Part shown: positions 1 to 47,579 of the stretch, in pieces
How positions within the stretch are numbered: position 1 is the first letter of the stretch
How the letters are laid out: every line of letters begins with the position of its first letter
Source: a virus
DNA length: 47,579 nt
Direction: 5' to 3' (one strand)
Virus record (IMG/VR): IMGVR_UViG_3300021964_000122
Span: 1 to 47,579 of that record
Position numbers and translations under genes: made by a program
Notes under the pieces: generated by a model
Told to the model about the DNA's origin: nothing
Databases searched by the model: none
What the model saw: the letters and a program-made list of their open reading frames with translations, nothing else

Positions 1-2294
1 ACTCCGGTAGAGTCAGCAATAGATCCAGCAGACGTACCATCTTTTGCCTTCAGGTTTGTAACCTCAAGGTTTGTAGTATCGACAGTAGTAGCGTTAGCAG
101 TAGTAAACGTGCCTACGGCGGCTGTAGTACCACCAATAACTGTATTGTCTACAGTGCCTCCAGAGATTGTAAGATCATTATCAACATAAGCATCTGCAAT
201 AGCTGTGCCTTGCCAAGTTCCTGTAGCAATTGTTCCGACTGCTGTTATTTGCGTCTGAGAGGCGTCTACAGACAAAGTATCTGTAGTAAGGGTAAGGCCC
301 GTACCCGCCGTCAAAGCTGTCTTAGAAACGCTTATAGCCGCACTAGCATTAACATCTGCGTTGACAATAACGCCAGATTCAATAGCGGCTACACCAGTAT
401 CAGCAATTGTAATATCACCAGACACTACATTATCAATCCACTTTGATGTGCCCGTGTCGTAAAATAACAAAGAGGCGTCTGCGGGTGTAGTAATGTTAGT
501 GTCTGTAAGTGCGCTTAATGTACTAGCGCCCTGAGAATCTACATAAGCTTTAATAGATTCTGAAGTTGCTAAAGTCGTAGCACTTGCTGTAGCAAAAGTA
601 TCATCATCCAAAACTGCTGTACCAGATACCCCTGTGTTTAAAACAGGCGAGGTTAGCGTTTTGTTTGTTAGCGTATCTGTTGTTGCTCTGCCCACCAACG
701 TATCGGTTGATGTAGGCAAAGTAATCGTCCCTGTATTGCTAATAGAACTAATTACAGGAGTAGTTAATGTTTTATTCGTAAGTGTTTGCGAGCCTGTCAA
801 TGTTGCTACGGTAGAGTCAATAGCAACAGTCAGCGTGTTAGTCGCGCCTGACGTATCAATGCCAGTACCGCCAGCAATTGTTAAAGTTTCTGAGTCTAGG
901 TCAATACTTAATGCGCCGCCAGAGTCACCTTGAAAATCTAAATCTTGTGCAGTTACTTGAGAGTCTACATAGGCTTTTACTGATTGCTGACTAGGAATAG
1001 ATGTGGCAGAGTTACTAACCATATTATCTTCATCAACAAAAGCTGTAACTCCGTCAAGAACATTTAGCTCTGCGGCAGTAGCAGTAACACCGTCAAGAAT
1101 ATTTAGTTCCGCAGTCGTACTTGTAACGCCATCAAGAATGTTAAGCTCTGCTGTAGTAGCTGTAACGCCATCAAGAATATTTAATTCGGCTGGAGTAGAT
1201 GTAATAGCTACACCACCTACTTGAAGCGTTGTTGCGTTGACTTCTCCTGCGGCTCCATAAATAACAGCCTTACTGTTTACAACTGTCCCTGCGCTAGAAC
1301 CATCTACTAAGTTTAGTTCGGCTGCTGTAGATGTAACACCATCAAGAATATTAAGTTCTGCGGTTGTAGAAGTAATTCCATCTAAAACATTAATTTCTGT
1401 TGCCGTGGCTGTGACGCCATCCATGATATTAAGTTCAGCGGCTGTTGCAGTAATTGCAGTACCGTTAAAGTTAATAGCATCTAGATAAGCCGTACCATCA
1501 ATGTATATATCTTGCCACTTCTTTGTGGCACTACCAAGATCATAAGTATCATCAGTATTAGGAATAAGATTTGAATCAATCTCAGCACCAATAGTAATAG
1601 AGTCAGTATCCGCATTACCAAAAGTAAGATTACCGTTTATGGTTGCATCGCCTGTTACAGTAAGGTTGCCACCAATTGCTACATTGCCTGTGGTAGTAAC
1701 AGCATCAACATAGGCATTTGCCCAATAGAGTGAAGCGCTACCCAGATTCCAAAGACTATCTGTTTCAGGAACAAAATTAGAATTTACAAGAGCATTAACA
1801 ATCAAAGTATCTGCTGACGCATTACCAAGAGTTACATCACCTGAAAGAGTTGTAGTTCCGCTCACACTTAAAGTAGTTCCAATAACCACTGAAGCATCTA
1901 CAGTCAAATCATCAATTGTAGCAGTGCCATCAATATAAAGATTTTTAAACTGAAGAGAGTTTGTACCAAGATCAATGTCATTTGTTGTGACAGGAACAAT
2001 AGCTCCGTCTTGAACACGAATTTGTTCTACAGCGGCACTAGAAACCTCTACAAAAAATCCCCAACGATTATTAGTATCGTCTACAACAATTTTATTATTA
2101 AAATCTAAATCGCCAATTTGAGGGATATTACCGCCTTGTGCAGCAGTACCGTCATGTCGGTGTCCCGTAGCTGCCGCACTTGTGCTTGAATATGCAAAAG
2201 CATTTACTAACTGATTATATTCATCGTTAAAAAGGGCCGCTGTAATTGTATCGCCATCGGCAAACGTACTTTGTCGTGTATAGTCTTGAGCCAT
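1..2294 (-). CDS. Tail fibre protein, N-terminal part (cut by left edge)
   Basis: An open - strand frame runs from an ATG at 2294, preceded by AGGAGA, to the window edge without a stop, giving 764 codons. The N-terminus (MAQDYTRQSTFADGDTIT) is followed by a GHRHDG motif of the metal-binding type seen in phage fibres, then repeated units ending in WQDIYIDGTA-like strings, two clusters of a 13-residue TAAELNILDG repeat, SVKAYVDSQ units and long Thr/Ala/Gly/Asp beta-repeats. This composition is typical of long receptor-binding fibres of marine podoviruses. It lies directly after the nozzle gene, as expected for a fibre bound to the tail tube. The C-terminus is outside the left edge; the short frame at 47469-47579 may be its end. 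The fibre role is well supported, the receptor is unknown. Confidence 0.88.
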   Translation of the reverse strand, partial: MAQDYTRQSTFADGDTITAALFNDEYNQLVNAFAYSSTSAAATGHRHDGTAAQGGNIPQIGDLDFNNKIVVDDTNNRWGFFVEVSSAAVEQIRVQDGAIVPVTTNDIDLGTNSLQFKNLYIDGTATIDDLTVDASVVIGTTLSVSGTTTLSGDVTLGNASADTLIVNALVNSNFVPETDSLWNLGSASLYWANAYVDAVTTTGNVAIGGNLTVTGDATINGNLTFGNADTDSITIGAEIDSNLIPNTDDTYDLGSATKKWQDIYIDGTAYLDAINFNGTAITATAAELNIMDGVTATATEINVLDGITSTTAELNILDGVTSTAAELNLVDGSSAGTVVNSKAVIYGAAGEVNATTLQVGGVAITSTPAELNILDGVTATTAELNILDGVTSTTAELNILDGVTATAAELNVLDGVTAFVDEDNMVSNSATSIPSQQSVKAYVDSQVTAQDLDFQGDSGGALSIDLDSETLTIAGGTGIDTSGATNTLTVAIDSTVATLTGSQTLTNKTLTTPVISSISNTGTITLPTSTDTLVGRATTDTLTNKTLTSPVLNTGVSGTAVLDDDTFATASATTLATSESIKAYVDSQGASTLSALTDTNITTPADASLLFYDTGTSKWIDNVVSGDITIADTGVAAIESGVIVNADVNASAAISVSKTALTAGTGLTLTTDTLSVDASQTQITAVGTIATGTWQGTAIADAYVDNDLTISGGTVDNTVIGGTTAAVGTFTTANATTVDTTNLEVTNLKAKDGTSAGSIADSTG
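1047..1451 (-). repeat. Two clusters of 13-codon repeats (TAAELNILDGV type) in the fibre gene
   Basis: Positions 1296-1451 and 1047-1202 each encode four tandem 13-residue units of the form T-x-T-x-A-E-L-N-I-L-D-G-V. The clusters are separated by about 31 residues. The DNA is similar from unit to unit (39-nt period), so slippage or recombination could change the unit number. These units are known from fibre proteins of marine phages and probably form a repetitive beta-structured stalk. Confidence 0.9.
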
Positions 2295-2296
2295 TA

Positions 2297-3895
2297 TTAT
2301 CTCCTACCTGATGGCATATAATCTATGTAAAAACCATTAATGGCATAAGGTAGATTTGTATCATCCGATCTTATGCGTAAACTTAAAGTATTTCCAGAAC
2401 CTTCTACGGGTATACGAACCATAGGGTCGTTAGTGCCTCCAAATGTTGCTGTATTAAAAACAGAAGTTCCAAAAATTGCAGGCAAAGGAATACCAGTTAT
2501 GTCATAATCGTTTGGTTGTTGAATGTCTGTTGATTTATAATCATATCTCAAACGTAAAACTGGTGAAACACTTCCTTCTGGAGAAATAGAAATTCTAATA
2601 TATTTTATAGTTTTTCTAGTTCCAATATCTCCAAAATCAAGGTCTGAAGTTTCATAAGTTGCTAGTATATTTTGTTCTGAACCCTCTTTTAAAAAGCTGC
2701 TTCCGGTGTCGTGATTATAAATATAACCATCTTTATCACCATGATATATTCTTTCAATTCCATCTATATCTAGTGCAGAAACTAAACCAAAAGCTTGAAT
2801 ACCTTTTGTTTCAGACCATTCAAAATTTTGACCTGTAAAAGTTCCAATAATGCCTTTAGCATCTGATGGGCTTTGAGCAGGCCCAGAATAAAATAAACGA
2901 TATTGTGACTTGTCTCTAACAACGCAGCTGCTTATTGTATAAGTATCAATAGAGTTTCCCAAGTCGCCAATAATTTTTTGGATTTGGCGCGATGCTGAGC
3001 TTAGCTCTACGTCACCAATTCGTGCGGTTGCCGCCACAGAACGAATACCGTCTGGACTAAGAAACAAAAGGTCGCCACCAATTTCTTGAATGCTATAAGC
3101 ACTCAAGCACCCAATATTGTTTGTAATTTGAACAATTACAGGAGTGCCATTAATATCATCTAAACGATGAATGGTGTTTTGACAAAAAATATACAAAGAA
3201 TCACGGAAGCTTTTTATTCCTGTAATTCTATCAGAAATGGCTGCGGAGCCAGCACCCGTACCTGTAAAGTCTCTATCATCATTTGTTTTAGACCAATAAA
3301 CAGTGCTAGGTTCATTTTCAGTATCTACAACAATTAAATGCTTATCAAGGCTTTCAATATATCTTCCCGCCGCAGGCGTCGAGATTTCTTCATAAATAAA
3401 AAGTCTTGATGCTCCTGTGCCATCTATATGAAAGTGGGCTAGTTTATCTGCGCCAGTTGCAATTGTAAGCGCGCCATACTCGTTGTCTGTATGGCCTGTC
3501 GGCGCTCTAGTTAAAACAAACTGCGCTTGTTCTTGGTTTGGTCGATCTAGTTCTGTTTGGGAGCTTAAATTAGCTTCAGTAACTCCAGTATGCGTTGTGT
3601 TATAGTTTATTTGTGTCCAAGATATACCGTCTTCTGTATAATAAATAGAAGAGCCTACAACAGCTACTAAACCAAGCGCATACGGATATAAACCAAGAAT
3701 AGGCGTAGCTGCTTCTGGCCTTGTAGCTGAATCGCCACCATAGGCTGTAAAGCCGCTTATACGACGATACCCACCGTCTGAGTCAACTTCAAAGTTTGTT
3801 AAAACTGTAGCAAAGCCCGGCTGACCTAAAAGCTCCAAAGAGTTTAAGTTAGTATTTAAACCTCCTTTAGACGAAAAGCCAAATGGCTGAGACAT
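2297..3895 (-). CDS. Tail nozzle / tail tubular protein B-like protein
   Basis: A 532-residue protein. It begins MSQPFGFSSKGGLNTN and is rich in beta strands, with repeated short W/Y-containing turns (GLYPYALGLVAVVGSSIYY, LDKHLIVVDTENE, ESVYWSKTNDDRDFTGTG-like text) as expected of the beta-propeller fold of T7 gp12 / P22 gp10-type nozzles. It sits between the adaptor-like gene and the fibre gene, the usual podovirus order, and its ATG overlaps the upstream stop as TAATG, indicating translational coupling. The role is inferred from position, size and composition; I see no single diagnostic motif. It would close the tail tube and carry the fibres. Confidence 0.68.
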   Translation of the reverse strand: MSQPFGFSSKGGLNTNLNSLELLGQPGFATVLTNFEVDSDGGYRRISGFTAYGGDSATRPEAATPILGLYPYALGLVAVVGSSIYYTEDGISWTQINYNTTHTGVTEANLSSQTELDRPNQEQAQFVLTRAPTGHTDNEYGALTIATGADKLAHFHIDGTGASRLFIYEEISTPAAGRYIESLDKHLIVVDTENEPSTVYWSKTNDDRDFTGTGAGSAAISDRITGIKSFRDSLYIFCQNTIHRLDDINGTPVIVQITNNIGCLSAYSIQEIGGDLLFLSPDGIRSVAATARIGDVELSSASRQIQKIIGDLGNSIDTYTISSCVVRDKSQYRLFYSGPAQSPSDAKGIIGTFTGQNFEWSETKGIQAFGLVSALDIDGIERIYHGDKDGYIYNHDTGSSFLKEGSEQNILATYETSDLDFGDIGTRKTIKYIRISISPEGSVSPVLRLRYDYKSTDIQQPNDYDITGIPLPAIFGTSVFNTATFGGTNDPMVRIPVEGSGNTLSLRIRSDDTNLPYAINGFYIDYMPSGRR

Positions 3896-4665
3896 TAAAC
3901 AAACCTCACGCGATCATCTTTCATGTAGAAAGGTTCTGGAACCATTAAATTAGCTTTCATTAGTTTAAGGCCTCTTCGATATTCTTCATTTGCCAAAGCT
4001 GCTGGTTGAATATTTTCTTTAAACTGATGAATGAAATATCTTGCTCTTGAAAGCAAAACAATTTTATAAACATCTGGAAAAACAATTGTATCACTATATG
4101 CTGAAAGCTGTGTAGGCTGCAAGTAAGCATAAAACCAAACACGATACACTTTGTCTGGTATTGGGCTTAAACCCACCATGCGGCCATCAGGACTACGAAT
4201 AACTCGTCGAGGTTCGCCACCATTAGCATCTTCAGCATCATCAGCATTTTCGCTGGTACGATAAAAATCTTTCCATTCTTCGGTAGTAGTAAATTTTAAG
4301 TTTCTGGCAACGTAAGGTGCTGTTTCTCCTGCAACACCTACTGTTGTCAAATAAAAATTGTCCCAATCTATATAACCATAGTCATCTAGAATTGAATCGC
4401 TGGCAGGCTTTAATTCATACCAACGAGTATTAGCAGCTGTTTCAATGTATGTATTACCATACATAGGATCTGTAGATCCGCTTGTACCTACAGATAAAAA
4501 AGGCCATTGGGGTTCTTCAAGCACAATATCAAGATATGCGCGATTAACGCAGTCTTTAATATGTGCTTGAACCCCAATAGCCGAAGCAAAATTACTAGAG
4601 GTCAAAGCAACCTCGTTCATTTCGCGTAAAAGTTCATTTGTAAGTTGTAAGAAATTAGTAGCCAT
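3895..4665 (-). CDS. Head-tail adaptor / tail tubular protein A-like protein
   Basis: A 256-residue protein with an alpha-helical start (MATNFLQLTNELLREMNEV), then a helix ending DCVNRAYLDIVLEEPQWPF, which matches the shape of the T7 gp11-type adaptor family (an early helix with an NxAYxDI-like motif followed by W/F). It also has WYELKPAS and VWFYAYLQP strands. It lies immediately before the nozzle-like gene and overlaps it by one base. Adaptors of this type form a dodecameric ring under the portal. The assignment rests on the N-terminal pattern and gene order; the exact family would need a profile search. Confidence 0.68.
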   Translation of the reverse strand: MATNFLQLTNELLREMNEVALTSSNFASAIGVQAHIKDCVNRAYLDIVLEEPQWPFLSVGTSGSTDPMYGNTYIETAANTRWYELKPASDSILDDYGYIDWDNFYLTTVGVAGETAPYVARNLKFTTTEEWKDFYRTSENADDAEDANGGEPRRVIRSPDGRMVGLSPIPDKVYRVWFYAYLQPTQLSAYSDTIVFPDVYKIVLLSRARYFIHQFKENIQPAALANEEYRRGLKLMKANLMVPEPFYMKDDRVRFV

Positions 4666-4667
4666 TT

Positions 4668-4811
4668 TTATTTATGAACCTTTTGAATTGGAAAATTAGC
4701 AGATTTAGAAGCCCCTTTATGTGGCCTGTAGCCATCTTTAGGGTCTTTCATTAGTTTATAGTTAGTACCACTTTTCATCCAATGATAACCTTTAGGGGCT
4801 TGTACTTTCAT
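4668..4811 (-). CDS. Small basic hypothetical protein
   Basis: A 47-residue Lys-rich protein starting MKVQAPKGYHWMKSG. I chose the ATG at 4811 because it comes one base after the upstream TGA (TGATATG) and has AGGT seven bases upstream. A longer frame from 4853 would overlap the previous gene by 41 bases and has a poorer ribosome-binding site. The GYHWMKSGTNYKLM text resembles the small DNA- or capsid-associated basic proteins often found between capsid and tail genes in marine phages. No function can be assigned. Confidence 0.6.
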   Translation of the reverse strand: MKVQAPKGYHWMKSGTNYKLMKDPKDGYRPHKGASKSANFPIQKVHK

Positions 4812-4812
4812 A

Positions 4813-5325
4813 TCAGTTACCTGATTTTTTTTCCATTTCAAAAATGCTACCATAGTGTACTACACCGCCTTCAGCACGACGAGCGCGACTTCTCATTCTC
4901 ATGGGTCGAGGTCGAGGACGACGAGCAGTGTTGGGGGCCATAGCGCCACCAAACGAAGGAGCGGTAGTAGCTTTAGGCCGAGGGCCAGCAGTACTTCTTG
5001 TCCGAGTAGTAGGGAAAGAATCTGCTTCTGCTACAACATTTATTTTTGGACCTGAAGCAGAAACTCCCTTTCTACCACCTGTAGGTCGCGCAGGGCGCGG
5101 TGCAGGCCGCACAGGACCAGAAGGACGCGGTGCAGGACGCACAGGTGTAATCTTACCTCTAGGCTTTGGTGCTTGTTTAGTAGGCGCTTTTTCAGGCATA
5201 GGAATAGACGCTTTAGTTTTCTCAATTTTAGGCGTATTAGCCTTGTTCGGCATTACAGCCGACTTTGATAGTGAGGTCAATTCTTTAGGCATAACAGCGC
5301 CTGCCTTTTGATATTTTTTTCGCAT
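4813..5325 (-). CDS. Pro/Arg/Ala-rich low-complexity protein
   Basis: A 170-residue, strongly basic, disordered protein. The middle holds three close copies of a VRPAPRP-type element followed by PARPTGGRKG, and the C-terminal part has runs of RPRPRPMRMRSRARR. The last about 20 residues (HYGSIFEMEKK) look more ordered. It lies between the capsid and the tail-adaptor genes in the structural convoy, so it may be a minor virion or DNA-binding protein; that is inference. The long + strand frame opposite (4901-5311) is a shadow produced by the repetitive GC-rich composition. Confidence 0.6.
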   Translation of the reverse strand: MRKKYQKAGAVMPKELTSLSKSAVMPNKANTPKIEKTKASIPMPEKAPTKQAPKPRGKITPVRPAPRPSGPVRPAPRPARPTGGRKGVSASGPKINVVAEADSFPTTRTRSTAGPRPKATTAPSFGGAMAPNTARRPRPRPMRMRSRARRAEGGVVHYGSIFEMEKKSGN

Positions 5326-5342
5326 AATAATAATCCTTTAAT

Positions 5343-5495
5343 TTAATTAGTTTTGGGGGTTTTATCTTTATTCTTTCCAAATATCTTATCGTAGTTATCA
5401 GAATACTTTTGATGGTCTACCTTACGGTAACGCCCTCGCTGGTGTTCTTTTAACTTCATAGTGATAGGTTTAGATGGTGTTGAAACTAAAGGCAT
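5343..5495 (-). CDS. Small basic hypothetical protein
   Basis: A 50-residue Lys-rich protein (MPLVSTPSKPITMKLKEHQ..., ending KNKDKTPKTN). The frame could be extended to a GTG at 5525, but that start would lie inside the hairpin at 5511-5530, so the ATG at 5495, preceded by GGGGG about five bases upstream, is preferred. It is the first gene after the capsid terminator-like hairpin. Similar short Lys-rich proteins follow capsid genes in many environmental phages, but I cannot give a function. Confidence 0.5.
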   Translation of the reverse strand: MPLVSTPSKPITMKLKEHQRGRYRKVDHQKYSDNYDKIFGKNKDKTPKTN

Positions 5496-5510
5496 AAAAC
5501 CCCCAAAGAA

Positions 5511-5530
5511 GGAGGGATATTTCACCCTCC
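5511..5530 (-). terminator. Hairpin downstream of the capsid gene
   Basis: On the - strand GGAGGG and CCCTCC pair around an 8-base loop, starting 14 bases after the capsid stop and followed by TTCTTT. This is a short, GC-rich stem with a weak U tract, consistent with a partial terminator that would lower expression of downstream tail genes relative to the capsid gene. Confidence 0.55.
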
Positions 5531-5543
5531 CTGTAGACTATTA

Positions 5544-6530
5544 TTAGTCGATAGTGTAGTAAGCACCAATCAGAGCTTCAGGTCGCAGAACCTTACCGCC
5601 CCAAACGTGCAAACCACGAACAATATCACCAAAGCTAGACTGATCCCGCAGGACTTCAGTGCTGGTGATAGACTGTGCAGTTGCAACGGCGCTCATGTGA
5701 CCAGCCATTAAAAAGCCAGTAGCCGTAGCGGTAGAAGGCATATTGTTTGACTTGTACATGGAGAATCCACGCAGCTTGCCAGAACTTACCAGACCATTAC
5801 GGATAGAGCCTTGACCAGCGTTGTAGTCTACTGACAACAGTTTAGAGGCGCTTTGAGAAAGAGTCTCATAGAAGTCAGGAGAAGCTACTACCCATCGACC
5901 GTCTTCTGGGACGTTTTCATCGTCAAGCAAACGAGCCATACGAGCAAGAAGATCCAGAGGATCAGCTTCACCAGAAGCAAAGCCCAAGTCAATAGAAGCA
6001 GTAGTTTCAGTTACGCCACCAGTACCAGCAGCAGCATCAGCACCCATGATGTGATCGGGTGCAGAAGCAGACAAGCCAGCTTGCATAATGCTGAATACGC
6101 CTTCGTCAAATGCGTCACGCAGAGCGTAAGCTGCTGAAGAAGATGCTACTTCTTTGAAGTTTACGTGAGACATTTTCGTTTCAATGTCATCGACAATGAA
6201 TTTGAAAGCGTTTGCACGATCAACAACAAGAGAAAGCTCTTGGTCAGTCAACTTGGTTTGCGTTACGTCTTGACCACGCTCGTACTGATAAACAGTAATG
6301 GTCGGCTCTTTGATGATCTTAACGCTATCACCAAAAGATGCAATTTCACCAGCGTAGTCGGTGTTGGTTACGGCTTCACAGACTGATGACTTTCGGAAGA
6401 AGTTAAGTACCTTCTTACTATAGACAGCAGGCAGGAAGAATGAGTTAGTTTGACCCGCAACCGAGTTGGCAAAGTTAGCATCGGTATCAGTTGCTGGCTC
6501 AAAATATTGATCACTTACGTTGTAAGCCAT
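5544..6530 (-). CDS. Major capsid protein
   Basis: A 328-residue protein beginning MAYNVSDQYFEPATDTDANF, with the pattern of HK97-fold capsids of T7-like and related marine podoviruses: an N-terminal arm, a first strand (ASFGDSVKIIKEP), ELSLVVDRANAFKFIVDDIE, and a late WVVASPDFYE strand. It follows the scaffold gene directly and has a strong AGGAG site upstream. The composition and the absence of low-complexity sequence fit a highly expressed structural protein. A terminator-like hairpin follows, as is common after capsid genes. Confidence 0.85.
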   Translation of the reverse strand: MAYNVSDQYFEPATDTDANFANSVAGQTNSFFLPAVYSKKVLNFFRKSSVCEAVTNTDYAGEIASFGDSVKIIKEPTITVYQYERGQDVTQTKLTDQELSLVVDRANAFKFIVDDIETKMSHVNFKEVASSSAAYALRDAFDEGVFSIMQAGLSASAPDHIMGADAAAGTGGVTETTASIDLGFASGEADPLDLLARMARLLDDENVPEDGRWVVASPDFYETLSQSASKLLSVDYNAGQGSIRNGLVSSGKLRGFSMYKSNNMPSTATATGFLMAGHMSAVATAQSITSTEVLRDQSSFGDIVRGLHVWGGKVLRPEALIGAYYTID

Positions 6531-6559
6531 ATTAATTTACTCCTAAAAAAGACAAATAG

Positions 6560-7393
6560 TTATTTTGCTACTCGTCCTTCTTTGATAGCTAAATCAATTT
6601 CTTCTTCGAAACGATCATAGTCATCTAAGGACATAGCAGCAATTTCCCGTTGCGTCCAAATTTTAGCTGACTGAGGTTCGACACTTGTTGTTTTTGTCGA
6701 AACCATATCCGCAGCATTGGACTTTGAAGGTCGTGACTGTCCAGAAGACTTTCTATTAATCGCAATATTGTTTTCCATTTTATAAAGATCTATTGCACGA
6801 CTTGCTAAATTAGCATCGTCTGGGTTGTTATAAATCCACCGCTGAATTTCTTGCGGTTGAACTTTAGCCCATTCGTGAAACCGCTCATCGCCCCGAATAT
6901 CTTCAAAGTCAGGATGACGAGACTTCAACATTCCTTCAGCATCTCGCTTGCTAATTTCTAGCTCGCGTTTTTCGAATACTGATAGTTTTTGTTGAAGAGC
7001 GTTTAGCTGCTCTGCACTACGCAGATGTGCAACTGTTTCTACGGTATCATACAGATCAGGATATTGTTGTTTAAACGCTTCAAGATCTTCTGTGCTTTTA
7101 GGTGGCTGGTACTGCGGAATCGTAGCTTGAGCCATAGCTTGAAGTTCTTCTTCGCGTTGTCTAAACTCTGACAACTTCTGATCATAATGCTTTTTTAGAT
7201 CATCATACCGTTTTTTATAATTGGTACGAGGAGCCTTTTCTTTTTGAGGGGTTCCGCTATCTTCGGAAGTAGCCTCATCTGCTTCCTCAAAAAACAATGA
7301 ATCTGCACTTTGAACAGCAGGCCCATCAGGGGTATGCCAGTCCTTTTTTTGGTTGTACGGATTCGCTTGCGCTTCAAGTTGTTCTTCACTCAT
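6560..7393 (-). CDS. Capsid scaffolding protein
   Basis: A 277-residue, highly charged, mostly helical protein directly upstream of the capsid gene. It has an acidic N-terminus (FFEEADEATSEDSG), a long coiled-coil segment at residues 60-160 (YKKRYDDLKKHYDQKLSEF, EELQAMAQ, LNALQQKLSVFEKRELEIS), and an acidic/basic helical tail (YDRFEEEIDLAIKEGRVAK). This is the usual build of podovirus scaffold proteins, which shape the procapsid and leave before or during DNA packaging. AGGAG precedes the ATG. The region upstream (7394-7527) carries inverted repeats that may regulate the scaffold-capsid pair. Confidence 0.8.
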   Translation of the reverse strand: MSEEQLEAQANPYNQKKDWHTPDGPAVQSADSLFFEEADEATSEDSGTPQKEKAPRTNYKKRYDDLKKHYDQKLSEFRQREEELQAMAQATIPQYQPPKSTEDLEAFKQQYPDLYDTVETVAHLRSAEQLNALQQKLSVFEKRELEISKRDAEGMLKSRHPDFEDIRGDERFHEWAKVQPQEIQRWIYNNPDDANLASRAIDLYKMENNIAINRKSSGQSRPSKSNAADMVSTKTTSVEPQSAKIWTQREIAAMSLDDYDRFEEEIDLAIKEGRVAK

Positions 7394-7527
7394 GTCACTT
7401 CTCCTTTATGGGGCTTGTTGTCTTTCAAGGTGGCTGTGTTATTGCGCTTAGTAACACAGGGTCTTGATACTACAAGGTGGCCTCAAGGTTATTATTGTAA
7501 TAAGGGGCTAGAAAACTCTAGGTAGCC
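7394..7527 (-). promoter_or_regulatory. Intergenic region with inverted and direct repeats before the scaffold gene
   Basis: The only gap over 100 bases within the leftward structural block. It contains a perfect 7-bp inverted repeat (TGTGTTA/TAACACA at 7435-7458), a 6-bp one (TTATTA around CAA, near 7489-7503), and two direct copies of CAAGGTGGC at 7426-7434 and 7473-7481. I see no convincing -35/-10 pair. Position before scaffold and capsid suggests a processing site or promoter that boosts capsid expression; this is inference. Confidence 0.4.
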
Positions 7528-7530
7528 TTA
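7501..7530 (-). terminator. Imperfect hairpin starting at the stop codon of the upstream gene
   Basis: TAAGG...CTAGA pairs with TCTAG...CCTTA around a 4-base loop, beginning at the TAA of the 454-codon gene. It is followed on the - strand by TTATTACAATAATAA rather than a clean T run, so it may be a weak terminator or an RNA processing site between the structural-protein gene and the scaffold gene. Confidence 0.42.
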
Positions 7531-8892
7531 TTGATTAAGTAGACTTGGCACTTTACTCGCATACATCATCTGACGATCAATATCCTTTGATTGCTGATTC
7601 GTCTGTTGATTTGGCATCGTATAATTTTCCATTAGATTTGCTTCTGGTTGATTATACATATTATCTGATGCCATGCCTCCAAGTGCTTTGCCTTTACGTC
7701 CGTTGTCATATTCGCGTTCTGCTTCGTCCATCATTTCTTGGAGTTTGTCAGCGCCAATTTGATCAACGGCCTTTTTGGTGAATACAAATTCACCATCCGA
7801 TAACCTTGCTGGTATCGAATCTGATATTCCTGATCCCGGCCCTTCAACTGTGCCAGCACCAGAAAACTCTGTTGCATTAATCATTACTTTATTTAAAATT
7901 TCTTCAAGACGATCATCGTCATCTAAAGCCTTAAATAAATATTCTTGCTCATCTTCAGTAAGCATTTCTTCTGTAATAAACTCTACATACTCTTCTTCCA
8001 TTTCATCATCTGGAAGCATATTTTTAGATTCTTCTTTTTCTTCTTTTGAACTAATGTTGTCGTAAGTATCTTTGGGTGGCTTTTCAATAGACATTTCCAT
8101 TTCTAATGGAACTAGCATAGAACCGCCTTGCTGCTTCTTAGCTCGCAGTACATTATCTTTTCCTGTTTGAAAAAGCTTCAAATAGCTTGCAAAAAAGTTT
8201 TTCAGTTCTTTTTCATCTTTAAATTTATCGCCGTGGACAGCTTTAAACAAATCAAAATCCATAGGCCTTGTAAGTGCTTGAAGACCAGCCTGACCTTCTT
8301 TTTTAACCATATCAAGTAAAAGATCTGAAACTTCTGCATACTGATCAACATCGCCAGCATAATAAGGAAGGACTCGTACTTGTTTATCTGTAAGACCAAA
8401 ATCCTTTTTAAAAATTTCTTCAACCGCCTCTGCTTTTTCTACCGCTTTGTCAAGGAAAGTATTTTTATCGGATTTATCATAAGCATCTGCTGCTTTTTTA
8501 TATTTAGTTTCTAACTCAGGACTAACTACAACATTTTTAACTATTTTAGAAATTAATGAGCCAATATTACGTTGTTGTCTTTCTACAGGATTAAGTAAAG
8601 ATAAGCCGCCTTCAGCTTTTCCCTTGCGAGTATCGTCTTCGTCTTCAATTTCGTCTTCGTCTTCGTTTTCTGTTGTTCTTCCGGGGGCAACCTTTTTGAT
8701 TTCTTTTACGGCGTCTTTAAGCTCTACGGGGCTGTTCTCTTCCCATTTTTTAACTTTGTCTTGTTGATTTACATCTAACGGTATGCCGCGTGCATAGTCA
8801 ACTAATGTTTGTGCATTCGCTGGGCTATTAGCAGTAAGACCTCTAAAAGTCCCCTCGTTTAACTCTAATCCCTTAAAATCGAATCCGCGCAT
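7528..8892 (-). CDS. Acidic structural protein with C-terminal SDSIPARLSDGEFV motif
   Basis: A 454-residue acidic, mainly helical protein between portal and scaffold. An Asp/Glu-rich stretch (residues 75-90) and a second one (285-320) are separated by predicted helices. Near residue 375 it has GPGSGISDSIPARLSDGEFV followed by a helix; this motif recurs in many phage structural proteins and is thought to mark a small domain of unknown function. The start ATG at 8892 has AGGAAG upstream and lies two bases after the previous stop. Candidate roles are a virion or assembly protein; the sequence does not distinguish them. Confidence 0.6.
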   Translation of the reverse strand: MRGFDFKGLELNEGTFRGLTANSPANAQTLVDYARGIPLDVNQQDKVKKWEENSPVELKDAVKEIKKVAPGRTTENEDEDEIEDEDDTRKGKAEGGLSLLNPVERQQRNIGSLISKIVKNVVVSPELETKYKKAADAYDKSDKNTFLDKAVEKAEAVEEIFKKDFGLTDKQVRVLPYYAGDVDQYAEVSDLLLDMVKKEGQAGLQALTRPMDFDLFKAVHGDKFKDEKELKNFFASYLKLFQTGKDNVLRAKKQQGGSMLVPLEMEMSIEKPPKDTYDNISSKEEKEESKNMLPDDEMEEEYVEFITEEMLTEDEQEYLFKALDDDDRLEEILNKVMINATEFSGAGTVEGPGSGISDSIPARLSDGEFVFTKKAVDQIGADKLQEMMDEAEREYDNGRKGKALGGMASDNMYNQPEANLMENYTMPNQQTNQQSKDIDRQMMYASKVPSLLNQ

Positions 8893-8893
8893 C

Positions 8894-9118
8894 TTAATCT
8901 TCCTTTCGTCTTTGATTGACTTGTTCTTGTAGTGTTAGCAAGTTAGCCAGAGAACTCGCCTTCCCCTGCTTGCGGTACATTTCCTGTTCCGATGTTGCCA
9001 TCGCCAGTGCCTGTAACTCCAGCATCCGTAGGTTGGTCAGGTGTTCCTTCATCGGCTCCCATAATTCCGGGTTGTTCACCAAGGGGGCCAACTTGTTCGC
9101 CATCTGTTTGTCCAGCAT
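8894..9118 (-). CDS. Small helical protein overlapping the portal C-terminus
   Basis: A 74-residue protein (MLDKQMANKLAPLVNN..., ending LTLQEQVNQRRKED), with AGGA about 11 bases upstream. It resembles the short helical proteins that follow the portal gene in many podoviruses (an LxxLxxNPE start, a central MYRKQGK, a LLxLQEQV end). It overlaps the portal gene by 176 bases in another frame, opposite the portal's Gly/Thr/Asp-rich tail. The normal protein-like composition of this frame, against the low-complexity portal frame, argues that it is real. The function is unknown. An alternative ATG lies at 9100. Confidence 0.62.
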   Translation of the reverse strand: MLDKQMANKLAPLVNNPELWEPMKEHLTNLRMLELQALAMATSEQEMYRKQGKASSLANLLTLQEQVNQRRKED

Positions 9119-11123
9119 TATTTTGCATTCCTATAATTTGGGCAGCAAGGGCTGCTTCTTCAGGGTCATTAAGAATTTCATCAGGATCAAGATCCAAGCT
9201 ATATGCAAGCTCTGAAATAAGTTTTGACATTTTAACAAAAGGAGCAATCGCTGGGTTTTGAGCGGTTTGAAGAAACATTGTAAGACGTTGGCTTCGCACT
9301 TCCTTTTGCATAAGGCTATTAGTACCCATAGCCCGAATCTCTAAATCACCTTCAATATTTAAAGCACCCTCAAAAAATTGCATATTCCATTGAAAGTAAG
9401 CTTTACCTAAAGGCTTTAACAAAAAATCATCCAGATTTTTTACAACTGTCTTTATGTTTAGTGATGCTGCGCCTAATAGCATGGACATTCCTGACGCTGT
9501 TCGTGTCATGCTCTGCACACCTGTTTGACCGTGTGAGTAGCTAGGAATGCCTGTTTGTTCGTCAGCAAGCTGCCTAAACTTATCAAACATCATCATATTT
9601 TCTTGTGATGTGTTTGGAAAGCGTAGACCATGAATGGCTTGTCCCGGCATACCTGACTGCCGCTTAAATACTTTACCGGGATAAATTTCCATGCTTTGAC
9701 CGCCAACAAGCATAGTCTCGTCTACGTCAAAGACTAGCGAGCCACTTAACGCCAGATTATCAATAGCCATTCGTGCATGACCATTCATAATCTGCTGGCT
9801 GTCATTCATGTTTTCTGCAACGCCAATACCAAAAAACGAATAAGGATTACGCTCGTAGGGGAAGGCATTGTATGGAATACGGTAAGGCGTAAAAGGATTT
9901 ACAACTGCCCTAAGCACAAAGCCATTACATACCCACGCATTGATTTGAAGTTCGTCCAAAGAGTCAACATCATCTGGAATATCCATGCCAATTTCTTTGG
10001 CATATTCAACATCCATCAATCCCCAATACTCAAGAACTTCAAAACGACTAGCGCCCATATCAGACATACGCTGATCATCTTTTAGCTCATACTCGTAATC
10101 TTGTTCTGTGTAGTTTGGCCCCATCATTAAACAGTTTCTGATGGCGTCTTCATTAAAGTAAGGCATTCGTCGTAATGCTCTAAGCTGAGATTTATTTAGC
10201 TTATGGCGATGGACAACGTATTCGCATTCTTCAATGGAGGTAGCATTAGGATCAGGAAAGAAATCCCAAACACTGACAAATTCAATTCGTGGTACTCGTA
10301 CAAAAGAAGGGTCGTAGTCACGCCCGTCCTCTGTTTTTGTCCAACGATGTAAAACTTTATTAAAGTTAAACGGCCCTTTTACAATACCCGTACCAAACAA
10401 AGTTGCTTCAAACATTGCATTTCTAAGTTCGGTAGAACCATTTGACTCATCAATTTGATCGTGAATCAAACGCTCCATGTTTCTTGAAGCATCTTTTACG
10501 GGTGAAATCTCAGGCGCTTCTGGAATTGGTGACGGGCCTGCTTCAAAAGTTAGTTTTTCATTGTTTTCAAGATCTTCAAAAATACCTTCGCCAGTAGACA
10601 TTCTGGCTCCCGGCTTTAATACTCGACCATCTCCTTTGTAGCCTACACCCATAGGCTCTTCTTCAGCTTCTTCTGTAGGCGTTGGTGGCGTAGGAGCCAC
10701 TGCGCTTTCAATTCCCGGTGAAGCTTCTGAGCTAAGGTGCATATACTCAGCAGCACCTTCTGGAATATGTGTAGGCGTAACGCCAATAGGAAATTTGCCT
10801 GTACCAAAAATAACATCTACAAGCTGACCAAAAGCAGCAAGCACTTTGGTCTTAGTAACTTTAATAAAGACACGAGACTTTTCAGATTCACGGAAACGTA
10901 CATTTTTAGGGTACATTCCTCTAAAATTATGATAAGCCGTAATCCAACGATTTTCGTCAGAATCTCTAGCCATTTGAGCATCGGCGTACCGTGCTTCAAT
11001 AAGGCCTGCTAGATTTGATTTAATTTGAGAATCTGCTTCTAAGGTTAAACCGTCTTCGCCTTCAGCTTCTTCAAAATAAATATTATCAGCATTTTGTATC
11101 AGTGTGTTTTCAAATTCTGACAT
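8943..11123 (-). CDS. Portal protein
   Basis: A 726-residue protein with features of large podovirus portals: an N-terminal FRGMYPKNVRF region, KVTKTKVLAAFGQLVDVIFG, a middle stem segment with WDFFPDPNATSIEECEYVVH, PFTPYRIPYNAFPYERNPYS, a GIGVAENMNDSQQIMNG-like segment, and a long helical crown ending in a low-complexity Gly/Pro/Thr/Asp tail (residues about 670-726). A Glu/Pro-rich insertion lies around residues 140-215. The position between terL and scaffold supports the call. The dodecameric portal sits at one capsid vertex and is the channel for DNA. The tail overlaps the next gene in another frame. Confidence 0.85.
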   Translation of the reverse strand: MSEFENTLIQNADNIYFEEAEGEDGLTLEADSQIKSNLAGLIEARYADAQMARDSDENRWITAYHNFRGMYPKNVRFRESEKSRVFIKVTKTKVLAAFGQLVDVIFGTGKFPIGVTPTHIPEGAAEYMHLSSEASPGIESAVAPTPPTPTEEAEEEPMGVGYKGDGRVLKPGARMSTGEGIFEDLENNEKLTFEAGPSPIPEAPEISPVKDASRNMERLIHDQIDESNGSTELRNAMFEATLFGTGIVKGPFNFNKVLHRWTKTEDGRDYDPSFVRVPRIEFVSVWDFFPDPNATSIEECEYVVHRHKLNKSQLRALRRMPYFNEDAIRNCLMMGPNYTEQDYEYELKDDQRMSDMGASRFEVLEYWGLMDVEYAKEIGMDIPDDVDSLDELQINAWVCNGFVLRAVVNPFTPYRIPYNAFPYERNPYSFFGIGVAENMNDSQQIMNGHARMAIDNLALSGSLVFDVDETMLVGGQSMEIYPGKVFKRQSGMPGQAIHGLRFPNTSQENMMMFDKFRQLADEQTGIPSYSHGQTGVQSMTRTASGMSMLLGAASLNIKTVVKNLDDFLLKPLGKAYFQWNMQFFEGALNIEGDLEIRAMGTNSLMQKEVRSQRLTMFLQTAQNPAIAPFVKMSKLISELAYSLDLDPDEILNDPEEAALAAQIIGMQNNAGQTDGEQVGPLGEQPGIMGADEGTPDQPTDAGVTGTGDGNIGTGNVPQAGEGEFSG

Positions 11124-11125
11124 AA

Positions 11126-11236
11126 TTATCCTATGGGTGTTAAGCTTACAATACTATATATCAAAGCCCAGCCCGTTACAATACCTAAACTATAAATACC
11201 CCAAGTATTTAGTGGTCGCCATATTTTGTTTTTCAT
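11126..11236 (-). CDS. 36-residue single-pass membrane protein
   Basis: Read directly from the gap between terL and portal: M-K-N-K-I-W-R-P-L-N then a hydrophobic segment (WGIYSLGIVTGWALIYSIV) and the end SLTPIG. The ATG overlaps the terL stop as TAATG, and the stop lies two bases before the portal ATG, so the frame fills the gap exactly. One transmembrane helix (residues about 12-32) with a basic N-terminus. The tight coupling is the main evidence for expression. Function unknown; being in the packaging operon does not explain why it is membrane-bound. Confidence 0.68.
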   Translation of the reverse strand: MKNKIWRPLNTWGIYSLGIVTGWALIYSIVSLTPIG

Positions 11237-12915
11237 TAGTACCCGAATGTTCCGTCTGCTGGTTGATAAATAGTTTCTCTGTGAAAGTCCCGTATTTGGC
11301 TATAAGTATCGTGTACTCTTGGCCTAGCCATAATAAGATAACGCAAAGCATCATATGCGTGATCTGATGCCTTGGTATCTACATCTTCAGGATTGCTTTT
11401 ATCCAGAGGAATACTTTGAAGTTCGCGTATCAGGTTAGGACAAGTATTAAATATTTGTAATTTGGGCCTTCCGCTTTGCTGTAACTTCAGGTATTCGTGG
11501 ATTTGAATTTTTCCTGCAACCCTGTTTTTATCTGCTCGTCTTAGCTTATGTCCAGCTTTGACAAGTGTTTCTCCTACTGTTGGGCCTGTTTGCCCCGTTC
11601 TGTTCCAACAGGCTGTATCTAGTACGCCCGGAACACTCATTGGATCATTTAGCTCCATTTCAGTAATCATAAAGGCTAGGTCGGTGCCTAGTAGACCTTT
11701 GCGATATAACTCTCTATAAATTATAAGTGTGCCATCGTCTTTGTCTACGGCTCCCCAAACACAAGCTGATTCTGAAGCGTAACCATAGTCAATACCTTTT
11801 ATGCGTTCCCAATGTAAAGGAATATCAAAAGGCTCAACAACATGAACATTTCTATCAAACTCTGTGAAGGCTGCACCTTCTGCAACATCCCAATCACCTT
11901 CTAGGAGTTGCCTTCTTTGTGTGGGCGGCAATGCTTTTAGCATTTGTTCGTACCGCCCATCAGAAGCTAGAAAAGGATTATCTTCTAATCTAGCTGGTAT
12001 AAATTTTCTTGTTAGTCCATCTTTACCTACAAAAGCATCGTAGGGTGGAGCAGGATCTATATATCGTTTTTTAACCCAATGAGCGCCAACGCCACCGGGG
12101 TTAGCTGTACACCGCATATATGGTATAATCTCAGGGTCTGTTGTACGCAGTCGTGAAGCCAAGTAGTTCCAAGAAAACTCTGTAGCTTGGTGCGTAATTT
12201 CGTCAAACCCAATCCAACTATATGCTTGACCTTGGTATCTGTATACATCCGCATCTCTCTCCAAGAATCCAAATTCTATTTTAGCTCCAGACGGAAAGTT
12301 CCAGAGCTTTTCTACTTCTTTGTACCTACAACCGGGAAAGGCTTTCGGGTAGAGCTCACGAGACTTATCTATTAGCTCGCGTAACTCTGGCATAGAACGC
12401 CGCAGGATCAAAGCCCTATGCGCTGCCCGATGAGCAAAACGAAGCGGATCAACCAACATCGCATAGCTCTTGCCTCCACCAGCCGCACCGCCGTACAAAA
12501 CATCAGTCTCAGAAGCGGCAAGAAAGTCTGTTTGTGGGCCATCGTTAGGCCTAAATATGACGTTCTCTTCTGCGACAGTCCTTAACGACTTGGGCAAATC
12601 ATCAGTTTCTGTAGTTATTTTTCCTTCTGATTTTGCCTCAGTTCCTTCTAATTTATGGAGAGTTTTTTTAGAAGTGTTAAGCGACCTTTTATAGTTTTCA
12701 AGCTTGGTGCGTACCTGCGCTAACCGTTTTTCTTTATTCCGAACGGTTTTGAGGGCTTTTAATTTGGCCTTAGTTTCAGAGTGATAGTTATAACCACGCC
12801 CTGAAGACCCTTTTGGCCTGCCCGTCTTTTTACGGGGAGTCCCATCCTTTTTAAGAATAAACTCCCCATCTTCATCCCGAACATAATTGTCAGGATTTAA
12901 ATCCCAATCATTCAT
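11236..12915 (-). CDS. terL: Terminase large subunit
   Basis: A 559-residue packaging motor. Residues 1-115 are an unusual, basic, coiled-coil N-terminal extension with an AT-hook-like TGRPKGSSGRGY. The ATPase follows: Walker A GGAAGGGKS (142-150), Walker B WIGFDE (234-239) and motif III CTANPG (279-284). The nuclease part has IDYGYA with D376, VLDTAC with D433 and SDHAYDALRY with D518, the expected RNase H-like acidic set. It would translocate DNA into the head and cut concatemers. Its start at 12915 overlaps the upstream gene by eight bases. A TAATG junction follows. Confidence 0.95.
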   Translation of the reverse strand: MNDWDLNPDNYVRDEDGEFILKKDGTPRKKTGRPKGSSGRGYNYHSETKAKLKALKTVRNKEKRLAQVRTKLENYKRSLNTSKKTLHKLEGTEAKSEGKITTETDDLPKSLRTVAEENVIFRPNDGPQTDFLAASETDVLYGGAAGGGKSYAMLVDPLRFAHRAAHRALILRRSMPELRELIDKSRELYPKAFPGCRYKEVEKLWNFPSGAKIEFGFLERDADVYRYQGQAYSWIGFDEITHQATEFSWNYLASRLRTTDPEIIPYMRCTANPGGVGAHWVKKRYIDPAPPYDAFVGKDGLTRKFIPARLEDNPFLASDGRYEQMLKALPPTQRRQLLEGDWDVAEGAAFTEFDRNVHVVEPFDIPLHWERIKGIDYGYASESACVWGAVDKDDGTLIIYRELYRKGLLGTDLAFMITEMELNDPMSVPGVLDTACWNRTGQTGPTVGETLVKAGHKLRRADKNRVAGKIQIHEYLKLQQSGRPKLQIFNTCPNLIRELQSIPLDKSNPEDVDTKASDHAYDALRYLIMARPRVHDTYSQIRDFHRETIYQPADGTFGY

Positions 12916-13135
12916 ACCGATCTGCTATTTTCTTTAGGCCAGCATGAGAAATTTTTCGGCCTGTGTCATGTTCTAGCCACATGGCCCCTTCTCGTAAAGA
13001 TAAAACTTTATTTTTTACGAGTGGAACGATCTTATTGAGGGCTTTTAACTCCTCTGGTATTTCTTCTAGAAACTCACTTGATTCTTCTTTTAGTTTATAA
13101 CCAAATGGAATCGTACTGCTAGTTCGCCTCTTCAT
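12908..13135 (-). CDS. Small HTH-like protein between terS and terL
   Basis: A 75-residue protein starting MKRRTSSTIPFGYKL at an ATG with GAAGG upstream; the frame extends upstream to a TTG but this is less likely. The C-terminal half (SLREGAMWLEHDTGRKISHAGLKKIADR, given in part) looks like a helix-turn-helix of the kind found at the ends of resolvases and small packaging proteins. It overlaps terS by 17 bases and terL by eight, so all three are coupled. It could be a DNA-binding accessory of the terminase; this is inferred from position. Confidence 0.62.
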   Translation of the reverse strand: MKRRTSSTIPFGYKLKEESSEFLEEIPEELKALNKIVPLVKNKVLSLREGAMWLEHDTGRKISHAGLKKIADRYE

Positions 13136-13514
13136 ATTCGCCTTCAATTACAACTTCCTGTTTAGCTGGCAAAATAAACAATCCGTTCGATCCTTGAACA
13201 TTTACATCTAGTTTGTCTGTCTTTGATAGGCCAACACGGTCTAGGACTGTCTGTGCGGCCTGTAGACGGACGTTAGCTTGAGGTATGGGGTTATCACTAT
13301 CCATGACCTCAACGAGCTTCAGAGCGGCTTTAGGGGCGCTTTGAGCTAATATACTCTCAGCTAGTTCAATTATCTCTGATTTAAGTGCTTTAACTACGGA
13401 TGTATATGAGCCTTCCGCGTACCCCGCAAGCTCTGCTGCTTTTTTAGCGTCACCGTTGCAAGATATAAGATGATCAAGAAACGATTGTTGTTTTATAGTT
13501 AATTCTTTATTCAT
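13119..13514 (-). CDS. terS: Terminase small subunit
   Basis: A 131-residue protein with an N-terminal HTH of the small-terminase type (FLDHLISCNGDAKKAAELAGY, with a YAEGSYTSVVKALKSEI second helix), a helical oligomerisation part (SAPKAALKLVEVMDSD, ARxxAAQTVLDRVGLS-like) and an acidic end (VIEGEYEEAN). It would bind packaging-start DNA and load TerL. It is the first gene of the leftward convoy. Its ATG is only eight bases after the -10 box of the leftward promoter and has no ribosome-binding site, so the mRNA is predicted to be leaderless or nearly so. Confidence 0.82.
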   Translation of the reverse strand: MNKELTIKQQSFLDHLISCNGDAKKAAELAGYAEGSYTSVVKALKSEIIELAESILAQSAPKAALKLVEVMDSDNPIPQANVRLQAAQTVLDRVGLSKTDKLDVNVQGSNGLFILPAKQEVVIEGEYEEAN

Positions 13515-13522
13515 AACTATAC

Positions 13523-13551
13523 ATTATATACCTGATATTAAAAACTGTCAA
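13523..13551 (-). promoter_or_regulatory. Leftward consensus sigma70 promoter (perfect -35 and -10)
   Basis: On the - strand TTGACA (13551-13546) is followed by exactly 17 bases and then TATAAT (13528-13523). Both boxes are full consensus. The predicted start of transcription is about 13516, just before the terS ATG at 13514. This would drive the packaging and structural convoy with host RNA polymerase. Confidence 0.88.
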
Positions 13552-13592
13552 GTGTTATATATAGTATTTTTTGGTAATAGTTGGCATAAGTC

Positions 13593-13621
13593 TTGACAAA
13601 ATCAATTCTCAAGTATATAAT
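13593..13621 (+). promoter_or_regulatory. Rightward consensus sigma70 promoter (perfect -35 and -10)
   Basis: TTGACA (13593-13598), a 17-base spacer and TATAAT (13616-13621), all consensus. It lies back to back with the leftward promoter, 41 bases between the -35 boxes. Transcription would start near 13628 and give a leader of about 500 bases before the first gene at 14142. It is the probable early promoter for the + arm. Confidence 0.9.
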
Positions 13622-14027
13622 AGATTATGTAGCCCACCGGGTACATATACATATTACCAGCCCCGCCATTGCCTTTGAAGTCTTTGAAGTGGGGGCACAA
13701 TCTAGTTGACATTCAAAACCTACCAAATTGTGCGTGAATGAGTATATATAGGGGGGGTGGGGGGTGGCCTCCTGCCCCGGCTCAATAATCTTACAGATCT
13801 CTAGAAATTATAACAAAGAAACAATCTAAAAGAACTATAAAAACTTTTAAATCTCAGGGGAAAGGTTAAATTACTTCAGAATCTTCAGAGTATTTCTAGT
13901 TACCAGTTCTAGAGAAGCTTTAAAGATCTTTGTAGAAATTACTAACAATTCTAAAAAACTTAACATTTTCAAAAACTTGAGATAAATTAATAGATCCCTT
14001 TCTGGCGACAGCCGAGTTTTCAAAATT
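13622..14027 (+). other. Long non-coding leader: inverted repeat, G tract, AT-rich stretch
   Basis: No gene found. It holds a 9-bp tandem repeat CTTTGAAGT (13673-13690), an inverted repeat GCACAAT/ATTGTGC (13695-13701 with 13727-13733), a G-rich tract (G7-T-G6 near 13751-13764), and then a strongly AT-rich 250 bases with several TCTAGA/TTCTAG-like motifs. AT-rich DNA beside an early promoter is a plausible replication origin or a structured leader, but no known origin motif was recognised. Confidence 0.5.
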
Positions 14028-14097
14028 CCCTTAGTCCTTCTTAGTTTTAAAACCCCCTCACGTAGTGAGGGTTTTAAAACTTAGAAGGACTTAGGGG
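14028..14097 (+). repeat. Long palindrome, copy A (third member of the palindrome family)
   Basis: Arms of about 30 bases pair around a CGTAG loop at the centre: the left arm starts CCCTTAGTCCTTCTTAG, the right arm ends CTTAGAAGGACTTAGGGG. Relative to copies B and C, several bases differ, but both arms change together (T-A to C-G, T-A to G-C, C-G to G-C), keeping the stem. The inner part (AAAACCCCCTCA/TGAGGGTTTT) looks like a bidirectional terminator. It lies between the leader and the first early gene. Confidence 0.85.
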
Positions 14098-14141
14098 CCG
14101 CCCTCCCCGACGACAAACTCACAAACCGAAAGGATTTGATT

Positions 14142-14531
14142 ATGGATTATTCAGCGATTGATTCAAGCCGTCTTGCTACTGCCAACCAGTTCAAAGCTGT
14201 TGCGTATCACCTAGCCAAGTTGCACGATGGTCAGTCTGAAAATAACTATCAGTCAACCAAGATGTTCAAAGCGATTCTGTATAAATTCTATACTGATTCT
14301 AACACCAGAATGACTCATGGTGATGTTCAGAAGTTCTTCAAAGCCAAGTCAGTTCCAGCTAAGCTCAAGAAGATGATTAGTGTTAAGAAGACTGTTAAGA
14401 AATCAGTCTCGAAGCCGCAGGATTCGGCACCAAAAACTGATGATCTTCAAGAACTTACCAAGCTTGTTCTGGCTCAACAGGAACAAATTGCTGCTCTCGC
14501 CAAGGCAGTAGAATATCTTTCTAAGAACTGA
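14142..14531 (+). CDS. Early protein, paralogue of the gene at 15113
   Basis: A 129-residue protein starting MDYSAIDSSRLATANQF, with AAGGA seven bases upstream; a TTG six bases earlier is less likely. Residues 1-75 form a domain shared with the gene at 15113 (QFxxVAYHxAKLH, MFKAILYKFY, MTHGxxQKFFKAK). It then has a Lys-rich linker and a coiled-coil end (LAQQEQIAALAKAVEYL). It is the first gene of the rightward convoy, expected to be strongly and early expressed. Function unknown. The basic linker and coiled coil suggest binding to nucleic acid or a host protein; this is inference. Confidence 0.75.
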   Translation: MDYSAIDSSRLATANQFKAVAYHLAKLHDGQSENNYQSTKMFKAILYKFYTDSNTRMTHGDVQKFFKAKSVPAKLKKMISVKKTVKKSVSKPQDSAPKTDDLQELTKLVLAQQEQIAALAKAVEYLSKN

Positions 14532-14550
14532 TAAAGTTCTTAACTTTCTA

Positions 14551-14576
14551 GCCCCGCCTCGTGCGGGGTTTTTTTT
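14551..14576 (+). terminator. Intrinsic terminator
   Basis: CCCCGC and GCGGGG form a 6-bp GC stem with a CTCGT loop, followed directly by eight T residues, 20 bases after the stop of the gene at 14142. This is a standard factor-independent terminator. Confidence 0.9.
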
Positions 14577-14615
14577 ATCTAAAACAAATACTTAAAAGAT
14601 ATTGTGGAGGGTAGT

Positions 14616-14675
14616 ATGTTATTTATTGAAGCCAAGCAGTTATTGATGGCTAAAGATATGTGGGATATTTTTTGA
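14616..14675 (+). CDS. Possible 19-residue microprotein (leader peptide)
   Basis: A short frame (MLFIEAKQLLMAKDMWDIF) with a strong GGAGG six bases before its ATG, ending 14 bases before palindrome B. It is amphipathic. It is between a terminator and a hairpin, the arrangement of a leader peptide or of a very small phage effector. Evidence is only the ribosome-binding site and position, so confidence is low. Confidence 0.35.
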   Translation: MLFIEAKQLLMAKDMWDIF

Positions 14676-14685
14676 GGCCCGTCGG

Positions 14686-14758
14686 GGTCTTAGGGATTCT
14701 TAGCTTTAAAACCCCTTACGGTAGTGAGGGGTTTTAAAGCTTAGAAGCCCTTAGAGGA
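14686..14758 (+). repeat. 73-nt palindromic repeat, copy B
   Basis: Identical base for base to the copy at 14979-15051. The palindrome itself is 14689-14754: arms of about 30 bases around a CGGTAG loop, with CCCCTTA/TGAGGGG and flanking AAAA/TTTT at the core. It ends exactly where the GAGGAGG ribosome-binding site of the next gene begins. Possible roles: RNase III-type processing site, attenuator or bidirectional terminator, or a DNA site recognised by a protein. Confidence 0.9.
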
Positions 14759-14765
14759 GGCGACG

Positions 14766-14996
14766 ATGACTGACGAAAAAATACATGCTGTTGTAAATTA
14801 CGAGTTGACCGACAGCGTTTCAACACCAGAGTTTTTTACAAACACTTTGTTACTTGCATTTGATGCTGCTTTAGATGATGTTATTGAAGATATTATTGAT
14901 GCAAACCCTACAAAGTTTATGCACTACATTACGTTTTCTAAGGACGGTGGCGGCACATTTGGTGTTGCTAGTCTCGACGGTCTTAGGGATTCTTAG
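14766..14996 (+). CDS. Small acidic early protein flanked by identical palindromes
   Basis: A 76-residue acidic protein (MTDEKIHAVVNYELTD...) with AGGAGG six bases upstream. A hydrophobic/acidic helix lies near residues 25-45 (LLLAFDAALDDVIEDIIDAN). Its last codons (GLRDS and the TAG) are encoded inside palindrome C, so the hairpin begins within the gene. The whole gene lies between two 73-nt identical repeats, as if it were a unit that could be lost or duplicated by recombination. No family recognised. Confidence 0.6.
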   Translation: MTDEKIHAVVNYELTDSVSTPEFFTNTLLLAFDAALDDVIEDIIDANPTKFMHYITFSKDGGGTFGVASLDGLRDS

Positions 14997-15051
14997 CTTT
15001 AAAACCCCTTACGGTAGTGAGGGGTTTTAAAGCTTAGAAGCCCTTAGAGGA
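14979..15051 (+). repeat. 73-nt palindromic repeat, copy C
   Basis: Identical to copy B, 293 bases downstream of it. The palindrome 14982-15047 includes the last codons of the gene ending at 14996. It precedes the gene at 15113 by about 60 bases. Perfect identity, with nothing coding in common, implies a recent duplication or strong constraint. Confidence 0.9.
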
Positions 15052-15112
15052 CTGCCAGCCAGTGCTCTGCTCTTTGCAACCAACCTAAACTTCATTGCAC
15101 TTGGAGGTGCTT

Positions 15113-15361
15113 ATGTCTGCTGTAGATTACTCAACGATTGATCCCAAGCGTCCTGCTTCTTACCGTCAGTTTAACGGTGTTGCATATCACTTTGCAAAGC
15201 TGCATAACCCTAGTAATACTTACATGACAACAAGAATGTTCAAAGCAATTTTGTACAAGTTTTACAATGAGGCCAATACTCAAATGACTCATGGTGAAGC
15301 GCAAAAGTTTTTCAAAGCCAAGCGAGTGCCTGTTAAGTTTAAGAACATGATTAACAAGTAA
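15113..15361 (+). CDS. Early protein, short paralogue of the gene at 14142
   Basis: An 82-residue protein starting MSAVDYSTIDPKRPASY at an ATG with GGAGG upstream. It matches the first domain of the 14142 gene along its length: DYSTID, QFNGVAYHFAKLH, TTRMFKAILYKFY, NTQMTHGEAQKFFKAKRVP and a KNMI end. It lacks the linker and coiled coil of the longer copy. The pair suggests duplication of an early-expressed domain. A longer frame from 15095 is not needed. Function unknown. A terminator follows 14 bases after the stop. Confidence 0.76.
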   Translation: MSAVDYSTIDPKRPASYRQFNGVAYHFAKLHNPSNTYMTTRMFKAILYKFYNEANTQMTHGEAQKFFKAKRVPVKFKNMINK

Positions 15362-15374
15362 TTCTGGGGGTTAG

Positions 15375-15396
15375 CCCCGCTTCGGCGGGGTTTTTT
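15375..15396 (+). terminator. Intrinsic terminator
   Basis: CCCCGC-TTCG-GCGGGG followed by six T, 14 bases after the stop at 15361. A UUCG tetraloop makes it very stable. Confidence 0.92.
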
Positions 15397-15415
15397 ATTT
15401 TTAAAGGAGAATGTT

Positions 15416-15628
15416 ATGGTTATGTTGACTGCAAGTTGTAATCGTTGTCCGAAAGAAAATAATATTGAAGTTTTTGAAGGCGACCTCAGAAACTATGTAT
15501 ACAACAAACAGTTAGTACAAAATGTTTGGCCTGAACTTACTGCCAGTGACCGCGAAATTATTATGGGCGCTGTTGTAGGTTTTTATTATTGTGATCCTTG
15601 TTGGAATAAATGTTTTGGAGAGGATTAA
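15416..15628 (+). CDS. Small zinc-ribbon-like protein
   Basis: A 70-residue protein with two cysteine clusters: CNRC at residues 8-11 and CDPCWNKC at 59-66. Together these can bind one zinc ion. The middle (VWPELTASDREIIMGAVVG) looks like a short family of phage proteins of unknown function with a LTxxDRExI motif. GGAG precedes the ATG. It is in the early + arm, so it may be a host-directed factor or an accessory nucleic-acid binder. No precise family is claimed. Confidence 0.62.
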   Translation: MVMLTASCNRCPKENNIEVFEGDLRNYVYNKQLVQNVWPELTASDREIIMGAVVGFYYCDPCWNKCFGED

Positions 15629-15629
15629 T

Positions 15630-15896
15630 ATGTCTTGGACGATGACAAAAAAGCCATCTAGTCTTGGCGGCGTACAGAAATACTATAAATTTTCTAATGG
15701 ATTGAGGCTGTCTGTTGTAAAAGATCTTTTAAGTTATGGACATGATAAAAATTTATGGGAAGTTGCAGTATTAGACAGTGAAAGTAATTGGAAAACAAAA
15801 GAAGTATTTCCTGATGCCACTGATGATGTTATCGGTTGGCTAGAGCCAGAGGAAGTTGTAGATATAATATTTAAAGTAGATACGTTTTTAGGTTAG
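15630..15896 (+). CDS. Conserved phage protein of unknown function
   Basis: An 88-residue protein starting MSWTMTKKPSSLGG, with GGAGAGG upstream. The pattern FSNGLRLSVVKD...YG...LWEVAVLDS...DDVIGWLEPEEV matches a small phage family of unknown function (a beta-rich core with a DDVIGxLxxEEV end). It begins one base after the previous stop. I chose the ATG at 15630 because an upstream extension from 15591 would overlap the previous gene and lacks a binding site. Confidence 0.66.
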   Translation: MSWTMTKKPSSLGGVQKYYKFSNGLRLSVVKDLLSYGHDKNLWEVAVLDSESNWKTKEVFPDATDDVIGWLEPEEVVDIIFKVDTFLG

Positions 15897-15952
15897 CCAG
15901 CCCCTATTTAACCCAATGCTGGCACTTAACTAAACTAACCGGAGAGTAAATC

Positions 15953-16216
15953 ATGCGTTATGAAAATGTTGATCTGAATGCGGAGCCTTCATACTTTACT
16001 GTAAAGCGTGGGCAAGCTCCAAGACCTTTGAATTTTAGAGGTCGTAATTCTTCTTGGCGAGATCGTTTTGAAACAATGGAGCCACAAGAATGGTTCATTG
16101 TGCCAAACAAAGATCGTTATAAAACAGCCTCTGCTGCTGTCAAATACTTGAAGGGGCGACACACATTCTATCGCATTAATCAGAATGGTGATTACTGTCT
16201 GTTGAAGATTCGATAA
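15953..16216 (+). CDS. Small basic hypothetical protein
   Basis: An 87-residue, Arg/Lys-rich protein (MRYENVDLNAEPSYFTV...). The C-terminal part (RFETMEPQEWFIVPN, ASAAVKYLKGRHTFYRINQNG) resembles a small phage family with a WFxVPN start and a YRIxxxG end, which looks like a DNA-binding fold. GGAGAG precedes the ATG. It is separated from its neighbours by short gaps, the downstream one holding a terminator. Function unknown. Confidence 0.64.
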   Translation: MRYENVDLNAEPSYFTVKRGQAPRPLNFRGRNSSWRDRFETMEPQEWFIVPNKDRYKTASAAVKYLKGRHTFYRINQNGDYCLLKIR

Positions 16217-16222
16217 TCTTGT

Positions 16223-16243
16223 GGGGCTTCGGCCCCTTTTATT
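16223..16243 (+). terminator. Intrinsic terminator
   Basis: GGGGC-TTCG-GCCCC followed by TTTTATTTT, seven bases after the stop at 16216. It also overlaps the upstream region of the next gene's ribosome-binding site. Confidence 0.88.
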
Positions 16244-16254
16244 TTGGAGATGCC

Positions 16255-16461
16255 ATGAAATTTACTATGACTCATAAGAATACAGTAAAAACAGTAGATC
16301 TACCTGTAACCTTGGAGGAAGTAGATAACTGGCAGAAAAACCGAATGAGTGCGGCAGAAGCTATGCCGCGCTTATCTCAAGTCCAATTAGATTTTCTAAC
16401 TCGTGGACTATACCCAGACGATTCTTTTTTCGATTCAGTCGAGGTAATAAAAGATGTATGA
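16255..16461 (+). CDS. Small hypothetical protein
   Basis: A 68-residue protein starting MKFTMTHKNTVKTVDL, with GGAG seven bases upstream. The middle has TLEEVDNWQKNRMSAAEAMPRLS, a helix with alternating acidic and hydrophobic residues, then LDFLTRGLYPDDSF. The frame could extend to 16219, but the ATG at 16255 has the ribosome-binding site. It overlaps the next gene by eight bases, indicating coupling. No family recognised. Confidence 0.6.
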   Translation: MKFTMTHKNTVKTVDLPVTLEEVDNWQKNRMSAAEAMPRLSQVQLDFLTRGLYPDDSFFDSVEVIKDV

Positions 16462-17068
16462 TATTCATGCAAAAGCTGTGCAAGATTACGCTAGGTTATC
16501 TAGTGACAATCTGGCAGATGTTATTCTAATGGTTGTATTGAGTATACAACAACCTTGGTATTCTATTGGTGAGCAGCTAAAGGATGTAAAACTACACGGC
16601 ATTGGCTCCAGATTTATTTGGGGAAACAAGAAAAAAACTTATCAGTCTTTGGTGTCTCGTAAAGAATTTATTTATTCGCAGTACCTTGCGGTTTTAAATT
16701 CTAAAAAGTCTGATGATGATAAAGCCTTGTCACTGATGAATGTATTTTTACAGGTCGATGGCTTAGGAATGGCTAAGGCTGGCTTTGTTTGTCAGCTTAC
16801 AGCAGGCTTGGTAGGCTGTATTGACATTCACAATCTGAAAATGTATAATATCCCTATGAAAGATTTAAAATTATCTAAGTCTTTAAAGTCTAAAGCTATA
16901 AAAAACAAACGTGTTATGAATTATATTTCTATATGTCATAACATTGGAACTAAAAACCTTTGGGATACTTGGTGTAATTTTATTGCTACTAAGTCTAAAA
17001 GATTTGAAGATGGCTTTCATGTATCTAAAGTACATTATAGTTATCTTCAAGATGCGGTAAACCTTTAA
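16454..17068 (+). CDS. HhH-type, endonuclease III-like protein (DNA glycosylase-like)
   Basis: A 204-residue, basic protein. Residues 101-130 read VDGLGMAKAGFVCQL then GLVGCIDIHNLKMYN: a helix-hairpin-helix (GxGxxKAxF) followed about 17 residues later by an Asp (D124) in CIDIHN, the spacing of the endonuclease III / HhH-GPD superfamily, where a DTH/DxH Asp is catalytic. The canonical HhH Lys is shifted by one place and no Fe-S cysteines are seen at the end. It could remove or nick modified bases, or only bind DNA. It starts inside the end of the previous gene with GAGG upstream. Residues 1-95 match nothing I recognise. Confidence 0.6.
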   Translation: MYDIHAKAVQDYARLSSDNLADVILMVVLSIQQPWYSIGEQLKDVKLHGIGSRFIWGNKKKTYQSLVSRKEFIYSQYLAVLNSKKSDDDKALSLMNVFLQVDGLGMAKAGFVCQLTAGLVGCIDIHNLKMYNIPMKDLKLSKSLKSKAIKNKRVMNYISICHNIGTKNLWDTWCNFIATKSKRFEDGFHVSKVHYSYLQDAVNL

Positions 17069-17085
17069 TCAACTGGAGACATATT

Positions 17086-18033
17086 ATGTCAGATGTAATT
17101 TCTTTGTTTAACCGTGAGTTCAAGCCTTCTATTTTTGATGCGGGCTATGGCAATGCTGATTTTGATGTTGCCACAATGCCGCTAATGTATTCTGATGATG
17201 ATGATGGTTGGCACCATTCTTCTAAGGTTGCCGTTGTTCGTACAGATACAATGGAAGAACTTGGTGTGCATAGTCAAAACTACAAGCCAGTGCCACCAAA
17301 GAAACTGATTGATGCACAGCGGGCCATTATCATGCGTAGTAATTTGGATACTGATGGTCTTGTAGAAAAGATTGAGACAAGCCATAACGGTGCTGCAACA
17401 TTTGTAAAGTATCGTTTGCCTAGCCATACTTACACTACGCCAGATGGTGATACAGCTTGCTTGACTTTGCTGGGTGTAACATCTTTGAATAGTACATTCT
17501 CTTTTGTTATGTCGGCTGGCGCACATCAATCAGCTTGTTTTAACGGACAAGTTTTTCTTGGTGACAATGCCGCATTGTTCCGAGCAAGACACACAAAGAA
17601 TCTAAACATCGACCATGCTTCTAGAGTTATTGTTAAATGTCTAGAAGTATTTGAACAAGAGCGAGATCGCTGGGCAGAAATGTACAAGACTCCAGTAACA
17701 GAAAAGCAAGTTATGTATACTCTTGCTGAAGCCGCTGGATGTTTAGATCTTGTGCAGGCCGCAGTAAATGAGAGTGGTGTTTCATGGTCAGCAGTATTTG
17801 ATAAGCTACCTAGATTTAATAGCACCTTGACATATCTTTCTAAGGCTTGGTCACAATATGCCGACAAGATTGGCCGTAATCAATGGGCTCTGTACAATAC
17901 GCTTACTGATTGGTCTACTCATGCCCCGGCTTCAAGTAAGAAGTCTCAGGTCAACATTGCCTCCGTTAATCACAAGCGGCAGGATGTTGTTCGAAAGGTA
18001 GTTAATTCTAATGTCTTCCGTATCGCAGCCTGA
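17086..18033 (+). CDS. DUF932-family protein
   Basis: A 315-residue protein matching the DUF932 pattern: an N-terminal acidic/aromatic part, a VVRTDTMEELGVHSQNYKPV segment (the GVVGKRYxxI-like strand), a central beta-rich domain with TSLNSTFSF and the G-x-H-x-A-C-x-N-G motif (GAHQSACFNGQVF), and a helical C-terminus. DUF932 proteins occur in phages and plasmids; their biochemical role is unknown. GGAG precedes the ATG. It is the largest gene of the early small-gene cluster. The next small gene begins 23 bases before its stop. Confidence 0.75.
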   Translation: MSDVISLFNREFKPSIFDAGYGNADFDVATMPLMYSDDDDGWHHSSKVAVVRTDTMEELGVHSQNYKPVPPKKLIDAQRAIIMRSNLDTDGLVEKIETSHNGAATFVKYRLPSHTYTTPDGDTACLTLLGVTSLNSTFSFVMSAGAHQSACFNGQVFLGDNAALFRARHTKNLNIDHASRVIVKCLEVFEQERDRWAEMYKTPVTEKQVMYTLAEAAGCLDLVQAAVNESGVSWSAVFDKLPRFNSTLTYLSKAWSQYADKIGRNQWALYNTLTDWSTHAPASSKKSQVNIASVNHKRQDVVRKVVNSNVFRIAA

Positions 18034-18184
18034 TAGCGTTGATATTGAGTCTCTGGTTCAGCTTTATATTTATATCAAGCCTAATCCTGATTACTCAGGG
18101 CTGGCTCAAAAGCTGAAAGACTTGCACTTCACAGAGTCTGAGATCTTTAACGTCCTTCACAGAGTGCGTGAAGGTTACTACTAA
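18011..18184 (+). CDS. 57-residue helical protein overlapping the DUF932 gene
   Basis: Read directly from the sequence: begins MSSVSQPDSVDIESLV, then an aromatic/charged helix LYIYIKPNPDYSGLAQKL and ends HRVREGYY. The ATG overlaps the last 23 bases of the DUF932 gene. An AAAGGT lies about ten bases upstream. It looks like a small two-helix protein. The frame is maintained to a stop eight bases before a terminator stem, supporting a real gene. No function is known. Confidence 0.66.
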   Translation: MSSVSQPDSVDIESLVQLYIYIKPNPDYSGLAQKLKDLHFTESEIFNVLHRVREGYY

Positions 18185-18191
18185 AAATTAT

Positions 18192-18217
18192 AGCGTCCTT
18201 CGGGGCGCTTTTTATTT
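18192..18217 (+). terminator. Intrinsic terminator
   Basis: AGCGTCC-TTCG-GGGCGCT with one T-G pair, followed by TTTTATTT, eight bases after the stop at 18184. It precedes the binding site of the next gene. Confidence 0.85.
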
Positions 18218-18227
18218 GGAGACTTAT

Positions 18228-18452
18228 ATGTATTACATAGCACCCCGCAATCAACGTGGCAGTGGCGGCATGATTATCTGGCGGCATATTAAAACACTAA
18301 AAAGTTTTAAAGCTATTGATGGTTTTGAATATGTAGTTGCTAAAAATAAAAACGAAATGAAGAAATCGCTGCCGATTTATATTGGTATAGGTGATAAGCT
18401 TGTAAAAACTAGGCGGTATGAAATCAATTGGCTTGACGCATTTTTTGCATAG
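18228..18452 (+). CDS. Small basic hypothetical protein
   Basis: A 74-residue protein starting MYYIAPRNQRGSGGMIIW, with GGAGA upstream of the ATG; the frame could reach 18168 but only through the terminator. The middle (AIDGFEYVVAKNKNEMKKS) and the end (KTRRYEINWLDAFFA) are basic and aromatic. It has the size and composition of small phage early proteins. No family is recognised. Confidence 0.6.
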   Translation: MYYIAPRNQRGSGGMIIWRHIKTLKSFKAIDGFEYVVAKNKNEMKKSLPIYIGIGDKLVKTRRYEINWLDAFFA

Positions 18453-18461
18453 GAGATAACC

Positions 18462-18644
18462 TTGAGACTTACCAAACCCCAACAAGAAGCACTCAAAAGA
18501 AAGTGGATGTTTTGGAATGAGAAAGAAAGCTATTTAACTTTTAGACGCGGCGTACAAGAAATTTTTATGGGGGAAGGTGCCGTTTGTGTGAGATGGAACG
18601 GTATGTGGTTAGCGATAGAACCTGATGGATATACTCACAGTTAG
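18462..18644 (+). CDS. Conserved small phage protein with TTG start
   Basis: A 60-residue protein (MRLTKPQQEALKRKW..., ending PDGYTHS). It belongs to a small family frequent in marine phages, with the pattern RLTKxQQxALKRKW...SYLxFRRxVQ...WxGMWLxIExDGYTHS. The start is a TTG at 18462, eight bases after AGGAG; there is no ATG that would keep the conserved N-terminus. The function is unknown. It is short but its family-wide conservation and position argue for a real gene. Confidence 0.78.
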   Translation: MRLTKPQQEALKRKWMFWNEKESYLTFRRGVQEIFMGEGAVCVRWNGMWLAIEPDGYTHS

Positions 18645-18653
18645 GAGATTATC

Positions 18654-18866
18654 ATGCGAGACTCTGAATATTATTATCCTTGTATGCTTTCAGGAGAATA
18701 CTATGAAGGCGATCAGATAGCAGAAGGTGTAGAGTTTGTTATGGAACACCCGACAGAACCATCGTGGAGTTTTTATAAATTCACCAATGCTGCATGGGAA
18801 ACTAGAGGACTAGCCTGTTTTGTCAATATAGATGTTGAACACGCAAGAAAAAATTACGAGCGATAG
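18654..18866 (+). CDS. Small acidic hypothetical protein
   Basis: A 70-residue protein starting MRDSEYYYPCMLSGEYY, rich in Tyr, Glu and Trp, with a WETRGLACFVNIDVEHARK end. AGGAG lies before its ATG. It has no family that I recognise. It continues a row of short tightly spaced genes (18228-19600), each with its own AGGAG-type site, that are probably early proteins of the phage. Confidence 0.6.
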   Translation: MRDSEYYYPCMLSGEYYEGDQIAEGVEFVMEHPTEPSWSFYKFTNAAWETRGLACFVNIDVEHARKNYER

Positions 18867-18875
18867 GAGACTGTT

Positions 18876-19094
18876 ATGGCAATGAATACTATAGAACTAA
18901 TGCAATACTGGAGAAAGCATACCAGAAGTGCTAAGGCTGGATCTCTGATGGGCGCTAGAAAGTATAAGAAAATGTTTGGTGAGACTGCAAATATTGTCGG
19001 ATACTTTGAAGGCAAAGCGCAAGCACAAACAGAAGCCATAAATATAATTGAATGTATGATTGAATATGTGGAGATGTTTCATGGGGACGGCTAG
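18876..19094 (+). CDS. Small helical hypothetical protein
   Basis: A 72-residue, all-helical protein (MAMNTIELMQYWRKHTRSAKAG..., IECMIEYVEMFHG). It has a Lys-rich middle. AGGAG precedes its ATG. The following gene starts 14 bases before its stop. Two antisense frames lie opposite, but they have no binding sites. Function is unknown. Confidence 0.6.
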   Translation: MAMNTIELMQYWRKHTRSAKAGSLMGARKYKKMFGETANIVGYFEGKAQAQTEAINIIECMIEYVEMFHGDG

Positions 19095-19323
19095 TATGTA
19101 TGGCAATCAGGTCATGGAAGCAGAGCTTGATTGTGATTGGATGACAGCGGATGTTCAAATAGAGTTTATAAACCACGGCGATGAGGAAAATTTAGTTGAA
19201 ATTATTTCAGTTAAATCACATGGAGTTAACATCACTAGCTGGGTCAACATGGATTATATGTTTAATCTTGTTCGTGATTATATAGCAGAGGCTGACTATC
19301 ACTGGACGGATCATGGAGATTGA
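19081..19323 (+). CDS. Small acidic hypothetical protein
   Basis: An 80-residue protein starting MGTASMYGNQVMEAEL, with GGAG eight bases before the ATG at 19081; the frame could reach 19060 but this start is better. It has an acidic, beta-like middle (DCDWMTADVQIEFINHGDEE) and a C-terminus with MDYMFNLVRDYIAEADY. It overlaps the previous gene by 14 bases and ends three bases before the next one. No family recognised. Confidence 0.58.
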   Translation: MGTASMYGNQVMEAELDCDWMTADVQIEFINHGDEENLVEIISVKSHGVNITSWVNMDYMFNLVRDYIAEADYHWTDHGD

Positions 19324-19325
19324 CC

Positions 19326-19526
19326 ATGAACATATTCTACCTAGACCGTGACCCATACGAGGCCGCAAGGCTACAGTGTATGCCCGATGAATGCAAAAGA
19401 GATGACGCTGTTCTAGGTTATCGTGTATACTACAAACATAAAGCAGATGAGTGGGCTGCACGAGGTATGTCAATGAAATGGAAAGGTAAGGAGGAAGAAT
19501 GGAAAACAAAATTAAAAAACTGTTAG
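19326..19526 (+). CDS. Short protein with N-terminus of a larger phage family (internal deletion?)
   Basis: A 66-residue protein starting MNIFYLDRDPYEAARLQC. The first 25 residues match the start of a larger phage family whose members begin MNIFYxDxDPxxxAxxxxDKxxVKM and are often 150-190 residues long, while the end (GYRVYYKHKADEWAARG, then MKWKGKEEEW) resembles that family's C-terminal YRxYYxxK...W pattern. The middle is missing. So it may be an internally deleted remnant or a minimal variant. The function is unknown. GGAG precedes the ATG. I give the family link only moderate weight. Confidence 0.55.
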   Translation: MNIFYLDRDPYEAARLQCMPDECKRDDAVLGYRVYYKHKADEWAARGMSMKWKGKEEEWKTKLKNC

Positions 19527-19600
19527 CCAACCTACCAGAACATTGGGTGGCAATAATGTTTATTATTATTTTATGTATTGCATTGTCTCACAACCATTGA
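19499..19600 (+). CDS. 33-residue single-pass membrane protein
   Basis: Read from the sequence: MENKIKKLLANLPEHW, a hydrophobic helix (VAIMFIIILCIALS), then HNH. A strong GGAGG lies five bases upstream. It starts inside the previous gene's end and stops eight bases before the next ATG. One transmembrane helix with a basic, amphipathic N-terminus: the shape of small phage membrane effectors. The function is not known. Confidence 0.62.
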   Translation: MENKIKKLLANLPEHWVAIMFIIILCIALSHNH

Positions 19601-19608
19601 GGTAAGCC

Positions 19609-20004
19609 ATGAAGGTATTTGTATATTTTAATTTACATAAAAAACTTTGGTCTATCAAAGCTTTAGAAGGCCCAGATAAAGGCCGTGTTATAGACAGATG
19701 TAGATATGTAAAATTAAAAGAGGTACAGCCGAAGGTGTCTCAAAAAGGCAGAGAAAGAGTTCTGCGGGAGAAGCGTAAAAATGTTCATGCTGGTCTGGTA
19801 GGTACTTGGATTGTGCAGCCTATTGCTTGGGAATATTGGGATTCTTTGCTGCCCTATCGCCAAGTATCTTACAATCCCTACAAGCATGAATACTTTTATT
19901 TCTGTAATGAAAATGACGCCCAATATACTGGCTCAGATTATGCTGAACTAGAAGTAACATCTGAAAAACCTTTTGTTTGGATTAAAAACAGGAGCAAAAA
20001 ATGA
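19609..20004 (+). CDS. Conserved phage protein of unknown function
   Basis: A 131-residue protein starting MKVFVYFNLHKKLWSIKALEG. The pattern KVFVYxNLHxKxxSVKALEGxxKGxVI, followed by VSxxGRxRVLREKRKNVHAG, is shared by a phage family with no known function. The basic RERVLREKRKNVHA segment could bind nucleic acid. GAGG precedes the ATG. Its last bases overlap the start of the DUF3310 gene. The family match is from memory and based on the conserved segments. Confidence 0.72.
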   Translation: MKVFVYFNLHKKLWSIKALEGPDKGRVIDRCRYVKLKEVQPKVSQKGRERVLREKRKNVHAGLVGTWIVQPIAWEYWDSLLPYRQVSYNPYKHEYFYFCNENDAQYTGSDYAELEVTSEKPFVWIKNRSKK

Positions 20005-20297
20005 GCATCAATGATACTACCCCCGAGCAGTGGGACAAAATCACAAAGCCACAAACTGCTACTGGTCAAACATACTACCCCGAGCAATACAATACTGTAA
20101 ACAAACCAGAACATTATAACAAGGGCGGCATTGAAGCAATTGATTATATCAAGCAGCAGTTAGGAGAAGGCTTTGGTGACTACTGTGCTGGCAATGTTAT
20201 GAAATATGTGCATCGTTATAAATATAAAAATGGTGTAGAGGATCTTCGGAAAGCGCGGGTATATTTAGAATGGCTTATACAGGATTTGGCTAAATGA
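20001..20297 (+). CDS. DUF3310-family protein
   Basis: A 98-residue protein whose C-terminal 65 residues fit DUF3310: VNKPEHYNKGGIEAIDYI, then FGDYCAGNVMKYVHRYKYKNG and EDLRKARVYLEWLI. These proteins are common in phages and are sometimes annotated as nucleotide kinases without biochemical proof. The ATG overlaps the previous stop by four bases. It is in a run with HD and MazG-like genes, suggesting a nucleotide-metabolism setting. Confidence 0.85.
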   Translation: MSINDTTPEQWDKITKPQTATGQTYYPEQYNTVNKPEHYNKGGIEAIDYIKQQLGEGFGDYCAGNVMKYVHRYKYKNGVEDLRKARVYLEWLIQDLAK

Positions 20298-20767
20298 AAA
20301 AACTTATTGAGCAATTAAAACGCGACAATGAATTTTATTATTCTGAACTGCACGGCAGAGGACACTATGCAAATGTTATGGCGGCAGGCCTAGAGCTTGC
20401 ATACTTTTATAATATCAATATAAACATCCTTAAATACTTTGCGTATCTACATGATTCTTGTAGAGAAAATGAAGGCCGAGATCCTGACCACGGACTACGG
20501 GCCGCAAAATATATTGACAAGGTTGCACACCTTATTGATTTAGATTCTTCTGAGTTGTGGACTTTAAAACTAGCTTGCGCTAATCATACCGCAGCAAAAC
20601 CTTGGGACGGCAAAAGTTATGGGTTAATACAAGAAATTTGTTTTGATGCAGATCGCTCTGATATTGGGCGCGTTTGCTATGCCGTTGATCCAGCATATTT
20701 ATTTACCTCACGAGCAAAGGAGTTGTATGCAGATGAACCTAAATCGTTTGGTTCGCAGTGCCTGTAA
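20294..20767 (+). CDS. HD-domain phosphohydrolase
   Basis: A 157-residue protein with the residues of an HD domain: H24 in GRGHYANV, HD at 53-54 (AYLHDSCREN), DPDHG near residue 66, and NHT near 97, then FDADRSDIGRVCYAVDP and a LFTSRAKEL end. HD enzymes hydrolyse phosphoesters, for example of nucleotides or nucleotide second messengers. Its ATG overlaps the previous stop. The DaDRSDIGRV pattern is typical of a small phage HD group of unknown substrate. It sits between DUF3310 and MazG-like genes. Confidence 0.78.
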   Translation: MKKLIEQLKRDNEFYYSELHGRGHYANVMAAGLELAYFYNININILKYFAYLHDSCRENEGRDPDHGLRAAKYIDKVAHLIDLDSSELWTLKLACANHTAAKPWDGKSYGLIQEICFDADRSDIGRVCYAVDPAYLFTSRAKELYADEPKSFGSQCL

Positions 20768-20921
20768 TGATGAAGATTATTGTGCATATATAATTAAAGA
20801 AATTAATGGTAAGATATTTACCTTGGATGAGCTTTACAATTTATGGGAGGATGCAAAGGTTTCAGATTTAACTGTAGCAGGTTTCATTTCAAAAAACAAG
20901 AGGATCGTATATGAACTTTGA
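20727..20921 (+). CDS. Small acidic hypothetical protein
   Basis: A 64-residue protein starting MQMNLNRLVRSACNDED, with AAAGGAG four bases before the ATG at 20727; a second ATG at 20733 is ten bases away. The middle (AYIIKEINGKIFTLDELYNLW) looks helical and ends SKNKRIVYEL. It overlaps the HD gene by 41 bases and the MazG-like gene by 11. No family was recognised. Confidence 0.58.
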   Translation: MQMNLNRLVRSACNDEDYCAYIIKEINGKIFTLDELYNLWEDAKVSDLTVAGFISKNKRIVYEL

Positions 20922-21222
20922 TGAGTACCAGCAGGCCGCTGCAAAGACCGCACAGTACAAAAACAATTTTTATCCTATCGCATCGTTGATGGTTGAGTCG
21001 GCTGAACTGGCTGATCTTTTTATTAAGCCTAAACTACGGGGCGACGACAAAACAATTGAGCGTAATCAGATCATCTCTGAGGCTGGCGATGTGTTGTGGA
21101 ACCTTGCTATGCTGCTCAAGGATGAGGGGGTTGACTTGTCAGAAGTGGCAGTGTACAATCTCTCTAAACTTCAAAGTCGTTCAGACCGAGGAGTGATTAA
21201 GGGATCTGGAGGTAATCGTTGA
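20911..21222 (+). CDS. MazG-like nucleotide pyrophosphohydrolase
   Basis: A 103-residue protein with the MazG-like all-helical pattern: ESAELADLFIKPKLRG (E-x-x-E), EAGDVLWNLAMLLKDEG (E-x-x-D), and NLSKLQSRSDRGVIKGSGGNR. The ExxE...ExxD residues bind Mg in this superfamily, which hydrolyses nucleoside triphosphates to monophosphates or degrades (p)ppGpp-like signals in other systems. It follows an HD gene and precedes SSB, fitting nucleotide-pool control during replication. The substrate cannot be known from the sequence. Confidence 0.85.
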   Translation: MNFDEYQQAAAKTAQYKNNFYPIASLMVESAELADLFIKPKLRGDDKTIERNQIISEAGDVLWNLAMLLKDEGVDLSEVAVYNLSKLQSRSDRGVIKGSGGNR

Positions 21223-21464
21223 AAATTATAGAAGGTAACTTTGGTAGTGATAAAAAGCAATCTTTAAATGATAAACTCTCTGAAGGTCTTAGTAAACTTA
21301 AAGAATCTGAAAACATTTCAGAGGAAGAAGTTTTACGGTATCCATTTATTCTGATTGTTGATACCGGAGAAGACTTGAAAGTTGTATCTGATGTTGAAAT
21401 GGAAAAGTTTAATTTAATCTTAGACTTGATCAAGATTACTGTGTTGACGGGAGCATATGACTAG
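21219..21464 (+). CDS. Small hypothetical protein with TTG start
   Basis: An 81-residue protein (MKIIEGNFGSDKKQSL...). It starts with a TTG that overlaps the MazG-like stop (TTGA), five bases after GGAGGT. No ATG would keep the N-terminus. It has a Lys/Glu-rich helical start and a beta-rich end (YPFILIVDTGEDLKVVSDV). No family recognised; a role near SSB and primase is only guessed from position. Confidence 0.6.
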   Translation: MKIIEGNFGSDKKQSLNDKLSEGLSKLKESENISEEEVLRYPFILIVDTGEDLKVVSDVEMEKFNLILDLIKITVLTGAYD

Positions 21465-21472
21465 GAGCTTGT

Positions 21473-21682
21473 ATGAGCAAGGAGGAATATATTCAGATAG
21501 AAGACGCGCTATGTCAGGCATTTGTTTTAACTCTTGGCACAAAGATTCCAGACAAAAGATGTTTTCAAAACATGATTAGCTGGATTAAGCTGCGAAGTGA
21601 TAAGGAACAAAAACCTTTGAGCGAGCAGTTCATTTACCACAGCATTCCGCTGTACATTGATTTTTTGTTTAGTAAATCGTAG
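21473..21682 (+). CDS. Small hypothetical protein
   Basis: A 69-residue protein starting MSKEEYIQIEDALCQAF, helical throughout, with an AGGAG site upstream. The C-terminal part (FIYHSIPLYIDFLFSK) is hydrophobic but not a clear membrane helix. It lies directly before the SSB gene and ends 11 bases before it. No function is known. Confidence 0.58.
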   Translation: MSKEEYIQIEDALCQAFVLTLGTKIPDKRCFQNMISWIKLRSDKEQKPLSEQFIYHSIPLYIDFLFSKS

Positions 21683-21693
21683 GAGATTTAATT

Positions 21694-22122
21694 ATGGCAC
21701 TTGTAGAAGGCGTTGCTTATTGGGCATCTGTTACCACTCCAAACACCACTTATACTCCGGTGTACACAGTAAATCTTGTAGTAGATGAAGAAGTCGCAAA
21801 TGACTTCCGATCTCGCGGCTTTACTGTGAAGGATATGGAAGAAGGCCCAGCAATTCTAATCAAGCGAAAAGTAGATGGCCCCAACGGTATGGTGCGTCCA
21901 GCGCCAAAGCTTTTGGACAAAAATAAACAGCCCTTGAATACCAGTGTCGGCAACGGCAGTAAGGTTAAGGTACAGTACAAAGAGTGGGAGTCTACTTGGA
22001 ACGGTACTCAGTACAAGGGTTTGGATTTCCAAGCAATGCAGGTTATTGATCTTGTAGAATATGCAAGCCCTGACGGTGCAGAGTTTGGTATTGAAGATGA
22101 CGAAGATGGAGCAGAGATTTAA
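21694..22122 (+). CDS. Single-stranded DNA-binding protein
   Basis: A 142-residue protein with the pattern of phage SSBs: YWASVTTPNTTYTPVYTVNLVVD, AILIKRKVDGPNG, PKLLDKNKQPL and VGNGSKVKVQYK, an OB-fold-like core, then an acidic C-terminal tail (EDDEDGAEI) as in T7 gp2.5 where it contacts polymerase and helicase. It lies upstream of primase-helicase and polymerase. It would coat single-stranded DNA at the fork. The ribosome-binding site is AGGAG. The last base overlaps the next start. Confidence 0.82.
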   Translation: MALVEGVAYWASVTTPNTTYTPVYTVNLVVDEEVANDFRSRGFTVKDMEEGPAILIKRKVDGPNGMVRPAPKLLDKNKQPLNTSVGNGSKVKVQYKEWESTWNGTQYKGLDFQAMQVIDLVEYASPDGAEFGIEDDEDGAEI

Positions 22123-22340
22123 TGAACACTTACGTTTTAGAAGACAAAACATATGATGTTTCTAAACTATCATCAGATGGTCAGGCCTGCTTTCAGTTGC
22201 TTGCTACTGTTCAAGAACGCATTGATACATATCAAGCAGACTTGACTATTGCACAAGCAGCAGGCGTAGCTCTGCACCAAAAGATGCAAGAGTTTTTAGA
22301 TGACACTTCTGTTATTGAGGCAGATGACTTGGAGGTATAA
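22122..22340 (+). CDS. DUF6447-like small protein
   Basis: A 72-residue protein starting MNTYVLEDKTYDVSKLSS and continuing as a coiled helix (ACFQLLATVQERIDTYQADL, IAQAAGVALHQKMQ). The pattern of a short beta hairpin (xYxLxxLSxxGxxxxxLL) and a heptad coil fits the DUF6447 family, which is common in marine phages and of unknown function. The ATG overlaps the SSB stop. Position between SSB and primase suggests a replication accessory; not proven. Confidence 0.66.
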   Translation: MNTYVLEDKTYDVSKLSSDGQACFQLLATVQERIDTYQADLTIAQAAGVALHQKMQEFLDDTSVIEADDLEV

Positions 22341-22342
22341 CA

Positions 22343-24004
22343 ATGGGCGAGTTTGTGGAGTACCACAAGCCCTGTCCGAGTTGTGGAGGCAGTGATCCTG
22401 TCTCCATAAACTCAGATGGCTCTGCAAAATGTTTTAGTTGTGACACATTTTTTAAGGACTATGAATCTGCAATGGGAGGCAACGTGGCAGACTTCTCCAG
22501 TTACAAACGCTCAAATGATAACGCTGGTTTTGCCGACAAAGAAAGCATATACCACGCACTAACTGATAGATCCATCTCACTAGAAACCGCAAAAAAGTAT
22601 GGTGTCCGTTCAGTAAAAGATGACACCGGAAAAATCCTTCAGCACCACTACCCCGCCTACATAAACAACGAAGAGGTTGCAACCAAGGTTCGCAATCACG
22701 ACAAAAAGTTTAGTTGGATAGGCTCTTCTAAAGGCACAGGATTATTTGGTCAGCAAATCGCACAAGCAGGCGGTAAGTATATTACCCTTACTGAAGGCGA
22801 GTGTGATGCTATGGCGGCTTACGAGTTGCTTGGTAGTAAATGGCCCGTAGTCTCAATTAAAAACGGGGCGTCCGGTGCAGTCAAAGATGTTCAAGAAAGC
22901 CTAGAATTTCTTGAGTCTTTCGATACAGTTGTGATTAACTTTGACAACGATAAAGCTGGTAGAGAAGCAGCAAAGAAAGTTGCGCGTATAATTAAACCGG
23001 GCAAAGCAAAAATTCTTTCGCTACCTACTGAGTTTAAAGATGCCAATGAAATGCTTAGGCTGGGGCAGCATAGCGCCTATGTAACTTCTTGGTGGGCTGC
23101 AAAGTTGTACACACCCTCTGGCATTTTGAATGTTACAGAAGAGCGGGATAACTACAAGAAGCGGGAGCGAAAGGAGTCTATCCCTTATCCTTGGAGTGGG
23201 CTTAACGAAAAGCTTGAGGGCTTACGCCAAGGAGAACTTATAACTCTTACTGGTGGTACTGGTCTTGGTAAGTCTAGTGTGACACGAGAACTAGAGCACT
23301 GGTTGATCACAAATACAAATGATCGTGTTGGTGTTATAGCTCTGGAAGAAGATTGGCGTCGAACAGTAGATGGTATACTTTCTATTGAGGCCAATGCCCG
23401 TCTGCATATTGATAGTGTTCGCGCTGAGTTTAGTGACGAAGAGATAGATAATTTCTTCAATATTTTGTATGACGGTAATAATAAAAACAGGGTCTTTGTC
23501 CATGCCCACCTTGGTATGAATGATGTTGACAGTGTTTTTAGTAAGCTACGTTTTATGGTAATGGGCCTTGAGTGCAAATGGATTGTATTCGATCACCTCC
23601 ATATGCTACTGTCTATGACTACTGATGGTGATGAGCGCCGTAACATTGACTCAATTATGCACAACTTCAGGACACTCGTAGAAGAAACAGGGGTCGGTCT
23701 AATTCTTGTATCACACCTCAGAAGAATTGATGGTAATCGTGGTCACGAGAATGGTATTGAAACAGGACTCAATCACCTACGGGGATCACAAAGTATTGCA
23801 CAGCTATCTGACTGCGTGATTTCTCTTGAGCGTAATCAACAATCAGAAGATCCTACTGAGGCCAGTACAACACGAGTACGAGTCCTCAAGTCTAGATATA
23901 CTGGTGACGTAGGCTTGGCTACCCATTTGTTCTATGACAAAGATAGTGGTAGACTCAGCGAGATAGCTATGGAAATAGAAGAACAAGACGAGATTGAGCT
24001 ATGA
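22343..24004 (+). CDS. Primase-helicase (T7 gp4-like)
   Basis: A 553-residue fusion. The primase has a Cys4 zinc ribbon (C11, C14, C30, C33) and a TOPRIM region with TEGECDAMAA (E151) and NFDNDKAG (D201, D203). The helicase (residues about 285-540) has Walker A GGTGLGKS (304-311), a Walker B-like WIVFDHLHML (D417), LILVSHLRR, and HLRGSQSIAQLSD, a set typical of ring-shaped RecA-like DnaB/gp4 helicases. It would unwind DNA and prime the lagging strand. GGAGG precedes the start. It ends ATGA-overlapping the polymerase, as in tightly coupled replisome genes. Confidence 0.95.
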   Translation: MGEFVEYHKPCPSCGGSDPVSINSDGSAKCFSCDTFFKDYESAMGGNVADFSSYKRSNDNAGFADKESIYHALTDRSISLETAKKYGVRSVKDDTGKILQHHYPAYINNEEVATKVRNHDKKFSWIGSSKGTGLFGQQIAQAGGKYITLTEGECDAMAAYELLGSKWPVVSIKNGASGAVKDVQESLEFLESFDTVVINFDNDKAGREAAKKVARIIKPGKAKILSLPTEFKDANEMLRLGQHSAYVTSWWAAKLYTPSGILNVTEERDNYKKRERKESIPYPWSGLNEKLEGLRQGELITLTGGTGLGKSSVTRELEHWLITNTNDRVGVIALEEDWRRTVDGILSIEANARLHIDSVRAEFSDEEIDNFFNILYDGNNKNRVFVHAHLGMNDVDSVFSKLRFMVMGLECKWIVFDHLHMLLSMTTDGDERRNIDSIMHNFRTLVEETGVGLILVSHLRRIDGNRGHENGIETGLNHLRGSQSIAQLSDCVISLERNQQSEDPTEASTTRVRVLKSRYTGDVGLATHLFYDKDSGRLSEIAMEIEEQDEIEL

Positions 24005-25755
24005 AAAATATCGTTTTCGATATAGAAGCAGACAGCTTAGAGCCAACTAAAATTTGGTGTATCGCTGCTGTCGATCCAGACTCAGGTGAAACAAAAACAT
24101 TTGGCCCCTCAGATATTATTGAGGGGCTTGCTTTTCTTTCATCTGCTGACAAGCTGATTGGTCATAATATTATTGGGTATGATCTTCCAGCAATAAAAAA
24201 GATCCACAATGTAGACCTGACTGAAAATCGTAAGATTGTAGATACACTTGTTTTATCGCGGCTCTTTAATCCTACAAGAGAAGGCGGGCATAGTCTTCAG
24301 TCTTGGGGCTACCGCCTTGGGATGCAGAAGATTGATCACAAGGAGTTTGGCTTTTTTACTCCAGAGATGCTGACCTATTGTCGTAATGATGCAGTTCTAA
24401 ACTCAAAACTTTTTAACAATCTCAAGCTAGAGTCGAGAGGATTTAGCCGACAGAGCGTTGAGCTAGAGCATGGTGCTTTGCAGATCATTGCTGATCAACG
24501 AGAGCGTGGTTTTCTGCTGGATGTACAGCGAGCCTCTATTCTAGTAGCCCAGCTTACAGATCGTTTGGTTGAGGTAAAGAAAGAAGTTCAACAAACTTTC
24601 AGACCTAAACAGATCAAAACAGTTTTGCTTGCACAGTTTACAAAAACAGGTGCGTTATCTAAGATGGCCTTGATTGCAGGCTCAACAAAGAAAAGTAGGC
24701 TCACTGAAAAAGAGTACGAGGATATTGCCGTTCACCGCAAGACAACCCGGATTGAAGAAGTACCTTTTAATCTAGGTTCTCGAAAACAAATTGGTGAATA
24801 CCTTATTGACTTTGGTTGGAAGCCAGAGCGATTTACGCCTACTGGTCAGCCAATTGTTGATGAATCTACACTCAGCAAGATTACAGACATCCCTGAAGCA
24901 AAGCTTATTGCAGAGTATCTTTTACTACAAAAGCGTATTGCCCAGATAAAGTCATGGCTCTCAGAAGCACATGAAGATGATCGTGTCAGAGGTTATGTAA
25001 ACCCCAACGGCACTGTTACTGGTCGTATGACTCACAACAGCCCCAACATGGCACAAGTTCCTAGTGTAGTTTCGCCTTATGGTAATGAGTGCAGAAGCTG
25101 CTGGACAGTACCAGAGGGATATAAGCTAGTCGGTATTGATGCCAGCGGCCTTGAGCTAAGAATGCTTGCTCACTATATGAAAGACGAGGACTTTAAAAAT
25201 GAACTTCTCCACGGAGACATACACTCAACTAATCAAAAGCTTGCAGGACTTGAATCAAGAAGTCAGGCAAAAACATTTATATATGCCCTCCTGTACGGGG
25301 CAGGAGATGCAAAGCTTGGTTCAGTGGTCGGAGGAGATAAGAAAGCTGGTGCTAGACTTAGACAGCATTTCTTCGATAATCTCCCTGCATTTAAACATCT
25401 TAAAGACGCAGTTGGACGAGCATCAGCAAAAGGTTTCCTCAAAGGATTAGATGGTCGGAAGCTTTATGTGCGCTCAGAACATTCTGCGCTGAATACTTTA
25501 TTGCAGAGTGCCGGGGCCATTGTTATGAAACAGGCCATGATAAATCTGAATCAAAACATAAGGCTTAATACACTGGATGCTCATTTCGTTTGTAATGTAC
25601 ATGACGAATGGCAGCTAGAAGTTTTGGAAAAACAAGCAGAAACAACTGGACAAATGGGTGTGGATGCGATAAAACTTACTGGTGAAGAACTCAATCTTTT
25701 TTGTCCGTTGGACGGTGAATATAAGATAGGAGATAACTGGAGTGAAACGCACTGA
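24001..25755 (+). CDS. DNA polymerase, family A
   Basis: A 584-residue replicative polymerase. The exonuclease has D7 and E9 (DIEAD), D61 in IIGYDLP and Y126/D130 (YCRNDA), a DEDDy set, so proofreading should be active. The polymerase has motif A VGIDASGLELR (D380), motif B SRSQAKTFIYALLYGAG (R420, K424) and motif C VHDEWQ (D535). The residue equivalent to E. coli Pol I F762 is Tyr428, as in T7 (Y526). It overlaps the primase-helicase by four bases. There is no thioredoxin-type gene near, so a host thioredoxin, or none, would serve as clamp. Confidence 0.96.
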   Translation: MKNIVFDIEADSLEPTKIWCIAAVDPDSGETKTFGPSDIIEGLAFLSSADKLIGHNIIGYDLPAIKKIHNVDLTENRKIVDTLVLSRLFNPTREGGHSLQSWGYRLGMQKIDHKEFGFFTPEMLTYCRNDAVLNSKLFNNLKLESRGFSRQSVELEHGALQIIADQRERGFLLDVQRASILVAQLTDRLVEVKKEVQQTFRPKQIKTVLLAQFTKTGALSKMALIAGSTKKSRLTEKEYEDIAVHRKTTRIEEVPFNLGSRKQIGEYLIDFGWKPERFTPTGQPIVDESTLSKITDIPEAKLIAEYLLLQKRIAQIKSWLSEAHEDDRVRGYVNPNGTVTGRMTHNSPNMAQVPSVVSPYGNECRSCWTVPEGYKLVGIDASGLELRMLAHYMKDEDFKNELLHGDIHSTNQKLAGLESRSQAKTFIYALLYGAGDAKLGSVVGGDKKAGARLRQHFFDNLPAFKHLKDAVGRASAKGFLKGLDGRKLYVRSEHSALNTLLQSAGAIVMKQAMINLNQNIRLNTLDAHFVCNVHDEWQLEVLEKQAETTGQMGVDAIKLTGEELNLFCPLDGEYKIGDNWSETH

Positions 25756-25915
25756 GGAGGAAGAGGCAGAAAACTTTTTTAAAGATCTTTTTGATGCTTA
25801 TGATTTAGGCCCAGAAACACATCGAATAATAAATGGTAAGCGTTGTGTTTATTGGACTGACGGCATGTGGATTTCTAAAGACAGAATAGAATTGGATGAA
25901 GAATATGAAAAATAA
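25742..25915 (+). CDS. 57-residue small protein, GTG start
   Basis: Read from the sequence: GTG at 25742, nine bases after AGGAG, giving MKRTEEEEAENFFKDLF, then YDLGPETHRIINGKRC, WTDGMWISKD and a acidic end. It overlaps the polymerase end by 14 bases and the resolvase-like gene by 11-20 bases. The acidic/basic mixed composition and the ribosome-binding site support a real gene that no ATG-only scan would find. Function unknown. Confidence 0.6.
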   Translation: MKRTEEEEAENFFKDLFDAYDLGPETHRIINGKRCVYWTDGMWISKDRIELDEEYEK

Positions 25916-26192
25916 AAAGCATGATCCAAACAGAGTAGGCGATCTAGCAGAACACTACGCTATAACATGGTTATGGGATAATGGCTACCATGTATTTAAA
26001 AATTGTGGCTGTACTGGCCCCATTGATATTGTAGCCCTATCGCCTGAAGGTAAGGTCACGCTAATTGATGTTAAGTCTTATAAAGACGGACGCTTATCAG
26101 CAAAGACGCCAGAACAGAAAGATCTTGGAGTTCAGTATTTACATTATAATTCTGACACCCGTAAGTGTCGGTTTGTGAGGCATAGAAAATGA
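25905..26192 (+). CDS. Small PD-(D/E)XK nuclease (Holliday-junction-resolvase-like)
   Basis: A 95-residue protein (98 if begun at the ATG at 25896) with a PD-(D/E)XK core: GDLAEHYAITWLWDNGYHV, then GCTGPIDIVAL and VTLIDVKSYKDGRL. The GPIDI Asp and the DVK pair are the metal and catalytic residues; the E of AEHY is also in place. It is the size of the Hjc/YraN-like nucleases that cut branched DNA. It starts next to polymerase and overlaps the exonuclease downstream by four bases. Its substrate is inferred. Confidence 0.78.
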   Translation: MKNKKHDPNRVGDLAEHYAITWLWDNGYHVFKNCGCTGPIDIVALSPEGKVTLIDVKSYKDGRLSAKTPEQKDLGVQYLHYNSDTRKCRFVRHRK

Positions 26193-27067
26193 AAGTCCAA
26201 ACTGTAGTTGATGATATTTATTCACAATTAGAAAAGCTTTCTTCTGGTGGACAATTAAATTTAAAAGAAGAAGATCTGGATCTGACCCTTAGCCGTATTA
26301 AATCTTCCATTTTATCTTGGGCTAATCCTTCAGAGCGAGACTCAAACTTTTCTTTGAGGATGTCTAACATTGGTCGCCCCCTACGCCAGCTTTGGTACGA
26401 AAGCAAACTACCCGCTGGTTCCTCTGCACCTTCTGCTGCCACCCAAGTGAAGTTTCTTTATGGACATCTCCTAGAAGAAATTGTTCTTATGTTGGTGCGG
26501 GCCGCAGGCCACGTTGTAACTGACGAACAAAAAGAAGTCGATGTAAAAGGAATCAAAGGTCACATTGATTGCAAGATTAATGGAGAAGTAGTCGATGTAA
26601 AAACGGCGTCTAGGATTTCTTTTAACAAGTTTCGTGAGGGACGCTTACGAGAAGATGATCCCTTTGGTTATATGTGCCAGCTTGCAGGCTATGAAGAAGC
26701 AGAGAAAACATCTGATGGAGGTTTTCTGGTTATCAACAAAGAGGGCGGTGATCTTTGTTTTTACCAGCCAGAAGAACTAGATAAGCCTGATATAAACAAT
26801 CAGATAAAGACAATACGAAAAGCTTTGAGCTTATCTACTCCCCCAGCAAGGTGCTATGAGTCTGTACCTGATGGCAAGAAAGGCAACATGAAGCTGAACA
26901 AAAATTGCTCTTACTGTCCCTATAAATTTGATTGCTACAAAGATTCAAACAATGGTGCAGGGCTGCGTGTATTTAAGTATTCCTACGGGCTTTCATATTT
27001 GACTCATGTTGAATATGCCCCCAGAGTAGAAGAGGTAACTAATCAGAATGAATCGGAAGCAATCTAA
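26189..27067 (+). CDS. PD-(D/E)XK exonuclease with C-terminal cysteine cluster
   Basis: A 292-residue protein with a RecB/Cas4-type nuclease core: LEEIVLMLVRAAGHVV (E of motif I), IKGHIDCKINGEVVDVKTAS (Asp of GHID, D-V-K). The C-terminal part has cysteines in C-x(n)-CSYC-PYKFDC, the pattern of the Fe-S binding ends of Cas4 and AddB. Phage enzymes of this type act as 5'-3' exonucleases in recombination and host-DNA breakdown, replacing T7 gp6. It overlaps both neighbours. Whether it really binds Fe-S is inferred from the four cysteines. Confidence 0.8.
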   Translation: MKVQTVVDDIYSQLEKLSSGGQLNLKEEDLDLTLSRIKSSILSWANPSERDSNFSLRMSNIGRPLRQLWYESKLPAGSSAPSAATQVKFLYGHLLEEIVLMLVRAAGHVVTDEQKEVDVKGIKGHIDCKINGEVVDVKTASRISFNKFREGRLREDDPFGYMCQLAGYEEAEKTSDGGFLVINKEGGDLCFYQPEELDKPDINNQIKTIRKALSLSTPPARCYESVPDGKKGNMKLNKNCSYCPYKFDCYKDSNNGAGLRVFKYSYGLSYLTHVEYAPRVEEVTNQNESEAI

Positions 27068-27317
27068 AAAGATAAACCAAAAAGTAATAGACATTTTTAT
27101 TGAGTGGATCTCCAGTGTTGTACCTGAAGAAGAAGCTAAAAAAATTGTTCGTCAAAACTACAAGCAGTATGTACCGCCAAATGCTTATTATTATAAGGGT
27201 TTTACAATAAACAATTCTTTGTTCAGCCCACGCTGGATCAAAAGAAAATTAAAGCGTCTGAAAAAGCAGCGCCCCGATGTGCCCATTTCAAGCTACTCTA
27301 TGTCAGATTTAAAATGA
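27048..27317 (+). CDS. Conserved basic phage protein of unknown function
   Basis: An 89-residue, very basic protein (MNRKQSKKINQKVIDIF...). The pattern WISSVVPEEEAKKI, YKQYVPPNAYYY, SPRWIKRKLKRLKK matches a family seen in T7-like marine phages between exonuclease and endonuclease genes, with an SPRWxxKxLKK motif and no known role. It starts inside the exonuclease end and ends in an ATGA overlap with the next gene. It is likely a nucleic-acid binder. Confidence 0.68.
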   Translation: MNRKQSKKINQKVIDIFIEWISSVVPEEEAKKIVRQNYKQYVPPNAYYYKGFTINNSLFSPRWIKRKLKRLKKQRPDVPISSYSMSDLK

Positions 27318-27466
27318 GTGAACTAACTAATATTGAAGTCTTGATTTGTGTGTGTGCTGCTGATATTGTAAGAAGCAACGGCGCTACAGAAGATATGCTC
27401 ATCACTCTTTTTGAGGCGCTGTCACAGCATTTTAAAATAGAAGAAGAAACAAGGATAGTTCATTGA
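27314..27466 (+). CDS. 50-residue small helical protein
   Basis: Read from the sequence: MSELTNIEVLICVCAAD, then MLITLFEALSQHFKIEEETR. The ATG overlaps the previous stop as ATGA and its stop overlaps the TTG start of the endonuclease I gene (ATTGA), so it is coupled on both sides. It is a compact helical protein with three cysteines/aliphatic residues near the start. Function unknown. Confidence 0.66.
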   Translation: MSELTNIEVLICVCAADIVRSNGATEDMLITLFEALSQHFKIEEETRIVH

Positions 27467-27942
27467 AACCAAAAATAAGAAAAGGATTTCGCCAGCAGAG
27501 AGTCAAGCGCCCCCAAGAAAAGAATGTTGTACGGGGGTATGACTCACACTGGGAATATGAATTACACTCTGGCATCCTCAATGAGTGGAGTATTCATTCT
27601 GAAACTACAAACTATATTGTAGAACACACATACCATCCAGACTTTATCAAAGAAGTGGATGGCAAAAAGATTTATCTGGAAGCTAAAGGTAGATTTTGGG
27701 ATCATAGTGAATATAATAAATATGTCTGGATTGCCAAGGCTCTCCCAGAAGATGTGGAGTTAGTCTTTTTATTTGCTGATCCAAACGCCCCTATGCCACA
27801 GGCCAAGCGCCGCAAAGATGGCACAAGAAGAAATCATTCTGAGTGGGCATCTTCAAAGGGCTTTAGATGGTTCTCTGAAGATAGCATTCCCGAAAGCTGG
27901 GTTGATGTTAGTAAAAGAAAAAATATAGAAGATGAAGACTGA
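27463..27942 (+). CDS. Endonuclease I-like Holliday junction resolvase (T7 gp3-like)
   Basis: A 159-residue protein with the T7 endonuclease I pattern: E31 in SHWEYELHS, D60 in TYHPDF, and E73/K75 in YLEAKGRFW, then a SEWASSKGFRWF and a SIPESW end. T7 uses E20, D55, E65 and K67. It would resolve branched replication intermediates before packaging. It starts with a TTG eight bases after AAGGA; no ATG fits. It follows the recombination cluster (resolvase-like, exonuclease), giving three nucleases in 2.1 kb. Confidence 0.88.
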   Translation: MKPKIRKGFRQQRVKRPQEKNVVRGYDSHWEYELHSGILNEWSIHSETTNYIVEHTYHPDFIKEVDGKKIYLEAKGRFWDHSEYNKYVWIAKALPEDVELVFLFADPNAPMPQAKRRKDGTRRNHSEWASSKGFRWFSEDSIPESWVDVSKRKNIEDED

Positions 27943-28087
27943 CGACAGAAAACAAGAGCGAGCTAACAAATTTAATCGCCATAAAAAAAGAAAGCAGTTT
28001 GATCGTGAACCAAAGATCAAGAGGCTCGTTAAGAAAAGTAAATACAAGTTGAGTGTTAATAATATTTACTTACCAGAAGAGGACTAA
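27932..28087 (+). CDS. 51-residue strongly basic protein
   Basis: Read from the sequence: starts MKTDDRKQERANKFNRHKKR, continues FDREPKIKRLVKKSKYKL and ends YLPEED. It overlaps the endonuclease gene by 11 bases and its stop overlaps the next ATG (TAATG). Over a third of residues are Lys/Arg. The FDREPKIKRL segment is seen in other small phage proteins. A DNA- or RNA-binding role is plausible only from composition. The ribosome-binding site is weak, so expression likely depends on coupling. Confidence 0.62.
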   Translation: MKTDDRKQERANKFNRHKKRKQFDREPKIKRLVKKSKYKLSVNNIYLPEED

Positions 28088-28275
28088 TGGAAACACCATG
28101 TATAAAAGTCTGTAAATTAAAAGATGGAGTTTGTTATGGCTGTGGTCGAACCACAAATGAAATTGCAAATTGGTCAAAATATACAACCGAAGAGAGGAGT
28201 AAGATAATTGGACGCTTATCAACAGTACATTCACAAGAGCCGTTACGCCCGTTACCTACCAGAAGAAAAACGTAG
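28087..28275 (+). CDS. DUF1289-family protein
   Basis: A 62-residue protein starting METPCIKVCKLKDGVCYGCGRT and NEIANWSKYTTEER. The CxxxC...CxGCxRT pattern and the EIxxW...TxxER end are those of DUF1289, short Fe-S or zinc-binding proteins of unknown role. The start overlaps the previous stop as TAATG. Its last 68 bases overlap the reductase gene in another frame; the Pro/Arg-rich end (PLRPLPTRRKT) looks unlike the family core and may be a by-product of the overlap. Confidence 0.8.
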   Translation: METPCIKVCKLKDGVCYGCGRTTNEIANWSKYTTEERSKIIGRLSTVHSQEPLRPLPTRRKT

Positions 28276-30079
28276 GGAGACATGGGAAGAAACTGTCAAC
28301 CGTTATATTAATTTCTGGGTAGACAGGGGGCATCTAAATGACTTTGATGTTTCAGAAATTTTTAAATGTATTCACGATCTAGATGTTATGCCATCTATGC
28401 GGGCGTTGATGACCGCTGGCCCCGCACTGGATCGAGATAATGTAGCTGGGTTTAATTGTAGCTATCTGCCTATCGACCATCCAAAAGCTTTTGATGAGTT
28501 AATGTATGTACTTATGTGTGGGACAGGCGTTGGCTTCAGCGTTGAGCGACAATATATTTCTAAACTACCAGAGGTTGCAGAAACTTTCCATGACACAGAC
28601 ACAGTTATTAATGTTGCGGATTCGAAGATCGGATGGGCGAAATCGTATCGGGAGTTGGTATCACTGTTGTTTTCAGGTCAAGTTCCCCGATGGGACGTTA
28701 GTAGAGTACGACCTTCAGGTTCCCCGCTCAAAACTTTTGGAGGCAGAGCTAGTGGCCCAGAACCTTTGCTCGACTTATTCCAATTCACTGTGGGACTCTT
28801 TCGGGAAGCTGCTGGAAGAAAGCTTACGTCCATTGAGTGCCACGATCTTTGCTGCAAGATTGCTCAAATCGTCGTCGTTGGAGGGGTAAGGCGCTCTGCG
28901 CTCATCAGCCTCTCTAATCTTACGGATGATCGTATCCGACGATGCAAGCACGGACAATGGTGGGTAGAAGATCCACAGCGAGGACTAGCTAATAACTCAG
29001 CGTGTTATACTGAGAAGCCAGATTTTGAAGGGTTTTTAAATGAGTGGACAAGTTTGTATGAATCGAGATCCGGTGAGCGAGGCGTCTTTTCTAGAGTGGC
29101 TAGTCAAAAACAAGCTGCAAGAAACGAGCGACGAGATGCTACCTATGATTTTGGAACTAATCCATGTAGTGAAATCATCCTCCGACCCTATCAATTCTGC
29201 AATCTATCAGAAGTTGTTGTCAGGCCGACCGATACTCTCGCAAGCCTCAAACGAAAAGTACGGGTTGCGACTATCCTTGGAACTCTACAGGCTACGCTGA
29301 CAGACTTCAGATATTTAAGAACCATTTGGAAAACTAATACAGAAGAAGAAGCATTGTTGGGTGTATCACTGACAGGTATTATGGATCACCCCCTGCTTTC
29401 AGGGAGAGAAGATAATGGTAAGCTCAAAAAGTGGCTTACGGAGATGCGTAATGAAGCTATCGAAACCAACAAAGAATGGGCTAAGAGAGTGGGTATCAAT
29501 GTATCTACCGCTATCACTGCGGTTAAGCCTTCAGGCACTGTTAGTCAGTTGGTCGATTCTGCTAGTGGCATCCATCCTCGGTATAGCAGCCAGTATATAC
29601 GGAGAGTTCGTGCAGATAGCCGTGACCCGCTTTGCGCTATCCTAGAGGCTGCTGGTGTACCTGTAGAGGACGATCTCATGTCACCTAGTACAAGGGTATT
29701 CAGCTTTCCTATCGCCTCTCCTGAAGGCGCTGTGACAGCCTCAGAGATGGGTGCTATGGAGCAGCTAGAACTGTGGGAAATCTATCAGGACTATTGGTGT
29801 GAGCATAAGCCATCTATGACTTGCTACTATCGGGATGATGAGTTTCTTGAGGTAGGACAGTGGCTGTATAATAAGTTTGATAAGGTGTCAGGTATTAGTT
29901 TCCTACCCTACTCAGATCATACTTATCAGCAAGCCCCGTATGAACCTATTGATAAGAAAACATACAATGAGTTGAAAAAGAATTTCCCAACAGAAATCAA
30001 TTGGGATTTGAATGAAGAGTCAGATATGACGGAGGGATCACAGACGCTGGCTTGCGTAGGCAACTCATGTGAATTATAA
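28208..30079 (+). CDS. nrdJ: Class II (adenosylcobalamin-dependent) ribonucleotide reductase
   Basis: A 623-residue monomeric triphosphate-type reductase. It has an RYLPEEKRRETWEETVNRY start, C84 in NCSYLP (redox partner), LMCGTGVGFSVER, TNPCSEI with the thiyl C320 and E322, C331 in QFCNLSE, and a C-terminal LACVGNSCEL pair (C616, C621) that takes electrons from thioredoxin. It needs B12 but no oxygen or separate radical subunit. It starts with a TTG just after GAGGAG, inside the DUF1289 gene. It would make dNTPs from host ribonucleotides. It gives no sign of an intein. Confidence 0.95.
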   Translation: MDAYQQYIHKSRYARYLPEEKRRETWEETVNRYINFWVDRGHLNDFDVSEIFKCIHDLDVMPSMRALMTAGPALDRDNVAGFNCSYLPIDHPKAFDELMYVLMCGTGVGFSVERQYISKLPEVAETFHDTDTVINVADSKIGWAKSYRELVSLLFSGQVPRWDVSRVRPSGSPLKTFGGRASGPEPLLDLFQFTVGLFREAAGRKLTSIECHDLCCKIAQIVVVGGVRRSALISLSNLTDDRIRRCKHGQWWVEDPQRGLANNSACYTEKPDFEGFLNEWTSLYESRSGERGVFSRVASQKQAARNERRDATYDFGTNPCSEIILRPYQFCNLSEVVVRPTDTLASLKRKVRVATILGTLQATLTDFRYLRTIWKTNTEEEALLGVSLTGIMDHPLLSGREDNGKLKKWLTEMRNEAIETNKEWAKRVGINVSTAITAVKPSGTVSQLVDSASGIHPRYSSQYIRRVRADSRDPLCAILEAAGVPVEDDLMSPSTRVFSFPIASPEGAVTASEMGAMEQLELWEIYQDYWCEHKPSMTCYYRDDEFLEVGQWLYNKFDKVSGISFLPYSDHTYQQAPYEPIDKKTYNELKKNFPTEINWDLNEESDMTEGSQTLACVGNSCEL

Positions 30080-30090
30080 TAAGGAGTGGT

Positions 30091-30315
30091 ATGAAAGAGG
30101 GAACTATAATTGGCTTTCGCATTCTGGTAGACTCTGACGGTCTATTGATGACAGAACACACTGAGCTTCCTGATAAAGACATAGCAAAAGTCTTTACCCA
30201 GAAAGAGAATCAGGTTTTAATCAGGGCGGCAGTAAGATCTTTTAAAGAAATTACAGATGCAATCCATGAAAAAATTGAATCAGAGATTGATGCAATTAAC
30301 AGGGTTTGCCAATAG
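30091..30315 (+). CDS. Small hypothetical protein after the reductase
   Basis: A 74-residue protein starting MKEGTIIGFRILVDSDG, with AAGGAG seven bases before the ATG. It has a beta-like start and a long charged helix (AVRSFKEITDAIHEKIESE). It ends the rightward convoy, overlapping the convergent gene at 30296-30598 by 20 bases. No terminator is obvious in the overlap. Function unknown. Confidence 0.6.
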   Translation: MKEGTIIGFRILVDSDGLLMTEHTELPDKDIAKVFTQKENQVLIRAAVRSFKEITDAIHEKIESEIDAINRVCQ

Positions 30316-30598
30316 GAGCAGCGTTGGCAAGGAAGCCACCCCCATTGGCCCTATGGCGAGCAGTTTTTCTGGCTATTCTCTTCGGTTGCTGGGAGAACTG
30401 CTTGCCTTTTTTTGTATCTGCCCTTTTCTTTCTAGAGGTTGCTGCGTATTCTGCGGTAGTCAAAGACTCCCTAGCTTTTTTAGGAAGGTATCTTTCACCC
30501 GTAGCCTTTGGGCCTTGAGTAGAAGGCTTACCAGACCTAGTTCCCCATTCTTCTTTTGTCCAAGACTTTAGAGACTGTTGAGGTTTTTTTAGAGCCAT
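30296..30598 (-). CDS. Conserved basic phage protein of unknown function
   Basis: A 100-residue Lys-rich protein (MALKKPQQSLKSWTKEEWGTRS...). The pattern LKKPxQSLKxWTKxxWGTxSGKPSTxGPKATGERYLPxxAR is shared by a family common in marine phages, and the following SRKKRADTKKGKQFSQQPK fits too. Its role is unknown; the basic residues suggest nucleic-acid or virion association. It is the last gene of the leftward convoy and its end overlaps the convergent + strand gene. The ATG overlaps a divergent + strand ATG. Confidence 0.72.
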   Translation of the reverse strand: MALKKPQQSLKSWTKEEWGTRSGKPSTQGPKATGERYLPKKARESLTTAEYAATSRKKRADTKKGKQFSQQPKRIARKTARHRANGGGFLANAAPIGKPC

Positions 30599-30773
30599 GA
30601 GTAAGCTACCTTACGTTAATGAATTTTTTGATTGGTGTGTGTGGACTATTGCTTGGTTTGGAGATTTAACAGGGATGGGATACAACCTCGCCAACATTTT
30701 TCTTTTTGTTTTCCTTCAGCCTTTTCTTATTCTTCTTTTCTTTTTCCTTTGGATGAAGAGTAGAAAACAATGA
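30597..30773 (+). CDS. 58-residue membrane protein on the opposite strand
   Basis: Read from the sequence: MSKLPYVNEFFDWCVWTI, AWFGDLTGMGYNLANI, a hydrophobic helix (FLFVFLQPFLILLFFFL) and WMKSRKQ. The pattern FFDWCVxxxxxxxDLTGxxYNxxNIxxFV is one that I associate with small phage membrane proteins near lysis genes, so a holin-like role is possible. It is on the + strand within a - strand block and its ATG overlaps the - strand ATG of the previous gene at a CATG. No good binding site is visible, which lowers confidence. Confidence 0.58.
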   Translation: MSKLPYVNEFFDWCVWTIAWFGDLTGMGYNLANIFLFVFLQPFLILLFFFLWMKSRKQ

Positions 30774-30807
30774 AATATAAAACCCTGCTCGTTTCTTTAT
30801 AATTTTT

Positions 30808-31107
30808 TTAGTTGGTATAACCACCGCCAGCATCCTTATATTTTTTAGCTAGTAGCTGAGCTTTTCGTGCTGACCACTGACCAGCCCTACCACCAGCAGT
30901 ACCAGCCTTCACTTGCTCAAACAGCTTTTTCCGCATAGCAGGTTTTGTATAGTTGCCTGCGGAATTTACTGTGCTTCCTTGCTTATGTGCTTTTCTGTAT
31001 CCAGCAGCATAGGCAGCAGCAGCCTGCTTTTCAGCATCGGCTCGTCGCTTATAGACTTTACCGCTACTGCCCCACTTATAACCGCCACCAACCTTTTTGA
31101 TTGGCAT
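30808..31107 (-). CDS. DUF5872-like basic protein
   Basis: A 99-residue protein starting MPIKKVGGGYKWGSSGK; the GTG five codons upstream is less likely. The first part has a GGGYKWGSSGKVYKRRADAE repeat-like motif, and the second part NYTKPAMRKKLFEQVKAG, GRAGQWSARKAQLLAKKYK and GGGYTN matches DUF5872, a domain of unknown function common in phages. It starts one base after the upstream stop. It may bind nucleic acid or act in the head; not known. Confidence 0.72.
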   Translation of the reverse strand: MPIKKVGGGYKWGSSGKVYKRRADAEKQAAAAYAAGYRKAHKQGSTVNSAGNYTKPAMRKKLFEQVKAGTAGGRAGQWSARKAQLLAKKYKDAGGGYTN

Positions 31108-31108
31108 C

Positions 31109-31465
31109 TTACTTGTGTCCACAAACTTTGGTATGGAGATCGCTAATACCTTTGTAGGTAACTAAGCCACCCTGAGAGTATTGCCCTACTCGCATTTCTT
31201 TTTTACTTTTCTGCTTAGGCGTAGGATTGCTTGGCCCTTCTTGAAGGGTCTTGCCTTTTCGATTACGGCCTACATTACCTGTACCTGTAGCTGGGCCTCT
31301 AATAGACCCTACAAGGTGCTGTGGTATTGTCTTTCCCGTAAGAGCTTGTGAAGCTAAATTAGCTCCGGTGTAGGCTATACCTGCGGGAGTAGGACGCATA
31401 GCCGTAGTAACCACACCAGTAATAGGGTTATTGGCTAGATCTTTAATATCTTTAAAAGATGGCAT
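31109..31465 (-). CDS. Hypothetical protein
   Basis: A 118-residue protein starting MPSFKDIKDLANNPITGV, with GGAGA before its ATG. It has a small-residue-rich middle (AYTGANLASQALTG), a basic KQKSKKEM segment and a QYSQGGLVTYKG end, the last a short motif that recurs in phage virion proteins as (S/A)xGGLV. It precedes the DUF5872-like gene by one base. Function unknown. Confidence 0.58.
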   Translation of the reverse strand: MPSFKDIKDLANNPITGVVTTAMRPTPAGIAYTGANLASQALTGKTIPQHLVGSIRGPATGTGNVGRNRKGKTLQEGPSNPTPKQKSKKEMRVGQYSQGGLVTYKGISDLHTKVCGHK

Positions 31466-31468
31466 AAT

Positions 31469-31735
31469 TTAATCTCCTTCGGGGAATACTGTCATTTTTA
31501 AATTAGAAATTATCCAAGACTTTGGTATCGCAAGCTCTGCATCGCCTTCTGATATTTCATTATCTTCAAGAATCATGTGAGGACAAATAATTATTTTTTC
31601 ATCGTCCTCGTGGATGATAGCGCCACAAGAAACTACTGTGGCTGTCTTCTGTTCTTTTAAATCTGATAAAGAACGCCAGCCCATGTTTGAGCCTCCAGCG
31701 GCGTCACGCCATATAACTCTATGTAGCGTTACCAC
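31469..31735 (-). CDS. Small acidic phage protein, GTG start
   Basis: An 88-residue protein (MVTLHRVIWRDAAGGSNMGW...). The pattern VxWxDA...GWxSL...VxxGxxIHEDDExIIxxPH is that of a small phage family of unknown role. The GTG at 31735 overlaps the upstream stop; a downstream ATG (31684) would cut the conserved VIWRDA part, so GTG is chosen. It lies at the end of the large virion proteins and continues the coupled run. Confidence 0.6.
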   Translation of the reverse strand: MVTLHRVIWRDAAGGSNMGWRSLSDLKEQKTATVVSCGAIIHEDDEKIIICPHMILEDNEISEGDAELAIPKSWIISNLKMTVFPEGD

Positions 31736-34587
31736 TTCGTCTTGTCAGCCCAATAAGCCGCAGACATTTTGCCCTTCTTGATGTTACGTCTGTGACGGGC
31801 TTTGAAGCTCTTGCGCTTGGCCTTCATACGCGCTGACTCACCCGCCTTGGGCTTACCAGCAGTCTTCGCGCCTTGCTCACCAAAACGAATAATCTTTTCT
31901 TTACCGTCTTCGCAGGCTTTTACGACATGAGACTTCTTAGCATGGTTAGGTGTGCGTCGAGGCTTGTTGCAGGCCATCTTGTCTTTGTCAACTCTACCGC
32001 CTTTGGCATAGCCACGAATCGTGTAGCTTTCTTCGGGCGTCATGAATCTGGCAGTTTTACTTTCAATCATTTCACGGATCTTCTTCTCTGCCTCTGCTCG
32101 CGTCTTAGCCTCTATCTCAAAGCCTAACTCATTATTAGCAAGATCCATCCTACGCCCATGCACATCTAGAATCTCACGCGCATCTGCGGCAAACTTCGCG
32201 GCTTTAGGATACTTCGCCTGTTTAGCCAGCCACCCAAGCCCAAGGTGTCTTGCAGCATCGCCGCGCCCATCTAGCTCTTCGCGCATACCATATTTACCAC
32301 CAAGACTATTGGCCCAAGCTAAATCTTCTTTAGAGATTCCTAAGACTTTAGCGACTTTCTGCTGGGGATTTATTTTTTGGAGTTTCTTTTGGAAAGCCTG
32401 AATTAGACCACCAATAAAAACCTGTTCTCGTCCTTCATTTTGCAGACCAAACTCGGCTGCTTCCCCTAAATAAATTTTACTTTTAAATTGATTACCGGGA
32501 AACTTGCCAGCCGCATAGCGCAACGCACTATAAGTATCTTTTACTTTATCTTGAGGTATTTCTGAAAAGTCATAAACATCTGTAGCATAAAGCTTACCGT
32601 CTTCAACTTTTAGTGTAGCGCCCCCAACAGAAAATGCAGCCTCTTCTTGAGAAGTTATATCGCCCGTTATCATTCTTCTAATAAAGCTTTCTTCTTTTCT
32701 TTTTTCAGGACTAGACGCCTTACCGCGAATGTTACCGCCTCTATAATCTTCGTAATCAATGTGCATACGCCCAGAAGCAATAGCATTTTTTGCAGCCGTT
32801 CTAATTTCATCTACCACCGCAGTATCATAATCCTCTGCTGTTTTATCACCGCCAAAAGGATTTAGAAAGCTACCAAGATTAGAGAAGACTTGATTTTTTT
32901 CAACAGGCTCTTTAATTCTTAAAGACTCTCCAGCTACAATCTTGTTAGGGTCTTCGATTTTATTAAATCTTTGTAGATCTTCTACGCTCACGCCAGTTTC
33001 TTTTGCAATACGAGCAAGGGTGTCTCCCTGCTGAATAGTGCGCCTAGTATCTTCTTGTTTTATTTCTTGATTTCTTTCAAAGAACTTTCTGGCAAATGAA
33101 ATAATACCTCCGTCATTTGCACCAAAACGAGGATCTTCTGGATCAAAGCGTTGAGCAAACACAGACTTGTATTGTTCTGGTCTAAAAAGAATATAGGAGT
33201 ATGCTTCCTCTCCACGATATGAAGGCTCATAGTTGTTGATGTATTTTATAGAATCAAAACCATAAGACTCGATCCATTTTGAAATCTTTTTGTTAAGCAT
33301 TGCTTCTTCAGCATTCAGCATACTTTCTGATAGGAAATCAAACTTAGCGAACTTCGCTTTTCGAATAGCGTCAGCAGCATCTTCTAGCTCAAAAAAATCT
33401 GGGGTTTGTAAAATATCCTCAATATCCAAACCAGTTTGATCTGAAATAGCCTGTGCAATTTTTACACTCATGCTTCTACTATCAACAATATTTAGTGGCT
33501 GTGCGTCTAATAGTTCAGAACCAACCCAAGGGCCATCATTAGCTCCTAAGTCCAAAGGATTTTTTACGTTTATGTATCCCTTCTGAACAACAACAGGGCT
33601 GGTTTTTAGTTGACTTGCTGCGGCCAGTACAGCACCTCTCTGCTCTGGTGTTGTCTCAGGCATACTATTCCAAATAGAATCTTCATCCATCCCAGACTTT
33701 AGCTTTGTAATATACTCATCAAACAAAGTATAAATTTTTAAAACATCTTCTTTGTCTACAACTTTATTTACAACCCTGTCTTTAGTATCACCCGCCGTTC
33801 TTTTGATCCCTGTTTCAGCAATGTTAGAAACAATGTCGGCCTTGGCTCCCTCGCCAAATAATTTTGCGGTTGCTAAAAAGTTAGCTTGGCCTTCTGTGCC
33901 TGCATGGACTCCAATTTCGTTAGGATTAAAAAACCTTGTATCAAATTCAAAATCAGCCCCACTGCCCACAGCCCTAAAAATAGGATTAGTTTCCTGAGAA
34001 CCAGAAAGAAATTTTTCTAGAGCCACATCTCTATTTTCAATCGCAGCAATTTCCTGCTCAATCCCTAGCTTTTGTGGTGGAGCCTCTTCAAATAAACTGC
34101 TATACTTTTTATTTGCTTTTAAACTTTTGACTGTCTGCTCTGCAACACCCTGCTTGGCCTCTTCTGTAATAAGTTGCGAACCGGGGCCACGACCAACACG
34201 ACCTTTATAATACTCTACAAAAATATTATCGCTGTCGGCTAACTCTACATCTTTTGCTTTATCATCCGCAAGCTTGTAATAATTTAAATTATGATATGCC
34301 GCAGCTAATGGACTATCACTAGCGTTAAACAAAGTATTTTCAAAGTCTAAAAATATTGCATCATCAGGATCAATAAACATATCTGATTCAAATTTATCGC
34401 CTTCATTATCAATCATTGCCTTGCCCATACGAACAAGATATTCTTGACTGTCAGCATCGTCTAAAAGATGCTTTTCAACAACAGTATTTACTGGCTCCTC
34501 CAAAAGATTAGCAAGCTTGCTAGAGTCAAAAAGATCTCCGCTTTGCTTTGCCATGTGGCGAGCAAGTGCTGTAGCAATAAAATTCAT
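31729..34587 (-). CDS. Large virion protein with ADP-ribosyltransferase-like, LysM and C-terminal basic modules
   Basis: A 952-residue multi-domain protein, likely ejected. Residues 200-480 look like an ADP-ribosyltransferase of the polyvalent-protein type: NEIGVHAGTEGQANF (His for NAD), VQKGYINVKNPLDLG, and WIESYGFDSIKYINNYE then YSYILFRPEQYKSV. A LysM domain (TIQQGDTLARIAKETGV, residues about 516-560) should bind peptidoglycan. Residues 775-825 hold DAARHLGLGW and RMDLANNELG, like the DUF6973-type motif. The end (KSHVVKACEDGKEKIIRFG, SFKARHRRNIKKGKMSAAYW) is a basic module found in many phages. The ART call is from memory of motifs and needs a profile search. Confidence 0.7.
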   Translation of the reverse strand: MNFIATALARHMAKQSGDLFDSSKLANLLEEPVNTVVEKHLLDDADSQEYLVRMGKAMIDNEGDKFESDMFIDPDDAIFLDFENTLFNASDSPLAAAYHNLNYYKLADDKAKDVELADSDNIFVEYYKGRVGRGPGSQLITEEAKQGVAEQTVKSLKANKKYSSLFEEAPPQKLGIEQEIAAIENRDVALEKFLSGSQETNPIFRAVGSGADFEFDTRFFNPNEIGVHAGTEGQANFLATAKLFGEGAKADIVSNIAETGIKRTAGDTKDRVVNKVVDKEDVLKIYTLFDEYITKLKSGMDEDSIWNSMPETTPEQRGAVLAAASQLKTSPVVVQKGYINVKNPLDLGANDGPWVGSELLDAQPLNIVDSRSMSVKIAQAISDQTGLDIEDILQTPDFFELEDAADAIRKAKFAKFDFLSESMLNAEEAMLNKKISKWIESYGFDSIKYINNYEPSYRGEEAYSYILFRPEQYKSVFAQRFDPEDPRFGANDGGIISFARKFFERNQEIKQEDTRRTIQQGDTLARIAKETGVSVEDLQRFNKIEDPNKIVAGESLRIKEPVEKNQVFSNLGSFLNPFGGDKTAEDYDTAVVDEIRTAAKNAIASGRMHIDYEDYRGGNIRGKASSPEKRKEESFIRRMITGDITSQEEAAFSVGGATLKVEDGKLYATDVYDFSEIPQDKVKDTYSALRYAAGKFPGNQFKSKIYLGEAAEFGLQNEGREQVFIGGLIQAFQKKLQKINPQQKVAKVLGISKEDLAWANSLGGKYGMREELDGRGDAARHLGLGWLAKQAKYPKAAKFAADAREILDVHGRRMDLANNELGFEIEAKTRAEAEKKIREMIESKTARFMTPEESYTIRGYAKGGRVDKDKMACNKPRRTPNHAKKSHVVKACEDGKEKIIRFGEQGAKTAGKPKAGESARMKAKRKSFKARHRRNIKKGKMSAAYWADKTKW

Positions 34588-37500
34588 TATGTAATCCTCG
34601 CCAAAAGACTTCGTTCTTCTTCATCTTGAAAAGCTGTGCCAGCCTGTTCATCATAAGGAAGCCCTGTCATTTTATCTACACGCTCATCAGGTTCTTTAGG
34701 TGCTTGGGGTACAGAGACTTCCCCACCCTTTGCAAAATTAGCCTTTTTAGTTTTTGGAACCACGGCCTCCTTTATTGCTGTGTCTATATCACCCAAAGTT
34801 TCACGATACTCTGTCATAGTTTCTTTGCCCAATACAGGCTGACCTAAGCCATAAAAAGGTACTTTAGTGCCAAGCGTTCTCAAAGGCTTTCTATATCCAA
34901 ATATCGCAGCAGTATCACTTACTGTAGGCCCAAACATACCAACAGCAAGGCCGGGAGTCCCTAGATATTCAACATTATTTTTTGCTCTATAGATTTGATC
35001 TGCAATAATTCCATTACCGCCCCATCGGGCTAACGACTCATATCCAATCTGAATTGGATCTTTATCTTCAAAACCCTCGCCACGAGTTCTTGCGTAGTTG
35101 GTGGCCCCTGCCACAGCAGTCATAAGCAGCGCAGTAGGTACTAATTTTTCAGCCGCCATTTCTTTATCACGCACAAAGCGCTTTGCCCCACGCTTTAAAA
35201 TGTTATTAGAGAAAGCTGTGGGATAGCCCATAAGCTGATAAGCAAGACTGCCTAGAGGTGTATTATGTGCGCGAGGCTTGAGGCCCGACATTCTTGTAGG
35301 TTGTAGAATAATTTGGTTTGTGTAACGAGCAGCGCCCTGTAGTAGTTCAGTATAGAAAGGATCGTTCCTGCTCTTTCCAGCCGCTGACCATGCCTTTGCT
35401 TTTTCAACATCAATACCAAACTCAGCAAGGTCATCAAGTTTACTTTGCATTCTTCGCGTCATAGGAGCAGCACCATGAGCCGCCACCTCATCTATTGTTT
35501 TTGCAAGGTATCGCTTACCAGTTTGAAACGAAACATTCTGAACAAACTTTGTCCACTGGTCTAGCATAGTAACTCTAAAAAATTTATTGCTGGCTTTTTG
35601 CATTGTACCTTCAACCATATCACCAGCAAGGCGATCAGCCATAGACTCTAGTTGCTGTTCCATAATCAAGCCAAACTGCTGCATTTCATGCCATGCTTCT
35701 TCTGGCGTAAGACCAAAATCATCAATAAGTTTTTTGTGGGAGTCTTCTGTAATTGTTTTTATACCTGTTTTATGGGCATTTAGGAAACGATCTACGTCTG
35801 CTTTTGCTTTAGCATTAGAGATATTCCAAGCTGCTTTAAAGCCATCTATAGTTGAGCCTCCTGCAACACCAAAGTTCAGCAGAATCTCTGTTAAACTAGA
35901 TACTGTTGCCAAAGGAAGCAGGGCCATTCTTTGAGCAAGCTGAATACCTTGATTAATTTGTCCCGCACCTCCAACACCTTCTCCAGTGAGGTTGGCGTAC
36001 AAGTCTCTAAAGCGTTTTAAATCTTTATCACTTAAAGAAGCGCCACCTGACTGTGCTTCTCTGCGAATTTGATTTATCCATTTTGATTCAAATTCTTGTG
36101 CGTTTCTAACTCCAAAAACTCTTTTCTTAGCAAGCGCCATGCCTGCCTGAGTCATGTAATTAAAAAATGTTTGTTGAACATCATTGTTTAAAAACTCTTC
36201 AAACATTGCATCGTCAGTGATATTTTTAAATGTTCGATTAGAACTAAAGAAATAATCACGAGAGCCGCTGTACATTTGGTTATTTTTATCCAACATACCG
36301 CCAATACCGTTTAGCTCTGGGCCATCAATAATCTTCATGGCTGAAGCTAAGTCTTTAGCTTCTCCAGACTCAACAAGAAGCTGGGCAAATCTTTCTTTAT
36401 TGTTTTCAATTGCAGAGCGTTTCCACTGTCGAGGTACATAATTCTCAATAGGTGTAGAAATAAATCCCTCGCGCTGAAGAAGCTCTCCTGCAACCTGATA
36501 AACTTTTTTAATGTTCATTGCTGTATGGTTTACAGCTTTACTATATTTTTGACCTGATGATCCTTGACCACGCAGCGCAAGAGAAAGCGCATCATTGATC
36601 TCATCTTCCAAGCCAACATTAAAGCGGTTGTTTGCAATAGGCAGAATAGCTTTTATATATTCTTCAAAAAAAGAACCAGTAATATTTCTCTGGGCTTCAG
36701 CAAAATCTTCTTGAACTGTCCTTTGACCACCTGTTAGCCGCCACTCTAAGGCAAACTCATTGCTGGTTTTTTCCTGTAAAAGTTTTGCAGTAGGAGATAT
36801 TTCAGTATAAGGCGACAAAAACCCTCCTGCCTTTCCGAACATCTGACTAGATGTAAAAGTGCTTAGGCCTTTGTGTAAACGAAACAATAAATCACTTTGA
36901 ATTACTTTTTGTTCTTTTCCAGAATGGGCCGCTGCAAGTGCTGCGTCTACCATAGCCTCGTAAGTTTCTTGTCCACCACCAACACGGCGTACAAGCTCCT
37001 CTAAGCCCTCTACAGCAAGGACATCTTCTGGTTGTAGATCAGTACCCTTTTCTGAAATTATCCCATCTAGGTCGTCTACAAGACCTCCTAGAAGCTCTTC
37101 CATGCCCCTTCTAAATTCTTCTTCGGGATCAGGAAAAACCTCATCAATATCATTTATTGTACCGTCTAGAATTTTTAGCATTTCTTGACGCAGGAACTCT
37201 TCATCTGAAAGTTCTGCAACTTCATCAATAGAGTTTACAGCCACCGTTGTTGGGCCAGTTTCAAAGTCAAGCGTCAACTGAACAGGTTGTTCTGTAGTAG
37301 GTGGATCAATATCTAAATCTTCAACTTGTCTTTTAGTGCCAAGCTTTGAAATACCTTTACCTAAACCATAACCAAACAGGCCACTGATGACAGTAGCTGA
37401 AGCAGTTTGTAGTGGATCAAAGTCTTCTCTAACCCCTATCTCAAGTTCTAGATTTTGAAGGGCTAAATCAGAAGCACCGCCATAGCCTGCACTATAAGTA

Positions 37501-38174
37501 CCTAGACCTGTCGGAGATTTTAAAAATTTAGATGTTGCCTCTGCCGCATCTCCAACGCTTTCCGCAATTGGTTTAGCTTTTGTAGCAAGTTTAAGTGCCT
37601 GTGCCGCTGCTTTAGAACTCGCGGCTCTTGCACCCAACGCAGCTAGTGCTCCTGTACCGCCACTAGCAGCACCACCCACAAGGGCCGCACCAGCATATGC
37701 AGCGTTTTCGTAATTAAAAAGTATATCAGTTCCATAGTCTTTAATTCTATTCAGTTGTTCACCCAAACCATAAACTTCGGAACGATCAAAGTTTTGTCGT
37801 AACTCTTGATATGCCTGCTTAACTTCTTCAGGCGCATCCTTTAAAGCCATTGCTTTATTAATAGTAGAAAAAATACGGGCTTGATCATCTCGCAAAAATT
37901 CTACAGGATCATTGTCTGATCTGTTTATAGCTAGATCTAAAGAATTTAAAAAGCTAGAATTACCAGACAAATAATCCATGACAGTTTCAAAATTTTTAAT
38001 TGTCGTTGGATCACTCCTAAAATCAGTAACGGTATAGTCTGGGCGATCCCCCTCTATCCTAAGATTCCCAGAAGAAGGCAAAGCAAAACTGTACTGCTCT
38101 TTTTGCGTTTCTTCTTTTTGAATTGGAGACTCTAAGCTTTTGTAATAGTCTTCGTATGTTTTTGACTTATACAT
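34587..38174 (-). CDS. Very large internal virion (ejected) protein
   Basis: A 1195-residue protein, mostly helical, with a Gly/Ala-rich stretch at about 160-190 (AYAGAALVGGAASGGTGAL) and another hydrophobic piece (MALLPLATVSSLTEILL). T7-like phages carry proteins of this size inside the capsid (gp15/gp16), ejected into the cell envelope to form a DNA channel. It lies between two other large virion genes and is joined to both by TAATG-type overlaps. I see no lytic transglycosylase motif, unlike T7 gp16; the LysM domain of the next protein may serve wall binding. The role is inferred from size, composition and place. Confidence 0.68.
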   Translation of the reverse strand: MYKSKTYEDYYKSLESPIQKEETQKEQYSFALPSSGNLRIEGDRPDYTVTDFRSDPTTIKNFETVMDYLSGNSSFLNSLDLAINRSDNDPVEFLRDDQARIFSTINKAMALKDAPEEVKQAYQELRQNFDRSEVYGLGEQLNRIKDYGTDILFNYENAAYAGAALVGGAASGGTGALAALGARAASSKAAAQALKLATKAKPIAESVGDAAEATSKFLKSPTGLGTYSAGYGGASDLALQNLELEIGVREDFDPLQTASATVISGLFGYGLGKGISKLGTKRQVEDLDIDPPTTEQPVQLTLDFETGPTTVAVNSIDEVAELSDEEFLRQEMLKILDGTINDIDEVFPDPEEEFRRGMEELLGGLVDDLDGIISEKGTDLQPEDVLAVEGLEELVRRVGGGQETYEAMVDAALAAAHSGKEQKVIQSDLLFRLHKGLSTFTSSQMFGKAGGFLSPYTEISPTAKLLQEKTSNEFALEWRLTGGQRTVQEDFAEAQRNITGSFFEEYIKAILPIANNRFNVGLEDEINDALSLALRGQGSSGQKYSKAVNHTAMNIKKVYQVAGELLQREGFISTPIENYVPRQWKRSAIENNKERFAQLLVESGEAKDLASAMKIIDGPELNGIGGMLDKNNQMYSGSRDYFFSSNRTFKNITDDAMFEEFLNNDVQQTFFNYMTQAGMALAKKRVFGVRNAQEFESKWINQIRREAQSGGASLSDKDLKRFRDLYANLTGEGVGGAGQINQGIQLAQRMALLPLATVSSLTEILLNFGVAGGSTIDGFKAAWNISNAKAKADVDRFLNAHKTGIKTITEDSHKKLIDDFGLTPEEAWHEMQQFGLIMEQQLESMADRLAGDMVEGTMQKASNKFFRVTMLDQWTKFVQNVSFQTGKRYLAKTIDEVAAHGAAPMTRRMQSKLDDLAEFGIDVEKAKAWSAAGKSRNDPFYTELLQGAARYTNQIILQPTRMSGLKPRAHNTPLGSLAYQLMGYPTAFSNNILKRGAKRFVRDKEMAAEKLVPTALLMTAVAGATNYARTRGEGFEDKDPIQIGYESLARWGGNGIIADQIYRAKNNVEYLGTPGLAVGMFGPTVSDTAAIFGYRKPLRTLGTKVPFYGLGQPVLGKETMTEYRETLGDIDTAIKEAVVPKTKKANFAKGGEVSVPQAPKEPDERVDKMTGLPYDEQAGTAFQDEEERSLLARIT

Positions 38175-39814
38175 TAATTAACCCTTTCAAAAGTGCCTCT
38201 GGGAACCATATTCTCATATGTGTATGCTTTTTCATTTACGCGAGTAAATTCTTCTAATGTTAGCGAGGGGTTTGTTATTCGTGCAGCTTTAAACGCAGCC
38301 TTTAAATCAGCGTTTGTTTTTGCTTGCGTTAGTTTGTCATAAACACTACCGCCTTGCGGATATTCAAGATCATTAAAAAGATCATGCTTGTTTGCAAATT
38401 CTCTTAACTCTTCTATCCTTCTAGGAGTAGTTGTGTCTGGAAGATTTGATATATATGTATCTATTCTATCTAAAGCAACTCTAGCAACAGATCTTGGAAC
38501 ATCGTCTACATCTCCACCATATTCTTCTACAATAGCAGGCCAAGTAAGAAAGGGATTATCGCCTAGCTCTTTTCCAGTTTTAACAAAATCGGCTCTACCA
38601 TTTCTTTCAAAATCCATCGCAACTGCACGAGCAGCGATAGAGCGCCTTCGCGTTTCAGAAAATCCAACAGCTTCATAGGCGCTGGATATTTTTTCTTCTG
38701 TTTGCGCGATAGCGGTTGCCATGTTTTTTCGATTTGCTTTTTTTACGGCATCACTAGCGCCTTCTGGCATAACCATTGCATCATCAATCTTTCCTCTTAG
38801 CTCTTCATCTATTGACTGATAAGTGCTAATAAAATAGTCTTCTGCTTGAGTAGAACTCATCCTAGTTGAAAACCTACTCAAAGATTCTTCAGAGATAAGA
38901 CCAGATGATTTGAGATCTACAATTTCATAAGGACTACCATCAGGCGATTTAGTAATTAAAAAGTCTTGCCTGTTTCCATCACCGTTTATGTCTAAACTTT
39001 TTATTTCTGTATTTAAAGCCAAGCTTCTAATCTTATCTTTATTTTCTTCTAAGTATTTAGAAACAACAGATGCCGATAGAGCACTTCCAGTTTCTGAATA
39101 TGTCTTATCAAAATTATTTCTATACTCTTCTGAAACTTGATAAAGCCTATTTGACGTTGCGCTGTTATACAAGGCATTATCATAATCTTCATCATCACGA
39201 TTTCTAAAAACTGTTGTAGCTCTGCGAGCAAGCTGTGCCAACAGGCCTTGATCTGCCGCTGCGTTTTTACGAACTTCATTATAATAAGCAAGCGGATCTC
39301 CACCAGAGGCTTGATTAACTTTTCTGGCTGATGCTACACGAGCATTAAAACTTTTTTCATAATCATCAATTGCATTATCTGCCAACTCCCTAGATATTTG
39401 TTCTAGGTGTGCAGGGCTTTTTAGTGATGCTTCGCCCCCAAGCTGTGTAGTAAGTTGTGCTTTATTTCTTTGTACTAGCTCATCGTATAAGTAACCGCGT
39501 ACTCCAGCAGCGTGCTGCTTGCCTGCCCTTTCAAGTTCTAAAACCCTATTAGAATCTTCGACAGAAGCTTTATAGATAGCCCGCCTACTGAGTTCTGAGC
39601 TTTTATTCATATGCTCATTTAGTTTTTGATCCATTGAGCTTCGCATATAATCGCCAACAAAATGTCCAGCAAGACGAGCGCCAACAAACTTTAAAATATC
39701 TTTATTGCTGGGGCCACTACGCCGCTGTCTATTTTGCCGTGCATTAGAAAGCAGGGACTGCCCTAAGCTTTCAACAGATTGATTTGGATTAAAAATGTCG
39801 TCAAATTCTGCCAT
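38174..39814 (-). CDS. Internal virion (ejected) protein
   Basis: A 546-residue helical protein starting MAEFDDIFNPNQSVESLG at an ATG with AAGGTG eight bases upstream; the TTG two codons earlier overlaps the stop of the previous gene. It is rich in Ala, Asn, Arg, Ser, with coiled-coil-like segments (LNEHMNKSSELSRRAIYKAS, RRATTVFRNRDDEDY). Like its neighbours it has no enzyme motif. Position in the block of large virion proteins supports a role in the internal core. Family is not identified. Confidence 0.62.
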   Translation of the reverse strand: MAEFDDIFNPNQSVESLGQSLLSNARQNRQRRSGPSNKDILKFVGARLAGHFVGDYMRSSMDQKLNEHMNKSSELSRRAIYKASVEDSNRVLELERAGKQHAAGVRGYLYDELVQRNKAQLTTQLGGEASLKSPAHLEQISRELADNAIDDYEKSFNARVASARKVNQASGGDPLAYYNEVRKNAAADQGLLAQLARRATTVFRNRDDEDYDNALYNSATSNRLYQVSEEYRNNFDKTYSETGSALSASVVSKYLEENKDKIRSLALNTEIKSLDINGDGNRQDFLITKSPDGSPYEIVDLKSSGLISEESLSRFSTRMSSTQAEDYFISTYQSIDEELRGKIDDAMVMPEGASDAVKKANRKNMATAIAQTEEKISSAYEAVGFSETRRRSIAARAVAMDFERNGRADFVKTGKELGDNPFLTWPAIVEEYGGDVDDVPRSVARVALDRIDTYISNLPDTTTPRRIEELREFANKHDLFNDLEYPQGGSVYDKLTQAKTNADLKAAFKAARITNPSLTLEEFTRVNEKAYTYENMVPRGTFERVN

Positions 39815-39816
39815 TG

Positions 39817-40425
39817 TCAAACACCTTGTTGGGCCATTAAACTAGCCTGTGGATTTTCTTCTTCTACTTGTTCTTCACTTTGCTCTTGTCGTGCCATCAA
39901 ACTATCTTTCTGTTCAATCGGTAAAGACTTTAGCATTGCAACCATCTTGTCTGTAACGGCGGGGTGAGGCTTTTGATTCTGTTCAAATTGAGTTTGAAGT
40001 TTTTCTATTTTTTCTTGCTCAAAAGAAACACCTAGAATTTCTTCTTCGTCTAGGTCATCTTCTACATCATCCCTAAAGAACACAGGATCAATACCAGCAC
40101 GTTCAGCAAGAGCAAGGAACAAATAAGTTGTTGGCTCAATCAACAGCAGCATCAAGCTATAGTTCCAAGCACCTTCAAAAAACCCGCTAAACAAGGTGGT
40201 CTGCACGATTTCCATAAGAGGGAAGCCTTGCGCCATCAACGAAATAACATTAGTGTAGTTTTCGTCTTCAATTGTTTTTTCAAAAATTTGCTGAAACGCC
40301 TCATGCAAGTTTGTATAACGGGGAGGCCTATCGTGGGGCATAGGATTGTCTGGATCAACCGTCAAGGCCTGTCCCGGCATAGGGAATTTACCTTGAAGGT
40401 TAATATCTAAAATATCTTTATTCAT
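39817..40425 (-). CDS. Virion-associated protein with a hydrophobic segment
   Basis: A 202-residue protein starting MNKDILDINLQGKFPMPG; the ATG 24 bases upstream lacks a binding site. It has a short motif VDPDNPMPHDRPPRY, an amphipathic helix, a possible membrane helix (LMLLLIEPTTYLFLALAE, about residues 90-110) and an acidic, coil-forming C-terminus (DDVEDDLDEEEIL, EKIEKLQTQFEQ). It overlaps the previous gene by eight bases. The DPDNPMPHDRPPRY element recurs in structural proteins of other phages. It probably belongs to the internal core or tail; function is unproven. Confidence 0.6.
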   Translation of the reverse strand: MNKDILDINLQGKFPMPGQALTVDPDNPMPHDRPPRYTNLHEAFQQIFEKTIEDENYTNVISLMAQGFPLMEIVQTTLFSGFFEGAWNYSLMLLLIEPTTYLFLALAERAGIDPVFFRDDVEDDLDEEEILGVSFEQEKIEKLQTQFEQNQKPHPAVTDKMVAMLKSLPIEQKDSLMARQEQSEEQVEEENPQASLMAQQGV

Positions 40426-41680
40426 ATTCGTACAACATCTCCTGTGCATTTTGAGTCATTGTAGCCACCAAAGATGGGAAGCCAAAGTAATATCCCGATT
40501 TTCCAGCACTGTTTGTGTAAATTGATTTGTAGTCTTTATTCATAATTGAATCTACAAGACTAGGTGCATCAAAAGAATCTGGACGAAGCATATTAGCATA
40601 CTGCAAACCTTCAGAAGCAGGATAGATTGGAGAGGTTTGTAAGGCGCTATAGTCTACATAATCTACTCCACCTTGCGGCATATCATATTCAACATCTGAT
40701 GCTGCCATATATTGTGCTGTCTCCATTAAGGTTGTGGGCATCCCTGCTTCTGCCAAGGCTGTTTTTGCTTTATCAAAAACAGTAGCCTCTGCCGCTGTTT
40801 GAACTGTTGAGCCGCTTACTTGCTTGGCTAACTGCATGGACTGCTCTCCCGGCAAAAAGCCTTTATAGTTTTGTGCAGTGTCATACAGCGCACCTTCAAT
40901 ACTATCTGTAGGTCTTAGCAATGATGGCATTTGGAATGTACTTTCGGTTCCTCCAACATTTAATATTGCTTCATCCATACCCAAAGGAAGGTCGCCTATA
41001 GCAACTGCTTTTGAAGGTTCACCCAGACCAATAGCTTTGTTTACATCTAGTGGTTCAACACCAGCAATTGCAGTTTCACCAGTAATGGGATCATATGTAA
41101 CTTGACCGGGATCAAGCTCTAAAGCTCCAGTTCTTTGAATTCCTTCTGCAATACTTTTTTGAAGACCAAATTTATTCATGCTGGTATCAAATGTAGATTT
41201 AGAAAAGACTTGTGAAAGACTATCTCCTGCACTACTCCAAAGTTCTCCAGACTTTGAAAAAGCATCTTTAAAGTTCATGCCCGATACGTCCCAGCCAGTA
41301 ATACCTTTTACAGCATTTCCAAGTCCAGCTTTCTCAAGGGTAGCACCAACAACATTTTTAATTGTGCCTGTTACTGCTTCAGTTACTGATTTAAATGCTT
41401 GGCCTACACGAGTACCTACTTTTACAGCAGCATTAAGAAACTGCCCAGCGCCTTTTACGATGGCACCACCGACACCGCCTAGTGTCGTGCCCATCATACT
41501 TGTCGCCAGTGATCCTAGCAGTGGCATGGCGTAAGGTGCAATTAGTGCTAAACCAATCTGACCAACAATACCAATCTTGTTCATAAATTTACCGACTTTC
41601 TTAAAAACGCTTTTAACGGTCTTACCAATTTTTTTGAAGACCTTTTTTACGCCTTTAACAATCTTTGAGAAAAATCCCAT
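40418..41680 (-). CDS. Internal virion protein with cationic amphipathic N-terminus
   Basis: A 420-residue protein whose first 36 residues are a Lys-rich amphipathic helix with a 7-11-residue periodicity (KIVKGVKKVFKKIGK, TVKSVFKKVGKF) followed by a hydrophobic segment (IGLALIAPYAMPLLGSLAT). Such a start resembles membrane-active peptides and is found at the front of many ejected phage proteins. The rest is Gly/Ser/Thr-rich, with a long central AAxxG helix region and a Tyr-rich end. It lies next to the hendecad protein and probably inserts in the host membrane; this is inference. Confidence 0.62.
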   Translation of the reverse strand: MGFFSKIVKGVKKVFKKIGKTVKSVFKKVGKFMNKIGIVGQIGLALIAPYAMPLLGSLATSMMGTTLGGVGGAIVKGAGQFLNAAVKVGTRVGQAFKSVTEAVTGTIKNVVGATLEKAGLGNAVKGITGWDVSGMNFKDAFSKSGELWSSAGDSLSQVFSKSTFDTSMNKFGLQKSIAEGIQRTGALELDPGQVTYDPITGETAIAGVEPLDVNKAIGLGEPSKAVAIGDLPLGMDEAILNVGGTESTFQMPSLLRPTDSIEGALYDTAQNYKGFLPGEQSMQLAKQVSGSTVQTAAEATVFDKAKTALAEAGMPTTLMETAQYMAASDVEYDMPQGGVDYVDYSALQTSPIYPASEGLQYANMLRPDSFDAPSLVDSIMNKDYKSIYTNSAGKSGYYFGFPSLVATMTQNAQEMLYEYE

Positions 41681-41682
41681 TA

Positions 41683-44600
41683 TTAGCCTCCTAATCCTAG
41701 ACCGTCTATAAAGCTACCTAAAGAACTTAAACTATTTTTATCTGTAAAGCTTTCGTTACCAATAGCGGCAACATGCAGTTGAGTTTTTAATTGTTTATCA
41801 TTTTCATATGACTGTCTAGCATATGCTGACGCATCACGAGTAGCTAACAACTCAGACTCATATTCCATAGCCGTAAGCTGAAAGTTTTGTTGTGCATTAA
41901 GTTTGTTCATTTCATTTTGGGCCGCCGTAGTCATAAGATTAGTTTGTCTCTCATACTCAACGGCAGACTGCTCAATTTGAAATGACATATTTGCATTAAA
42001 CTCTTCTCGCTGTGCTTGAAGTGCAGCATTCTGCATATCTTTTGCAGACTCCGCTCTAATATTAGCGGCAGTAACCTGTGCGTTAGCACTGATTGATGCT
42101 GACCTTACTTGAGCCGCTGCACCAATTTCAGCAGTTTTAATTCGACCAGCCACATCTTTATCAACAGCAGTAAGCCTATTTACTTCAGACGCATTAAACT
42201 GCGACATAGTATTCAATTGAGTAGCATTGAATTGTTCTATTTGAGAAGCCATTTGAGCATTAAACTGATCAACCTGTGTTTCGTTTTGAGCGTTAAACTG
42301 CCGCGCTGCGTTTGTCATAGATTGATTAGACAATAATGTTTGTTGTTGAATCTGAGCATTTAACACTGCTGCTTGCTGTTCATTACTTAAATTTGCCATA
42401 TCCATTTGCAAAAAGGCTTGAGCATTCTGAGCCGCAAGGCGTGTACGAGTGTCAAGATTTGCAAGATCTAAAGACGCAAGCGCAGTAGCATTTTGCATAG
42501 CTGCCTGTTGCTTTGCGCTAAAGTCTGTCATCGCCATCGTTTGCATAAACTTACTGTTTGCTAAGGCTACCTGTTGTTCAGCATTAAACTTAGACATATC
42601 CATGTTGGCAGTCATAGACGCATTCTGAACCGCTCGTTGCTGATCAGCATTCAGCTGTGCAAGATTCATACTAGAAGCAATCTGTCCAGCCAAAAGGTTT
42701 GTCTGCATACGAGCATTTAGATTAGCAAGCTCTGTTTGCTGTGCGGCAGACATATTCTCTGAAGATGCCTGATTCATAGCCGTAAGATTTGCAAGCCTCA
42801 TTTGCTGATCGTTGCTTAGATTTGCCAACTCCATCTGCTGTTTAAAACCAGCATTTTTAGAAAGGAAGTCAGCCGCCGTTTGCATTTCAACAAGCCTAGC
42901 CTGATTTTCGGCAGACATATTTGCAGCATTGGTTTGGAACTCATATTGAAGATTAGCCATCTCCATTTGCTGTTCGTTACCAAGATTCTGGGCGTTCATC
43001 GCCTGCTGGTTTTGAACATTCTGAATAGACGCTTGCTGTTGATTCTGAAGGTTCTGCATTCGCGTTTGTTGTTGTTGCGCGGCAGAAGTAATCATTGCAT
43101 CTTGAGCAAACTGACTTTGCATTGCAGACATTTGCTGGGCCATTTGAGCCGTTTGAGAAGCAGCTGTTTGCTGATTAGCCGTGTTTTGTAGTCTTCGCTG
43201 TGCGTCTAAGTTAGCTGTTTGAATATTAGCTTGTTGTTCATTAGACAAATTTTGAGCAGATCGCTGTTGAAGGGCTTGAGCATTTGACTGAGCGATAGGC
43301 ATAGCACTTTGAATAATTGCATTAAACAAAGCATCACGAGCAACCGTAGAAGCACTAAGCCCCCGCTGCGCCATTCTTTGTGTCATAGCATCTACTGCTG
43401 GCCTAGCCCAAACAGGAATCTCACCATCTTCAAGGCCCGCCAGAAGTGTTTCCATTTGTGAAGACACTAGAGCTTCAGTTGGAAGAGCCGCTACAGCCGC
43501 TTTAATTTCAACGGGCTGGTCATCAATTTGAGCTTCAACGCTTTGAGGATCTTCTACAATTGTTGCTGTTAGATCTTCTGGAAGTTCTCCTACTTGAGCA
43601 AGCATTTGTGCTGCGGCACCCTTAGCCGCCGTACCTTTAACTGTACGCATCTGAGCAGCTTCATAGCCAACTGTATCAATAATTTGAGAAGCTGTTCCAT
43701 CTGTAGCAGGGGTGCCTGTAATAGCTTCCCGCTGCTGTGCTTCAGCTTCAGGGGTTTCTGCTACTTGAGCAACTTCGCCTGTAACGGGATCTACAAAAGC
43801 TTCTGAAGATAGAGCGTACTCTGCCGCAGTTCCTAAAGCCGCTTCTTCAGCTTCAAGATCTCTTTCGGCTGCTTGCGCTCTTTCAGTTAATGTAGCTTCT
43901 TCTACTTCAGCAATAGCCTCATCACTAACTTCACCTTGAGCAGCTTCTGCTTGAGGAACATCTTCTTCTGCAATAGTAGCGGCTTCATAAGTTTGAGCCT
44001 CTACTGTTTCAGGAGCGGCAGCAGTTGTAGCTTCTCCAATTGCCGCATCACCCACCATAGTAAGTCCGTCTTCTTCGGAAGCTTGTTCACCACGAGTAGT
44101 TTCCCCACCACGAGTAGTTTTTGTGCTTCCTTTTTGTGCAGCCCTTGATTTAGAAGGTGTACTGGCTGTAGGCCTACGACTAGATGTTTTTCTTTGTCGG
44201 GCTGGACTAGCCGCTTTACGTATAGCAGAAGGCGCTTTAGTTTTTTCCTGCGGTTCTTCAAATTCTTGACCTAAAGACTTATTTTCATCTTCGCCTACAG
44301 GCTTATTTTCATAACGCCTTTCTATTTCTTCTTCGCCTTCTATGCCTGCTCTGGGGGCTTCTTTTGGAGCTAAAACTTTTTCAAGATCTACTTTTGGTTG
44401 ATCTTCTTCTTGCCCATAAGGAATAACTTCTACTTTTTCTATAGTAGGGCGTTCGGGCTTAGTTGTATTAGCTATAACAGCATCAGCAGGATCATAGCGT
44501 TTTGGCTGACTTGCTGGATCTACAGGTGTTTGAGTACCGCCTGCTGGCCCCTGTGGAGTGCTTACAGGTGTCCGACTGCCATCTGGCCCGACAACATAAA

Positions 44601-44712
44601 CATTGCCGTCTTCGTCCCGCTGAATATTAGGAAGACCACCAACTTGTTTTTGAACCCTTTGTGGTTTTTTATGTCGAGCAACTTTTCTAGTTTTTTGCTT
44701 TCTAGTAGCCAT
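41683..44712 (-). CDS. 1009-residue virion protein with 45 tandem hendecads
   Basis: Residues 1-25 are basic (RKQKTRKVARHKKPQRVQK). Residues 30-420 are acidic, disordered and Pro/Ala/Glu-rich. Residues 428-478 form a conserved-looking helical module (PVWARPAVDAMTQRMAQRG, LSASTVARDALFNAIIQ). From residue 487 to 981, every 11 residues repeat (e.g. QNLQNQQQASI, ANLSNEQQAAV, FNAQMASQIEQ): 45 units without a break, Gln/Asn/Ala/Met-rich, with hydrophobic residues at positions 3, 7 and 11. This is a hendecad, expected to form a long right-handed coil or a membrane-lying amphipathic helix. GAGAGG precedes the ATG. It is next to the endolysin and precedes the other virion genes. Confidence 0.7.
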   Translation of the reverse strand: MATRKQKTRKVARHKKPQRVQKQVGGLPNIQRDEDGNVYVVGPDGSRTPVSTPQGPAGGTQTPVDPASQPKRYDPADAVIANTTKPERPTIEKVEVIPYGQEEDQPKVDLEKVLAPKEAPRAGIEGEEEIERRYENKPVGEDENKSLGQEFEEPQEKTKAPSAIRKAASPARQRKTSSRRPTASTPSKSRAAQKGSTKTTRGGETTRGEQASEEDGLTMVGDAAIGEATTAAAPETVEAQTYEAATIAEEDVPQAEAAQGEVSDEAIAEVEEATLTERAQAAERDLEAEEAALGTAAEYALSSEAFVDPVTGEVAQVAETPEAEAQQREAITGTPATDGTASQIIDTVGYEAAQMRTVKGTAAKGAAAQMLAQVGELPEDLTATIVEDPQSVEAQIDDQPVEIKAAVAALPTEALVSSQMETLLAGLEDGEIPVWARPAVDAMTQRMAQRGLSASTVARDALFNAIIQSAMPIAQSNAQALQQRSAQNLSNEQQANIQTANLDAQRRLQNTANQQTAASQTAQMAQQMSAMQSQFAQDAMITSAAQQQQTRMQNLQNQQQASIQNVQNQQAMNAQNLGNEQQMEMANLQYEFQTNAANMSAENQARLVEMQTAADFLSKNAGFKQQMELANLSNDQQMRLANLTAMNQASSENMSAAQQTELANLNARMQTNLLAGQIASSMNLAQLNADQQRAVQNASMTANMDMSKFNAEQQVALANSKFMQTMAMTDFSAKQQAAMQNATALASLDLANLDTRTRLAAQNAQAFLQMDMANLSNEQQAAVLNAQIQQQTLLSNQSMTNAARQFNAQNETQVDQFNAQMASQIEQFNATQLNTMSQFNASEVNRLTAVDKDVAGRIKTAEIGAAAQVRSASISANAQVTAANIRAESAKDMQNAALQAQREEFNANMSFQIEQSAVEYERQTNLMTTAAQNEMNKLNAQQNFQLTAMEYESELLATRDASAYARQSYENDKQLKTQLHVAAIGNESFTDKNSLSSLGSFIDGLGLGG
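41770..43254 (-). repeat. 45 tandem 33-bp (11-codon) repeats in the 1009-codon gene
   Basis: The 495 codons for residues 487-981 divide exactly into 45 units of 11 without a gap. Common letters are N at 2, hydrophobic at 3, Q at 7-8 and hydrophobic or A at 11. The repeats are divergent in DNA, so this is old duplication rather than recent copy-number growth. If one continuous helix, it would be about 74 nm long. Confidence 0.85.
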
Positions 44713-44723
44713 TTATATTCCTC

Positions 44724-45083
44724 TCAATATGACCAGATAGCAGGAGAAGGAAATTCATCATCTGCCATATCTAAATGTATAAAACGTCCTTTACCTTTTT
44801 GATTTATACCTATTCTTTTAATTTTATGCTTTAAAGCAACTTCAAGAATTTTTAAAGCTTTATCTCCTGTTACAGCTATATCGACTGCACAGCCTTTTGT
44901 ATGCGCCCCTGCACGAGACTTTGAAGCCTCTATAGGATGTTCAATACACCTGTAACCAGAACTAATAATAAAAGGAAAGTTACATTCATGCCTGATATTA
45001 TTTAAAACCTTTAAAAATTCTTCATCAAATTTATATTTACCACAGTGTTGACAAGCTAATTCTTTTTCTGTAAAATATTTCAA
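44724..45083 (-). CDS. Endolysin, peptidase M15A family
   Basis: A 119-residue protein with the zinc peptidase motif of M15 enzymes: SSGYRC, SRAGAHTKGCAVDIAV (H61 and D68) and RFIHLDM (H103), the three zinc ligands. Enzymes of this kind cleave peptide cross-links of peptidoglycan. Two cysteines near the start (CQHC at 11-14) may form a second site. It has no signal peptide, so it would depend on a holin. It overlaps the small membrane gene upstream by four bases. It is the clearest lysis gene in the window. Confidence 0.9.
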   Translation of the reverse strand: MKYFTEKELACQHCGKYKFDEEFLKVLNNIRHECNFPFIISSGYRCIEHPIEASKSRAGAHTKGCAVDIAVTGDKALKILEVALKHKIKRIGINQKGKGRFIHLDMADDEFPSPAIWSY

Positions 45084-45280
45084 CGCTTTTCACTTCTACC
45101 TAAAAATAAACCAAAAGCACCTGTTAAAGCCCCTGTCATAACAGATACAAGAGCAGCTTGTTCTGGACTAGGATCAGGTAGCGTCATAAACCATTCAACG
45201 ACTCTATAGGTCATAAAGGTCATTCCAAGTATTAGTATTCTAGGGGCGATACGCCAATCATCTAATTGTTCAGGAGTCAT
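45080..45280 (-). CDS. Small two-helix membrane protein, holin-like
   Basis: A 66-residue protein (MTPEQLDDWRIAPRILILG...) with two hydrophobic segments: residues about 14-31 (RILILGMTFMTYRVVEWF) and 42-60 (ALVSVMTGALTGAFGLFLG), ending in GRSEKR. It lies between the 3TM holin-like gene and the endolysin and overlaps both, a usual place for a holin or antiholin. Which of the two membrane proteins is the main holin cannot be told from the sequence. Confidence 0.68.
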   Translation of the reverse strand: MTPEQLDDWRIAPRILILGMTFMTYRVVEWFMTLPDPSPEQAALVSVMTGALTGAFGLFLGRSEKR

Positions 45281-45653
45281 TGTGCTTTCTTAGTTTCATT
45301 AGTTTATCAGCCCCACGAATACCAAAGCTTGCACTTACCGCCAAAAACAACAAGTATTGATACCAATCAGGCAAAGTATCCAAAGCAGAAAAGCTGTCAG
45401 ATACGCGAGCCAGAATAGCGGGATCGTCAACAACAATACTCCACCCCAAACAAAACAAAGGAACTGCGAGTACAATTGTCCAAAACTCGTCTTTCCAACT
45501 TGCGCCAGATGCTTCAGCCATTTTGGTTTCCCAATCAGCATCATTCTGGATAACTTGTAGTTTTGCTTGGTGCTTTGCTTGGGCTTGCTCATGTTTATTA
45601 TTGAGATAACCCCCTACTAAGTTTGAAATTGGTGCGATAAGTGCTTGCCACAT
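45270..45653 (-). CDS. Holin, GTA/3TM-holin-like
   Basis: A 127-residue protein starting MWQALIAPISNLVGG, with a helical AQAKHQAKLQVIQND, then ASWKDEFWTIVLAVPLFCLGW and WYQYLLFLAVSASFGIRGADK. The W-K-D-E-x-W start of a hydrophobic helix, a PxWYQ turn and a GxRGxDK end resemble the three-helix holin family (GTA_holin_3TM). It overlaps the small membrane gene by 11 bases. It would form the holes that let the endolysin reach the wall. Confidence 0.74.
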   Translation of the reverse strand: MWQALIAPISNLVGGYLNNKHEQAQAKHQAKLQVIQNDADWETKMAEASGASWKDEFWTIVLAVPLFCLGWSIVVDDPAILARVSDSFSALDTLPDWYQYLLFLAVSASFGIRGADKLMKLRKHNDS

Positions 45654-45654
45654 A

Positions 45655-46413
45655 TTAGTTACAGACTATTGTGCCATCAGCAGATACTGAACAAACAATT
45701 TGAGGTTTATTCCAAATTTCACTAATTAAAAGGTTCTGTCCCTCTCCTAACGTAAGAATAGTGTCATAGCCTGTATTTGCTACATCGACAAGACCATTGA
45801 CACCGACAGTACCCATATCTACAACACCATTAATGCCTGCTGTACCTAGCTGAACATTAGACTCAAAGCCTGCTGTACCAAGATCAACAAGGCTTCCCAT
45901 TCCAGTAGCGCCTAGTGTAACCATACCATCAATAAAGGGGGTGTAATCTACATTATCTAACGCAGTCAAGCCTGTGTTAGCTACATCGCCTGTAATAGCA
46001 TTAGCGTTTACAAAGGCTCCGTAAAGGGCTTGGTTATCCGCAGAATTAGCTTGAACACGCGCAAGATCTACTTGAGCATTGTATTGTGCCATAGTCTTTG
46101 CAGAGTCAGCCTGCATCCACATCATGCCCAAAGACGTAACGGGCGTAGCCAAAATAGAAGCCCACTGAATAGCTTCAGACTTCTGGGGAATAGGCTGTGC
46201 ATTAGGCGTACTTGTGAGTGCCAAGGCCATTACAGCAGCACTGGCGGCCTGTCCGTCACCACTAGAGGCAATCTTAGACAAAGCATCAAACTTAGCTTGC
46301 ACGGCCCGTGCGTTAGCTTCTGCGGTCTTTTGAACTGACTCATAGTACAGTTCGTTGGTTGACGCACATCCAACAATAAATAAAAGACTAAATGCCGCTA
46401 AAATCCTTTTCAT
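45655..46413 (-). CDS. Lipoprotein with 11-residue repeats (lysis or envelope role)
   Basis: A 252-residue protein with a lipoprotein signal: a basic start MKRILAAFSLLFIVGC, with C16 in the IVGC lipobox. An acidic/Ala-rich helical part follows (residues 20-140). Residues 165-219 consist of five units of 11 residues (VTLGATGMGSL, VDLGTAGFESN, VQLGTAGINGV, VDMGTVGVNGL, VDVANTGYDTI). The end has two cysteines (CSVSADGTIVC). It is in the lysis cassette, so an o-spanin or similar outer-membrane-linked role is possible, but no partner i-spanin is clear. It overlaps the upstream gene by four bases. Confidence 0.7.
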   Translation of the reverse strand: MKRILAAFSLLFIVGCASTNELYYESVQKTAEANARAVQAKFDALSKIASSGDGQAASAAVMALALTSTPNAQPIPQKSEAIQWASILATPVTSLGMMWMQADSAKTMAQYNAQVDLARVQANSADNQALYGAFVNANAITGDVANTGLTALDNVDYTPFIDGMVTLGATGMGSLVDLGTAGFESNVQLGTAGINGVVDMGTVGVNGLVDVANTGYDTILTLGEGQNLLISEIWNKPQIVCSVSADGTIVCN

Positions 46414-46673
46414 TTTACTTTCCCCTGTTCTTTAACAAGCTGCTTTGCACGAGCAACATCATTTAAAAATGATTGCTTACAATGGTCTTCCTGCCAGCCT
46501 GCAAAAATAAAGTTTAAAGTTTTTTCTAGCTGCTTCCATCCTTGTTGGTCGTTCAAACGATATGCTCGTCCTGAAACAGACTCATTAGGATTATCAGACA
46601 GCAATACAGCCGTATTGATAAGTTGGCTTGTTGCATCACCAACATGAATCATGTATCGTACAAACTTGTTCAT
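46410..46673 (-). CDS. Conserved small phage protein (DESVSGRAYR type)
   Basis: An 87-residue protein with the pattern SQLINTAVLLSDNPNESVSGRAYRL, W, then HCKQSFLNDVARAKQLV, which I recognise from a phage family of unknown role near lysis genes, marked by (D/N)E(S)xSGRAxR and a HCxxS motif. It has no signal peptide or membrane helix. It ends in an ATGA-type overlap with the lipoprotein gene. It may be part of the lysis cassette by position. Confidence 0.68.
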   Translation of the reverse strand: MNKFVRYMIHVGDATSQLINTAVLLSDNPNESVSGRAYRLNDQQGWKQLEKTLNFIFAGWQEDHCKQSFLNDVARAKQLVKEQGKVK

Positions 46674-46684
46674 AGTAACTCCAT

Positions 46685-46954
46685 TTATCTAATAAAATAA
46701 ACCATTGTTGTAGCGGTTAAAGATATAATTATCCAAAAAAGTCTTTCTGACATTTTAACAGATTTTGAATATATTATCAACTCTTCTGTCATTTCTCGTA
46801 TATCGTCTTCTTGATCATCTAGTCTTTTTTCATGTCTATCTAGTCTTTTAAAAACTGATAATAACTGTTCTTCTACACGAGCAATTTGAGAAACTGTTTC
46901 GGATAATTTATCTAATTTTTGTTCGATTCGATCTAGCCGATGTTCTTCTAACAT
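46685..46954 (-). CDS. Coiled-coil protein with C-terminal membrane helix (XhlA-like)
   Basis: An 89-residue protein starting MLEEHRLDRIEQKLDKLSE at an ATG; the GTG 12 bases upstream is possible. A heptad coil covers residues 5-65 (RVEEQLLSVFKRLDRHEKRL, DDQEDDIREMTEEL), then a membrane helix (FWIIISLTATTMVYFI). This is the build of haemolysin XhlA-like proteins, which help holins. It lies at the start of the lysis cassette, after the fibre-assembly-like gene. It could also act as a spanin-type membrane anchor. Confidence 0.66.
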   Translation of the reverse strand: MLEEHRLDRIEQKLDKLSETVSQIARVEEQLLSVFKRLDRHEKRLDDQEDDIREMTEELIIYSKSVKMSERLFWIIISLTATTMVYFIR

Positions 46955-46968
46955 ACCACTTACCACTA

Positions 46969-47472
46969 TTAAAGAGTTTTAGCTAAATCAAATAACGCAT
47001 CCATTTGTTCGTCATTTAATCCCAAAGCAGGCTGAAGAGTAGAAACCCATGCAGAAGTACGCTCAACCGTTGACGCATACTCCCACTCAATTTCAATTTT
47101 GCTTTTATCTGGCTCTGGAATTAACGCAATGGCATCACTTACTACTGAAAGGTATCCTTGGTCAGCCAGTGCTAAGCGGGCCTGTCGCATTGTAACCACC
47201 ATCGTTAATCGTTTTTCTTCAAAGGTTTTATTTCTACCTGTATATGTTTGCCACCAAGCGCCATCTCGCTGCTCAATTGGGCCACGCTCAACAATATCAA
47301 ACACAGTTTGCGAGTCGTGATTTAATGGATAAACGCCGTACTCAGCAAGCGTAGATGCTGGCGGGCTAACAGGAAAAGATACGTTTGGATTGTCCTGCCT
47401 AATCTGATCTAACGTACAAGCAACTGCAACGCCATTAGTGACTTTGCAGTATGGAAATTCAAAATATGTCAT
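46969..47472 (-). CDS. Tail fibre assembly-like protein
   Basis: A 167-residue protein. The N-terminal part (PYCKVTNGVAVACTLDQI, LAEYGVYPL) and the C-terminal TMRQARLALADQGYLSVV, EIEWEYASTVERTSAWVS and ALGLNDEQMDALFDLAK match the pattern of proteins next to fibre genes in many phages: MRQARLxL...IxxxWExxxxVxRxxPxV...LGLxxxQxDxLFxxA. They bind or assemble tail fibres. Its ATG overlaps the stop of the partial gene to the right. It fits a fibre chaperone or a second small tail component. Confidence 0.72.
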   Translation of the reverse strand: MTYFEFPYCKVTNGVAVACTLDQIRQDNPNVSFPVSPPASTLAEYGVYPLNHDSQTVFDIVERGPIEQRDGAWWQTYTGRNKTFEEKRLTMVVTMRQARLALADQGYLSVVSDAIALIPEPDKSKIEIEWEYASTVERTSAWVSTLQPALGLNDEQMDALFDLAKTL

Positions 47473-47579
47473 GCGCTATACACCCTTATGATTAAACTGC
47501 CAATATAATCCCAACTGCCAGATGGTATTGTATGGCTTACCGTTCCAGACAATCCCGTTTGATAACTTACCCGAGTTGA
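47469..47579 (-). CDS. C-terminal end of a fibre-like protein (cut by right edge)
   Basis: A frame open from the window edge to a TGA at 47469-47471 gives 36 residues (STRVSYQTGLSG..., ending GSLIIRVYSA), Ser/Thr/Gly and beta-rich. The stop overlaps the next gene's ATG (ATGA). It is likely the end of a fibre gene, and may be the end of the one cut at the left edge, since both lie on the - strand and abut the window ends. Joined directly, the left fragment would leave two extra bases and hit a stop, so the link is not proven. Confidence 0.55.
   Translation of the reverse strand, partial: STRVSYQTGLSGTVSHTIPSGSWDYIGSLIIRVYSA

What the first reader, a model, noticed from the sequence alone, without database searches (positions are those of the whole stretch)
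31729..34587. Predicted ejected protein combining ADP-ribosyltransferase-like, LysM and other modules
The 952-residue protein shows GVHAGTE, a YINVKNPLDLG strand and GFDSIKYINNYE...YSYILFRPEQYKSV in order, the pattern of the ART domains of polyvalent phage/plasmid proteins, followed by a LysM domain, a DAARH...MDLxNN motif and a C-terminal basic module. If correct, the phage injects an enzyme that could modify host proteins at the very start of infection, tethered by wall binding. This is a plausible new host-takeover system.
Basis: partly seen in the sequence, partly recalled or inferred. Interest (0 to 1): 0.76.

Follow-up and report, generated by a model that had tools for sequence, protein, structure and literature searches.

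The report
Divergent ADP-ribosyltransferase-like module in phage protein
A marine-type phage carries, late in its virion genes, a multi-part protein that is probably injected with the DNA, and one part descends from enzymes that tag molecules using NAD but has a changed active site, so whether it still works as an enzyme is open.

Summary
Window 31729-34587(-) is a 952-aa ORF with the listed motifs in order. Residues ~165-495 are related to the polyvalent-protein ART family (Pfam PF18760, ART-PolyVal): pairwise profile-profile probability 98.6 (E 1.3e-15; 30 column shuffles at most 1.07), a separate N-half match (71.7, E 3.5e-5), and a fairly confident model with mid-range similarity to tankyrase ART domains. 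It stays below Pfam's cut-off. The gene is the rear part of a larger ejection-type protein (phrog_7348): in four relatives carrier, ART, LysM and a 'DxYDF' domain form one ORF of 2,047-2,577 aa. Here it is a separate gene sharing one base with its carrier gene, with a DUF6973-like module and a fused basic tail (phrog_7595) that is a separate gene elsewhere. Best reading: an injected polyvalent protein with a divergent ART domain of uncertain activity. Injection, catalysis and takeover are inferred. Injected polyvalent ARTs were proposed in 2017 (PMC5512222), so this is a new variant, not a new kind.

The parts
31729..34587 (-). 952-aa polyvalent ejection-type protein (the gene)
   Evidence: ORF; gene junction TAATG with the upstream gene
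34171..34575 (-). N-terminal cap (residues ~5-139), shared by close relatives whatever the middle module
33103..34095 (-). ART-PolyVal-like domain (residues ~165-495)
33973..33975 (-). Arg205, at the place of the strand-1 catalytic His of ART-PolyVal
   Evidence: R 30 of 33, N 3 of 33, H 0; aligned with the His of pT24 P0003
33904..33906 (-). His228, invariant (33 of 33), strand 2 of the model
33226..33228 (-). Glu454, acidic in all rows (E 30, D 3 of 33)
33196..33198 (-). Ser464 (33 of 33), in the strand that carries YSYIL
32911..33039 (-). LysM domain (517-559)
   Evidence: Pfam PF01476 43.1 bits
32452..32886 (-). 'DxYDF' domain (~568-712), end of phrog_7348; weak structural hint of a colicin M-type fold
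32053..32355 (-). DUF6973-like module (~745-845)
31732..31995 (-). basic C-terminal module (865-952), phrog_7595; a separate ~96-aa gene in other phages
34587..38174 (-). 1195-aa carrier / ejection-type protein, front part of phrog_7348
   Evidence: phrog_7348 E 1e-166, phrog_6958 virion structural E 5.1e-14; relatives

Best explanation
The gene encodes the rear part of a large multi-domain ('polyvalent') virion protein ejected into the host with the DNA. SHOWN by sequence: the order carrier (separate 1195-aa gene), N-cap, ART-like domain, LysM, DxYDF domain, DUF6973-like module, phrog_7595 tail; the ART part is homologous to ART-PolyVal; its strand-1 His is replaced by Arg. INFERRED: (a) it is packed in the head and leaves with the carrier; (b) LysM, and perhaps the DxYDF domain, act at the wall or its precursors during passage; (c) the ART domain reaches the cytoplasm, binds NAD+ in a pocket built around R205, H228 and E454, and modifies a host molecule very early, as T4 Alt does. 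Step (c) is the least certain: the residue swap may have altered or abolished catalysis.
For: ART homology: hhalign A4 vs four ART-PolyVal-type domains probability 98.6, E 1.3e-15; reversed 0.14 and 30 shuffles at most 1.07; N half alone 71.7, E 3.5e-5, 30 shuffles at most 3.96. ART-PolyVal is the most frequent Pfam match at E<=1, 19 of 32 members. Model pLDDT 78.4, pTM 0.78; 10 tankyrase-2 entries and 1 tankyrase-1 entry at Z 5.4-6.1, 125-140 residues, rmsd 4.8-7.4. Viral structure library: 11 matches at E<=1e-3, among them the pT24 protein (E 3.6e-5, target TM 0.53, query TM 0.28), which is ART-PolyVal by Pfam (43.8 bits). Delivery: phrog_7348 covers carrier and ART in one profile and several relatives have both in one ORF; carrier relatives are annotated virion structural; the gene lies among the last minus-strand late genes and shares one base with the carrier gene. 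Purifying selection in relatives, dN/dS 0.07-0.29.
Against: Strand-1 His replaced by Arg or Asn in 33 of 33 rows. Below Pfam's cut-off of 31.2 bits: window 16.8-17.2, best printed for the clade 29.4. In the six-frame search of 28 records the window record gave no match, and none of the clade's records was over the cut-off. Foldseek against PDB found nothing significant (best E 0.47; PARP4 only at E 4.3). In one search designed three-helix bundles (Z 7.3) and a phage ejectosome chain (Z 6.3) rank above tankyrase, and Z near 6 is in the range of common arrangements. 7 of 22 carrier contigs lack the ART, so it is not essential to ejection. No virion proteomics or enzymology was seen for this phage.
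Confidence: 0.55

Rival explanations
1. Pseudo-ART: the ART fold is kept as a structural or ligand-binding module of the ejection apparatus (for example in the periplasm) and does no chemistry.
For: Strand-1 His is Arg in 30 of 33 and Asn in 3; the residue after His228 is Val 26, Ala 2, Tyr 2, other 3 of 33; the module is followed by LysM in many relatives, suggesting a wall-side place. PMC7955679 (passages seen) describes an ART-like family, and PARP13, as likely or known pseudoenzymes after losing the usual active-site residues.
Against: R205, H228, the acid at 454 and S464 are strongly conserved and the domain is under purifying selection in relatives, more than a mere spacer needs; Arg at strand 1 is the hallmark of the active R-S-E clade.
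Confidence: 0.33
2. Chiefly a wall-active entry protein: LysM plus the DxYDF domain (possibly a colicin M-type lipid II hydrolase) is the working end; ART is an accessory.
For: phrog_7348 is labelled 'endolysin'. The DxYDF domain was aligned in 23 rows, two of them identical over the domain, and often lies near LysM, also as a separate LysM-DxYDF gene in L099 and L104. Only 1 of 419 chains aligned had Z 2 or more: pectocin M2 (Z 2.5, 95 residues, rmsd 4.5). That pectocin M2 is a colicin M-type bacteriocin, and that D-x-Y-D is the colicin M active-site signature, is recalled.
Against: The 'endolysin' label probably comes from LysM alone (inference). No sequence match to Colicin_M: 0 of 23 records (in which no control rang either) and 0 of 23 domain sequences; no colicin M chain found by profile in PDB sequences; Z 2.5 is weak; Foldseek found nothing significant.
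Confidence: 0.15
3. The ART resemblance is convergent or spurious.
For: Below Pfam's cut-off; weak PF18760 hits also ring in 2 of 14 control genomes at E<=1; no significant Foldseek hit in PDB.
Against: Profile-profile result and its controls; two separate halves match in register; 19 of 32 members hit the same Pfam family when scanned singly.
Confidence: 0.03

Closest known systems
ART-PolyVal (Pfam PF18760), Tox-ART-HYD2 clade; prototype Roseovarius Plymouth podovirus 1 vRNAP
   Same: Homologous in both halves to known members, same motif order, same setting (large phage multi-domain protein) (PMC5512222 section 9)
   Different: Strand-1 His is Arg; the residue after the strand-2 His is Ala/Val instead of Phe/Tyr (4 of 4 known members aligned); below the Pfam cut-off; no virion RNA polymerase or metallopeptidase family among this gene's Pfam hits
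T4 Alt (R-S-E clade, injected ART)
   Same: Works-like comparison only: an ART delivered with the DNA; Arg at strand 1
   Different: Alt/VIP2 is another clade with R, S, E; here strand 2 is V-H-A-G and the late strand Y-S-Y-I-L; no Alt/VIP2-type family among the Pfam hits of the clade; no direct comparison with Alt was made
phrog_7348 ('endolysin', 2564 positions)
   Same: Carrier, ART, LysM and DxYDF in the same order
   Different: Split into two genes here; extra DUF6973-like module and fused phrog_7595 tail
Tenacibaculum phage pT24 176-aa protein (BAV39283.1)
   Same: Only phage record matched by the ART region with tblastn (30.7%, E 0.05; two entries of one genome); among the best matches by predicted structure (rank 5)
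   Different: Stand-alone, keeps the His of the F-H-G-T motif, 43.8 bits in PF18760

Membership tests
ART-PolyVal (PF18760) | score above Pfam's curated cut-off (31.2 bits) | tested here: not met
   window 16.8-17.2 bits; best printed for the clade 29.4; one search prints bits for the window only, its best E 1.1e-6 would be about 30 bits (inference)
ART-PolyVal (PF18760) | homology to known members over the domain | tested here: met
ART-PolyVal (PF18760) | His in strand 1 | tested here: not met
   Arg205; R 30, N 3, H 0 of 33; H in 4 of 4 rows of A5
ART-PolyVal (PF18760) | Tyr in strand 2 | tested here: not met
   the window's strand is V-H-A-G; Tyr at that place in 2 of 33 rows; the known members aligned have F (3) or Y (1) there, and the RPP1 prototype reads F-F by eye
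ART-PolyVal (PF18760) | Asp in strand 5 | tested here: inconclusive
   Tyr463/Ser464; the same Ser is in 4 of 4 known members aligned, so the place of the Asp is unclear; acid at 454 is E 30, D 3 of 33
ART-PolyVal (PF18760) | NAD-dependent ADP-ribosyl transfer | not testable with these tools
   needs enzymology
R-S-E clade ARTs (T4 Alt, ART1) | Arg in strand 1, Ser motif in strand 2, Glu in strand 5 | tested here: not met
   only the Arg agrees; strand 2 is V-H-A-G, late strand Y-S-Y-I-L
Polyvalent proteins (Iyer 2017) | several domains of unlike kinds in one phage late-gene polypeptide | tested here: met
   the activities themselves are not tested
Polyvalent proteins (Iyer 2017) | delivered into the host | not testable with these tools
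   position and relatives only
LysM (PF01476) | score above cut-off | tested here: met
   43.1 vs 20.9 bits
DUF6973 (PF22322) | score above cut-off | tested here: inconclusive
   22.2 bits in the whole protein, 27.4 in the excised region, cut-off 27
Colicin M | sequence match to Colicin_M (PF14859) | tested here: inconclusive
   0 of 23 records and 0 of 23 domain sequences, but no control rang
Colicin M | fold | tested here: inconclusive
   pectocin M2 Z 2.5, the only chain of 419 with Z 2 or more

The most novel reading that the evidence does not exclude
A marine phage clade ejects a modular protein with two catalytic warheads between conserved delivery ends: an ART of a new active-site class (R at strand 1, invariant H at strand 2, acid in the following hairpin) that modifies a host molecule, and a colicin M-type lipid II hydrolase next to a LysM; the module between the constant ends is exchanged among close relatives.
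Probability: 0.1. Interest if true: 0.78.

Novelty: new variant of a known kind. Interest (0 to 1): 0.45.

Why it matters
It adds a conserved ART-PolyVal offshoot with a rewritten strand-1 residue, a direct test of whether such phage domains are enzymes or pseudoenzymes. The carrier/cargo layout (constant ends, exchangeable middle, gene fission and fusion) shows how ejection-type proteins gain and lose effector domains.

Tried and rejected
Tried without result: ART region by tblastn in phage records (2 records, both pT24, E 0.05); genome-contig scan with A3 (36 stretches matched a pattern, none a relative); A4 profile against PDB sequences (no ART; best E 0.034, a heat shock protein); A6 profile against PDB (one chain, E 5.2); Foldseek PDB for both models; Colicin_M by family; scan with the canonical L117 ART (only itself); NCBIfam for the target (LysM-type hits and one unrelated at E 0.058). 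Papers: ART-PolyVal (1 paper); LysM with 'internal virion protein' and 'ejected' (none); cyanophage A4 with ejectosome (none); colicin M with phage, lipid II and virion (2 listed, not opened); KPP25 with structural protein (7 listed; passages of PMC13340246 seen, no proteomics there); ejection papers (10 of 58 listed; passages of PMC10386132 seen: no LysM, polyvalent or ribosyl). PMC11654794 (passages) reports an ART gene in a Pseudoalteromonas phage, without test.

Rejected: 'endolysin' as the function (label of phrog_7348); GVHAGTE His as the catalytic strand-1 His (the register puts Arg205 there). The top Foldseek PDB row, a cyanophage A4 pre-ejectosome chain (E 0.47; Z 6.3), was not taken as evidence.

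Dropped rows: L064 was left out of the 33-row residue counts (misaligned; a canonical His-type ART, better seen as L117) and of A4; L098 has masked letters, is in the counts but not in A4; partial ORFs L059, L063, L105 were not in the ART counts; the RPP1 domain was scanned with Pfam but not put in A5. In one search each of nine further loci (L136-L144) gave an Arg-bearing motif, but the expression could find only Arg forms and the nine hold four distinct strings, so they are not added to the count. A second expression hit other residues there and was not used.
Full report
Observation. The ORF at 31729-34587(-) is 952 aa from ATG. Pfam gives LysM at 517-559 (E 4.2e-11) and a sub-threshold DUF6973 at 745-845 (E 1.1e-4) in the whole protein; the excised DUF6973 region just reaches the cut-off (27.4 vs 27). 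PHROGs gives phrog_7595 at 868-952 (E 6.6e-36) and phrog_7348 at 329-496 (E 1.7e-31).

Surroundings. The window is a whole IMG/VR virus record of 47,579 bases, classed linear, with no exact terminal repeat of 10-199 bases and 41% GC. Its host is not known; the marine label rests on relatives of the C-terminal tail, which lie mostly in phages of Roseobacter-group bacteria and marine cyanobacteria. Minus-strand genes include terminase, portal (SU10-type), major head protein and a tail protein; the target is among the last of the minus-strand late genes, with two small ORFs after it. It begins at the stop of the 1195-aa gene (TAATG, one shared base), which suggests translational coupling. That upstream gene matches phrog_7348 (E 1e-166) and a virion structural family, phrog_6958 (E 5.1e-14); its distant relatives in isolates include the Pseudomonas phage KPP25 'virion structural protein' at about 21% identity (label as in the record, its basis not seen).

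Anatomy across relatives. phrog_7348 (2564 positions) covers the carrier (339-1075), the ART part (1446-1607), LysM (about 2077-2157) and a C-terminal DxYDF domain (2382-2559). My architecture table of 36 sources (several are chosen or overlapping contigs) shows several layouts: carrier, ART, LysM and DxYDF in one ORF with phrog_7595 as a separate gene (L062, L082, L093, L107; 2,047-2,577 aa); one ORF with carrier and ART, with or without LysM (L047, L060, L145); carrier plus ART in one ORF and LysM plus DxYDF in the next (L099, L104); two genes with phrog_7595 separate (L054, L055, L143); and two genes with phrog_7595 fused to the second (window, L031, L036, L038, L042, L136, L138, L139, L141, L142, L144). 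So the target gene is the rear part of a known kind of giant protein. In the window's closest relatives the tail is nearly constant (85.7-87.0% identical) while other aligned stretches are 28-35%, LysM up to 58.5%, and the middle differs: ART in L031 and L036/L037, other modules in L034, L033 and L030. Of the 22 carrier contigs, 15 carry the ART downstream or in the same ORF and 7 do not (L131, L134, L034, L146, L147, L149, L150); the count is, and some contigs are near copies of each other. The DUF6973-like module sits in the window, in L082, and in L146, L147 and L149, which lack ART.

The ART question. A 3-sequence profile, then a 16-sequence one, found 27 and then 51 distinct loci in viral contigs (overlapping sets) and none in genome contigs. 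34 distinct domains were aligned and 33 counted. Pfam's ART-PolyVal is the most frequent match at E<=1, 19 of 32 members; the window scores 16.8 bits, the best printed relative 29.4, cut-off 31.2. In a six-frame search of 28 records 11 matched at E<=1; the two over the cut-off were the prototype RPP1 and L117's record, both of the His type; the window record gave none, and 2 of 14 control genomes also rang weakly. Profile-profile comparison with four ART-PolyVal-type domains (pT24, Tunturi_5, L117, Pag-Yong1; the Pag-Yong1 one itself scored only 23.5 bits, on a short stretch) gave probability 98.6, E 1.3e-15 over the C-terminal part; against 30 column-shuffled copies the best was 1.07 and against the reversed one 0.14. 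The N-terminal halves alone gave 71.7, E 3.5e-5, with 30 shuffles at most 3.96; against pT24 alone 71.9, E 3.4e-5. These are single-pair values, not a database search.

Structure. The model of residues 158-512 has pLDDT 78.4 and pTM 0.78, with 54 residues under 50; IFRAV is strand 46-50 of the model, VHAG 70-73, SIKYIN 289-294, YSYIL 306-310. Foldseek against PDB found nothing significant. VIA-align of 999 chains listed 10 tankyrase-2 entries and 1 tankyrase-1 entry at Z 5.4-6.1 (125-140 residues, rmsd 4.8-7.4), but designed helical bundles reached Z 7.3 and the tool warns that such Z is common. In the viral library 11 hits had E<=1e-3, among them pT24's ART (E 3.6e-5); some lower rows are named ART-PolyVal-like. 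Alone this would be weak; with the profile evidence it is consistent.

Active site. Iyer et al. (PMC5512222, section 9 read) define the polyvalent ARTs by His (strand 1), Tyr (strand 2), Asp (strand 5). In this clade the strand-1 His is Arg205 (R 30, N 3, H 0 of 33), the residue after the invariant H228 is mostly Val, and S464 is invariant. The same Ser occurs in the four known members aligned, so the third position does not separate them. An acid at 454 is kept (E 30, D 3). Strand-1 Arg is the mark of the R-S-E clade (a table in PMC7955679, passages seen, lists RGV for ART1), but the other R-S-E marks are absent. The domain is under purifying selection in relatives (7 pairs, dN/dS 0.07-0.29, one pair near saturation at synonymous sites). 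Hence: family descent shown, catalysis open.

The DxYDF domain. Its model (pLDDT 77.5, pTM 0.70) gave one VIA hit with Z 2 or more out of 419 chains: pectocin M2, Z 2.5. D670 (23 of 23), Y672 (20 Y, 3 F), D673 (16 D, 7 N), F674 and Y686 (23 of 23) and R690 (18 of 23) are conserved (two of the 23 rows are the same domain). No sequence-level test supported it, nor did Foldseek. It is a lead only.

Mechanism and novelty. T4 Alt is the known precedent of an injected ART, and polyvalent proteins with ARTs were proposed to be injected (PMC5512222). Both points are inference. The finding is a new variant of a known kind: a divergent, possibly altered, ART-PolyVal relative in a modular ejection-type protein. 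I saw no paper on this clade in the searches (open-licence PMC papers only; one search listed 10 of 58; listings and, where cited, passages).

Noticed in passing
window 32452-32886 (-) (residues ~568-712); also L099:7807-8697 and L104:7864-8760 as separate LysM-DxYDF genes: A conserved phage domain with a D-x-Y/F-D/N-F motif; its only structural hit with Z 2 or more is pectocin M2 (Z 2.5), a possible colicin M-type lipid II hydrolase in virion proteins.
   Followed up: partly
window 31732-31995 (-); 96-aa ORFs such as L054:7903-8190: phrog_7595 basic module: a separate small gene in many marine phages, fused to the ejection-type protein's C-terminus in this clade and nearly constant there (85.7-87.0%); function unknown, possibly a packaging or targeting tag.
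   Followed up: partly
L034:3825-4592, L030:13540-14772, L033:13576-15717: Close relatives replace the ART with other middle modules between the same N-cap and C-tail (cargo exchange); no Pfam match better than E 0.05 for the L034 and L030 stretches scanned.
   Followed up: partly
L106, L110, L112: ART-like domains with Asn instead of Arg or His at the strand-1 position, in ORFs of 1009-1318 aa.
   Followed up: no
model of residues 158-512 vs PDB 9k3a chain B: The top Foldseek PDB row is a cyanophage A4 pre-ejectosome chain (E 0.47; VIA Z 6.3), not significant but of the expected functional class; worth a manual superposition.
   Followed up: no
window 28208-30079 (+): Ribonucleotide reductase with a B12-dependent (class II) insertion domain hit (phrog_367 E 5.1e-185; Pfam RNR-II_ins_dom).
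   Followed up: no
window 44724-45083 (-): Match to an endolysin family (phrog_894, E 8.8e-32); perhaps the phage's lysis enzyme.
   Followed up: no

Follow-up and report, generated by a model that had tools for sequence, protein, structure and literature searches.

The hendecad gene and its neighbourhood

The window analysed here, a 47,579-base viral record in which no end repeats were found, encodes terminase, portal, capsid and tail proteins, as well as a primase-helicase, a family A polymerase and a ribonucleotide reductase. A gene on its minus strand (44712-41683), complete with its stop, codes for a protein of 1009 amino acids, P0001, in agreement with the strand, position and length given by the initial annotation. 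P0001 contains a long array of 11-residue units (hendecads), and the order of genes near it is that of HMO-2011, a marine podovirus (PMC6256558). Elsewhere in the window, positions 7528-8892 (minus strand), between the portal and capsid genes, encode a protein with a tape-measure-type motif, GPGSGISDSIPARLSDGEFVF, and with matches to tape-measure PHROGs. A fibre-like open frame at positions 1-2300, also on the minus strand, contains 13-residue repeats of the TAAELNILDGVT type and runs off the left end of the record.

The hendecad gene heads a conserved row of genes that resembles T7 genes 14, 15 and 16 in order and sizes. The genes downstream of it overlap or nearly so, and their products are 420, 210, 548, 1195 and 952 amino acids long. 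The 420-aa gene (40418-41680, minus strand) was found downstream in 63 of 111 loci, with a median gap of 22 bp. Its product begins with MGFFSKIVKGVKKVFKKIGKTVKSVFKKVGK; alignment revealed that the lysine-rich amphipathic segment at its start, MGFFSKIVKGVKKVFKKIGK, is conserved in the 63 loci, and weak matches to tape-measure PHROGs were also obtained. Judged from these sequence features, the protein is a possible membrane-active partner and a candidate ejection protein. The most constant neighbour, the 210-aa gene (39817-40449, minus strand; downstream in 100 of the 111 loci), codes for a protein of T7 gp14 size with one hydrophobic stretch, and is followed in 91 loci by a gene for at least 280 amino acids (nearly all 300-900). 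By position and size, the 548-aa protein (38174-39820, minus strand; sequence similarity in 4 loci only) stands where T7 gp15 does. The 1195-aa giant protein (34587-38174, minus strand), in the position of T7 gp16, is found downstream in 25 loci and matches phrog_7348, which is annotated as endolysin, with an E value of 1e-166; one of its relatives carries Phage_lysozyme, and one LPD38. The last large gene of the block (31729-34587, minus strand) encodes the 952-aa protein, in which a LysM domain was matched.

PDB searches with profiles built for the gene with the amphipathic start and for the three main families downstream revealed no ejectosome structure, the matches being due to chance. The gp15 and gp16 assignments of the 548-aa and 1195-aa neighbours are made by order and size, with no detectable sequence relation. 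Read in this way, and not as homology, the row is a T7-like ejection set, with adjacent gp14-, gp15- and gp16-sized genes in order and a wall hydrolase in the last. The earlier placement of P0001 in a virion block, as a protein of no named family, holds: the block is a predicted virion and ejection block, and searches of Pfam, PHROG, NCBIfam and PDB sequences with P0001 and its relatives gave no meaningful match.

Homologues of P0001 were found among phages of Pelagibacter, Puniceispirillum, Roseobacter, Vibrio, Aeromonas, Pseudoalteromonas, Rhizobium and Sinorhizobium (27 records) and, with at least 549 confirmed candidates, on hundreds of contigs of viral origin, many of them from IMG/VR. 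The family, annotated as hypothetical only, occurs in HMO-2011-type short-tailed phages, which are mostly marine and, according to the phage records, infect SAR11, SAR116 and Roseobacter hosts. Its members HMO-2011 gp25, HTVC104P gp61, CHOED_013, phiM6_25 and CRP-1 gp35 have the same head domain, arrays, C-terminal module and neighbours as P0001, but their arrays are shorter (about 21-33 units versus about 44 in P0001). CHOED_013 has 460 residues, and phiM6 grows on Sinorhizobium meliloti 1021. For HMO-2011 gp25, the similarity extends over the head domain, the arrays and the C-terminal module, and the downstream genes are conserved. The contigs of some relatives (L102-L111) have been assigned to MAGs of bacteria and archaea (Maricaulis, Campylobacteraceae, Sphingobacteriales and others); these are probably phage contigs binned together with their hosts or by error. 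In Pelagibacter phage HTVC033P (L008, 1400-3514), annotated 2OG-Fe(II) oxygenases and a putative ferrochelatase lie directly upstream of the hendecad gene.

Domain layout and the repeat array

The first of six segments of P0001, all on the minus strand, comprises residues 1-344 (43681-44712). By pLDDT and composition it is mostly disordered and acidic (net charge -21), residues 53-219 having an AlphaFold2 pLDDT below 50 that predicts disorder, and start-to-anchor lengths indicate that it varies in length among homologues. It is followed by a conserved, all-helical head domain (residues 345-486, 43255-43680), which contains SASTVARDALFNAI and the invariant residues P433, A436, R450, G451, S455 and P472. 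AlphaFold2 prediction run on residues 345-500 alone gave a pLDDT of 87.5 and a pTM of 0.81. The N-terminal half had been described as disordered and acidic; the disorder is borne out only to about residue 345, and residues 345-486 form a confidently predicted helical domain. A fold search with the head domain revealed no match at E <= 0.001 in the PDB and two matches at the same threshold in a viral library. Because these are 62% and 47% identical to the head domain, they look like members of the same family, and they probably belong to that of P0001.

The remaining segments contain the repeats. Variable hendecad tract 1 (residues 487-779, 42376-43254) is a two-seam tract with 24 units above the family minimum, delimited by lengths in 106 of 106 homologues and by Fourier power at 5/11 and 4/11. 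A middle module of fixed length, with QFNA motifs at a spacing of 11 (residues 780-829, 42226-42375), separates it from variable hendecad tract 2 (residues 830-895, 42028-42225), which has 6 units in P0001 and was recognised by its composition and by lengths that are multiples of 11. The protein ends with a conserved C-terminal module, also of fixed length, of the QSNxxWRR...WQxxRD...EN...R type (residues 896-1009, 41686-42027).

An AlphaFold2 prediction with 50 homologues showed residues 456-986 as helix, interrupted by short breaks, and placed no strand in the array. Confidence was mostly 75-84 from residue 780 on, and pLDDT was about 40-60 across much of 528-780. The array is rich in Ala, Gln, Asn and Leu, with 1.2% Gly and no Pro, and its mean Pace-Scholtz helix propensity is 0.367. 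Judging from the predicted model, the lack of proline and the helix propensity, the hendecad array is very probably helical. The monomer prediction thus agrees with the helix originally proposed, throughout the array, with low confidence over much of 528-780.

The initial annotation had counted 45 unbroken units from residue 487 to 981. Autocorrelation of hydrophobicity over these residues peaked at lags 11, 22, 33 and 44 (0.32, 0.35, 0.36 and 0.30); the lag-11 peak is far above that of 2000 shuffles (mean 0, sd 0.045, maximum 0.14). Identical residues at lag 11 numbered 102, against 51 +/- 6.5 in shuffles (maximum 71). When a family profile, built without P0001 and its four nearest relatives, was moved along the protein, one register was best in all 44 consecutive 33-residue windows, with starts at residues 462-935, and no slip was found inside the array. 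Since both lag-11 signals lie far beyond shuffles and the register is the same in every profile window, we conclude that the continuous array is real. According to the family profile, its unbroken register covers about 45 units at roughly residues 470-957, so the limits had been set somewhat late: the last two units claimed could not be recognised, and about two earlier ones are present. A cyclic hidden Markov model decoded a single uninterrupted array, of about 18-47 units, in 22 of 23 homologues, the remaining one having one short slip.

Recent tandem duplication of DNA was considered as the source of the pattern and rejected: no tandem DNA array was found within the hendecad gene, and where a residue recurs at lag 11, its two codons coincide no more often than usage predicts. 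The latter result indicates that the units are old and are maintained by selection on the protein.

Array lengths were measured between conserved anchor residues. With alignment anchors, the first array had 17 lengths, from 43 to 747 residues, all of them 10 mod 11 in 106 of 106 homologues, and the second had 7 lengths, all multiples of 11, in 101 of 101. With alignment-free (regex) anchors, the whole-unit rule held in 77 of 82 homologues; the five exceptions are probably misplaced anchors, since alignment anchors give none. As a control, the start-to-anchor lengths of the N-terminal region of the same proteins were spread across all classes mod 11. The flanking modules were constant: Q779-N801 is 22 aa and N801-N829 is 28 aa in 110 of 110 homologues, N895-N917 is 22 aa in 92 of 92, and N917-R975 is 58 aa in 98 of 98. 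According to a tree built from the flanking modules, the first array changed length at least 26 times and the second 11 times, and no proline was present in 105 arrays (44,989 residues). The whole-unit changes and the proline-free arrays together indicate that helical position is strictly conserved and that length is free to vary. A straight helix between the P472 and R975 anchors would measure 31-138 nm across homologues.

Unit counts of the first array above the minimum cluster ten apart (4, 14, 24, 34, 54 and 64, and also 8, 18 and 28), ten hendecads being 110 residues, or 16.5 nm of helix. In homologues with 54 or 64 units above the minimum, self-identity is raised at lags of 5, 10 and 20 units. 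There may even be a preference for ten-unit (110-residue) steps in array length, in classes that are perhaps not independent, since an extra block is common by descent to the homologues with 34 units above the minimum.

Two hydrophobic seams

The Fourier power of hydrophobicity in P0001 was 36.6 at 5/11, 29.8 at 4/11 and 0.0 at 3/11, which is at odds with the 3.67-residue periodicity expected earlier. The 5/11 and 4/11 components each exceeded the 3/11 component in 97 of 97 tract-1 sequences, these being the homologues whose first tract is long enough for the test. The hydrophobic positions had been taken to be 3, 7 and 11 of the unit; they are instead 3, 11 and 9, with weaker 5 and 1, and position 7 is mostly Gln. 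On a helical wheel with three turns per 11 residues, they form two nearly opposite seams, position 9 with 5 and 1 on one side and positions 3 and 11 on the other, about 165-180 degrees apart in tract 1. Between them, positions 2, 7 and 8 are mostly Gln or Asn, and position 4 is mostly Ser, Gln or Asn. Charged residues in tract 1 cluster at positions 6 and 10 (about 46% and 43%) versus about 17% at 4 and 8, where acidic residues are fewer but present (12% and 9%). Tract 2, with Phe at position 1 and Val, Ile or Met at 9, has a raised 3/11 component and is nearer an ordinary hendecad coiled coil.

A membrane-lying amphipathic helix of the perilipin or synuclein type, as put forward in the initial annotation, needs one hydrophobic face, and hence power at 3/11; the variable array has no single hydrophobic face, and this model was rejected. 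A classical coiled coil with a single hendecad seam was rejected for tract 1, which has two. Two opposite seams with amide-rich faces between them argue against a helix lying on a membrane and favour helices packed next to one another in a sheet or barrel. Seams at this angle suit a flat sheet and a wide barrel equally and do not fix the number of helices; derivation of that number from the angle was dropped, about 165-180 degrees being too uncertain.

Proposed role and relation to known systems

We consider it probable that P0001 is an ejected internal virion protein; its presence in the virion and its ejection are both likely, and proteomic evidence of a family member in virions was not found in the literature searched. 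Between the head domain and the C-terminal module would run a long helix, free of proline and built of whole 11-residue units; copies of this helix would pack laterally through seams 9/5/1 and 3/11 to give a sheet or, with greater probability, a barrel. The polar face of positions 4 and 8 (Gln, Ser and Asn, less charged) would line the inside, an orientation that is weakly indicated, and the face of positions 2, 6 and 10, with most of the charge, would be outside. After adsorption, P0001 would leave the head with the neighbouring gp14-, gp15- and gp16-like proteins and help to form a passage for DNA through the envelope. A barrel of hendecad helices serving as DNA conduit is plausible, and we give an even chance to the explanation as a whole, namely an ejected internal virion protein whose helices, assembled side by side, help to make up the envelope passage. 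Because a straight helix of 31-138 nm would be longer than the envelope in most members, it may fold back, or the passage may consist of only part of it.

The length of the assembly would be set by the number of units, which would account for the gain and loss of whole units only. By analogy, short-tailed phages could have a molecular ruler, an ejected modular barrel of whole hendecads in which the count of units would determine how long a self-assembled DNA conduit across the envelope becomes; we offer this tentatively, as the less probable outcome. If true, it would parallel the control of tail length by tape measures in long-tailed phages.

Alternatively, P0001 could be a core, scaffold or spacer inside the head, where helices bundled round the portal or DNA would serve assembly or spooling and no envelope tube would be formed. 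Rings of long helices at the portal before ejection are known, e.g., DEV gp72 and the phiCrAss001 cargo protein gp45 (PMC10925440), and an array of up to 138 nm requires bundling within the head. The hendecad gene, however, lies in a block after the tail and lysis genes and beside ejection-type genes, not between the portal and capsid genes, where a separate scaffold-sized gene is present (window 6560-7393). A core role before ejection is compatible with both observations; as the whole explanation we regard it as unlikely.

More doubtful is a true tape measure, a podoviral relative or analogue of the siphophage proteins that would determine how long an ejected or extensible tail tube becomes and would be ejected as well. 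A variable number of 11-residue units is a described trait of some tape measures (PMC3271669), deletions in which shorten the tail (PMC5099701), and whole-unit number variation is found in the P0001 family. Runs of Phe or Trp at a spacing of 11 reach 6, and the next gene product has the weak tape-measure PHROG matches mentioned above. The tape-measure marker, however, is at least seven such residues in a row (pattern 1 of PMC3271669), and the longest run is 4 in P0001 and 6 in any homologue; P0001 itself has no family match, and the phages are short-tailed. We give little credence to a fibrous coiled coil on the virion exterior, a fibre or adhesin stalk built, like NadA, round a hendecad or undecad core: the Phe/Val/Ile/Met seam at positions 1 and 9 of tract 2 is closer to an ordinary hendecad coiled coil, and whole-unit changes fit a stalk, but tract 1 has two opposite seams, the array ends in a conserved, fixed-length helical module and not in a variable receptor-binding tip, and the neighbours are of ejection type. 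Least credible is a beta-solenoid with one coil per unit, for although the alternating hydrophobics (9, 11 and 3, 5) with conserved Asn at 2 can be read as strands with an Asn ladder, power is present at 2.2 and 2.75 residues and whole-unit indels fit solenoids too, the Ala/Gln/Asn/Leu-rich, Gly-poor and Pro-free array is all helix in the AlphaFold2 model.

Helical length in the family varies about fourfold in whole units without exception, so helix phase is under strong selection, and array length can be altered by single duplications. Such steps suggest that the protein builds a structure of defined length, probably a passage for DNA, even though a long tail to be measured is lacking in these phages. 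No description of DNA delivery by HMO-2011-type phages was found in the literature searched; the family provides a natural length series for asking whether short-tailed phages measure the envelope they cross.

Returning to the ejected helical assembly, its relation to known systems can be outlined. Ejected proteins of the T7 and DEV kind take short-tailed phages across the Gram-negative host envelope (PMC8954989, PMC10925440). The genes that follow P0001 resemble those for T7 gp14/gp15/gp16 and DEV gp73/gp72/gp71 in order and sizes and in the giant hydrolase-type protein, whereas the hendecad protein is an extra member upstream of the gp14-like gene, and no sequence relation to the solved structures is detectable. 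The initial annotation knew of no described phage protein of this design, which is too strong in view of siphophage 11-residue units (PMC3271669, PMC5099701) and the hendecads of phiX174 H (PMC7354561); a described protein of the hendecad-array kind from a short-tailed phage was not found in the literature searched.

Of the designs described, the hendecad part of the phiX174 H tube comes closest to that of P0001. The H protein forms a 170 Å decameric tube through which DNA crosses the envelope; its lining is mainly Asn, Gln and Arg, and the tube is made of 121 residues with 3 hendecads and 11 heptads (PMC7354561). When the H hendecads (sequence in Table 1 of PMC7354561) were compared with the family profile, a single register fitted, with a score of 11.0 versus -18.9 for the next best; P was 0.0001 by shuffling and 0.023 by column permutation. 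In this register, Gln of H falls on family positions 4 and 8, and its Leu/Ile and Met/Ile fall on positions 11 and 3. Both proteins thus have hendecad helices in which Gln occupies two constant positions among the hydrophobic ones, a similarity of pattern and not homology, no meaningful PDB sequence match being found at E <= 1; transport of DNA across the envelope may be a role common to both. H, in contrast, belongs to a single-stranded DNA microvirus and has 3 hendecads, while the P0001 family has 18-47 unbroken ones in 23 decoded proteins and more in the longest homologues.

Siphophage tape-measure proteins contain variable numbers of 11-residue units (PMC3271669), and in TP901-1 deletion of tape-measure residues shortens the tail, periodicity apparently outweighing the residues of any one unit (PMC5099701). 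The P0001 family resembles them in its variable count of mostly helical 11-residue units and in being, as is likely, a virion protein tied to DNA delivery. It differs in its occurrence in short-tailed phages, in its two-seam Gln/Asn/Ala-rich units and in having no family match. Thus, the P0001 family joins hendecads like those of H with a variable unit number like that of tape measures, in short-tailed phages.
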